Assembly: GCA_020847545.1 (NCBI GenBank)
Contig: JADLBV010000129.1
Location: 1-36,881, forward strand
Reading direction: 5' to 3'
From: Phycisphaerales bacterium
Lineage (GTDB): Bacteria; Planctomycetota; Phycisphaerae; Tepidisphaerales; Tepidisphaeraceae
DNA length: 36,881 bases
Shown here: positions 1-36,881 of the stretch, piece by piece
Layout: each line of letters begins with the position of its first letter
How positions within the stretch are numbered: position 1 is the stretch's first letter
The notes under the pieces: model-generated
The model's input: the letters and a program-made list of their open reading frames with translations, nothing else
Database searches by the model: none
What the model was told of the DNA's origin: nothing
Made by a program: the position numbers and the translations under genes

Positions 1-242
1 CCCGCCTCAAAAAACGCCGAAACGACAGCTTCAGCCTGCTCACCCAACCCAGAAATCAGATGCGATTAGCCTCGCATAAAAAGAGGTGCCGATGCTAGAT
101 TTAGTGCCATTAGGGTCAGGAAGGTTTTATCCAATTTGCGTAAACCTTCCTGACACCGTTTTTTCGTCCGTTCAGCATCACCAATTGTTAAAAGATGTGG
201 TAGACAACAGGGTGTCAACGGACTCTTAATTTGGAATACATC
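1..242. other. Gene-free left edge
   Basis: No ORF here can be assigned with confidence. Three plus-strand frames are open from the window edge and stop before position 100, so the 3' end of a gene lying to the left may be present, but I cannot tell which frame is real. The only clear structure is the hairpin at 115-154 followed by a T-run, annotated separately. Positions 167-242 show nothing recognisable. Confidence 0.4.
115..166 (+). terminator. Hairpin terminator at left edge
   Basis: A perfect 13-bp inverted repeat pairs GTCAGGAAGGTTT (115-127) with AAACCTTCCTGAC (142-154) around a 14-nt loop. It is followed after four bases by TTTTTT (159-164). The T-run is on the plus-strand side only, which suggests intrinsic termination of a plus-strand gene lying left of the window. 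The convergent DUF1444 gene stops at 243, so some two-way insulation is possible, but there is no T-run on that side. Confidence 0.6.
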
Positions 243-1022
243 TTACAATCGTGGCGCCACGCCGTCGGCGGTGACCAGGAGGAGGCGATCGGTGACCTGG
301 TGGGGCATGTTGCGGTAGTCGTTGGCGATTTGTTGTTGCAGGCGTTCGACGTTGGCCTGGTCGTTGCGGAAGCAGAGCAGGATGTCGCGGTTGGGGATGC
401 CGGCGGCGAAGGGGCTGCCGAGGTGGCTGCGCAGGCGGTCGTGCAGCATCGGCAGGAGGATTCGGCTGGCATCATAGCCGTCCATGGTCTGGAACAGGAT
501 CAAATTGACCTTCCCCTTTTCATCCTGGGCGGCGTGGGCGTTCATCGATTTGCTGCGGGCGACGAGGTTGTTCAACGCCGTTTCGTGCAGTTCCTCGATG
601 GTGATGCCCCACGATTGGAAATGCCCCATGGGGATGTAGGCGATGGTTCGGTCGCTGTCGACGGCGTAGGCGATGAGCAGATTTTCGATGAAAGGTTGGG
701 TGACCATCGTGCCGGCGTTCATGTCGGTGGTGGTGCTGGTCAGGACCATGGGGAAGATGCGGTCACGCAGCGCATCGAAGGAGGCCTGCTGGTCGGGGGT
801 TCCTTCGGCCGCCCGCAGCAGCTCGACCACCCAGCGTTCAACATGGCGGACCAGTTCATCGGGGCGCAATGAGACGATGCGGTAGAGATTTTCCATGCTG
901 GCCACATGGCCATTGATCCGCAGCGAAAAAGTCTGCTGCGCCCGCCCCACCTTCACCAATGGAAAACGAATGCGGATGTGCTCGATGGTTTTTTCAACAA
1001 ATTGCTCTCGAGTCAAAGGCAT
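243..1022 (-). CDS. DUF1444 (UPF0354) family protein
   Basis: The 259-residue protein resembles the DUF1444/UPF0354 family (B. subtilis YtpQ type), a cytosolic family of unknown biochemical role. Seen here: an N-terminal helix with FVEKTIEHIRIRFP (residues 8-21), the family-like NLYR motif near residues 45-48, and a C-terminal half with alternating strands (LLIAYAVDSDRTIAYIPMGH, near 131-150) typical of the family. There is no signal peptide or membrane segment, so a cytosolic location is expected. The ATG start lacks a good Shine-Dalgarno sequence. It is divergent from the oxidoreductase gene at 1104, with an 81-bp gap that must hold both promoters, and its 3' end faces the terminator at 115-166. 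Family assignment is by motif memory; no function can be inferred from context. Confidence 0.75.
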   Translation of the reverse strand: MPLTREQFVEKTIEHIRIRFPLVKVGRAQQTFSLRINGHVASMENLYRIVSLRPDELVRHVERWVVELLRAAEGTPDQQASFDALRDRIFPMVLTSTTTDMNAGTMVTQPFIENLLIAYAVDSDRTIAYIPMGHFQSWGITIEELHETALNNLVARSKSMNAHAAQDEKGKVNLILFQTMDGYDASRILLPMLHDRLRSHLGSPFAAGIPNRDILLCFRNDQANVERLQQQIANDYRNMPHQVTDRLLLVTADGVAPRL

Positions 1023-1103
1023 CTACCCCATAGTTTATCCGCCCGACGCTGGATTGGCCATTGGAGAATACCTATAACAGCCGCCAGAATTGGAAAGGAC
1101 TTC

Positions 1104-2141
1104 ATGGCGGACACCATCCGTGTGGGAATTATTGGAGCGGGCTGGCCGGGATCGGCCCATGCGAAGGGTTATCAGCAGGCCGGCGGATATAAGTCGGTGG
1201 CGGTGGCGGATCTGATTCCGCAGCGTCGAAAGAGCCTGATGGGCGAATTCGGCTTGACGGCCGAATATGCCGACTGGGCGGAATTGCTCGCTGATCCGAA
1301 AATCGATTTGGTGAGCGTTTGTCTGCCGACCGATCTGCATGTGACAGCATGTCTGGCCGCGCTGCGCAAGGGGAAACATGTCATCTGCGAAATGCCGCCG
1401 GCATTGAACGCGGCCGAGGCCAAGCGGATGGAATCGACCGCGGCCAAATCGGGAAAAATGATGCTATACGCCGCCCAGAGGCGGTTTGGGGCGGCCGAGC
1501 AGGCGGCCCATCAGGCGATCGCCAAAGGGTACGCGGGGGAGATTTATCATGCCCGAGCATCCTGGACGCGGACACGGGGGATTCCAATCGGCACGGGGTG
1601 GTTTACCGATGGTTCGCGATCGGGGGGCGGGGCCTTGATCGACCTGGGGGCGCACATGCTGGATTTGGCGTGGTATCTGATGGGAGAGCCTGTGCCGCAG
1701 AGTGTCTTTGCGGTCGGCCATCGTAAATTTCAATCGCTGACGCCGGCGGAGATGAAGAATGATGTTGAGGATTCGGCCTTTGCGATTGTGCGGTTTGAAG
1801 GTGGGAAATCGCTGGAACTGGCGTGCAGTTGGGCGATCAATCAGCCGCCAAACCAGAATGGCACGGCCTGCCGGATTTATGGGGATCAGGGTGCGGTGGA
1901 GGTGTACACCCCCCGCGGGCCGATTTTATATCGTGGATTTGAGCCAAATGGACGGGCAAAGGAAATTCAGCTCAAACAGCCCAAAAGCGGCGGGCACATG
2001 GCGTTGATGCGGCACGCGCGGGATTGCATGATCCGCGGCGCTGTGCCGATCAGCGGGCCGGCGATGGGTGTTGGGTTGATGCGGATGATCGATGCGATGT
2101 ACAAGAGCGCGGCCACGGGGAAGAGCGTGTCATTGCTGTAA
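1104..2141 (+). CDS. Gfo/Idh/MocA family oxidoreductase
   Basis: A probable NAD(P)-dependent sugar or cyclitol dehydrogenase of 345 residues, the usual family length. The N-terminal Rossmann fold begins at once with VGIIGAGWPGSAHAKGY (GxGxxG loop). The C-terminal half has the family signature GGGALIDLGAHMLDLAWYLMG-like D...H...D region, where the His and Asp normally line the substrate pocket. The start was set at ATG 1104 because GGAAAGGA lies at 1092-1099; the frame is open farther upstream to 906, but that part overlaps the divergent gene and has no domain content. Odd: the conserved EKP loop reads EMP (C-E-M-P-P), so the usual catalytic or substrate-binding lysine is methionine. The substrate cannot be predicted. 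It overlaps the convergent gene by 12 bp. Confidence 0.88.
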   Translation: MADTIRVGIIGAGWPGSAHAKGYQQAGGYKSVAVADLIPQRRKSLMGEFGLTAEYADWAELLADPKIDLVSVCLPTDLHVTACLAALRKGKHVICEMPPALNAAEAKRMESTAAKSGKMMLYAAQRRFGAAEQAAHQAIAKGYAGEIYHARASWTRTRGIPIGTGWFTDGSRSGGGALIDLGAHMLDLAWYLMGEPVPQSVFAVGHRKFQSLTPAEMKNDVEDSAFAIVRFEGGKSLELACSWAINQPPNQNGTACRIYGDQGAVEVYTPRGPILYRGFEPNGRAKEIQLKQPKSGGHMALMRHARDCMIRGAVPISGPAMGVGLMRMIDAMYKSAATGKSVSLL

Positions 2142-3278
2142 ATCCCGCGGGGTCAGGGTGATGCGATAAAGGGGGGATTCGACAGCGCCCAGGTGCAATT
2201 TATAAGGTTCTGGGCCGCGCAGGAGATCGACCATGGGCATTTGCCGGTCGATGGCCTGTTGGATGGTCAGGGCGAAGGTGACGATTCCGGGGCTGAGGGC
2301 GGAGAATCGTTCATCATAACCGCAGTTCCAGAGCATGGGGCCGGCCGGCGTGGGCAGAACGATGAGGACGGCGGCCGGCTCTTCGCCGATCATCAGCCAG
2401 TGCAGTTGCAGCGAGCCGGCCTTGGCCAGCGGTCCGACGGCCGGTGTCAGGAATGAATCCAGAACGACTCTCACCGCGCGACGTTTGGATCGGTCATGGG
2501 AAGCCATCATCTTCAGCGCCGCGGGAATCTGATGTTCGATTTCAGTGGGATCATCGCAGCAGATCAGTTGCGCGCCGGCCGAGCGGGCTTTTTTCAGTTT
2601 TCGACGCAGCTCTTTTCGCTGGTGCGCGTTCAATGAATTTTGATACATCTCCCATGTTTGGCCAAGGGTGATGAATGCGGTGTTTTGGGTGGCGAGGCGA
2701 ATGCAATTGAACCCCTGCTCATCGGCCGCCAACGGCAAAATATCCAGACAAGGGGCCTGGGGCCGAAGGTTGTGAAGATGAATCCCGTTAAGTCGTCGAT
2801 CCCAGCGGTCGCGCAAAAAGGCCAGCATCGCGATCCAGCAGCGTTTGCGGTCAAAGGGGTGAATCAACGGTTCGAGGTAATCCGAAACATCCTCCCCAAC
2901 GGTTTCCAGGAATCCCTCGGCGTTGATTCGCAATGCCATGGTGGCGATCAACTGGTTGCCTTCATACACCAGAATCAGGCGATAGGAATTGGAAGCGAGT
3001 TGGTCATGAATCGCTTGTTGCCAAAGGCGACCGTGAAATGGAGTTGCAAGAGGGCAGGCCGCATGAAGCTGGTCCCATTGTTGAGCCAGTTCAGGGTCGT
3101 CAGGCCAGTTTCGTCGACATTCAACCCGCAACCCCTGATGCGTAAAATCAGCATCGACACCATCAGTTTTGCTGAGGCGCAAGTCATCGTAAATCAAGTC
3201 CAGCAGCGAATGCCGGAGATGGTGCGACCATGCCGATGCCAGACTCATGCGATGATGCCTCTTCCCATTGTCGTTCAT
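2130..3278 (-). CDS. GNAT acetyltransferase, CelD/BioF2-like
   Basis: The 382-residue protein resembles the CelD/BioF2 type of GNAT protein (Acetyltransf_6 domain), often linked to exopolysaccharide or cell-envelope modification. The N-terminal third has a GNAT-like segment (YRLILVYEGNQLIATMALR). The diagnostic stretch is the basic helix HQRKELRRKLKKARSAGA around residues 228-245. It is followed by a second GNAT-like core with HWLMIGEEPAAVLIVL and a C-terminal LLRGPEPYKLHLG segment (near 353-365), which matches the usual family ending where a Lys/Arg-rich loop precedes the last strand. No signal peptide is seen. A second ATG at 3248 (MSLASAW) is an alternative start with a weak AGAGG upstream. 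It is divergent from dnaE. The substrate is unknown. Confidence 0.8.
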   Translation of the reverse strand: MNDNGKRHHRMSLASAWSHHLRHSLLDLIYDDLRLSKTDGVDADFTHQGLRVECRRNWPDDPELAQQWDQLHAACPLATPFHGRLWQQAIHDQLASNSYRLILVYEGNQLIATMALRINAEGFLETVGEDVSDYLEPLIHPFDRKRCWIAMLAFLRDRWDRRLNGIHLHNLRPQAPCLDILPLAADEQGFNCIRLATQNTAFITLGQTWEMYQNSLNAHQRKELRRKLKKARSAGAQLICCDDPTEIEHQIPAALKMMASHDRSKRRAVRVVLDSFLTPAVGPLAKAGSLQLHWLMIGEEPAAVLIVLPTPAGPMLWNCGYDERFSALSPGIVTFALTIQQAIDRQMPMVDLLRGPEPYKLHLGAVESPLYRITLTPRDLQQ

Positions 3279-3363
3279 CGACTTAAACCCATAACGGCTT
3301 TGGATGATGGGACGAATTTTGGTGGATAATCAGGGGAAACCCTGTCGCGACACCCAAAGGGCG

Positions 3364-3392
3364 TTGTTAGGGTTTCGTTGGTGTGGTATAAG
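3364..3392 (+). promoter_or_regulatory. Candidate sigma70 promoter of dnaE
   Basis: TTGTTA (3364-3369) and TATAAG (3387-3392) are separated by exactly 17 bp and end 29 bp before the dnaE ATG. An 8-bp inverted repeat, GAAACCCT (3336-3343) with AGGGTTTC (3369-3376), covers the -35 side and could be an operator. Both are pattern matches only. Confidence 0.5.
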
Positions 3393-3421
3393 CGCGGCCA
3401 ACCGACCAAAGGAGTGGATCG

Positions 3422-6400
3422 ATGTCGACACCCGCGTTTACACATCTTCACGTCCATACACATTATTCATTACTGGATGGCGCTTGCAAAGTTCCGGAGC
3501 TGGTCAAGCGATGTAAGTCATTGGGAATGAACAGCTTAGCGATCAGCGACCATGGATGTCTCTTTGGCGTCATCGAATTTTATAACGAATGCCTGAAACA
3601 GGGCGTCAAGCCGATTCTGGGGATGGAAACCTATATGGCGCCTGGAGATCGGCGCGAAAGGACCACACCCAGCGGGACGGGATCTGATGCATCGTATCAT
3701 CTGCTGCTGCTGGCGGAAAATCTTGAAGGTTATCAGAACCTGCTGAAACTCGGCAGCTTGGCCTACAAGGAGGGATTTTACTATAAGCCAAGAATTGACA
3801 AGGAGATACTGCGCGAATATTCCAAGGGTTTGATTGTCACCAGTGCCTGTCTTGGGGGTGAAATTCCATCGGCGTTTTTGAAACGGGATGCCAAAACCGC
3901 ACGGAAGATCGCCGAGAAGTATCTGGATATTGTCGGGCCGGACCGATTTTTCATTGAGGTTCAGAAACAGGGGCTAAAAGAGCAAGATTCAATAAATCCA
4001 GAGTTGGTTGAGATCGCGGCCAAGCTGGGGTGCGGCACGGTGGCGACTAATGATGTGCATTTTCTGAACCGGGAAGACCACGATGCCCATGATGTATTGT
4101 GCTGCGTCAACATGGGGAGGCTTGTCAGCGATGAGAATCGGCTGAAATATCCAACCGAGTTGTATTTGAAAAGCCCGGCCGAGATGCATCAGGCGATGGG
4201 GGAATTTTCGGAGGCGTTGGAGAACACCGGCCGGATCGCGCAGATGTGCAATGTCGAGTTGGATTTCAGCAAGCGCCATGCGCCGGTCTATCGCGTGCCG
4301 GCCGAGAAATTGAAATCCCAGGCCGATCCAGCGGGCGAGATGCGCGATGATGAGCGATATCTTCGACAGCTTTGCGAAGAGGGTTTGACGTGGCGATATG
4401 GCACACGCGAGGTGGAACGGGAGGTGCGCGAGCGGCTGGAAAAAGAACTGAAGGTGATCGCTTCCAAAAACTTCTGCTCTTACTTTCTGATCGTGTGGGA
4501 TTTTTGCAATTATGCCCGTGACAACGGCATTCCCGTGGGGGCCAGGGGAAGCGGCGTGGGGACGATGGTGGGGTATTTGCTGGGGTTGTGCAACGTCGAT
4601 CCGCTGCGATATGGGTTGTTGTTTGAGCGGTTCATGGACCCGAATCGCAACGAGATGCCCGATATCGATATTGATATCTGCCAGGAGGGAAGGCCAAAGG
4701 TCATCGAATATGTTCGCCAGAAATATGGACATGTCGCGCAGATCATCACGTTTGGAACGCTGGCGGCCCGTGCGGCGTGCAAGGATGTGGGGAGGGTGCT
4801 GGGGGTTCCGCTGGCGGAGATCGACAAGCTGACGAAGCTGATTCCAGGCACGCCGGGGATGACGCTGGACAAGGCGTTGGGCGCGTCGCCGGAATTGAAG
4901 GAGTTGTACAAGGGGAACCCGACGATCCAGAACGTGATCAACATCGCCAAGCGGCTGGAGGGATTGTGCCGCAACGCGGGGTGTCACGCGGCCGGCGTGG
5001 TGATCGCGGATCAGCCGTTGGAGAATGTCGTGCCGCTGTACAAGAGCGGCGAGGACATTTTAACCCAGTTTGAAGGGCCGATTGTTGAAAAAGTCGGCCT
5101 GCTGAAGATGGATTTTCTGGGTTTGCGCACGCTGACGACGCTGGAGAGGTCGTTGGATCTCGAATTGCAGACGCGCCAGGCGAGGGATGGGAAATTGCCG
5201 GACAATGTGCCAATGGATGCGCGCGGGCGAATCGACATCGAGCGGATTGATTTTACCGATCGCAAGGTGCTGGAGATGTTTGGACGGGGGGAGACGAAGG
5301 GGATATTTCAGTTTGAATCCGGCGGGATGCAGGATTTGCTGATGAAGATGAAGCCGGATCGGATTGAAGACCTGATCGCGGCCAACGCGCTCTATCGGCC
5401 CGGCCCGATGGAACTGATCCCATCGTATTGCAATCGGAAAAATGGCCGCGAGAGTGTGCCCAAGACACATCCGATCATGGACCGAATCCTGGAAGAGACA
5501 TATGGGATCATGGTCTATCAGGAACAGGTGATGCAGATCTTCAATCAGATCGGCGGGATTGAGCTGAGCGCCGCGTATAAGTTGATCAAGGCGATCAGCA
5601 AAAAACAGACGGAAGTCATCGCCAAATACAAGGTTGAGTTCATCCAGGGGACGGTGGACAAAGGGGTGAACCGCGAGAAGGCGGAGGAGATTTTTGAACA
5701 GATCTTGAAGTTCGGGGGATATGGTTTCAACAAGTCGCATTCGAGCCGGTATGCCATCATTGCGTTTCAGACGGCGTTCATGAAGACGTATTACCCGGTG
5801 GAATACATGGCGGCGCTGCTGACATTTGAAATGGGGTCAACCGACAAGGTGGTGGAGTACATCGAGGAATGCCGGAAGATCAACCTGCCCGATGGGGAGC
5901 GCGGGATCGGCGTGCTGCCGCCGGATGTGAATGTCTCCAACGTGGATTTCACGCCGATTTATGACAAGGTCGAAAGCAGCAAAAAGGGGAAGAAACAGGC
6001 GAAAAACACACGGAAAACCGGTGTCATCCGATTTGGGCTGGGCGCGGTCAAAGGGGTGGGGACCAAGGCGGTGGAGGGGATCATCAATGCCCGCGCCCAG
6101 GGTAGCGCGTTCAGGAGCATTTACGATTTTTGCGACCGGGTGGATTTGCGGCAGGTCAACCGTGCAACCACCGAGGCGTTGATCAAATGCGGCGCGTTTG
6201 CCTCCACGGGGGCCAATCGCGCGCAGTTGCAGAATGTGCTTGACCGCGCCATCGAGATGGGCCAGCAGACGCAGCAGGACCGCAGATCGGGGCAGATGAG
6301 CATGTTTGGCGCGCCGGCCGTCGCGGGCGATGGGAAGCGCATGGGAGCGGATGTGTTGCCGGAGGTTGAGGAATATAAAAATGCGGAGTTATTGAAGTTT

Positions 6401-7156
6401 GAGAAGGAGGTGCTGGGATTTTACATCACCAGCCATCCGCTGACCGAGCATCAGTCGGCGCTGGAGCATTTCAGCACCGACTCCACCCGCTCGGCCGTCA
6501 ATCGATCCGAAGGGTCGGAAATCACGATCGGCGGGATGATTTCACGGGTCAAAAAGAGCGTCACCAAAAATGGGCGGTCGGCCGGCATGACGATGGCGAT
6601 GATCACACTGGAAGACCTCGAAGGTCAGATCGACGGGGTGGTTTTTGCTGAAAATTTTACCGAGATTCAAAAACGAGGGTCGATCATCGAACCGGAGAAG
6701 ATCGTTTTCATGCGCGGCAAGGTGGACAAACGGCGCGAGACCCCCTCCATCATCGTCAGCGACATGATCCCCATCGAACAGGCGGCCGGCAAACTAACCA
6801 CCGCGCTGTTGTTGACGCTTGACCCCCCCCGCCAGTCGGTTCAAACCCTTGAGCAACTGAAGCCCCTACTTGAATCATCCCGCGGCGGGACGCCCGTATT
6901 TGTGCAGGTTCCGGCCAACGGTTCGCAACTGGCCACAGTCCGGCTGGACAATTCGCTCTTCATCCGCCCCACCGATGAGCTTGCCGAAGGTTTGCGGCGA
7001 TTGCTGGGTGACAAACAGGTTCAATTGTGCGGGGCCGGCACCCGACGCCGCCGACAGGCCGAACAACGCCCTCTGTTTGCCGAATCGCAACCTGAACCGC
7101 AGCCGCAGGAGATGATCGAGTTGGCCGAGATGGATGAATCGGTTGCGATGTCGTAG
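3422..7156 (+). CDS. dnaE: DNA polymerase III alpha subunit
   Basis: The replicative C-family polymerase, 1244 residues against 1160 in E. coli. The N-terminal PHP domain opens with HLHVHTHYS near residue 8. The palm carries the catalytic aspartates in PDIDIDI (residues 413-419). FGTLAARAACKDVGR and FGGYGFNKSHS are the familiar fingers-region signatures. A C-terminal OB fold (ITIGGMISRVKKSVTKNG) and a tail rich in Q, E and R follow. The ATG is preceded by AAAGGAG (3408-3414) with good spacing, and there is a promoter-like element 29 bp upstream. It is monocistronic: the upstream neighbour is divergent and the downstream neighbour convergent, 31 bp away. A short lysine-rich linker (SSKKGKKQAKNTRKTG) precedes the helix-hairpin-helix region. 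No PolC-type exonuclease insertion is seen. Confidence 0.97.
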   Translation: MSTPAFTHLHVHTHYSLLDGACKVPELVKRCKSLGMNSLAISDHGCLFGVIEFYNECLKQGVKPILGMETYMAPGDRRERTTPSGTGSDASYHLLLLAENLEGYQNLLKLGSLAYKEGFYYKPRIDKEILREYSKGLIVTSACLGGEIPSAFLKRDAKTARKIAEKYLDIVGPDRFFIEVQKQGLKEQDSINPELVEIAAKLGCGTVATNDVHFLNREDHDAHDVLCCVNMGRLVSDENRLKYPTELYLKSPAEMHQAMGEFSEALENTGRIAQMCNVELDFSKRHAPVYRVPAEKLKSQADPAGEMRDDERYLRQLCEEGLTWRYGTREVEREVRERLEKELKVIASKNFCSYFLIVWDFCNYARDNGIPVGARGSGVGTMVGYLLGLCNVDPLRYGLLFERFMDPNRNEMPDIDIDICQEGRPKVIEYVRQKYGHVAQIITFGTLAARAACKDVGRVLGVPLAEIDKLTKLIPGTPGMTLDKALGASPELKELYKGNPTIQNVINIAKRLEGLCRNAGCHAAGVVIADQPLENVVPLYKSGEDILTQFEGPIVEKVGLLKMDFLGLRTLTTLERSLDLELQTRQARDGKLPDNVPMDARGRIDIERIDFTDRKVLEMFGRGETKGIFQFESGGMQDLLMKMKPDRIEDLIAANALYRPGPMELIPSYCNRKNGRESVPKTHPIMDRILEETYGIMVYQEQVMQIFNQIGGIELSAAYKLIKAISKKQTEVIAKYKVEFIQGTVDKGVNREKAEEIFEQILKFGGYGFNKSHSSRYAIIAFQTAFMKTYYPVEYMAALLTFEMGSTDKVVEYIEECRKINLPDGERGIGVLPPDVNVSNVDFTPIYDKVESSKKGKKQAKNTRKTGVIRFGLGAVKGVGTKAVEGIINARAQGSAFRSIYDFCDRVDLRQVNRATTEALIKCGAFASTGANRAQLQNVLDRAIEMGQQTQQDRRSGQMSMFGAPAVAGDGKRMGADVLPEVEEYKNAELLKFEKEVLGFYITSHPLTEHQSALEHFSTDSTRSAVNRSEGSEITIGGMISRVKKSVTKNGRSAGMTMAMITLEDLEGQIDGVVFAENFTEIQKRGSIIEPEKIVFMRGKVDKRRETPSIIVSDMIPIEQAAGKLTTALLLTLDPPRQSVQTLEQLKPLLESSRGGTPVFVQVPANGSQLATVRLDNSLFIRPTDELAEGLRRLLGDKQVQLCGAGTRRRRQAEQRPLFAESQPEPQPQEMIELAEMDESVAMS

Positions 7157-7167
7157 TTGCAAATCGC

Positions 7168-7195
7168 TGACATCAACCCAGATGACATCAACCCA
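7168..7195. repeat. 15-bp-spaced direct repeat at a convergent junction
   Basis: TGACATCAACCCA occurs at 7168-7180 and again at 7183-7195, spanning the short gap between the dnaE stop and the convergent glycosyltransferase stop (7188-7190). It looks like a small tandem duplication. No hairpin terminator is visible in this 31-bp gap. Confidence 0.6.
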
Positions 7196-8231
7196 ACCGC
7201 TGTTTGACGGCCGACAAGACGCGATCCACGGACAATTGGGTCAGACAAGTATGTCCAGGCACGCGCCATCGCGGACGACGACAGACCTCGCACGATGAAT
7301 TGTCCCGCACCACCCAATCCGCATGACCATATGGCCCGGTGCGGATGGGATCGGTTGGGCCGTAAATCCCCACCACCGGCCGACCCAGCGCCACGGCCAG
7401 ATGCAACGGCCCCGAATCGTTGGCGACCATGAGCCGCGAGCCGGCGATCAGCGCCATCGAGACGGCCAGCGGCGTGCCGGTTAATACATGCGTCCCCTCC
7501 CCCGCCTGATCGGCGATCTGTCGGGCGAGGGGTTCATCCGCCCGCGTGCCGATCAGCACCACCGGCAAGTGGGCGGTTCGGTTGATTTCGCGGGCCAGTT
7601 CGGCAAACCGCTCGGCCGGCCATTCCTTGATGGGGTTGGCGCTGCGCGGACTGATCACCAGATAGGGTGTTCGGGCGTCGATTGCGAGTTTTTTGAGCAA
7701 CTGACAGGCTTGGTCGCGTGAGGAGGGTGTCGGCGAGAGGTCGTAACGTATCGGCCCGGCCGCGCCCAATGTCCCGACCAGTTGCAGACAACGATCCACC
7801 GCGTGTAATTCACGGGGGATGTGGTGGCGATGGGTATAAAAGATCGGCGCCCCTTCGCGGGCGTTGGCAAACCCGATGCGTCGGCGGGCACCCGTGGCGG
7901 CCGTCAAGACGCCGGTGCGGAACAACCCTTGAAGATCGATCACCAGGTCATAATTTTCCCGGCGCAGATGGTGCGCGATCGCATATTGCACCGTGGCACG
8001 AAGCAGGTCGGAACGGGGCCAGCGGGCAATGAATGGCGATGATGGAGGGACGATGACATGGTCGATGGCCGGGTGTTGATCCAGAATCGCGGCGAAACGA
8101 GGGTCCACCAGCCACGAGAGTTGCGCCAATGGGAACTTTTGTCGCAACGCGCAGAGGGCGGGCAGGGCGTGCACCACGTCGCCCATGCTGCTCATTTTAA
8201 TCAGAAGTATCTTCGATGCCTTACCCGCCAC
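7188..8231 (-). CDS. GT9 heptosyltransferase-like enzyme (WaaC/RfaF family)
   Basis: A family-9 glycosyltransferase of 347 residues, the usual length. These enzymes transfer ADP-heptose onto lipopolysaccharide inner core at the cytoplasmic face of the inner membrane. The N-terminal motif ILLIKMSSMGDVVHALPAL (residues 8-26) is the hallmark of heptosyltransferase I-type proteins. The C-terminal nucleotide-sugar site reads NDSGPLHLAVALGRPVVGIYG-like, followed by GPTDPIRTGPYG. A late cysteine cluster (CEVC...C) matches other family members. The start codon is GTG; no clear Shine-Dalgarno is seen and the in-frame ATGs lie inside the motif. Acceptor and exact sugar are not predictable. If this is a planctomycete, it implies an LPS-like outer leaflet. 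Confidence 0.88.
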   Translation of the reverse strand: MAGKASKILLIKMSSMGDVVHALPALCALRQKFPLAQLSWLVDPRFAAILDQHPAIDHVIVPPSSPFIARWPRSDLLRATVQYAIAHHLRRENYDLVIDLQGLFRTGVLTAATGARRRIGFANAREGAPIFYTHRHHIPRELHAVDRCLQLVGTLGAAGPIRYDLSPTPSSRDQACQLLKKLAIDARTPYLVISPRSANPIKEWPAERFAELAREINRTAHLPVVLIGTRADEPLARQIADQAGEGTHVLTGTPLAVSMALIAGSRLMVANDSGPLHLAVALGRPVVGIYGPTDPIRTGPYGHADWVVRDNSSCEVCRRPRWRVPGHTCLTQLSVDRVLSAVKQRLG

Positions 8232-8324
8232 GCGAGGGGCATCTTAACGAATGGACACCCGTCGCGACAGCGAAGCGGCATTTGGCCGCATATTTGATAA
8301 ATTGATTGGATGAAGGATAGGCCA

Positions 8325-8840
8325 ATGAATCCAAAGATCATCATCAGGAATGAGACCGATGCCGATGTGGACACCATCACCGAGGTGACCATCGCCGCGT
8401 TCAAGACGTTGGCGATCAGCAACCACACGGAACAATTCATCATCGCCGCCCTCCGCGAGGCCAATGCCCTGACGATATCGCTGGTGGCCGAATTGGATGG
8501 GCGGGTGGTTGGTCACATTGCCTTCTCACCCGTGAAACTCTCGGATGGCACTGGAAGCTGGTATGGCCTTGGGCCGGTCTCGGTGTTGCCGAATTTTCAA
8601 CGGCAGGGCATTGGTGGCGCGCTGATACGGGAGGGGTTGTCACGACTGAAGGATTTAGGCGCACAGGGATGCTGTGTCCTGGGGCATCCGGAATATTACA
8701 GGAGATTCGGGTTTATTAACTCGCCAAACATTGTGCTGAAGGGGATCCCGCCGGAGTTCTTTTTCGCCATGTCATTCCAAGGGGATATCCCTCATGGCGA
8801 AGTGGCATATCACGAAGCATTCAACGTGGATGGCCATTGA
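8325..8840 (+). CDS. GNAT N-acetyltransferase, YhbS-like
   Basis: A 171-residue single-domain GNAT of the YhbS (COG3153) type. The N-terminus has IIIRNETDADVDTITEVT. The acetyl-CoA loop is LPNFQRQGIGGALIREGL (Q/RxxGxG/A), followed by the diagnostic YhbS-type segment VLGHPEYYRRFGF, where the enzyme family has a conserved G-x-x-x-Y-Y-x-R-F-G-F. Start chosen at 8325 because AAGGATAGG sits just before it; an ATG at 8310 would put that Shine-Dalgarno inside the gene. It stands alone between a divergent and a downstream same-strand gene 119 bp away. The acceptor (small molecule, protein or tRNA) is unknown. Confidence 0.88.
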   Translation: MNPKIIIRNETDADVDTITEVTIAAFKTLAISNHTEQFIIAALREANALTISLVAELDGRVVGHIAFSPVKLSDGTGSWYGLGPVSVLPNFQRQGIGGALIREGLSRLKDLGAQGCCVLGHPEYYRRFGFINSPNIVLKGIPPEFFFAMSFQGDIPHGEVAYHEAFNVDGH

Positions 8841-8959
8841 GAGGATACGAATGGCGTGTACTCAGGATGATTTTTCGGATGTAACCGGGGGTGATTCTCT
8901 TTCCCTTGGCCGGGTTTTGCGTTAGTTGTTACGGGATGAACCGCGGCAGGAGAACCAAA

Positions 8960-10936
8960 ATGAGAGCGATGAGCGGGCTGATGTTGGCGTTTTTGTTGGT
9001 GGGGTTGATGGGATGCGCCCAGACCCGTCGGGTAACGATCGCCACCCGGCCGCCGGATGCCACGCTTAAAATCGACGGTGTGCAGCGTGGCAAGGCACCG
9101 ATCACCGAGGAATTTGTCTTCAAAAACGCCGAGGATGTCCACCGAGTCGTCGCCTCGCGGCTGGGGTTTGCCGATCAGACGGTACGGCTTTTGCGTGATG
9201 ACACCCGCGACCAGCTCATGATCGAGCTGCATCCGGTCATTCGCCGGGTCAGCATTACCGTTTCGCCCGCACCGGCGATCATCAGCATCGACGGCAAGCC
9301 GATCAATACCGAACCGACCAATTTCATCGCCACCGACCTGGAATTCACGGTGGATGCCAAAAATCGCTGGACCACCCACACCGTCAGCGCCGATCGCCCC
9401 GGTTTTGCGCCGGCCGAGCAGGTGTTGTCGTATTCGGACCCGGATCCCAATTATCAGATTCTGCTCCAGCCGATGCGCAAGGATCTGTCCATCACCAGCA
9501 CCCCGGATGGCGCCCTCATCACGCTGGATGGCCATGAAGTGGGCAAAACCCCGTTAAAGCTCTCCGCCCAGCCGTTCCAGTTTGATGTTGCCAACAACGC
9601 CTATGCGAACCATGTGCTCAAGGCCACCAAGCCTGGGTATGATCCGGTTGAACAGACCCTGAGTTGGGATGAGGGGAAGAGCGACTATCACGTCGATTTT
9701 GTCCCCAAGGCCAAGACCGTCCACATCATCACCGACCCGGCCGGGGCCACCGTGACGGTGGATGGGGCCGCCATGGAACGGTCGGCCGATGGTTCATCGG
9801 CCGCCAAGTTGTCATTCCCGGCCGTGGATGACAAGGGGACGCTCAAGAGTTACACCGCCACCGTGACCAAAAAGACGGCCGATTCGGAATGGGTTCCGGC
9901 ACAATTGGCCATTGGATGGGATGAGGGAAAAAGCGATTATCGCGTGACGCTCAAGGAGATTCTGACCCGGCCGGTGGAGATGCTGGCCGCCAATCCTCAG
10001 CGAACGGACAACGGGTGGGAGATCGTGCCGGTTCGCGGCACCGTCCTGGCGATGAAGGATGTCACCGAGGGGGCGCAAAAGGTATCGCCGGTTCAACTGA
10101 CGCAGTTGCCCGCGGGGACGTTTGTGGACACGCTGGCGGTTTCGCCGGATGGGTCGAAGATTCTGTTTACCCTCCTGAGCGGAAAAAACAAGCAGGATTT
10201 GCGCTCGCAGATGCTGGCCATACATGCGGATGGATCGGGCGGGGCGGCGATGCTGACCGATGGCAAGACGCTGGATTTGACCCCATCCTTCACACCCGAT
10301 GGGTTGCAGATTGTCTTTTCATCCAACCGGGCCAGCAATCGGCCGGCCGTCTGGTCGATGGCTGCCGATGGCGCTCCGGGTGTCACCCAGTTGACCAGCG
10401 GCGACACCACCGACCTGTGGCCTTCGATTGATTCGGACCCCAAGCCGCGGCTGTTTTATCAGGCACTGGTGGATACGCGGCCCGACCCGCGGCTGTACAT
10501 GACCCAATTGGGGACCACCACCAAGACCGACCTGATTCAATCCGGCGGCGGGCAGCCCCGTGTCAATCCGCGCGGCGATGCGGTCGTCTTCACCCTCGTC
10601 AACGGCAAAACCGGAAAACGGGATTTGTATCGCATGTCCGACAAGGGAGGATTATTGGAAAATCTGACCAACACGCCGGACATTGATGAATATGACCCCG
10701 CGTGGAATAAGGATGGCACGAAGATCGCCTTCGCCAGCGATCAAGGTCGAACTGGGGATCATCCTGACAACCGCGACCTGTGGGTGATCGATCTGACCCG
10801 TCCACAACAACCCACGCAGATCACCACCAACGGAAGCTGGGATGATTGTCCCGGTTGGGATCCCAGTGGCAATGCCCTCTATTTCCGTTCCAATCGCGGC
10901 GGAAGCTGGCAGGTCTGGAAGATCGACGTACGGTAA
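8960..10936 (+). CDS. PEGA-repeat / TolB-type beta-propeller lipoprotein
   Basis: A 658-residue predicted lipoprotein. The signal sequence MRAMSGLMLAFLLVGLMGC ends in a lipobox, so it is probably anchored in the outer membrane facing the periplasm. Four PEGA-like repeats follow, each starting with a P-x-G/D-A-x-(I/L/V)-x-(I/L/V)-D-G motif (about residues 34-85, 86-155, 160-240 and 240-330). The last two share a W-D-E-G-K-S-D-Y ending. The C-terminal half holds about six PD40/TolB blades (SPDGSKILFT, TPDGLQIVFSSNRAS, NKDGTKIAFASDQG, DPSGNALYFRSNRGG). Start chosen at 8960 because AGGAG lies 7 nt upstream; the frame is open from 8891 but that part lacks sense. PEGA domains are surface or scaffold modules and TolB propellers bind envelope proteins, so a cell-envelope tethering role is likely. 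Confidence 0.85.
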   Translation: MRAMSGLMLAFLLVGLMGCAQTRRVTIATRPPDATLKIDGVQRGKAPITEEFVFKNAEDVHRVVASRLGFADQTVRLLRDDTRDQLMIELHPVIRRVSITVSPAPAIISIDGKPINTEPTNFIATDLEFTVDAKNRWTTHTVSADRPGFAPAEQVLSYSDPDPNYQILLQPMRKDLSITSTPDGALITLDGHEVGKTPLKLSAQPFQFDVANNAYANHVLKATKPGYDPVEQTLSWDEGKSDYHVDFVPKAKTVHIITDPAGATVTVDGAAMERSADGSSAAKLSFPAVDDKGTLKSYTATVTKKTADSEWVPAQLAIGWDEGKSDYRVTLKEILTRPVEMLAANPQRTDNGWEIVPVRGTVLAMKDVTEGAQKVSPVQLTQLPAGTFVDTLAVSPDGSKILFTLLSGKNKQDLRSQMLAIHADGSGGAAMLTDGKTLDLTPSFTPDGLQIVFSSNRASNRPAVWSMAADGAPGVTQLTSGDTTDLWPSIDSDPKPRLFYQALVDTRPDPRLYMTQLGTTTKTDLIQSGGGQPRVNPRGDAVVFTLVNGKTGKRDLYRMSDKGGLLENLTNTPDIDEYDPAWNKDGTKIAFASDQGRTGDHPDNRDLWVIDLTRPQQPTQITTNGSWDDCPGWDPSGNALYFRSNRGGSWQVWKIDVR

Positions 10937-10964
10937 AGGGTAAGCCGGAGCGACCGTCAGGAAG

Positions 10965-12014
10965 TCACACTTGTTCCGGAGGATTCTGCCCGGCATCCGG
11001 CGTGGGAACGTCCGCCCTCTCCTCTACCGCAGTCTGTGGGAATTCCTGCGCCGATTCGGGCAGTTTCAGGAGCGCAAAATCAATCTCGCTGTTGATCTCC
11101 GCCCCCACCAGCAGCACGACGGCATCCAGATAAAACAGCAGGAGCAATATCGCCACCCCCCCTACTGTGCCGTAGGTTTCGTTGTATTTGCCCCAGCGTT
11201 CGATGTAGTAGCGGAAGCCCATTCCAAGCACGACCCAGACCACAACGCAAAAGACCGCGCCCGGTGTGATCCATCGCCATTTGCCATGAAAACTGCGGCC
11301 GAAGTGATAGATGATCGCCAGTGCCAGGAACATCAGGATCAGGGCGATGATCCAACGCGAAAAGTCGAACGCGAAGACAATCGCCCCGTTGAAGCTGGAG
11401 ACCAGCGTCTCGATGCGCAATATTGATGTGTGGTTCAACGTCCAGTTGCGCACCAGCGTGCCGATAGGAATCAGCGCCACGACCACCAGGATCATGCTGG
11501 CGACAACGACCGTCATCAAGATGGCAATGGGGCGGGAAAAATAAAAAGGTCGCGGTTTTTTAACATCGTAACATTTGTCCAATGCCGCCATGGTGGTGGC
11601 CATGCCGCCGCTGGCGGCCCAGAGGGTGATGATCAGGCCGATGCTCAACAGCCCCTGTTGGGGGTGGTCGAGCATTCTGTTCATGCGGGGGACGACGAAA
11701 GTCTCCACCGTCTGGCGGGCGCTGAATGATGAAGATGTGGAGCGTGTCGTCGCGTCGCCGGATTCGCTGCCGGGAAGCTGGGCGATGGCGTGCTCAATCG
11801 CATGGCGGGCGCTTTGTTTGGCCTGGGCCGGCAGATAAGGGATCAACGTCAGCAGGAACAAAATAAATGGGAAAATGGCGAATAGCCACGAATAGGCCAG
11901 CGCCGACGCCCACACCAGCACATTGTCCTCCCAGACCTGCTGGTAGACACGCCACAGGAACCGAAACGGCCCCACCGTACGCCACACCGAAGGAATATCC
12001 CGCAATCGAGCCAT
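10965..12014 (-). CDS. YihY/BrkB family inner-membrane protein
   Basis: A polytopic membrane protein of about 349 residues of the YihY/virulence factor BrkB family (UPF0761, once wrongly called RNase BN). The N-terminus has the family opening DNVLVWASALAYSWLFAIFPFILFLL. About six hydrophobic segments follow. The motif LWAASGGMATTMAALDKCYDVKKPRPF matches the family S-x-G region, and GGVAILLLLFYLDAVVLLVGAEIN matches the C-terminal signature with its terminal GAE(I/L)N. The tail is a soluble, proline-rich stretch. The start is uncertain: ATG 12014 is chosen, TTG 12032 is possible. It lies 64 bp downstream of secA on the same strand and may be read from the secA transcript. The molecular function is not established. 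Confidence 0.88.
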   Translation of the reverse strand: MARLRDIPSVWRTVGPFRFLWRVYQQVWEDNVLVWASALAYSWLFAIFPFILFLLTLIPYLPAQAKQSARHAIEHAIAQLPGSESGDATTRSTSSSFSARQTVETFVVPRMNRMLDHPQQGLLSIGLIITLWAASGGMATTMAALDKCYDVKKPRPFYFSRPIAILMTVVVASMILVVVALIPIGTLVRNWTLNHTSILRIETLVSSFNGAIVFAFDFSRWIIALILMFLALAIIYHFGRSFHGKWRWITPGAVFCVVVWVVLGMGFRYYIERWGKYNETYGTVGGVAILLLLFYLDAVVLLVGAEINSEIDFALLKLPESAQEFPQTAVEERADVPTPDAGQNPPEQV

Positions 12015-12078
12015 GCGGAGATTGTGCGGCAATCACCCTGCCGATGGCAAGGTCACGGACATTGAATGTCGCCGGGCA

Positions 12079-15000
12079 TCAGGCCGCATTGACGCCGTGA
12101 CATTTTTTATATTTCTTGCCGCTGCCACAGGGGCAGGGGTCGTTTCGGCCGACTTTTGGGGCCTCGCGGATGATGGTTTTGACGGCCGCCTGAACTTGGG
12201 GCTGGTCGGCGGCATGCTGCATCTCGCCGGCCCCTTCGAGACTCTGGGCATTGGCGGAGACGTTTTCCGCCACACCATACCCGGGGCCTTCCTGATGGGT
12301 GGCGGCGGTGACGTTGTAAGCATTGCGGGCCTGGGCGGCGGCGGTGATACGGGCGCGGAAAATCAGGTCCGTCACCTTGTCGCGCACGCCCACCATCATC
12401 TGCTCGAAATAGGCGAACCCTTCGCGTTTGAACGCCACCCGCGGATCCTGTTCGGCGAACGCCTGCAGGCCGATGCCACCCTTGAGCATGTCCATCGCAT
12501 ACAGATGATCCTTCCAGGCCTGATCGAGGATTTGGATCAACACATATTGCTCCAGATCGGTTAATTCCTTGCGTAAAAAGGCACGGGCGCGGTCCAGCAG
12601 CGCGGATCGAATCTCCTTGTCCGTCCGCCCATCGCCATTGGATTTCTCCTGCGATGCGGCGTGTTTTGGCGACAAATCCTTTTCAGACAAATTCAGGGGA
12701 AATCGTTCATTGAACCGACGCAGCAGGTCGGCGCGATCGCCGTTGGATGCGGCGATCATCGCATCGATTTCCTTTTCGAGGCGCCCTTGTTTGAGAAATT
12801 CCTGCTGATATCCCACCAGTTCCTGATGGAGCTTCTGGGGGCCTTGGGACCGGATGTGATCCAGCGACAGCTCGACGCCATATTTGGCCCTCACCCACGC
12901 CCGCAGATAATCGGCGGCATAGGGATTGTCCGTGCTGTTTTCCGGCCCGCCAAAGGCGAAGACCAGCGCCTGGTCAATCGGATATTCCAATTCCCGGCGC
13001 GCATAGGACTGGCGGGCGCGATCTTCGATCAATTTGACGATGACCTCGGCCGGGTGCGCCATGCCGCGCTCGGCATCGGCCATGAATTGCTCAGGGGCCA
13101 CATCAATGGCGAATTTTTCCCGCGCCCAGCGGGCCAATTCACCCTCGGCGTACAGCGGCTCGAGATATTTCTGCAACGGCGAGCAATCCCGTTTCTCGAT
13201 CTGCTCGATGGCGGCCGAACGGAGCTTTTCCTCCAGTTCATCCGGGTCCATCTTGCGAATCTGCCCTTGGCTGAGGCTGACATGGAACCGGCTCATCGCC
13301 CACGATGACAATCCCCGCGCATCCCAACCCGATGGGTTCTCCGGGTCCTCTCCCATGAATTCGCCAAGAGTCGAGTTGATGTTCATCTCGGCCTCGGCGC
13401 GGGCCTGGTTTTTCAGATAATGCTCCAAATCCTCGATCCGCCTCAACCCGCGCAGATCCCGGGCATCGATGTTGGTCTCAAAATTGGCGCGGGTCCATTC
13501 GGAAATCACCACCGCGACAAAATCCTGCGTGATGTACTTGTCGACCGCATCCGAGATCGATTCGCCGATCATCCCCCAGATCACCTGGTCGATGTCGCGC
13601 CCCTCCAGCACCTTCTGTCGCATGCCATAAAAATTGGTGCGCTGGTGGTCCATCACCTCGTCATATTCCAACAGGTTTTTGCGCGACAGGAAGTTGCGCT
13701 CCTCCACCTTCTTTTGCGCCCGCAATATTCCCTTGCTGATGCGCTTGTCCTCGATGGCCATTCCCTCTTCCATCCCCAGCCAGCCCAGAACTTTGATCGT
13801 CCAGTCGCCGGCGAACATCTTCATCAGGTCATCCTGAAGCGAAACATAAAATCGGGATGAGCCGGGGTCGCCTTGTCGGCCACCACGGCCGCGAAGCTGG
13901 TTGTCGATTCGTCGTGCGGTGTGCCGTTCGGTGCCGATCACATGCAATCCACCGGCTTTGAAGCACTCGGGCGCCAGTTTGATATCGGTGCCGCGGCCGG
14001 CCATGTTGGTGGCGATCGTCACGTTGCCAACCGTCTCCCCATGCGGATTGGCATGTTGCTGGCCTGCATGGAGCACGATCTGCGCCTCGCGTTCATGCTG
14101 TTTGGCGTTGAGCACCTCGTGCTGGATGCCATATTTGCGCATCAGCATGTTGGAGACCATTTCGCTCTTTTCGACGCTGGTGGTTCCCACCAGTACCGGC
14201 CGGCCGGCATCGGAAAATTCCTTGATTTCGTCGATGATCGATTCCCATTTTTCGCGCTCGGTGCGATAGACGCGGTCCTCGTTGTCCTGCCGGACCATCG
14301 GACGGTTGGTCGGAATGCTGACCACTTCCAACTTGTAAATCTTGCTGAATTCCTCCGCCTCGGTCTGGGCGGTTCCGGTCATGCCGGCCAGCCCCTTGTA
14401 GAGCTTGAAGAAATTCTGCAGCGTGACGGTTGCCAGGGTTTGCGTCTCCTGCTTGATCGGCACGCGCTCCTTGGCCTCGACCGCCTGGTGCAAACCATCC
14501 GACCATTGCCGCCCGGCCATTTTTCGGCCGGTGAATTCATCGACGATGACCACTTCCATCTCGCCGCGCTGGCCGCGTTCGACGACGTAATCCTTGTCGC
14601 GTTCATACACCACATGTGCCCGCAATGATTGTTCCATCAAATGCGGCCATTCCATGTTCGTGCCGACATAAAAACTCCCCACCCCGGCCGCATCCTGCGC
14701 CGCGGCGATCCCTTCGTGGGTCAGATGAACGCTCTTGCGGTCCATCTCCACTTCGTAATGCTGCGTCAGACCCTCTTTTTTGGCCTCCGCCTCGACAAGG
14801 GCCTTTTCCGCCTCGGCCCTGCGGGAACGGGCGGCCTCGACCGCCTGCTTGTCCCCCTTGGCCTTGTCCTCATCCCCCTTGGCGGCCTTGATGGCGCGCT
14901 TGGCCGTATCCACCGCTTTTTCGGCCGCATCCCAAGGCTTGTTCAACTCGATCACCTTGCGCGCCACGGCATCGGCCGCACGGTATTTGGGCGCATCATC

Positions 15001-15897
15001 GTGCGCGCCGCCGGAAATGATCAACGGCGTCCTCGCCTCGTCGATCAAAATCGAGTCCACCTCATCCACAATCGCAAAATCCAATGGCCCCTGCACCTGC
15101 AGATCGGCCCGTTCCTTCATGTTGTCGCGCAGAAAATCAAACCCGAACTCGCTGTTCATGCCGTAGGTGATGTCGCACTCATACATCTTCTTGCGGGTTT
15201 GCCCACCCGGCTCCATCTCGGCCTGGATGTAACCCACGGTCATCCCCAGATTCTCAAACGCCGGCTTCACCCAGGTTGCATCGCGACGAACCAGATAATC
15301 GTTCACCGTCACCACATGGCAGTGCATCCCTTCCAGCACGCGCATGAAACAGGCCAGCGGGGCCACGAAAGTCTTTCCTTCGCCGGTCGCCATTTCCGCG
15401 ATTCGGCCTTCATACATCACCATGCCGCCGATCAACTGCACATCAAAGCAACGCGCCCGGAACGGCGGGCGCGATTCGGGGTACAGCTTGCGCACGGCCG
15501 TGTAAATCTCGGTCGGGATTGGCACCTGCTGCCACGACTCGCCCGTGCTGATCATCCGCTGCTGCACCTGGTCGTATGCCTGGAGCATGGCATCATCCAA
15601 CTTGTCGGGATCGAAGTTTTCCTCCGGATTGAAGATCGCGCGGATGCCGATGTGGCGATCCATCGACTCGCGAATCAGCGCGAACGCCTCGGGCAACACA
15701 TCCATCGAACGCAGCTTGCCCGCCACCAACCCCGCGCGCAGCTCCTGTGCGCGGTCGCGAAGCTCGGTGTCGCTGAGGGTCAGGGTCTTCGCCTCCATCG
15801 CGTTGACTTGTTCCACGATGCGATAGTAGCGCTTGAGCAGTCGCTCGTTGCGGCTGCCGAATACCTTTGTCAAAATTTTGCCGAAACTCACAGCCAT
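12079..15897 (-). CDS. secA: Preprotein translocase ATPase SecA
   Basis: The ATPase that drives secretory proteins through SecYEG, 1272 residues against about 900 in E. coli. Walker A is MATGEGKT (169-176); the DEAD-type box is [21 protein letters not shown]; later come [12 protein letters not shown] and [15 protein letters not shown], helicase motifs of NBD2. The C-terminal SEC-C zinc finger is [13 protein letters not shown]. Two insertions explain much of the length: about 65 residues between RESMDRHIG and CFDVQLIGG (roughly 82-147, before Walker A), and a K/A/E-rich coiled-coil-like stretch of about 60 residues after the DEAD box (near [19 protein letters not shown]). The scaffold/wing region is also long. 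It has an ATG start with AGGTG upstream. A small secreted-protein gene lies 96 bp upstream. Confidence 0.97.
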
Positions 15898-15993
15898 GAG
15901 AACACCTGAAATTAAAGAATCTAAAATGTGTTGAAATTACAGTTGGGAGACGATGAAACCCGCCACAGCGCGGCCGGTTTCATCTGGGAAAAA

Positions 15994-16299
15994 TCAAGCG
16001 ATGATCAAGGCGGGAGGAGGTAGTCGAAATCGAAAAGGGGTGTATTCAACGCGATGAACAATCGTTTCGGCCGGGCTGGCAATCACCATCTGGGCCGGCG
16101 AGGCAATGTGATGGCGTGGAGCGCAGGCGATTGGAGCCATTGGCGCGGCCTTGCGCAATCCCGTACCCAGACGGCCGGCAAGCTGGCGGGCCAACTGCAC
16201 AAACTGCGGCGGCATCGCCGATGCGGGCGCGCCGACGCGATCGACGCACATCGCCGTCGTCACGATCACCGCGGCCAGTAAATGCCGATATCGACGCAT
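15994..16299 (-). CDS. Small secreted protein upstream of secA
   Basis: An unrecognised protein of 101 residues. The N-terminus MRRYRHLLAAVIVTTAMCV and the following small residues ending in APASA form a typical Sec signal peptide with a cleavage site after about residue 28; the mature part is short, basic and proline-rich. The ATG at 16299 was preferred over a TTG at 16311 because it begins the signal peptide. There is no convincing Shine-Dalgarno sequence. It sits upstream of secA in the same direction, an arrangement reminiscent of the secM regulator of E. coli, but the C-terminus (RFRLPPPALIIA) shows no SecM-like arrest motif, so I do not claim that role. It may instead be spurious: several other frames are open here. 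Confidence 0.5.
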   Translation of the reverse strand: MRRYRHLLAAVIVTTAMCVDRVGAPASAMPPQFVQLARQLAGRLGTGLRKAAPMAPIACAPRHHIASPAQMVIASPAETIVHRVEYTPFRFRLPPPALIIA

Positions 16300-16361
16300 A
16301 AAAATCGCCAAATCAGGAGCAACGCCAGTTTACCCCATCATACATTGTATCAACGACGGCA

Positions 16362-16403
16362 GGCCATGGAAACAAGTCCATTCAAGACTTGGGTTCCATG
16401 GCC
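16362..16403. repeat. Long intergenic hairpin without T-run
   Basis: GGCCATGGAA (16362-16371) pairs with TTCCATGGCC (16394-16403), and CAAGTC (16373-16378) with GACTTG (16386-16391), around a 7-nt loop; one small internal bulge separates them. It lies between the tad-cluster lipoprotein (stop 16463) and the secreted-protein gene (start 16299). Neither side has a T-run. It may end the tad transcript by a factor-dependent route, protect its 3' end, or bind a protein. Confidence 0.6.
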
Positions 16404-16462
16404 CACCATGAGCCGCCCCGGCTCTCCGCTCCGGAAGACGCCGTCAACAGTCGATCTGTCAG

Positions 16463-17020
16463 CTATTTGGCGCTGGCAGAGCTGCTTGCAGCGGGGGCTG
16501 GCGTACTTGCGCCATCATCACCGGCAGGCTGAACATTGTTGCTGAGCTTGCCATCCTCGACCTTGTACAGTTGCACACCACCCAATGATGCGGGTGAATG
16601 CACATCGGGGTTTTTGCCTTCGGCCAGCTTGATCTGCTCATCGCGCAGGCCGGCATCCTTCAGATACGCCACCACGGCCGAACGGCGCTTTTCGGTGCGG
16701 GGGTCGTTCTCATCCAGGTTCACATAAACGGTCATCGGATCGCACGCATCATCATCGGCGACCATTTCATCCAGCTTGCGCGCGCCCAGTGAGCCAAGCG
16801 CGGAGCCGTTGAAATGGGCCGGATAGAGCGTGGCATCATTGCGCGCCCCGGCGGCCGTCTGGGCTTCATTGAATCGGCTGATCGACCGCACCTCATCTGG
16901 CTTGGGGAAATCCATCGACGAAGGCTCGTTGGCCTTGTTGTGGCAGCCGGCCATCAACGCCAGACCCAAAACCGCCAGGGCCGTGTTGCGAATATTGTTC
17001 ATCATCTTGCTCATATTCAT
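16463..17020 (-). CDS. tad-cluster lipoprotein, possibly CpaD-like
   Basis: A 185-residue lipoprotein: the signal NNIRNTALAVLGLALMAGC ends with a lipobox. The mature domain contains MTVYVNLDENDPRTEKRRSAVVAYLKDAGL followed by RDEQIKLAEG, the pattern R-R-x-A-V-x-x-Y-L-x-x-x-G-(I/L) found in OmpA-like and CpaD-like pilus lipoproteins. The tail is Ala/Ser-rich. The frame opens with GTG 17023; ATG 17020 is chosen. It is the last gene of the tad operon, 33 bp after tadC, so an outer-membrane role in pilus assembly (helping the secretin, as CpaD does) is likely by context. Sequence evidence for CpaD is weak; it could be an unrelated lipoprotein. Confidence 0.7.
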   Translation of the reverse strand: MNMSKMMNNIRNTALAVLGLALMAGCHNKANEPSSMDFPKPDEVRSISRFNEAQTAAGARNDATLYPAHFNGSALGSLGARKLDEMVADDDACDPMTVYVNLDENDPRTEKRRSAVVAYLKDAGLRDEQIKLAEGKNPDVHSPASLGGVQLYKVEDGKLSNNVQPAGDDGASTPAPAASSSASAK

Positions 17021-17052
17021 CACTCGCTTTCTGTTAGCATCGGTTCATTCGA

Positions 17053-17967
17053 CTACTTAAATAAGGCGCTGTTCATCAATCCGATCACGGTCGGCCCGGC
17101 CAGCACGATAAAGGTGGCCGGGAAGATGAAAAGCACCAGCGGGAAACTCAATTTGACCGAGGCCTTGGCGGCCAATTCCTCGGCGGCGTGTTGACGGTTG
17201 TTACGCAGGCTCTCGGCATGAACCCGCAGCGCCGAGGCGATGCTGGTGCCGAACCGGTCGGCCTGCACGAGCATCGCCGCCAACGACTGAAACGCCGTCG
17301 AACCGGTGCGTGAGCCAAGGTTCTTGAGTGATTCTGACCGCGAAATGCCCACGCGCGACTCCATGTGCGCGATCGCCAGTTCGCGGCTGACGCACGGATG
17401 GGCAATCTGCATCTCCTGGCCCACCCGCTGCATGGCGGCATCAATCGTCAGTCCGGCCTCGACGCAGACCACCATCAAATCCAGCGCATCGGGCAAGCCA
17501 TAGTTCATCGCCTTCTGGTTCGATTTGATGGCGAATCGCAGCCACAACTTGGGGGCCAGATAGCCAATAATCCCGCCCAGCGGCAGCGCCAGCATGGAGG
17601 TGCCCATCATCGAGTCCAGAAAATAGCCGCAACCCAGCCCCGCGATCAGACAACTGAATTTGCAGGCCGTCACCCGCTTGATCGCGGAGGGGGAATAGAT
17701 CCCCGCAAAGCCCAGATCTCGACGCAGGGCGGATTGTTTTTCCCGTGACTTGGGCATGAACGGCTTGGCGGCGGCCTGATTGAACCGCTCCAAAAACGTT
17801 ACGAACCGCCCCTTGCCCTGTTGAGCGGGGGTTTGATTCTCCTCACCCGACAGTCGTGAACGCAGCGCCCGGTCCTCGCCGCTTCGCAGCAGCACCATCG
17901 ACGCGAAGTACGCGATGATCGTCACCGCTCCGAACGTGCATCCGAGGAAAAGTAGTTTGGGATCCAT
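17053..17967 (-). CDS. tadC: Tad pilus inner-membrane protein TadC
   Basis: A T2SF-domain protein of 304 residues, a platform protein that sits with TadB in the inner membrane and is driven by the CpaF ATPase. An N-terminal membrane segment (LFLGCTFGAVTIIAYFASMVLL) is followed by a cytoplasmic linker, a transmembrane hairpin near 105-145, the T2SF helical domain (LPDALDLMVVCVEAGLTIDAAMQRV, then LVQADRFGTSIASALRVHAESLRNNRQHAAEE) and a C-terminal membrane helix. The motif pair G-L-x-x-x-x-A and D-R-F-G-x-S-I is typical of TadC. The ATG at 17967 has GGAG eight bases upstream. The start lies 29 bp after tadB, in one operon. Confidence 0.93.
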   Translation of the reverse strand: MDPKLLFLGCTFGAVTIIAYFASMVLLRSGEDRALRSRLSGEENQTPAQQGKGRFVTFLERFNQAAAKPFMPKSREKQSALRRDLGFAGIYSPSAIKRVTACKFSCLIAGLGCGYFLDSMMGTSMLALPLGGIIGYLAPKLWLRFAIKSNQKAMNYGLPDALDLMVVCVEAGLTIDAAMQRVGQEMQIAHPCVSRELAIAHMESRVGISRSESLKNLGSRTGSTAFQSLAAMLVQADRFGTSIASALRVHAESLRNNRQHAAEELAAKASVKLSFPLVLFIFPATFIVLAGPTVIGLMNSALFK

Positions 17968-17996
17968 GTCATCCGCTCCAAATCTCTGTCGTTCGT

Positions 17997-18959
17997 TTAC
18001 ACTCTTACGGTTGTGATCTTGCGGATGGCGAACAGTCCGGCCATCTGCAACCCGAAGGCGATGCCCAACAGCATCAGCCCGGTGGAGGTGTGCAGCAGCA
18101 CACTGGCGTAATCGGGGTTCATGACATACGCCACCACGAACATCACGGCCGGGAAGGCCACCAGGATATATCCCGTGAACCGCCCTTCGGCCGTCTTGGC
18201 CTTGACGTGCTGTTGCAGACGCACGCGCTGGCGGATCATGCCGCTGATGTTGTTGAGCACCTCGGACAAATCACCGCCGGTCTGGCGCTGAATCAGGACG
18301 GCCGTGACGAAAAAAGCGAAATCGGTTGAGTCGATCCGCGCGGCCATGTCGCGTAGGCAGTCTTCCAACGACTGACCCAGGCTGTGTTGGTCATAGCATC
18401 GCCCGAATTCGGTAGCGATCGGCTGGGGCAGTTCCTGGCTCATCATTTGCAGGCCGGTGCTTAAACTATGGCCGGCCTTGAGGATGCGCGACAGAAAATC
18501 CAGCGATTCGGGAATCTGCTGGGTGATCAGCTTTTGCCGCTTGTTACGCTTGTTGTTGAGCAGGAAAAACGGAACATATCCGCCGATCCCGCCCGCCAAC
18601 ACGCCCATCAGCATCGAACCGAGGATCGCCCCGACAATCAAAGCCGAAAAGATGGAGATCGTGATCGCCACGGCCAGAAACCGGGTCAACGTCATGGTCG
18701 GGTTGGCGTACAGGATGCGACGATAGAGCGCCGCCATCGGCCGCCAACGGATCAGGACGGCCGAAAATCCGGTGACATCGGTCTGCAATCGGACGGTGGA
18801 GCGCTTGTCCGGCTGGTCGACCGGCCGGGAGCCTTCGGTGCTCAGTCGGCGGACCAATTTTTTCTGTTCGCCGAAGACGCCGCCGGCAATTAATTGCCAG
18901 ACGCCCCAGACGATCAGCATGACCGTCATCGCGATCAATATGGGAAGCAGGATCATCAT
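17997..18959 (-). CDS. tadB: Tad pilus inner-membrane protein TadB
   Basis: A T2SF-domain protein of 320 residues, partner of TadC in the pilus platform. Membrane helices lie at the extreme N-terminus (MMILLPILIAMTVMLIVWGVW), in the middle (near 95-135) and at the C-terminus (SVLLHTSTGLMLLGIAFGLQMAGLFAI). The cytoplasmic T2SF core has PESLDFLSRILKAGHSLSTGLQMM and later GDLSEVLNNISGMIRQRVRLQQHVKAKTAEGR-type residues, the usual TadB motif G-D-L-x-E-x-L-x-x-x-x-x-x-I-R-x-R. The ATG at 18959 (a second follows at once) has GAGG six bases upstream. It lies 27 bp after cpaF. Confidence 0.93.
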   Translation of the reverse strand: MMILLPILIAMTVMLIVWGVWQLIAGGVFGEQKKLVRRLSTEGSRPVDQPDKRSTVRLQTDVTGFSAVLIRWRPMAALYRRILYANPTMTLTRFLAVAITISIFSALIVGAILGSMLMGVLAGGIGGYVPFFLLNNKRNKRQKLITQQIPESLDFLSRILKAGHSLSTGLQMMSQELPQPIATEFGRCYDQHSLGQSLEDCLRDMAARIDSTDFAFFVTAVLIQRQTGGDLSEVLNNISGMIRQRVRLQQHVKAKTAEGRFTGYILVAFPAVMFVVAYVMNPDYASVLLHTSTGLMLLGIAFGLQMAGLFAIRKITTVRV

Positions 18960-18986
18960 CTTGAACCTCGCTGGGTCGGTTGGGGG

Positions 18987-20432
18987 TTATCCTTCGATGG
19001 TTCGCCGCTGAAACAGGTCCATCGGCAGCCGGATGCCCCGGTTTTCGATGCGTTCGGCCACGCGCGGGCGGATGCCGGAGCAGACAAAATGCCCCTGCGC
19101 GTGCCCTTCGCTGTTGACGCCATGTTGTTCAAAGTGGAACAGGTCGTGCATCTGAATCTGTTCACCTTCCATGCCCGTGATTTCACTGACGCGAGTCACT
19201 TTGCGCTTGCCGCCGGGCAGTCGCTGGGCCTGCACGATCACCTGGATGGCGCTGGCGACCTGTTGCCGCAGCGCCCGCATCGGGATGTCGTAACCGGCCA
19301 TGGCGATCATCACTTCCAGGCGGCCAAGGGCATCTCGCGTGTTGTTGGCGTGAATCGTGGTCATCGATCCTTCGTGGCCGGTGTTCATCGCCTGGAGCAT
19401 GTCCAGCGCCTCGCCGCCGCGTACTTCGCCGATGATGATCCGATCCGGACGCATTCGCAGACAGTTTTTAACCAGGTCACGCTGGGTGACTTCACCCTTG
19501 CCCTCGATGTTGGGCGGACGGGTCTCCAGTCGAACCACATGCGGCTGCTGCAACTGCAATTCGGCCGCATCTTCAATCGTGATGACACGCTCATCCGTGG
19601 GAACATATCGCGACAGGCAGTTCAACAGCGTCGTTTTACCCGAACCCGTTCCGCCGCTGATGAGAATGTTCACCCGCGCCTGCACGGCCGATGAGAGGAA
19701 ATCCATCACCGCCGGCGGAAAGGCGCCATGGCGGATCAGGTCTTCCAGTTGCATCGGCTTGGCGCCGAATCGACGAATTGACATCGCCGGGCCATCCAGC
19801 GCCAGCGGCGGGATGATCGCATTCACGCGGGAACCATCCGTCAATCGGGCATCGACCATCGGGCTGATCTCATCCACCCGGCGGCCCACCAGCGCCACGA
19901 TGCGGTCGATGATCTGCCGCAGATGGGCGTTGTCTCGGAAGCGAACATCCACCGCCTCCAGTCGGCCCCGTTTTTCACAATAAATGCGGTCATATTTGTT
20001 GACCAGGATGTCGGTGATCGTCGGGTCTTTCAGCAGCGTCTCCAGCGGGCCCAGGCCAAACGTCTCATCCATGACGTCGTCCATGAGCTTTTCCTGCTCC
20101 GACTGGTTGATCAGGTTTTTCTCGTTCAGGCAAAGCTCGCGGATCAGCGCCCGCACCTCGGCCCGCACCACTTCCGGCGGCAATGATCGCATGTTCTGCA
20201 TGTCCAGACGTTCCACCAGTTGCTGGTGCAGGCGAACCTTCAATTGTTGAAGGTAAATCTGTCGTTCGGTCTGCTGCGGCGGCACCGCCGCGGGAACAGG
20301 CCTGGGCGCCGCCGGGGCCGGCATCGCGGCCGCCATCGCCGCGGGTGGATCGACAATCGGTGTCGAACTGCCCGCCGCGGGCGAGGGTGTCACCGTGGCT
20401 GTCCCGTTGTTGCTTCGTGTGAATAATCCCAT
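18987..20432 (-). CDS. cpaF: Tad secretion ATPase CpaF/TadA
   Basis: The hexameric motor ATPase of the Flp pilus, 481 residues. Walker A is GGTGSGKT (260-267). The Walker B-like/Asp box region reads [24 protein letters not shown] with a following [10 protein letters not shown] motif, diagnostic of CpaF. The N-terminal 55 residues are Ala/Pro-rich and probably disordered, followed by a helical bundle with [19 protein letters not shown]. The C-terminus has [18 protein letters not shown]. It is a cytoplasmic protein at the inner-membrane platform. The ATG at 20432 has AGGG nine bases upstream. It sits between cpaE (36 bp gap) and tadB. Confidence 0.96.
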
Positions 20433-20467
20433 GATCGTTTACCCTGTCTCTGCCAGTAACTCTTCGT

Positions 20468-21595
20468 TCAGTTGTGAGCGGCATGTCCATTGAGCGCGCC
20501 GGCCAATTCGCGCAGGCTCACGCTCATGTCCGCACGGGGCGCCCGCAGCACCACCGGTTCGCCAAAATTGATCGCGCCGATGGCATTTTTGAAGTCATTG
20601 GGAACCATCCAGGCGATCTTCAGGCCCAATGCCCGTTCCACTTCACCAGGTTCGATATCCCAACCCTTTTTCTCAAACCGGTTGACGACAACCCGAATCT
20701 TGGCCGCCTCGATGCCCATTCGTCGCAGCGCCCCCACAAACCGCTCGGTATTGCGGGCGCTGGGCACATTGAGCTGCATCACAACCACATTCACATCCGA
20801 TGCCTGAATGGTGGTGGTGTAAATCGGATCGATGCTCATCAACGAATCGATGACGACATAATCAAACATCCGTCCCACCACCCCCAACAGCCGATTGACA
20901 CCCTGCACGGTCACGCGCTGCGTATCCTCCGGCAATTCCGGCCGGGCCAGAATCGCCAGCTTGCTGTTCTGGTGAATCGTCAGGGCGTTGTCCAACAACT
21001 GTCGATCCACCGTGTCGGCCGATTCCATCACATCCGCGATGGTGTATCGGGGCCGCACATCAAAATAACTCGCCACGCCGCCGCGAATCAGGTCCAGATC
21101 GATCAGCGCCGTCTTGCCATGCTTGGCCAGCGAGGCCGCCACGTTGCACGCCACGGTCGTCGATCCGCACCCGCCCATCGTCGGGATGATGTGGATCATC
21201 CGCGCCCGTTTGCCCATGCCATATTGCTGGGCCACCCGTTCCAGAGCCGCCGAGAATTTGGATTCGGTCATCGGCAACGGGATGAACTCGCGAACACCCG
21301 CGTGCATCGCCTCCATCAACAAGTCCGGATCCAGCACCTGCGACATCAGGAAGAAACTGACCTGTGGATGCTGTCTTGGCAGGTGCGCCACCTTCTTCAT
21401 CATCTCCCGCGCATTGGGGTCCAGGTTGATGATGACCAGTTGTGGCGCATCCGTCCGCGACAGCATCGCCGGCAGCATCTCCAGTGAAGGCAGTTGCGAC
21501 ATCACGCTGACTCCGAACTGGCCGAGAAAATTGGCCAGTTCCTGGCGGTTGGTCGCATCCGCATCCACGATCACACTGTTCAATTGCAGGTACAT
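20468..21595 (-). CDS. cpaE: Pilus localisation protein CpaE/TadZ
   Basis: A 375-residue protein with a pseudo-receiver domain (about 1-125, NSVIVDADATNRQELANFL ... VREFIPLPM) and a ParA/MinD-like ATPase domain. The P-loop is IPTMGGCGSTTVACNVA: the usual lysines of a deviant Walker A are absent (GGxGxTT), as in many CpaE/TadZ proteins. The later motif ALIDLDL and PTNDFK-like WMVPNDFKNAIGAINFGEPV are typical of the family. TadZ/CpaE places the pilus machine at the pole or a fixed site. The ATG at 21595 follows AGAGG. It lies 32 bp downstream of cpaC in the same operon. Confidence 0.93.
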   Translation of the reverse strand: MYLQLNSVIVDADATNRQELANFLGQFGVSVMSQLPSLEMLPAMLSRTDAPQLVIINLDPNAREMMKKVAHLPRQHPQVSFFLMSQVLDPDLLMEAMHAGVREFIPLPMTESKFSAALERVAQQYGMGKRARMIHIIPTMGGCGSTTVACNVAASLAKHGKTALIDLDLIRGGVASYFDVRPRYTIADVMESADTVDRQLLDNALTIHQNSKLAILARPELPEDTQRVTVQGVNRLLGVVGRMFDYVVIDSLMSIDPIYTTTIQASDVNVVVMQLNVPSARNTERFVGALRRMGIEAAKIRVVVNRFEKKGWDIEPGEVERALGLKIAWMVPNDFKNAIGAINFGEPVVLRAPRADMSVSLRELAGALNGHAAHN

Positions 21596-21627
21596 GAGAA
21601 TCCTCTGTCTTCAGGGGTACTGTTGAT

Positions 21628-23160
21628 TTATTTCCCGCCGGTCGGCGCCGTTGTCGTCGTCGGCTGGACGTAACCATATTGCCCCTGGTATCGAGGCGCG
21701 GGTTGTTGTGGACCTGTCGGGCGGGATGTCGGTCCCTGCCGCGGGTCGGCCGCCGGGCCGCCGATGTCCTTGTTCCAGAACAGTTCCCCCTCGCTGGGAT
21801 GTCGCCAATATTCACCCGGCAACGTCGGTACCTGATCGGGGTTCATCCCCTCAACCAGCTTGGGCGTCACCAGCACCACCAGTTCCGTCTCCTTGCGCTG
21901 ATATCGCACCGAACGGAACAGCGCTCCCAGAATCGGAATGTCCCCCAGCACCGGTGTCACATCCTTGGTCGCCGACACGCTGTCGTTGAGCAACCCGGCG
22001 ATCGCGAACGTCTGCCCTTCGGCCAGTTCGATCGTCGTCTGCACCTTTCGGCTGGTCAGACCGGGGATTACAAACCCGTTGAACCGCACCGCGGTTGTGA
22101 AATCCAGATCGCTCACCTCCGGGGCGACTTTCAGACGAATCCTGCCATCACCCAGCACGGTCGGCACGAAATTCAGCTTCACACCAAACTCGCGATATTC
22201 CACCGTCACGGCCGTCCCACCTTCGCCGCCGCCACCCTGGGTGACGGGGATCGGAAACTCGCCGCCCGCCAGAAAACTCGCCTCCTGGCCGCTGATCGCT
22301 ATCAGATTCGGCTCGGCCAGCATCCGCAGCAGGTTGTTCTGACGCAACGCATTGACAAAAACCGCCAGCGAGGTCGATCCAAACTGACCCCGGCCAAACA
22401 ACGTCACACCCGGATTGGGACCGGTCACGGCCAGTGTATCCGGCGTGGTGGCGGTCGCGCCGATCACACCAAATGGATTGACCTGCCCGATGTTGCTCGC
22501 CCCATATCCAATTCCATCCGTAAACCCGACGTTCACGCCCAGCGAATCGACCGCCGACCGCGATACCTCGGCGAAGCGCACCTGCAGCATCACCTGCTGG
22601 CCGCCGTAAATTTCAAGGAAATTCAACACTTTTCCATATGGGCTGGCCACCATCACGGCCTGTTCACCCACCATTACCGAAGGAACCCGGCCGCGCAGCG
22701 CGATCGAGCCATTCAGACTCGCCACTTCAATTTTGGACGTGGGAAACATCTTGGTAAGAGTTTCCTGCAGCGCCGCCAGATCCATCTCAACGGTCACATC
22801 AATCACCTGGGATTGATCCTGATCATCCCACAACACGATCTGCGTGCTGCCGGCCTTCTTGGCCGTCACCAGAATCGTCTGCGGACCGATTGGGTTCACA
22901 TCCGCGATCTCCGGCTGCGCGATGCTCAGCCGCTTGTAAGGCGACTTGGTCGTCACCACGGCGTTTTTGTTCACCGACAGCTTGATCTGACCCGTGGTGT
23001 CCGTTCCCCGGGCAACCACCGCCTGATCCGCCGGCCGGGTCGCGGGGGGCGCCTGGCCGGTTGCCACCACCACACCGCCGAACACCACCGTCGCCCCCAC
23101 CGCTCCCACCAGCTTCCACAATGCCCGACCTGTCCAATTATTTCGCATCTGGCGCTTCAT
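21628..23160 (-). CDS. cpaC: Tad outer-membrane secretin CpaC/RcpA
   Basis: A type II/IV-type secretin of 510 residues that forms the outer-membrane pore for Flp pili. The N-terminal signal/hydrophobic segment (WKLVGAVGATVVFGGVVVATG) is followed by a pilus-N domain (LSVNKNAVVTTKSPYKRLSIAQPEIADV), a BON-like domain (LNGSIALRGRVPSVMVGEQAV), and the secretin core with QVMLQVRFAEVSRSAVDSLGV, FLAGGEFPIPVTQGG and VKLNFVPTVLGDGRIRLKVAPEVSDLD-like residues. The tail is Pro/Gln-rich. Start chosen at ATG 23160 because GGAG lies six bases upstream; the frame reaches ATG 23172 but that codon has no Shine-Dalgarno. It lies 64 bp after cpaB. Confidence 0.95.
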   Translation of the reverse strand: MKRQMRNNWTGRALWKLVGAVGATVVFGGVVVATGQAPPATRPADQAVVARGTDTTGQIKLSVNKNAVVTTKSPYKRLSIAQPEIADVNPIGPQTILVTAKKAGSTQIVLWDDQDQSQVIDVTVEMDLAALQETLTKMFPTSKIEVASLNGSIALRGRVPSVMVGEQAVMVASPYGKVLNFLEIYGGQQVMLQVRFAEVSRSAVDSLGVNVGFTDGIGYGASNIGQVNPFGVIGATATTPDTLAVTGPNPGVTLFGRGQFGSTSLAVFVNALRQNNLLRMLAEPNLIAISGQEASFLAGGEFPIPVTQGGGGEGGTAVTVEYREFGVKLNFVPTVLGDGRIRLKVAPEVSDLDFTTAVRFNGFVIPGLTSRKVQTTIELAEGQTFAIAGLLNDSVSATKDVTPVLGDIPILGALFRSVRYQRKETELVVLVTPKLVEGMNPDQVPTLPGEYWRHPSEGELFWNKDIGGPAADPRQGPTSRPTGPQQPAPRYQGQYGYVQPTTTTAPTGGK

Positions 23161-23224
23161 CTTGAACTCCATTGATGTAACTGTTCCCGAACTTCCAATT
23201 CCCGGTACTGATTGTTATTGGTTA

Positions 23225-24139
23225 CTACCGATCCAACGGCACGCGCGTCACCGCTTCCGGCGCCGCCATCTCAAACGTCATCGTGCTGACGTTCCCCGCG
23301 CGGATGATCTGCACCGTCCGCGTCCGCTGCATCGACCGGTTGTCAACCATCCGCTCGGATGGCTGGGTTGCCGGCCGCACCTGCTCCACCGGCCGATTCA
23401 CAAACGGATCGGCCGACTGTTTCTGCGGATCACCACGCAATTCCGCCAGTGTCACACCGGCGCTCTGCTCCAATTCCTTGTCCTGGCTGCCCCGCAACAC
23501 CAATCGCGGCCGGCCCATGCTCGCCCCCAGCTCGATGGCCTCCGCATCTCGCGGCGTCACCAGCAGCGTCACGCTGCGCGACATCCCCTTGTCATCATCC
23601 TTTTCCTTCTCCTGACCCACCTGCTGCCCCACGGCCGTCACCTTGATGTCCTGGCAGATGGTCCGCGCGATGCTCTCACCGCTGTGCTCTCCCTGCATCG
23701 TCATCACGATGTCCACCCGGCATCCCGGCGCCAGCAATCCCGCCACGCCGCTGAATTCGTTCACCTCAACGGTGATCGCCCGCATCCCCGCCGGCACCAG
23801 CGCCTGCAGACCCGAACCCGTCCCCTTGGGCGCCAACAGCGTCTCAAAGACCGGCTGGCCCGCGACCATCGGCACGGTCGACACCCGGCCGGCCACCTGT
23901 TCCACGGATGTAAATGTCCCAGCCGGCGCCTTTTCGCTGCCTGCCGGCCCCATCACAAGGCTTTCCGGCCGCAACTCCGCACCCGGCGTGACGTTGTCCT
24001 TTAAGACCACCACCTGCGCAGACGCCTTTTGGGCAGTGCCCTTTGGCCCCTGCCGGTTGGTCATCTGCCATGCGGTCAACGCCGCAACCAGCCCCAGCAC
24101 CAGGGCCACGATCAACGGAACAATTGCTTTGATGTTCAT
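23225..24139 (-). CDS. cpaB: Flp pilus assembly protein CpaB/RcpC
   Basis: A 304-residue periplasmic partner of the secretin. An N-terminal membrane anchor (IKAIVPLIVALVLGLVAALTAW) is followed by an SAF domain (VVVLKDNVTPGAELRPESLVMG ... VPMVAGQPVFETLL) and the RcpC domain with MRAITVEVNEFSGVAGLLAPG and CRVDIVMTM, then TLLVTPRDAEAIELGASMGRPRLVLRG. Start chosen at ATG 24139, which has GGAG six bases upstream; the frame is open to 24319, but that stretch is a terminator region. It is the first gene after the terminator at 24281-24320 and so probably opens a second transcript of the tad locus. Confidence 0.94.
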   Translation of the reverse strand: MNIKAIVPLIVALVLGLVAALTAWQMTNRQGPKGTAQKASAQVVVLKDNVTPGAELRPESLVMGPAGSEKAPAGTFTSVEQVAGRVSTVPMVAGQPVFETLLAPKGTGSGLQALVPAGMRAITVEVNEFSGVAGLLAPGCRVDIVMTMQGEHSGESIARTICQDIKVTAVGQQVGQEKEKDDDKGMSRSVTLLVTPRDAEAIELGASMGRPRLVLRGSQDKELEQSAGVTLAELRGDPQKQSADPFVNRPVEQVRPATQPSERMVDNRSMQRTRTVQIIRAGNVSTMTFEMAAPEAVTRVPLDR

Positions 24140-24280
24140 AGCGTTCTCCGAAAAATCACAATGTCTTCCCTCAATATGTCGGTTGGAACATTTGTGCGCT
24201 TTAGATCGACTCTGATTCTTTTTCCAAACATTCGGATTGTGCGCCGCCGTATTTGGCCACAGGACAAAATGCCCCGGCCG

Positions 24281-24320
24281 CACAAACAAAATGCCCCGGA
24301 AACATCGGTTCCGGGGCATT
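24281..24320 (-). terminator. Terminator between tadE and cpaB
   Basis: A perfect 12-bp stem, AATGCCCCGGAA (24290-24301) with TTCCGGGGCATT (24309-24320), has a 7-nt loop. On the minus strand it is followed by TTTTGTTTG, a good U-rich tail. It starts 27 bp after the TadE-like gene stop. A second copy of the arm (ACAAAATGCCCCGG, 24264-24277, repeating 24286-24299) lies farther downstream and gives an alternative stem of 10 bp also followed by TTTTGT. Confidence 0.8.
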
Positions 24321-24346
24321 CCGCAGGAGCAACTTTTTTTACGTCC

Positions 24347-24814
24347 TCATTCTCGCCGCATCACTGTGATGCCGAGCACTTTTTTGTTGGACCCAATGGT
24401 GGGGAAGGCGCTTTTCCATCCCACCGTTCCCCAGGTGCATTCCACGCTGACCTTGATGTTGGTCCCCGCCGCCAGACCCGATAACGTCAGTGGGTTGTTG
24501 TTCAGATCCGTCACCTTGATGGTGTAATTCGCCTTGGGAATGCTCGTCGGCCTCATCGCATCATCCACCGCCGTGGTCACATCCGTGTTGTCCGATGTGG
24601 CCAAAATCGCCACCCGCGCCCCTTCGCGCGCCGCCGCCTGCAAACAATTCTTCACATACAGGTAATACCCCCACTCCGCCGTGATAAACAACACCGGCAG
24701 CAACACCAGCGACAACACCAGCACCGTCTCCAGCACCGCGTTGCCCCGGTTCCTCTCACGATGAGCAAAACGGAACAATCCCGCCGTCATAATCAAATTG
24801 CGTTTGTTATTCAT
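24347..24814 (-). CDS. tadE: TadE-like minor pilin
   Basis: A 155-residue TadE/TadG-type pseudopilin. The sequence RERNRGNAVLETVLVLSLVLLPVLFITAEWGYYL has the TadE pattern G-x-A-x-x-E followed by one long membrane helix and then NCLQAAAREGARVAI, the conserved A-A-R-x-G-A-R motif. The C-terminal part is an all-beta periplasmic domain. It is presumably processed at the G-N or N-A position by the CpaA peptidase. Start chosen at ATG 24814, with GAGGAG seven bases upstream. It begins 10 bp after the cpaA stop and ends just before the strong terminator, so it closes the pilin transcript. Confidence 0.9.
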   Translation of the reverse strand: MNNKRNLIMTAGLFRFAHRERNRGNAVLETVLVLSLVLLPVLFITAEWGYYLYVKNCLQAAAREGARVAILATSDNTDVTTAVDDAMRPTSIPKANYTIKVTDLNNNPLTLSGLAAGTNIKVSVECTWGTVGWKSAFPTIGSNKKVLGITVMRRE

Positions 24815-24824
24815 GATGATCTCC

Positions 24825-25361
24825 TCAACCCAGGAGCAAAACCCCCACCGTCGCGAGCAACACCGGAACCGCATACGGCAACGGCCGATCCACCGACCGG
24901 CTCTCCTGTCCCGTCTGGCTCACATGTTCCACCCCCACATCCCCAATATGCACCAGATTCAACGCCAACACCGCGCTGTTCCTGAAAAGCACCCTCATCC
25001 GCCCCTGCTTGGCCGACTGCATCAGCACACTCACCATCCCCACCACGGCCGACCCCGCAAAAATCATCGCCACCGGCCACACCCCCACCCACGCGCCCAC
25101 CCCCGCCATCAATTTCACATCCCCGCCACCCAATGCGCCCATCGCGAACAATATAAATGTCAACCCAAACCCCAGCCCCAACCCACCCAACGACTGCATC
25201 GGCCCCACGGTGTGTGTCGGCAGAAAACTCTGCGCCAACCCCATCACCGCCAGGCATACCGTCAATACATTGGGAATCCGCCTCGTCCGCGCATCCCCCA
25301 CCGCCGCCACGATCAGCAGCACGAACAACGGCCCGCACATCGCCAGGTGATACCCGTTCAT
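24825..25361 (-). CDS. cpaA: Prepilin peptidase CpaA/TadV
   Basis: An A24-family aspartic membrane peptidase of 178 residues that cleaves the leader of Flp-type pilins at the inner membrane. The two catalytic aspartates are visible in GDARTRRIPN (near residue 23) and GGGDVKLM (near residue 80). Several hydrophobic helices surround them. It lacks the N-terminal methyltransferase domain of PilD, as is usual for TadV. The ATG at 25361 lies 7 bp after the flp2 stop, and the spacer carries TAGGGATG, so translation is probably coupled. The final residues (VPVLLATVGVLLLG) form the last membrane helix. Confidence 0.93.
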   Translation of the reverse strand: MNGYHLAMCGPLFVLLIVAAVGDARTRRIPNVLTVCLAVMGLAQSFLPTHTVGPMQSLGGLGLGFGLTFILFAMGALGGGDVKLMAGVGAWVGVWPVAMIFAGSAVVGMVSVLMQSAKQGRMRVLFRNSAVLALNLVHIGDVGVEHVSQTGQESRSVDRPLPYAVPVLLATVGVLLLG

Positions 25362-25368
25362 CGCATCC

Positions 25369-25527
25369 CTACAATGAGGAATTGACGCTCGTCCAACGCG
25401 CCAACACCTTCGTCCCCACCGTCCCGATCACCGCGATCGCCGTCACGACGATCAACCCCAATATCAGGGCATATTCAATCGTCTCCCCACCACATTCATC
25501 ACGCCAAAGCCTGTTCATCCATCCCAT
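25369..25527 (-). CDS. flp: Flp pilin 2 (short ORF)
   Basis: A 52-residue Flp/Fap pilin found by translating the gap between flp1 and cpaA. Its leader MGWMNRLWRDECG is followed by GETIEYALILGLIVV, the Flp signature with Glu at +5 and Tyr at +6 when cleavage is placed between the two glycines. The C-terminus VIGTVGTKVLARWTSVNSSL is nearly identical to flp1 (same ending ARWT..NSSL), so it is a tandem paralogue. ATG 25527 has GGAG seven bases upstream; ATG 25518 is an alternative. Secreted and assembled as a pilus subunit after CpaA processing. Confidence 0.88.
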   Translation of the reverse strand: MGWMNRLWRDECGGETIEYALILGLIVVTAIAVIGTVGTKVLARWTSVNSSL

Positions 25528-25583
25528 CGCCCGGCTCCATCCAACCACCCCGGATGCCCCGCATCACAATCCTGGAACAGGCC

Positions 25584-25628
25584 GGCGACGCGGACAACGG
25601 CCAAACAAGCCCGCCGATCCGCGTCGCC
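25584..25628 (-). promoter_or_regulatory. Hairpin between flp1 and flp2
   Basis: GGCGACGCGGA (25584-25594) and TCCGCGTCGCC (25618-25628) form a perfect 11-bp inverted repeat with a 23-nt interior, 27 bp after the flp1 stop. No T-run follows on the minus strand. The likely role is 3'-end protection of the flp1 message, or partial attenuation so that the first pilin is made in excess. Confidence 0.55.
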
Positions 25629-25654
25629 AGCCCTTATTTCCACGCCTTGTTCGC

Positions 25655-25825
25655 TTACAGCGAGCTGTTCAGCGCGGTCCAGCGGGCCAGAACCTTGGTC
25701 CCGACCGACCCGATGACGGCAATCGCCGCCACAACAATCAAACCCGCGATCAGGGCGTATTCCAAAACTTCGCCACCCTGCTCGTCCTTGACCAACTTGG
25801 TCAACAAATTCTTCATCGCCTTCAT
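25655..25825 (-). CDS. flp: Flp pilin 1
   Basis: A 56-residue major Flp pilin. The basic leader MKAMKNLLTKLVKDEQG is followed by GEVLEYALIAGLIVVAAIAVIG, the Flp hydrophobic helix with the E(+5)-Y(+6) pair if cut between the glycines. The ending VLARWTALNSSL is shared with flp2. Start chosen at ATG 25825 because GGGAG lies seven bases upstream; the frame is open farther but reads non-pilin sequence. Its start codon overlaps by four bases (ATGA) the stop of a possible leader ORF. It is the first pilin of the operon and probably the most abundant subunit. Confidence 0.92.
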   Translation of the reverse strand: MKAMKNLLTKLVKDEQGGEVLEYALIAGLIVVAAIAVIGSVGTKVLARWTALNSSL

Positions 25826-26013
25826 ATGGTGTCTCCCGAAAAAGGCGTTCCCACTTCCCTCGTGCGGTCCACACACCAATCAGACCACGCGGCCTGAAAA
25901 TTCACGAGGCAGCGCTCACAGCGCCATGCCGACCACCGCGGCCGGACACGCCCTCTCCATGCAACCTTCCATCTCTGGTTTAAGCCACACGGATCAGGTG
26001 ACACATTTTTCAT
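25822..26013 (-). CDS. Possible 63-residue leader ORF before flp1
   Basis: An unrecognised ORF starting MKNVSPDPCGLNQRW. ATG 26013 has GGTGGAG eight bases upstream, and its TGA overlaps the flp1 ATG as ATGA, a typical coupling arrangement. The predicted product is strange: about seven Trp, five Cys and ten Arg in 63 residues, with no hydrophobic core. That composition, with G-rich codons, fits either a Trp/Cys-rich leader peptide or a structured, untranslated leader RNA that is open by chance. I cannot decide between these from sequence. Confidence 0.35.
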   Translation of the reverse strand: MKNVSPDPCGLNQRWKVAWRGRVRPRWSAWRCERCLVNFQAAWSDWCVDRTREVGTPFSGDTI

Positions 26014-26096
26014 CGGAACAACTCCACCCCTTCTTAATTTCTCCGACAGGAATTTTATGTGATTTTCGTTATCGGACGTGCGGTGCTGCCACCGTC

Positions 26097-26897
26097 TCAA
26101 ACAAAACGATAGCCGCCATACTCATAGATCGTGCTGCGTTTGGGTTTCATGGGATCGTACAGGATGGTGACGGCCTGGCCGGGCTGGGCCGCCTCAAACT
26201 CCTCCCTGGCAAGCATCATGCTGGTGGAATACGGCGTCATGCCTTGTTTGGCCGGTGTGAAGGTGTAACGGAGAATATAGACATATCCACCCTTCGTCGT
26301 CATCCTGTTCTTGTCAGTGGTTATCCCCTCCACGGCCGTGCCGCTGACATAAAGCTCGCGTTGCTGGCGGGGCCGAACAATGGCGGCCAGATACAGCGTG
26401 AAACTGAGCAACATGCCCGCCGGCAACAAAACGCCCGACACCACGAGCAAAATAGACCCCCACTCATGTTCAACCGCCCGGCTGTATCGCAATGGACCAA
26501 TCCGATACGCCCGAATGGCAAGCTGGCCAGGCGCATCGACCGGAAATCGCAGGTCATCCGGCCGACCAACCGCGGAAACAAACGGGCGCTTGAGCCGGTG
26601 ATACGCATCCCAGTTGATCAGCGAATGATCCTCACGCGGCCCCTCGCCGGGATAGGAATAGGTGTAATATGCCACATGCTCAAACCCGCCGCTGCGGTCG
26701 GGACGTTCAAGAACCAACGAAACCGCCCCCACCACCTCCCGCCCCGCCCATTTGAGCAACAGTTCATTGATCAAAACAATGGCCAACAAAAAGGTGGCCG
26801 CAATAACGGCAAAAACGATTGTTCGGACGAACGCCTTGATGATGGGCTTTGGACGAACAGCAATGACCTGTCGTGGAGGTGAAGGAACCCTATTCAT
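26097..26897 (-). CDS. DUF3592-like membrane protein
   Basis: A 266-residue protein with two membrane helices: one near the N-terminus (FVRTIVFAVIAATFLLAIVLI) and one in the middle (SILLVVSGVLLPAGMLLSFTLYLAA). Between them is a beta-rich segment, and after the second helix comes the DUF3592-like pattern: G-x-A-V-E-G-I-T-x-x-K, then YVYILRYTFTPAKQG, EEFEAAQPGQAVTILYDPMKPKRSTIYEYGG (key features G-x-x-V-x-x-L-Y-D-P and S-x-I-Y-E). Function unknown. ATG 26897 was chosen over a TTG at 26933. It lies 84 bp upstream of the flp leader in the same direction without an obvious terminator, so read-through into the pilin genes is possible. Confidence 0.7.
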   Translation of the reverse strand: MNRVPSPPRQVIAVRPKPIIKAFVRTIVFAVIAATFLLAIVLINELLLKWAGREVVGAVSLVLERPDRSGGFEHVAYYTYSYPGEGPREDHSLINWDAYHRLKRPFVSAVGRPDDLRFPVDAPGQLAIRAYRIGPLRYSRAVEHEWGSILLVVSGVLLPAGMLLSFTLYLAAIVRPRQQRELYVSGTAVEGITTDKNRMTTKGGYVYILRYTFTPAKQGMTPYSTSMMLAREEFEAAQPGQAVTILYDPMKPKRSTIYEYGGYRFV

Positions 26898-26967
26898 TGC
26901 CCCGGAAGATACCCCGCAAATAAACTCCGGCAAGTTAGAACATCTTCATCTCTGTAACGGAGCGCGG

Positions 26968-27002
26968 GGGATGGCACGGGATTATGCGGGATGAGGCGGG
27001 AT
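26968..27002 (+). repeat. Four GGGAT motifs at exact 10-bp phasing
   Basis: GGGAT starts at 26968, 26978, 26988 and 26998. The decamers read GGGATGGCAC, GGGATTATGC, GGGATGAGGC and GGGATGGAAG. One helical turn per repeat puts all copies on the same DNA face, as expected for cooperative protein binding or intrinsic bending. Confidence 0.75.
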
Positions 27003-27051
27003 GGAAGTGTAGGTAAATGCGGTGGTTATGAGGGAAATGAAGTGGAAATAA

Positions 27052-27104
27052 CGAGTTGGCAAAAATGGCGATAATCGGCCGTTTTGAGGGGCGAGTTGGC
27101 AAAA
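27052..27104 (+). repeat. Paired CGAGTTGGCAAAA motifs
   Basis: The identical 13-mer occurs at 27052-27064 and 27092-27104, offset by 40 bp, about four helical turns. They lie between the phased GGGAT array and the first gene of the element end and are candidate MuA-type binding sites. Confidence 0.7.
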
Positions 27105-27186
27105 GCGCGCGGATGGCGGAAGTGATTCAAAGTGGCTTTAATGTGGGGGTTATGAGCGTTTTATAAGTTCTTGCAGGGACCGCGCG

Positions 27187-27208
27187 CCGCGCGCTGACCG
27201 CGCGCTGA
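27187..27208 (+). repeat. Tandem 11-mer CCGCGCGCTGA
   Basis: Two perfect head-to-tail copies at 27187-27197 and 27198-27208, preceded by a partial copy CCGCGCG (27180-27186). It could be part of the element-end array or a simple GC-rich slippage product. Confidence 0.6.
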
Positions 27209-27235
27209 AATGGGCAATATAGTTAAGTTAGGGGA

Positions 27236-27256
27236 ACGCTACGCCAAGTGTAGCGT
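27236..27256 (-). terminator. Putative terminator of the Mu-like operon
   Basis: ACGCTAC (27236-27242) and GTAGCGT (27250-27256) form a 7-bp stem with a 7-nt loop, starting three bases after the stop codon of the last element gene. On the minus strand the downstream sequence is T-rich but interrupted (CCCCTAACTTAAC), so termination strength is uncertain. Confidence 0.4.
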
Positions 27257-27258
27257 CA

Positions 27259-27930
27259 CTATAGAAATTTCATCACCAGGGCAGGGGTGGGGGGGGAGCC
27301 GGGGGAGGTGAGGAGCATGAGGAACCAGGTGCGCGAGCAGTCGGGGGTGCCGCAGCGGTAGACCTTCCGAGTCTGGCTGGCGGACTTTTCCTCGATCATC
27401 TTCAGCGGTCGGCCGCAGCCGGGGCACTCGATCAGCTCGACTCTATATATAAGGTGTGGGCCGCCGCCGGTGGGGCGGCGGGTGTAGGGGAGGCCGGGGG
27501 CATCATACCCTCTCCCCTGCGACCCTCTCCCCTGCCCCTCTCCCTGCGTACAGGGAGAGGGAAGAATCAGATCGCCGGCGCGGTCGAAGAGTTCGCCGTC
27601 GATGGTCAGGGTGAGGGGGATGCCCATGGCGTCGAGCTGGCGGTCGCGGTCAGTCGGCTGGGGGCGGGTGGTTTTGAGGCGCCAGACCTCGGCCTGGCAA
27701 TTTGTGCCGGGGCGGGTGCGGCGATCGCCGGTCGGCTCGATCAGACCGTCGCGGGCCAGCTCGGTCAGACGGCCGCTGATCTGGTGGTCGAAGACGTTCA
27801 TCGCGTCGGCCAGTTCCCAGAGGGCCATGGGCTGCTGAGTCAAAAGATCGAGGATGCGCAGCCGCCGGCTGGTGTTGTGGCGGGCGGCGGCCTGGCCGGC
27901 CTGGGCGGAGGTTTGATTGAATAAAGTCAT
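27259..27930 (-). CDS. Winged-HTH plus zinc-ribbon protein, last gene of element
   Basis: A 223-residue protein. The N-terminal part (about 20-90) is a winged helix: RRLRILDLLTQQPMALWELADAM, then QISGRLTELARDGLIEPTG and a basic wing. The C-terminal part has a zinc-ribbon: ECPGCGRPLKMIEE ... YRCGTPDCSRTWF, four cysteines in C-x2-C / C-x4-C spacing. The middle (about 123-140) is LPSPCTQGEGQGRG, which is translated from the palindromic repeat at 27536-27561 and so is probably inserted or expanded sequence. It may be a DNA-binding regulator. Its position at the downstream end of the element resembles accessory or regulatory cargo genes. There is no good Shine-Dalgarno; it starts 15 bp after the preceding stop. 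Confidence 0.7.
   Translation of the reverse strand: MTLFNQTSAQAGQAAARHNTSRRLRILDLLTQQPMALWELADAMNVFDHQISGRLTELARDGLIEPTGDRRTRPGTNCQAEVWRLKTTRPQPTDRDRQLDAMGIPLTLTIDGELFDRAGDLILPSPCTQGEGQGRGSQGRGYDAPGLPYTRRPTGGGPHLIYRVELIECPGCGRPLKMIEEKSASQTRKVYRCGTPDCSRTWFLMLLTSPGSPPTPALVMKFL
27536..27561. repeat. Palindromic repeat, copy 1
   Basis: Arms CCCTCTCCCTG and CAGGGAGAGGG around a 4-base centre (CGTA). It lies inside the winged-HTH/zinc-ribbon gene, where the minus strand is read as PSPCTQGEG. It is preceded on the plus strand by CCCTCTCCCCTGC-type half units. Confidence 0.85.
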
Positions 27931-27945
27931 GGGTTTTCGTCGCGG

Positions 27946-28200
27946 CTAGAACGGGTTTTCGGGCAATGGGATTGGCCGGTGCGGCGGGATAAATCCCGCC
28001 CTACATTGGGCGCGGCGGATGAATCTTTCCAGGGTTTTGCGTCGGGTGGTCTGGCCGGGGAAGGCGGCGATGGCGGCCAGTGTGGCGCGCAGGGCGGGCA
28101 GGTGGTCGGGCAGATCGCCGTTGCGCCAGTGACAGTCCAGCGTGGAGCGCAGGTCGGCGTTGCTGGTGGAAATCCAGTCTTGGCGGGGCGGGGTTTTCAT
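27946..28200 (-). CDS. Small basic protein of the element
   Basis: An unrecognised 84-residue protein beginning MKTPPRQDWISTSNADLRSTL. The ATG at 28200 is preceded by AAGGAGG with five bases spacing, the best Shine-Dalgarno in this part, which decides the start over an upstream ATG at 28245. The middle is helical and Leu/Ala-rich (LPALRATLAAIAAFPGQTTRRKTLERFI). The last 17 residues (CRAGFIPPHRPIPLPENPF) come from the GGCGGGAT palindrome at 27983-28000, so the original protein was probably shorter. No function is suggested. Confidence 0.65.
   Translation of the reverse strand: MKTPPRQDWISTSNADLRSTLDCHWRNGDLPDHLPALRATLAAIAAFPGQTTRRKTLERFIRRAQCRAGFIPPHRPIPLPENPF
27983..28000. repeat. GGCGGGAT/ATCCCGCC palindrome, copy 1
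   Basis: GGCGGGAT AA ATCCCGCC, followed by CTACA. The same 23 bases occur at 30086-30108 between the gp10-like and MuF genes. Here it provides the 3' coding end of the small basic protein. Confidence 0.85.
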
Positions 28201-28225
28201 GGCAACCTCCTTGTTGCGTATCAGG

Positions 28226-28444
28226 TTAAGATTTAATTCTTTCATCCCGCGGGTGGCGGACGCCGGGGGCTATTGGCTCCCAGCGGATGCCGTGATCGCC
28301 GGGCCAGGGTTGGCGGTGGTCATGCTCACCATCGGTGATGGCCATAGGAATACCAGGCGCGACAGGGAAAGCGTCACAAATCATTCCCGGTCCTTTGGGG
28401 CGATAATGCTTGCAACGCCGGCATTGGGTTGGAATTGCGATCAT
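28226..28444 (-). CDS. Small cysteine-containing protein coupled to MuF
   Basis: A 72-residue protein: MIAIPTQCRRCKHYRPKGPG, then CDAFPVAPGIPMAI, DGEHDHRQPWPGDHGIRWEP. The pattern C-x2-C-K-H-Y ... C-x-A-F-P-x-G-I-P ... H-x2-P-x-P-G-D-x-G-I resembles a short protein often found directly next to MuF-type minor head genes in phages (recognised from memory, not searched). The ATG overlaps the MuF stop as ATGA, so translation is coupled. Its role is unknown; a head-assembly helper or, given the peptidase-like MuF tail, an immunity protein are both possible. It extends 19 bp past the upstream ATG of the next gene's frame. Confidence 0.75.
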   Translation of the reverse strand: MIAIPTQCRRCKHYRPKGPGMICDAFPVAPGIPMAITDGEHDHRQPWPGDHGIRWEPIAPGVRHPRDERIKS

Positions 28445-30069
28445 TGGCCGCTGAGCCTCCGGTAAAGGTCCATCACCTGCGAATCGTAACGCTTGCCGGC
28501 CAGACGGCCGGCGAGTACTTCCGCGATAAATTCGTCCGCATTCTCCGCCGCGCGGAACGAAACCCGCGAGGCGACGGCGAATTCCGTCGTCGTCAAGCGG
28601 CGGTTTTGATGATCGAGTTTTCGGGTTGCGAAATTGTTGTGGGCCTGTTCGTGGAACATCACATGTCGCGGGTCGGCGGAGGAAAGGTATCCCGCCTGAT
28701 GCTCCCGCTTCATAAATCCGGCCGGGTCTTTCCAAAACGGAGCGGCGGGATTGAGGTAGATGGCGCGCGAAGCGTAATTCGTTGTGGCAATTCGATCCGG
28801 GTCGCCGTTAAACCTGTCCAAGGTTGCATCGATGGATTCGGGCATGGGCAATCCGGCGGAGGCGGTCTGCTGGATGCTTCGGACGGCGTTGGCGCCGATG
28901 TCGGAACGGTCGCCGAGGTTGACGTGTTTTACGCCCATCTCCTTGAGCAGGTGGGTGTGGTAGGCCGGGTCATCGGAGTCGCTGACCTGGTGTTTGGGGC
29001 CGGTGCCTTTGTTGATCTCCTTCATGCGCTGTTTAACGGCCGCTTTTCGCTGCAGGTCATTAAAGGTACGCACGGCGTCGGAGGGTTGTTTTTTCCATTG
29101 CTGGGCGATTTTCGCGGTTTCCGGTTCCGGTCGGGCGGCCTGGCGCTGGGCGGGGGTGGCCAGGTTGGGGACATAGGCGGCGATGCCCTTGGAGCAGTTG
29201 GGATGAAAGGGCGGGCCGCCGCCGGGGAGGCTGTCCAGGGGCGGATAATCTTTAGAGTCGCCCTTGATGGAGTAGACCTTGCCCAGGAACTCCGAGCAGG
29301 GGTTGTTGGACTGGCGGCCGTCGATGACGACCAGCTCGACGCCCTCGCGCTGGTACTGGAGAAGATTGCCGTTGGTGATGGCCTGGGCGGTCTGGGTGCG
29401 GACGACCATCTCGGCATAGACGCGGGCATCGTAATGCCGGGTGTCGCCGTTGCGGTCGACCACCTGGACGAGCCGGCCATTGTGGGCGCGGACCAGTTGA
29501 TCGCGCAACTGGCGGCCGGCCAGCGTGCGGTCGCCGGAGATTAGCCGGCCGGCGATGACCTGGTCGATGTCGGCTTCGGAGAGGTTGGCCTGGGAGGTGG
29601 CGCGGAGGATGCGCCGGGCGGATTCGCCCATGGAGGCGGCGGCCTGGTGGAGGTCGCCGGCCATTTTCTGGGCGACGACGCGGATGGCGTCGTGATTGAT
29701 AACGTTGAAATTGGCGTCCAGGCCCGCGGGGCCGCCAGGGGCCGGTCCCCGGCCGTGGAGGACCAGTGTGGTGTGGCGGTTGAGGCGGCGAATCTGGTCG
29801 GCCGCCATCGCCCGGCCGGCGCCGGCGGCGGCGGGTATGGCCCTGGCGGCGTAGGCGGCGGCGCGGCCTTGAAGGACCTGAACGATGCGGTCGATCTGCT
29901 GGAGTTTCTGGCGGGCGGCGTTGGCCCGCCATTGGGCCGAGGCGGTGGTGGCGCCGGTGGGATGCAGGGCCATCTGGGCCAGTTCCTTCTGGGCGCGCTG
30001 GTAGAGGGCCAGCAGCTTTTGCCGCTCGGCGGGCTGGAGGCGGGCGAAGATGGCAGCGAGGTCGGGCAT
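28441..30069 (-). CDS. MuF-like head protein with C-terminal zincin-type domain
   Basis: A 542-residue protein. The central part (about 215-300) is the MuF/SPP1-gp7 head-morphogenesis domain: VVRTQTAQAITNGNLLQYQ, EGVELVVIDGRQSNNPC, GPPFHPNCSKGI, with the C...H-P-N-C signature. The N-terminal 200 residues are helical. The C-terminal third (about 360-542) is different: it carries HEQAH at 473-477, the HExxH zinc-peptidase motif, followed about 30 residues later by ENADEFIAEVLAGRL, which offers a third metal-binding or catalytic Glu (E513 or E517). MuF proteins with variable C-terminal enzymatic domains are known as phage-borne polymorphic toxins. Here the gene sits in an element lacking other head genes. 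It has an ATG start and no clear Shine-Dalgarno; the downstream gene is ATGA-coupled. Confidence 0.85.
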   Translation of the reverse strand: MPDLAAIFARLQPAERQKLLALYQRAQKELAQMALHPTGATTASAQWRANAARQKLQQIDRIVQVLQGRAAAYAARAIPAAAGAGRAMAADQIRRLNRHTTLVLHGRGPAPGGPAGLDANFNVINHDAIRVVAQKMAGDLHQAAASMGESARRILRATSQANLSEADIDQVIAGRLISGDRTLAGRQLRDQLVRAHNGRLVQVVDRNGDTRHYDARVYAEMVVRTQTAQAITNGNLLQYQREGVELVVIDGRQSNNPCSEFLGKVYSIKGDSKDYPPLDSLPGGGPPFHPNCSKGIAAYVPNLATPAQRQAARPEPETAKIAQQWKKQPSDAVRTFNDLQRKAAVKQRMKEINKGTGPKHQVSDSDDPAYHTHLLKEMGVKHVNLGDRSDIGANAVRSIQQTASAGLPMPESIDATLDRFNGDPDRIATTNYASRAIYLNPAAPFWKDPAGFMKREHQAGYLSSADPRHVMFHEQAHNNFATRKLDHQNRRLTTTEFAVASRVSFRAAENADEFIAEVLAGRLAGKRYDSQVMDLYRRLSGQ

Positions 30070-30085
30070 GGTCTTTGTCCGTCGC

Positions 30086-30153
30086 GGCGGGATAAATCCC
30101 GCCCTACAATCTAGAGACTAGAAAATCATCACGCATCACGCTCCACGCATCAC
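30086..30153. repeat. Repeat cluster between gp10-like and MuF genes
   Basis: This 91-bp gap is made largely of repeats: the second GGCGGGAT/ATCCCGCC palindrome (30086-30103, then CTACA), CTAGAGACTAGAAA (30111-30124), whose exact reverse complement occurs at 30860-30873, and ACGCATCAC twice (30131 and 30145). No promoter or Shine-Dalgarno is evident. Confidence 0.7.
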
Positions 30154-30160
30154 TTCCATT

Positions 30161-30526
30161 TTACAACGCATTTTCGATCTCCGTCAGAAGATACTGCTCC
30201 AGGTCGGGCATCTGGTTGATGGCGTTTTCGAGGAACTTAGCCTCGCCTTCGGGGTGGTGCAGGTCGAGGCGCTCGTGGACGGCGGCGGCGTAGCTCATAT
30301 TGAAGCCGATGGTTTTGGTCAGTTGACCGTTGTGGCCTTCGGTGGGCAGGGCCGTGGCGGAGCGGCGCAGGTCGCCGGTTTTAATGGGCGCCCGCTGGCG
30401 GGCGTTGGTCAACGCCGCCTGGGCGTAGAGGTTGAGCGCCCGCCTGGCGGCGTCCATGGCCAGGCGGTGCGGCTCGCCGCCGGGCTGGAGGCTGGCCAGA
30501 AATTTGGAAAGGTCGGTGGAGGTCAT
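30161..30526 (-). CDS. HK97-gp10-like phage protein
   Basis: A 121-residue protein resembling HK97-gp10-type tail/neck proteins. The pattern ALTNARQRAPIKTGDLRRSATAL is the characteristic A-x-x-x-A-P-x-x-T-G-x-L-R-x-S segment, followed by IGFNMSYAAAVHERL (Y-A-x-x-V-H/E) and a C-terminal helix EAKFLENAINQ. In tailed phages the protein joins head and tail. Start chosen at ATG 30526 (MTSTDLSKF); the frame is open to 30616 but that part is translated palindrome. Its place before, rather than after, MuF is unusual, and no other tail gene is present. Confidence 0.78.
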   Translation of the reverse strand: MTSTDLSKFLASLQPGGEPHRLAMDAARRALNLYAQAALTNARQRAPIKTGDLRRSATALPTEGHNGQLTKTIGFNMSYAAAVHERLDLHHPEGEAKFLENAINQMPDLEQYLLTEIENAL

Positions 30527-30530
30527 GGGG

Positions 30531-30842
30531 CTAGGTGCTAGAGGTTGAGTGCTGGAAAATACGACCCTCTCCCTTACCCTCTCCCTGGGTACAGGGAGAG
30601 GGATATATATCGGCACGCAGGCCGGAGGCGGTGATGTTGGTGACGCCAGCCATGCCGCTTAGCCAGACGAACACTTCGTCCAGCGACGGCTTCTCCACCG
30701 TCTGGAGGATGGCCACGCCGGAGGCGATGTCGTGGCAGGCCCACTGGCCGCCGCCCAGATGGACGCAGTAGGCGATCAGTTTTTGGCCGCAAAAACCGCA
30801 GATTTCCTTGATGGACGATTCGATGACCCGGTATTTTCGCAT
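30531..30842 (-). CDS. Small cysteine-rich protein with repeat-derived tail
   Basis: A 103-residue protein starting MRKYRVIESSIKEICGFCG. The ATG at 30842 has AGAGGAG with eight bases spacing. The N-terminal half holds C-x2-C, then C and C (ICGFCGQKLIAYC, WACHD), suggesting metal binding. The last 25 residues (YPSPCTQGEGKGEGR...) come from the palindromic repeat at 30577-30602 and from low-complexity CTAG-type sequence. The core of about 78 residues is probably the original protein. No function is recognised. It ends four bases before the gp10-like start. Confidence 0.7.
   Translation of the reverse strand: MRKYRVIESSIKEICGFCGQKLIAYCVHLGGGQWACHDIASGVAILQTVEKPSLDEVFVWLSGMAGVTNITASGLRADIYPSPCTQGEGKGEGRIFQHSTSST
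30577..30602. repeat. Palindromic repeat, copy 2
   Basis: Arms CCCTCTCCCTG / CAGGGAGAGGG with centre GGTA, preceded by the half unit ACCCTCTCCCTT. It provides the 3' coding part of the small cysteine-rich gene and, in another frame, an open extension upstream of the gp10-like gene. Confidence 0.9.
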
Positions 30843-30855
30843 GGGTTTATCTCCT

Positions 30856-31389
30856 CTAGTTTCTAGTCTCTAGCACCTGGTTTCTAGAATAAAGGCCTTC
30901 CGTGGCCGCGGCGGCGACCGTGCCGCCGGGGCTTCCTTGCCGTGGCGCGGCGGCAACCTTGCCGCCTTCGGGGACAGATTCTTTTCGGTCGACGATGGCC
31001 TTGAGGGCCTCGATGACGTTGTACGCCTCGAAGGGTTCGAGCCGGCCGGGGTCGTCGGTGCGGCCGCAGCTCATCCGGCGGCAAAAGCCGTCCAAGTCCA
31101 GGCCGGCGGCCTGGGCGAGGGCGCCCATCTTGTAGAGCTGCTCATCGGAGACTTCGTGGCCGCGGGCGGCCACCTTGCGGCGGTAGTGGTCGGGGCGTTT
31201 GGATTGGTCGCAAAAGCCCATTTCCTCCAGAAACGCGAGCATATTTTCAAAGCTGCGGTTGTTGAGGTCTTTGGCGCTGGACACGCGGGCGATGTTGCGC
31301 AGGGCCATGCGCCAGGGGGCATCGTCGCGCAGTTGCGGCACCTGGCGGCGGGCGGTTTGCAGGAGGATGATCTGGGGTTTGGTGAGCAT
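30856..31389 (-). CDS. gemA: GemA/gp16-like regulatory protein
   Basis: A 177-residue protein matching the Mu gp16/GemA (DUF1018) family. The opening MLTKPQIILLQTARRQVPQLRDDAPWRMAL, then NIARVSSAKDLNNRSFENMLAFLEEMG is the family core (x-K-Q-I-x-L-x-H... and S-S-K-D-L). The middle is helical with FCRRMSCG. In phage Mu GemA alters host gene expression and DNA supercoiling; here that is inference from family. The ATG 31389 lies four bases after the previous stop, with no Shine-Dalgarno, so translation is probably coupled. The last 35 residues (GGKVAAAPRQGSPGGTVAAAATEG) are a degenerate Gly/Ala repeat and CTAG-type sequence, unlike the rest. Confidence 0.78.
   Translation of the reverse strand: MLTKPQIILLQTARRQVPQLRDDAPWRMALRNIARVSSAKDLNNRSFENMLAFLEEMGFCDQSKRPDHYRRKVAARGHEVSDEQLYKMGALAQAAGLDLDGFCRRMSCGRTDDPGRLEPFEAYNVIEALKAIVDRKESVPEGGKVAAAPRQGSPGGTVAAAATEGLYSRNQVLETRN
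30860..30873. repeat. CTAG-type repeat, inverted copy
   Basis: TTTCTAGTCTCTAG here is the exact reverse complement of 30111-30124. It forms the last codons of the gemA-like gene. Related TCTAG elements lie on both sides (30855-30893). Confidence 0.7.
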
Positions 31390-31393
31390 GGGG

Positions 31394-31711
31394 TTAAAAC
31401 AAGTAACGGCCGCATTGCGTGCACTTGAGGTGCTCGTAGGTGTTGTAGTGGCCGTTTTGACATCGCCAGACTTTTTCCAGGAGCGTCGGGTTGTCCGGGT
31501 GGCCATACCGTTTGACGACCACGTCGGCCGGCTCCATCGCCCGGGCAAGGCCCGCCTTTGTGATGAAGAATTTTCCTTCAGCGTCTTCAACGGCATAGCC
31601 GCGATCGCGCAGCGCCTTGGCGGTGCAGCGGTCTGCCCCGATGTAGCCGCCGTCGCTGGCGCGGCGGAGCGCGGACAGCTGCACGGTGTTGAGCCTCCTG
31701 GACTTGCTCAT
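31394..31711 (-). CDS. Winged-HTH plus zinc-knuckle small protein
   Basis: A 105-residue protein. Residues 8-58 look like a short winged helix: LNTVQLSALRRASDGGYIGADRCTAKALRDRGYAVEDAEGKFFITKAGLARA. The C-terminus has CQNGHYNTYEHLKCTQCGRYLF, a C-x3-H ... C-x2-C zinc knuckle. Together these suggest a small DNA-binding regulator. ATG 31711 has AAAGGAGG with eight bases spacing, decisive for the start. It begins three bases after the preceding stop. No specific role is known; proteins of this layout are common in Mu-like elements between B and gemA. Confidence 0.78.
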   Translation of the reverse strand: MSKSRRLNTVQLSALRRASDGGYIGADRCTAKALRDRGYAVEDAEGKFFITKAGLARAMEPADVVVKRYGHPDNPTLLEKVWRCQNGHYNTYEHLKCTQCGRYLF

Positions 31712-31714
31712 GAC

Positions 31715-31906
31715 TCAATCCTCCTTTGTCGGTTGGGGCACATGGGGCAGCTCCACGGCCTTGAGCTGGACGCCCTCGTGGGCGGCGGGGTCGGCGTCCA
31801 TCGCGGCGTATAGGCGGTCGGCGTCGAATTGCGAGATCCACCGCCACGACTGGCCGGGGCGCTTGACGTAGTGGGCGTGGGGGCGGGTTTGTTGGTATGC
31901 GGGCAT
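31715..31906 (-). CDS. Small protein downstream of MuB
   Basis: An unrecognised 63-residue protein, MPAYQQTRPHAHYVKRPGQ. ATG 31906 has AGGAGG eight bases upstream, strong for this region. It is rich in His, Gln, Trp and charged residues, with no membrane segment. It starts 15 bp after muB and stops three bases before the next gene, so it is part of the same transcript. The Shine-Dalgarno and tight spacing support a real gene more than the sequence itself. Confidence 0.65.
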   Translation of the reverse strand: MPAYQQTRPHAHYVKRPGQSWRWISQFDADRLYAAMDADPAAHEGVQLKAVELPHVPQPTKED

Positions 31907-31921
31907 AAAAACAATCCTCCT

Positions 31922-33124
31922 TTACGCGGTGGCCCGTTGCTGGCGGGCTTCGATGATGGCCTGCTTGCTGGATTGCGCCCGATGCAGCGACAGACCGATT
32001 CGCCTGCCCTGCAGCAGGTCCAGCGACGCGGCATTGACGATGGCTCCGGGCTTGCCGTGGTCGCGGGCCAGGAGGACCAGCCACTTGACCACGCGCAGGC
32101 AGCCGCCGGCCCGCTCGTTGGCCTTGCGGACCAGGTACATCACCGCGTCGTCGGTCATGCCCATTTCATTCTCGCCAACCTTGCCGGATTCATCCCGCAC
32201 CAGCTTGATCTGCTGGGACGACAGAAAGAGGCGGATGTCGTCGACACTGTGAAGCGTTCCACCGCCGCCGCCGCCCTCCTCACCGGCGGCCAGCTTCTCG
32301 GAGAGGTCCAGCCAGCAAGAGGTGCGTCCGAACACCTGGTCGAGGGCCTCGAACTCCGAGGCTCCGCCCTGCACATACGTCTTCAGGTTCGCGGTGCCGA
32401 TCAGCATGAGCGGGCAGCCGGCCTCATCGTGCAGGTCGCGCAGGCAGTGCAGGCCCTCATCCCTGCGTTTGAGCGTCAACTTGTGCGCCTCGTCGACGAT
32501 GATCATTCGACCGGAGTTTTTCAGGATGGCGAAAATCTGCTGTTCGACCTGGTAGGCGGTCAATTTCAGACCCGTGATGCGCAACTGGCGGGCGATCATG
32601 TCCAGCACCGCCAGCTTGCTGGCGCCGGCGGTGGTGATGCGGATGAGGATCGACCCGATGATTTCCGAGCGCAGGAACTCGGCGGTCATCGACTTGCCGC
32701 AGCCGGAGGGGCCGGTGATGATGCCGATGCCGCCGATGCGATGCACCCGTTTGGCCAGGCCGATCATGTCCAGGGCGGCGGAGGTTTTCAGGAAGCCGGG
32801 AACCTTCGGCGCGGCCTCCTTAACCAGCAACTGCTCCAGGCCCTTGTCGACGCGGCGAATAATGGTCTCGCTGTCGCCCTTGTAGGTGCCGGCGAGGATC
32901 TCGCTGACGGTGGCGGGGCTGATGGCGAACGCCCTGGCGAGCACCTGCTGGCTTTTGCCGCTGCGCTGCTGATAATCCTTCACCCGCCTGATGATCGCGG
33001 CTTCGATTTCGGGGGTCAGTTCCTGGTCGTCTCGTAGCATCCGTGCTTCTCCTAAAATCCTGGCCTCCTCGGCCAGCCGGTCAATCCATTGGCTGTGAAA
33101 CTGGTAGCTCCCGTTGGGGTTCAT
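31922..33124 (-). CDS. muB: MuB-like target-selection ATPase
   Basis: A 400-residue AAA+ protein, partner of the transposase; MuB chooses target DNA and activates MuA. Residues about 40-105 form a HTH domain (KSQQVLARAFAISPATVSEIL), as in phage MuB. Walker A is GPSGCGKS (138-145); Walker B is MIIVDEAHK (207-215); sensor-like LIGTANLKTY follows. A Gly-rich loop (EEGGGGGGT) occurs near 305. Its ATG overlaps the muA stop as ATGA, so the two are translated together, fitting their joint role. It is slightly longer than Mu MuB (312), with a longer C-terminal region. Confidence 0.92.
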   Translation of the reverse strand: MNPNGSYQFHSQWIDRLAEEARILGEARMLRDDQELTPEIEAAIIRRVKDYQQRSGKSQQVLARAFAISPATVSEILAGTYKGDSETIIRRVDKGLEQLLVKEAAPKVPGFLKTSAALDMIGLAKRVHRIGGIGIITGPSGCGKSMTAEFLRSEIIGSILIRITTAGASKLAVLDMIARQLRITGLKLTAYQVEQQIFAILKNSGRMIIVDEAHKLTLKRRDEGLHCLRDLHDEAGCPLMLIGTANLKTYVQGGASEFEALDQVFGRTSCWLDLSEKLAAGEEGGGGGGTLHSVDDIRLFLSSQQIKLVRDESGKVGENEMGMTDDAVMYLVRKANERAGGCLRVVKWLVLLARDHGKPGAIVNAASLDLLQGRRIGLSLHRAQSSKQAIIEARQQRATA

Positions 33125-35268
33125 GATTCACCCCACAGGTCCAGGATCGCCCCGCCGCCGTCATCGGACGGCATTTCATCCTCGGCGGCCCGCCGGTAAA
33201 AGTCGTCCATCGCCGCCACATGCTCGGCCCCCACCGCCGGGCGAAGCTGCATTCGCTCCCGCCTCTGCTCGTCGGACTTCATCGCCGCCAACTGCTCCTC
33301 CAGGCCAGTCCGCACCATCTTCACCGAGTGCGGCGGGCGCGGTCCTTTGGGCGGCGTGGCGGCTTGCGCGGACGCCTGCCGGGCCTCCTGGAGCTTGGAC
33401 TCGACGAGCATCGCCAGTGCATCGGGGTGGACGCGAAGGCCGTGCTTGCGTACCTGCTTGAGGGCTTTGTTGTGGCGTTTCTTTTGCCGCTCGACGTCCA
33501 GCCATTGCGTCTCGGGGACCGCGCCAAAGGGCATCAGCTTGTGGGCGGCGACCGAACCGATCAGTTCCCCGGCCGGCGACCAGACCACGGCCCGGGACAC
33601 ATCCCGGGTGTCGATCGCGACCACCACCTCCTGGCCGTGGTGGTCGCGGAGGATCGGGTCGTTGCGGCCATAGGTCACGCCGCGAACACTCACGCCATTG
33701 CGGCCCACCCTGACCGGGACGCCCATCTTGTGCCGGAGCAGGTCCGCGATCGGGTCGGTGATGGCGAGCTTGGTCACCAGGTCCTGGTCGTAAACCTGGC
33801 TGGGCGTACGGCCGTTCATGCCCTGGCCAGTGTGGACCTGGTGGTGAAAGACCTGCTCGATGTATTCGCCGGCCGCCTCAATGAATTGCTCCAGCGTCGG
33901 CACCTGCGTGCCGGCGGCCAGAATATCCGACAAAGCCTGGGGTTTGTTCTGCGGCGTGTTGCCGCAGTAGGTGGGCCAGAGCCGGCCGAATTGATCTTCA
34001 AAGGTGCCGAACCAACGCTCGATCGGCTTGCTCTTGGCGTTGAAGGGCAGCGCGTGCTGTACGTGAGCGCCGATCAATTTCAGTGCGCCGGCACAGACGG
34101 CCTCGAACTCCACGCGGACCTTGCGCCGCTGGAGCTTGAACCGCTGCTGCTTGGTGACGCCCTGGACGGCGAACGAATCGTAATCCTTGCCGTTGTCGAT
34201 CAGGACCATGCGCGGGACGGCGTTGTCGGTGCGGTCGATGGCGTTGACCAGCGACTCGATGACGGCGGTGGCGTTGGGGTCCTGCACACGGATCAGCCAG
34301 CCGACGATGCGGCGGCTGTGGACATCCTGCCAGGCCGTCAGCCAGGGTCGGCGGTAAATCGGGATCGTCTCGCCGGTGCGGTGGTCGATGCGCTGACCGG
34401 CCCTAACGATGACATCGCACTCGTGGTGATCGCCGCACCACAGGTCGTTGGACTGCATGTCCCGCTCGACCTCGCCGAGGGGCACAAAGCGGGTGTAGTC
34501 GCGGTCAGTATAGGCGGCGTGGAGATCGTCGAACGCCTTGTTGCCGCGGCGGGCGGCGGTGACCTGGGCGGGATTGAGTTTGCGCAGATACCGTGCGGCC
34601 TGGCCATAACTGACGACCGGCCAGCCCGCCTTGGCGGCCTGGCGGCGGGCGAGCTTATAGGCGGTGCGCTTGGTGTTGGGGGGGGCGGCCAGATACCAGT
34701 CTTTGAGGGCCTCATAAAACGGGTTCGAGTGGTCTTCGACGCCGCATTCGCCCATGGCTTTGGCGGCATTTTTAGCGCGGCGGTCGATGACGCCCTTGCG
34801 GCCCTGAATTGTCCATTCGCCGTACCACCGGTGCAGGGTGCGGATGGAAAATTCGACGCCGCGCAGACGCCACTGATCAACGAAAGGCCCGGCGATGTCC
34901 GCCAGTTTGGCGCCGGGCGAAGCGGCCATGCGAAAAACATGCCATGCCATGCAAATCTCTTCGCGCTGAAGAAGTATGGCGCGGTGGGAGTTGGTCAATA
35001 CCGCGAGGTCGACCTGGTCATCTGTCACCTGTCGTCCCGCGAGCAAAAGCCTGGGGTGGGCGTCGGCGGAGATTTCCCAGCGGCCCTGGGCGCCCATGCG
35101 AGCTTTGCCGCACGCCAGCCATTGATCGCCGCAGAGGCGGCGGAGGTGGCCTTGGGAGAGGCCGCACTGGTGGGAGGCGGACTCGATGTCGAACCATCGG
35201 GTGGAGCCGGATGCGGGCCGGTTCGACCAGCCGGCGGCGGGCGAGGTTGTGGCCAATTGAAGGGTCAT
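33121..35268 (-). CDS. muA: Mu-type DDE transposase
   Basis: A 715-residue MuA-like transposase that cuts and joins element ends (Mu MuA has 663). The N-terminal part (about 25-160) holds HTH domains (CGLSQGHLRRLCG, FSIRTLHRWYGEW). The RNase H-like core has D280 in CGDHHECDV, D358 in LIDNGKDY and E417 in KPIERWFG, aligning with Mu D269, D336 and E392. A beta-barrel follows (GVPVRVGRNGVSVRGVTYG ... VVVAIDTRDVSRAVVW). The Lys/Arg-rich C-terminal tail probably contacts MuB. The ATG overlaps the upstream gene stop (ATGA); a heptamer tandem array lies 13 bp upstream of the start codon. All catalytic residues are present, so the enzyme may be active. Confidence 0.95.
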   Translation of the reverse strand: MTLQLATTSPAAGWSNRPASGSTRWFDIESASHQCGLSQGHLRRLCGDQWLACGKARMGAQGRWEISADAHPRLLLAGRQVTDDQVDLAVLTNSHRAILLQREEICMAWHVFRMAASPGAKLADIAGPFVDQWRLRGVEFSIRTLHRWYGEWTIQGRKGVIDRRAKNAAKAMGECGVEDHSNPFYEALKDWYLAAPPNTKRTAYKLARRQAAKAGWPVVSYGQAARYLRKLNPAQVTAARRGNKAFDDLHAAYTDRDYTRFVPLGEVERDMQSNDLWCGDHHECDVIVRAGQRIDHRTGETIPIYRRPWLTAWQDVHSRRIVGWLIRVQDPNATAVIESLVNAIDRTDNAVPRMVLIDNGKDYDSFAVQGVTKQQRFKLQRRKVRVEFEAVCAGALKLIGAHVQHALPFNAKSKPIERWFGTFEDQFGRLWPTYCGNTPQNKPQALSDILAAGTQVPTLEQFIEAAGEYIEQVFHHQVHTGQGMNGRTPSQVYDQDLVTKLAITDPIADLLRHKMGVPVRVGRNGVSVRGVTYGRNDPILRDHHGQEVVVAIDTRDVSRAVVWSPAGELIGSVAAHKLMPFGAVPETQWLDVERQKKRHNKALKQVRKHGLRVHPDALAMLVESKLQEARQASAQAATPPKGPRPPHSVKMVRTGLEEQLAAMKSDEQRRERMQLRPAVGAEHVAAMDDFYRRAAEDEMPSDDGGGAILDLWGES

Positions 35269-35585
35269 GCGGCTTGAGGTTGGTTGCTGGTTGCTGGTTG
35301 CTGGTTGCTGGTGAAAAAAGCAGAACCCTCTCTCCTGCCTCTCTCCCTGGGTACAGGGAGAGAGAGGCGTCGAAGGATTTTCTGGGTCTGGCGGACCTGG
35401 TGTTTGTTGCGGCAGCGGGCCATCAGGGCGGCCTCAAAGAGGACCGAGTGTTCGGGGCCGTAAATGACCGGACTGGCGCCTTTGGCCCGCAGGGTTTGCA
35501 GGGGGGAGAGGGGCAGGCCCATCCGGCGGAGTGTGGCCAGTTCCCAGGCGGCGGCGCCGGCGAGGATTTGGTCACGCTCGGTCAC
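35265..35585 (-). CDS. Small protein coupled to muA, repeat-derived tail
   Basis: A 106-residue protein starting with GTG, which overlaps the previous gene stop as GTGA; its own stop overlaps the muA start as ATGA. The first 70 residues (TERDQILAGAAAWELATLRRMGLPLSPLQ ...) are helical and have no family match that I know. The last 35 residues come from a palindromic repeat (RLSLPVPRERGRREG) and from a heptamer array read as TSNQQPATSNQPQ. The repeats have therefore been built into the gene while keeping the coupling intact. A longer frame upstream (to 35978) is shadow sequence. Confidence 0.65.
   Translation of the reverse strand: MTERDQILAGAAAWELATLRRMGLPLSPLQTLRAKGASPVIYGPEHSVLFEAALMARCRNKHQVRQTQKILRRLSLPVPRERGRREGSAFFTSNQQPATSNQPQAA
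35281..35313. repeat. Heptamer tandem array TGGTTGC just upstream of muA
   Basis: Four perfect TGGTTGC units (35281-35308) plus TGGTG. The array is coding on the minus strand and ends 13 bp before the muA ATG. Because 7 is not a multiple of three, gain or loss of a unit changes the frame at the junction. Confidence 0.85.
35339..35364. repeat. Palindromic repeat, copy 3
   Basis: Arms CTCTCTCCCTG / CAGGGAGAGAG with centre GGTA, preceded by half unit AACCCTCTCTCCTGC. Read on the minus strand as SLPVPRERGRREG within the gene upstream of muA. Confidence 0.9.
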
Positions 35586-35890
35586 GGCCGGCCTCCGGCG
35601 AAAACAAAACGGTGACCGCGAACGCGGTGGCCGTGGTTGAGTGAGTGATAAATGCGGGTCTTGTTGCAGCCCAGCCAATCGGCGGCCAGGGTCATGGAGG
35701 GGAAGACCTGGCCGGTCTCGACGCAGCGGACTGCGATGGCCCGGCCGTCGACGACGCGGCGGGGTTTGGCGCCCTGGGTACAGGGAGAGGAACCCTCTCT
35801 CTGGCCGCTCTCCCTGGGTACAGGGAGAGAGAGGCGGCGGGCCTGGGCGGCCAGGGCGTCGGCGCGGTGCTGGGCGAGGGGGTCGGTCAT
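35582..35890 (-). CDS. Small NUMOD1/HTH-like protein with repeat-derived N-terminus
   Basis: A 102-residue protein. The C-terminal half (about 50-100), IAVRCVETGQVFPSMTLAADWLGCNKTRIYHSL followed by GHRVRGHRFVFAG, resembles the NUMOD1-type DNA-binding repeat (x-x-V-F-x-S-x-x-x-A-A-x-x-L-G ... I-x-x-x-L ... G-x-x-F). The first 45 residues are largely translated palindrome (RLSLPVPRESGQREG, SSPCTQGAK). The ATG overlaps the upstream stop (ATGA) and its stop overlaps the next start (GTGA). The coupling implies co-expression with muA. Role unknown, probably DNA binding. Confidence 0.65.
   Translation of the reverse strand: MTDPLAQHRADALAAQARRLSLPVPRESGQREGSSPCTQGAKPRRVVDGRAIAVRCVETGQVFPSMTLAADWLGCNKTRIYHSLNHGHRVRGHRFVFAGGRP
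35771..35834. repeat. Palindromic repeat, copies 4 (partial) and 5
   Basis: A truncated copy (CCCTGGGTACAGGGAGAGG, 35772-35790) is followed by a half unit AACCCTCTCTCTGGC and a full copy with arms CTCTCCCTG / CAGGGAGAG (35808-35829). Both are coding inside the NUMOD1-like gene, in two different peptides (SSPCTQG and LSLPVPRESG). Confidence 0.88.
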
Positions 35891-36336
35891 GGTGCGGCCT
35901 CCGTCGGGTATTCGGCGGCCTGGGGGACGCGGGCGGCGGCGCCGACCATATAGGGGTTGCGGGCAGTAGAGAGGCCATTGGAATGGCGGGGGCGGGCCTC
36001 GTGGTCGGGGGGAGGCCCTTCGACTTTGCTCAGGGCGGGCCGGGCGTCGCCGGCGCGGCGAAAGGAGAGTCCGCCGGTTTTATAGCCTTTGGAGATCATG
36101 CTGGGGGTGACGCTCTGCAGGAGAGCCTTGCGGCTGACGCCGGCGAGGGCGGCGGCCTGGTCGGGGGTGAAGGTCTGGCCGGGTTTTTCCAGGCAGATCA
36201 GGAGATTGTTTTTGATGGTTTTGCGCCAGGGGTGGCGCGCCTTTGAAGAATCCTCTCCTTTACCTTCTCCCTGGGTACAGGGAGAAGACGACCCTCTCCC
36301 CTGCCCCGTTCGCGGGCGGTCGCCTATTCCGCTCAC
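35887..36336 (-). CDS. HTH-like small protein, expanded by repeats
   Basis: A conserved-looking core, KTIKNNLLICLEKPGQTFTPDQAAALAGVSRKALLQSVTPSMISKGYKTGGLSFRR, has a helix-turn-helix in AAALAGVSRKALLQSV. It is flanked by repeat-derived sequence: PSPCTQGEGKGED upstream (palindrome 36264-36287) and ALSKVEG downstream (another common repeat type, 36016-36035). The start is very uncertain: GTG 36336 has GGGAGA upstream supplied by palindrome copy 7, but a later start near 36240 is equally possible. The stop overlaps the next ATG (ATGA). It may be a transcription or replication regulator upstream of muA. Confidence 0.5.
   Translation of the reverse strand: MSGIGDRPRTGQGRGSSSPCTQGEGKGEDSSKARHPWRKTIKNNLLICLEKPGQTFTPDQAAALAGVSRKALLQSVTPSMISKGYKTGGLSFRRAGDARPALSKVEGPPPDHEARPRHSNGLSTARNPYMVGAAARVPQAAEYPTEAAP
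36264..36287. repeat. Palindromic repeat, copy 6
   Basis: Arms CTTCTCCCTG / CAGGGAGAAG with centre GGTA. Both arms differ from other copies in a matching way (CTT/AAG instead of CTC/GAG or CCC/GGG), so pairing is kept. Confidence 0.9.
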
Positions 36337-36360
36337 TTCTCCCTGATTACAGGGAGAGGG
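36336..36360. repeat. Palindromic repeat, copy 7
   Basis: CTTCTCCCTG ATTA CAGGGAGAGGG: the centre is ATTA rather than GGTA and the outer arms pair imperfectly. Its half unit (ACCCTCTCCCCTGC, 36290-36304) is separated from it by about 30 bp of unrelated sequence. Confidence 0.8.
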
Positions 36361-36364
36361 AGGC

Positions 36365-36536
36365 TGTGGCCCCGCGACGGCCTGTCTTCGGCCCTGAGGC
36401 TCAGACCCGAAGGGGGCGGTCCGTCGCGCGAGCGTTCGCCGGGGCATGGGCGACCCCGGGGCCACACTGGTAGAGTCGGGAAGGGACGAAGGACCCTCTC
36501 TCTGGCCTCTCTCCCCTTCGGGTCTGAGCCTCAGGG
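36365..36536. repeat. Nested inverted-repeat cluster
   Basis: A perfect 24-bp inverted repeat pairs 36392-36415 (starts CCCTGAGGCTCAG) with 36513-36536 (ends GAGCCTCAGGG), with 97 bp between the arms. Two further pairs interleave with it: TGTGGCCCC (36365-36373) with GGGGCCACA (36458-36466), and CGCGACGG (36373-36380) with CCGTCGCG (36421-36428). It fills most of the 229-bp gap between the Lar-like gene and the HTH-like gene. No ORF with sense is seen inside. Confidence 0.85.
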
Positions 36537-36565
36537 TGGCGGAGGGGACGCCAATGGTTTCAGAT

Positions 36566-36778
36566 TCAGTTAACACTCGCCCTCCGCTGCCGCTTGTTCC
36601 AGTGAATCGCTGCCTCCCGCAGCGTTGGCTGCGCAGGTCCATCCCATTCGCAAATTGGGCAGTTGTACAAAAACCAGTTGCGGTTCCGATTATCTAAGAT
36701 GCGTTCGTAAGTTGGCTTATTCCCACACGCCGAGCACGGCTTGCATGGCGGTTTCCTTTTTCTGGTTTTGGCTGGCAT
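36566..36778 (-). CDS. Lar-like zinc-ribbon protein
   Basis: A 70-residue protein resembling the Lar restriction-alleviation family: basic N-terminus KTRKRKPPCKPCSACG, then YNCPICEWDGPA and LREAAIHWNKRQR. The two C-x2-C pairs form one zinc ribbon, and the E-A-A-I-x-x-W-N-x-R ending is the family hallmark. Lar proteins modulate host type I restriction during phage entry; here that is family inference. ATG 36778 has AGGAG five bases upstream within the end of the previous ORF (12 bp gap). It stops before the inverted-repeat cluster. Confidence 0.82.
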   Translation of the reverse strand: MPAKTRKRKPPCKPCSACGNKPTYERILDNRNRNWFLYNCPICEWDGPAQPTLREAAIHWNKRQRRASVN

Positions 36779-36789
36779 GGCCGCTCCTG

Positions 36790-36881
36790 TCAGTTTTGTA
36801 TGGAAATTATTCCAACGGCTATTCCTGGCGCTTGCGGGCCGCGGAGGATCTCGCGGATGGTGTCCGCGGACAGGTCGTCGG
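36790..36881 (-). CDS. Partial gene, 3' end only
   Basis: The last 29 codons of an ORF entering from the right edge: DDLSADTIREILRGPQAPG, then IAVGIISIQN and TGA at 36790-36792. The helical DTIREIL segment and the Shine-Dalgarno for the next gene lying over its stop codon (AGGAG) suggest a real upstream gene of the same operon. The product cannot be identified from so little. Confidence 0.5.
   Translation of the reverse strand, partial: DDLSADTIREILRGPQAPGIAVGIISIQN

Follow-up and report, generated by a model that had tools for sequence, protein, structure and literature searches.

MuF proteins carrying C-terminal enzymes were surveyed by Jamet et al. 2017 (PMC5576092), who found a metallopeptidase domain in 20% of 191 putative MuF toxins and a small ORF behind most of these putative toxins. 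Fusions of MuF to a metallopeptidase are therefore already known. Among the polyvalent proteins of phages, the zincin-like domain is the commonest of all (Iyer et al. 2017, PMC5512222); roles in processing or after injection have been proposed for it, and MuF has been proposed as a delivery domain. In the description of the halovirus Hardycor1 (PMC7911831) a MuF of the long type is noted, with no peptidase named.

We analysed a stretch of 36,881 nucleotides (the window) that makes up one entire contig, C149, of a Phycisphaerales genome assembled into 162 contigs totalling 3.75 Mb. Very probably the window holds one arm, the early one, of a Mu-like prophage whose head operon lies on another contig of the same assembly, C8, and whose MuF protein has acquired a zincin-like domain. 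The window edge falls inside the element, only 1.6 kb upstream of transposase A.

From the right edge leftwards, the minus strand carries a Lar-like zinc-ribbon protein of the restriction-alleviation family (36566-36778; PHROG 599, E 6.5e-6) and some small ORFs. Mu-type transposase A follows (33121-35268; PHROG 310, 1.9e-78; PF09299, 3.5e-8; PF02914, 5.9e-7), single-copy in the genome, and then the AAA ATPase transposition protein B (31922-33124; PHROG 296, 1.6e-47) and GemA (30856-31596; PF06252, 1.6e-11), so that A, B and GemA are all present, as in a Mu-like transposable phage. The gp10-like gene proposed in the first-pass annotation was confirmed as an HK97-gp10-like head-tail connector (PF04883, 6.6e-5; PHROG 5, 1e-7), 40% identical to the gp10 of a prophage in genome G303 and 37% to that of G393. 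Its long ORF spans 30161-30616, but its first residues are translated from a palindrome; the true start is therefore probably the MTSTDLSKF near 30526, with the gene itself taken as 30161 to about 30529. Behind gp10 come the MuF gene (28441-30069), a 72-aa ORF (28226-28444), a 99-aa ORF (27946-28245) that matched no family in Pfam and PHROG profile searches, and, as the final gene of the arm, an HTH protein (27259-27930; PHROG 1123, 7.4e-10). Close to the putative end of the element two copies of CGAGTTGGCAAAA stand 40 bp apart (27052-27104, plus strand), candidate transposase sites, and host genes start below approximately 26,930. A search of the genome for exact copies of CGAGTTGGCAAAA did not find the second element end; the sole other copy lies within valS on contig C11 and was rejected as chance, and the assembly has one end only. 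The first-pass annotation had also seen no terminase, portal, capsid or tail gene; this is true inside the window, but the window is a complete contig that ends within the element.

Matching head genes were found on C8 (L042; 11,087 bp), which carries TerL, portal, scaffold and capsid genes in the expected orientation, together with an HTH repressor facing A and a CI-like repressor. C8 has neither a transposase A nor a MuF gene, and its portal-capsid gap (7170-7788 of C8), the normal place of MuF, is without one. The TerL of C8 is 50% identical to the TerL adjoining A in genome G198. GC content is 0.643 in the element and 0.645 in C8, against 0.52-0.59 in host contigs, and high third-position GC is common to the element and C8 in most genes measured (gemA was left out of this comparison). 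A palindromic repeat, CCCTCTCCCTGGGTACAGGGAGAGGG, occurs six times in the 9.9 kb of the element (27536, 30577, 35337, 35804, 36263 and 36336), twice in C8 (2608 and 9491) and once in approximately 92 kb of sampled host contigs; some copies are translated into the N-termini of ORFs. No sequence overlap exists between C149 and C8, but from the gene content of C8 and the matching GC and palindromes we infer that the two almost certainly belong together. Terminase-like matches on three further contigs (C55, C82 and C136) were rejected as the terminase of the element, their surroundings being not Mu-like. The one on C55 (L043:12324-13787; PHROG 2, 5e-18) has HTH and P-loop genes as neighbours, lies in surroundings that are not phage and is possibly domesticated.

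Sister elements show how such a prophage is laid out. In three genomic contigs (G303:C49, G157:C9 and G198:C11) a TerL-portal-head operon lies on the strand opposite A, 2-8 kb upstream of it. In three IMG/VR records (34,567, 35,231 and 34,978 bp) the genes A, B and gemA are on the opposite strand to portal, MuF, scaffold and head genes. Their portals are 37-45% identical to the C8 portal, the range also of the IMG/VR phages with a C8-like portal, capsid and other head genes, which have a window-type MuF between portal and scaffold.

The closest parallel to the window comes from another Phycisphaerales genome, G392 (JANYKD01), in which one contig (L061) has A-B-gemA-MuF-gp10, the gene set of the window; its B protein is 42% identical to that of the window, and its MuF is without the extension. 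The first 141 bases of L061 are exactly the last 141 of contig C350 and also of C352. Both of these contigs hold capsid-portal-TerL together with the first part of A; MuF is absent from them. The last 141 bases of L061 are the first 141 of C514, which completes gp10 and continues into a homolog of the HTH protein. This homolog is 52% identical to the one in the window, and another at the same place in G397 is 40% identical. Contig names in G392 indicate assembly at k=141; overlaps of this length therefore make C350 or C352, L061 and C514 neighbours in the assembly graph. It follows that A-B-gemA-MuF-gp10 makes up the early arm of a prophage with a TerL, portal and capsid of its own. That both C350 and C352 (L159 and L160) are joined by 141-bp overlaps to a single A-B-gemA-MuF contig suggests that G392 holds two closely related Mu-like prophages. 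Canonical relatives have MuF behind the portal and gp10 also in the late operon, whereas the window and G392 have the two genes between gemA and the HTH gene, in swapped order (gp10-MuF in the window, MuF-gp10 in G392). Judged by gene order, the pair left the late operon for the early arm, a relocation common to these two lineages.

Searches with the tail proteins of relatives, one set from G303 and one from G393/G398, gave no tail gene in the genome. Such genes may have diverged, be unassembled or be missing, and the prophage may be defective. An unlikely alternative, though the one that best survives beside the two-contig prophage, is accordingly a degenerate Mu-like element that has lost its tail and keeps the remaining genes by inertia, a reading with which the insertion of palindromes into intergenic and N-terminal regions would agree. 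Against such decay speak the open reading frames of A, B, gemA, gp10, MuF, TerL, portal and capsid and the strong bias of third positions in most genes measured; moreover, the tail queries are distant ones, and C8 stops short of the tail region.

The MuF ORF encodes 542 aa, the length given in the first-pass annotation, and is single-copy in the genome. Residues 126-309 match PF06152, Phage_min_cap2 (E 1.7e-7; 31 bits, above the curated cut-off of 26.3), and PHROG 4611 ('minor head protein', E 1.4e-26) aligns over residues 53-359. The protein thus falls in the MuF superfamily, but by PF06152 and not by PF04233 (Phage_Mu_F), the model first put forward, which matched neither this protein nor anything else in the genome in a profile search. 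The MuF domain occupies approximately residues 1-345 and the zincin-like domain approximately 356-542. An HPNC signature had been placed near residue 297; it is present, at 289-292. Many MuF proteins, from IMG/VR phages and planctomycete prophages, share ∼30-44% identity with the N-terminal part. Nearly all close relatives among them extend only 50-80 aa past FHPNC, whereas the window protein extends ∼250. Unlike its planctomycete relatives it thus has an extension that, by its motifs, is protease-like. In IMG/VR no close relatives of the entire protein or of its C-terminal domain were found. One IMG/VR phage MuF ORF (L103:762-2741) is apparently interrupted inside FHPNC by a long insert ending in ...VVVHNC, intein-like. 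The gene of the window is not directly downstream of a portal, where its relatives have theirs, lying instead behind gemA and gp10; since the place behind the portal is the usual genomic position of MuF and not a property of the protein, this lowers only the claim to a canonical locus.

In the C-terminal domain the motif HEQAH (473-477) is where the first-pass annotation had it, and the later EFIAE is at 513-517. A tblastn search of 2.3 Gb of phage records detected the domain in halovirus BLv36 (E 6e-4), and pairwise BLASTP of the window protein with BLv36 and with the Hardycor1 MuF gave E ∼3e-8, so the two motifs are beyond chance. The partners of the domain differ: in Hardycor1 it follows MuF, alignable over residues 221-541 (E 2.6e-8); in BLv36 it follows a Mu-type portal; in HGTV-1 it stands alone (ORF 247); and in the Pamexvirus-type AAT-1 head protein, as in the close relatives of that protein in vB_Sm_QDWS359 and Donnerlittchen, it sits between MuF and an ADP-ribosyltransferase. 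Across six distant proteins with different partners the HExxH (HEQAH, HEFGH, HEVGH, HEMAH or HELGH) and the downstream Glu, in a motif of the type E(F/M/V/L)xAE, are kept. These alignments argue for a real, recurring family without a Pfam model.

The domain is likely a zincin, because HExxH and the E..AE motif are kept throughout and because Pamexvirus-like and IMG/VR members show similarity, sub-threshold only, to metallopeptidase families M12, M48 and M78. The zinc-metallopeptidase layout proposed at first sight is thus borne out at the level of sequence, but not by the structure models. No curated family in Pfam or NCBIfam matched the domain above cut-off, no PDB sequence matched (hits in a PDB profile search were at chance level only), and profile searches with curated toxin families matched nothing in the extension. 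AlphaFold models from a single sequence and from a shallow alignment were poor (mean pLDDT 40 and 50), approaching or exceeding 70 only around the HEQAH and ExxAE helices, and fold searches with these models gave no match. Such blank results would suit a non-enzymatic structural domain of the head with a fortuitous HExxH, but the persistence of HExxH and the ExxAE-type Glu beside different partners and the peptidase resemblance of Pamexvirus-like members leave that reading somewhat less likely still than degeneration of the prophage.

The start codon of the 72-aa ORF, which falls within the interval given in the first-pass annotation, overlaps the MuF stop codon (ATGA), so that a small ORF lies immediately behind MuF, as in MuF polymorphic toxins. 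Its product (PHROG 33375, 3e-4) has the pattern CxxC..CDAFP..GIP..GDHGI.W.P. Homologs come straight after long MuF genes on two contigs (L073 and L074) of a Ca. Hebobacteria MAG. The MuF proteins there (L073:1-1725 and L074:1922-2854) have a C-terminal domain of another type, with a THNH motif. The ORF is a candidate partner or immunity gene; the immunity reading is weakened by the other C-terminal type of the long MuF proteins that its homologs accompany, and a partner of MuF would fit more readily than a peptidase-specific immunity protein.

The two-contig prophage would work as follows. The early arm in the window, with A, B, gemA and the relocated gp10 and MuF, would be complemented by C8 with its divergent operon for packaging and head (repressors, TerL, portal, scaffold and capsid). 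The MuF part would be built into the procapsid at the portal, and the C-terminal domain, as an acquired zincin-like metallopeptidase, would travel in the head and act either as a processing enzyme on head proteins or on itself, or, once injected, in a new host, perhaps with the 72-aa protein as its partner or immunity protein. A phage-borne effector or toxin role of the domain is possible by analogy with other long MuF proteins (PMC5576092). Such a role is not derivable from missing head genes. Production of the MuF effector early or in the lysogen could have been the cause of the move of MuF and gp10 to the early arm in this Phycisphaerae lineage, the head-borne protease and its coupled small protein then having a task apart from virion assembly, such as defence or superinfection exclusion; in our judgement this is rather improbable. 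Weakest of all is the first-pass proposal of a transposon with transposition genes plus MuF and gp10 only, kept as cargo or as a satellite using a helper's head: the window has no other head gene, C8 is not physically joined to it and the tail queries found nothing in the genome, but the contig ends inside the element, C8 has matching head genes with the same GC and repeats, and the same gene set in G392 is linked to its own TerL-portal-capsid, so that head genes beyond the window edge, which the annotation had itself set against its proposal, are found in sister elements and almost certainly here, and the proposal is refuted as far as assembly and relatives allow.

The appearance of a helper-dependent transposon was an artefact of the contig end and is now corrected. 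What the locus documents is a Phycisphaerae group of Mu-like phages with divergent arms. Its probable zincin-like domain, virion-associated and without a Pfam model, would connect archaeal and bacterial tailed viruses, and the two lineages in which MuF and gp10 have moved to the early arm offer a modest, testable evolutionary curiosity.

Compared with MuF polymorphic toxins, the window protein shares a MuF2-type (PF06152) N-terminus, a long C-terminal extension, a small ORF behind and a temperate phage as carrier; it differs in that its peptidase-like domain has no Pfam model, its gene does not adjoin the portal and a toxin role is only putative. The MuF of Halorubrum phage Hardycor1 (HrrHc1_040) likewise joins MuF to the same HExxH...ExxAE domain, but it is of the PF04233 type, stands in the standard place behind the portal and belongs to a phage of an archaeal host. 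Polyvalent proteins with a zincin-like MPTase also have such a domain in virion-packaged multidomain proteins (12 MPTase clades), whereas the window protein has only two domains. With Mu-like transposable phages the element shares transposase A, ATPase B, GemA, a repressor pair and a head operon; it is set apart by a head operon divergent from A-B and by MuF and gp10 behind gemA.
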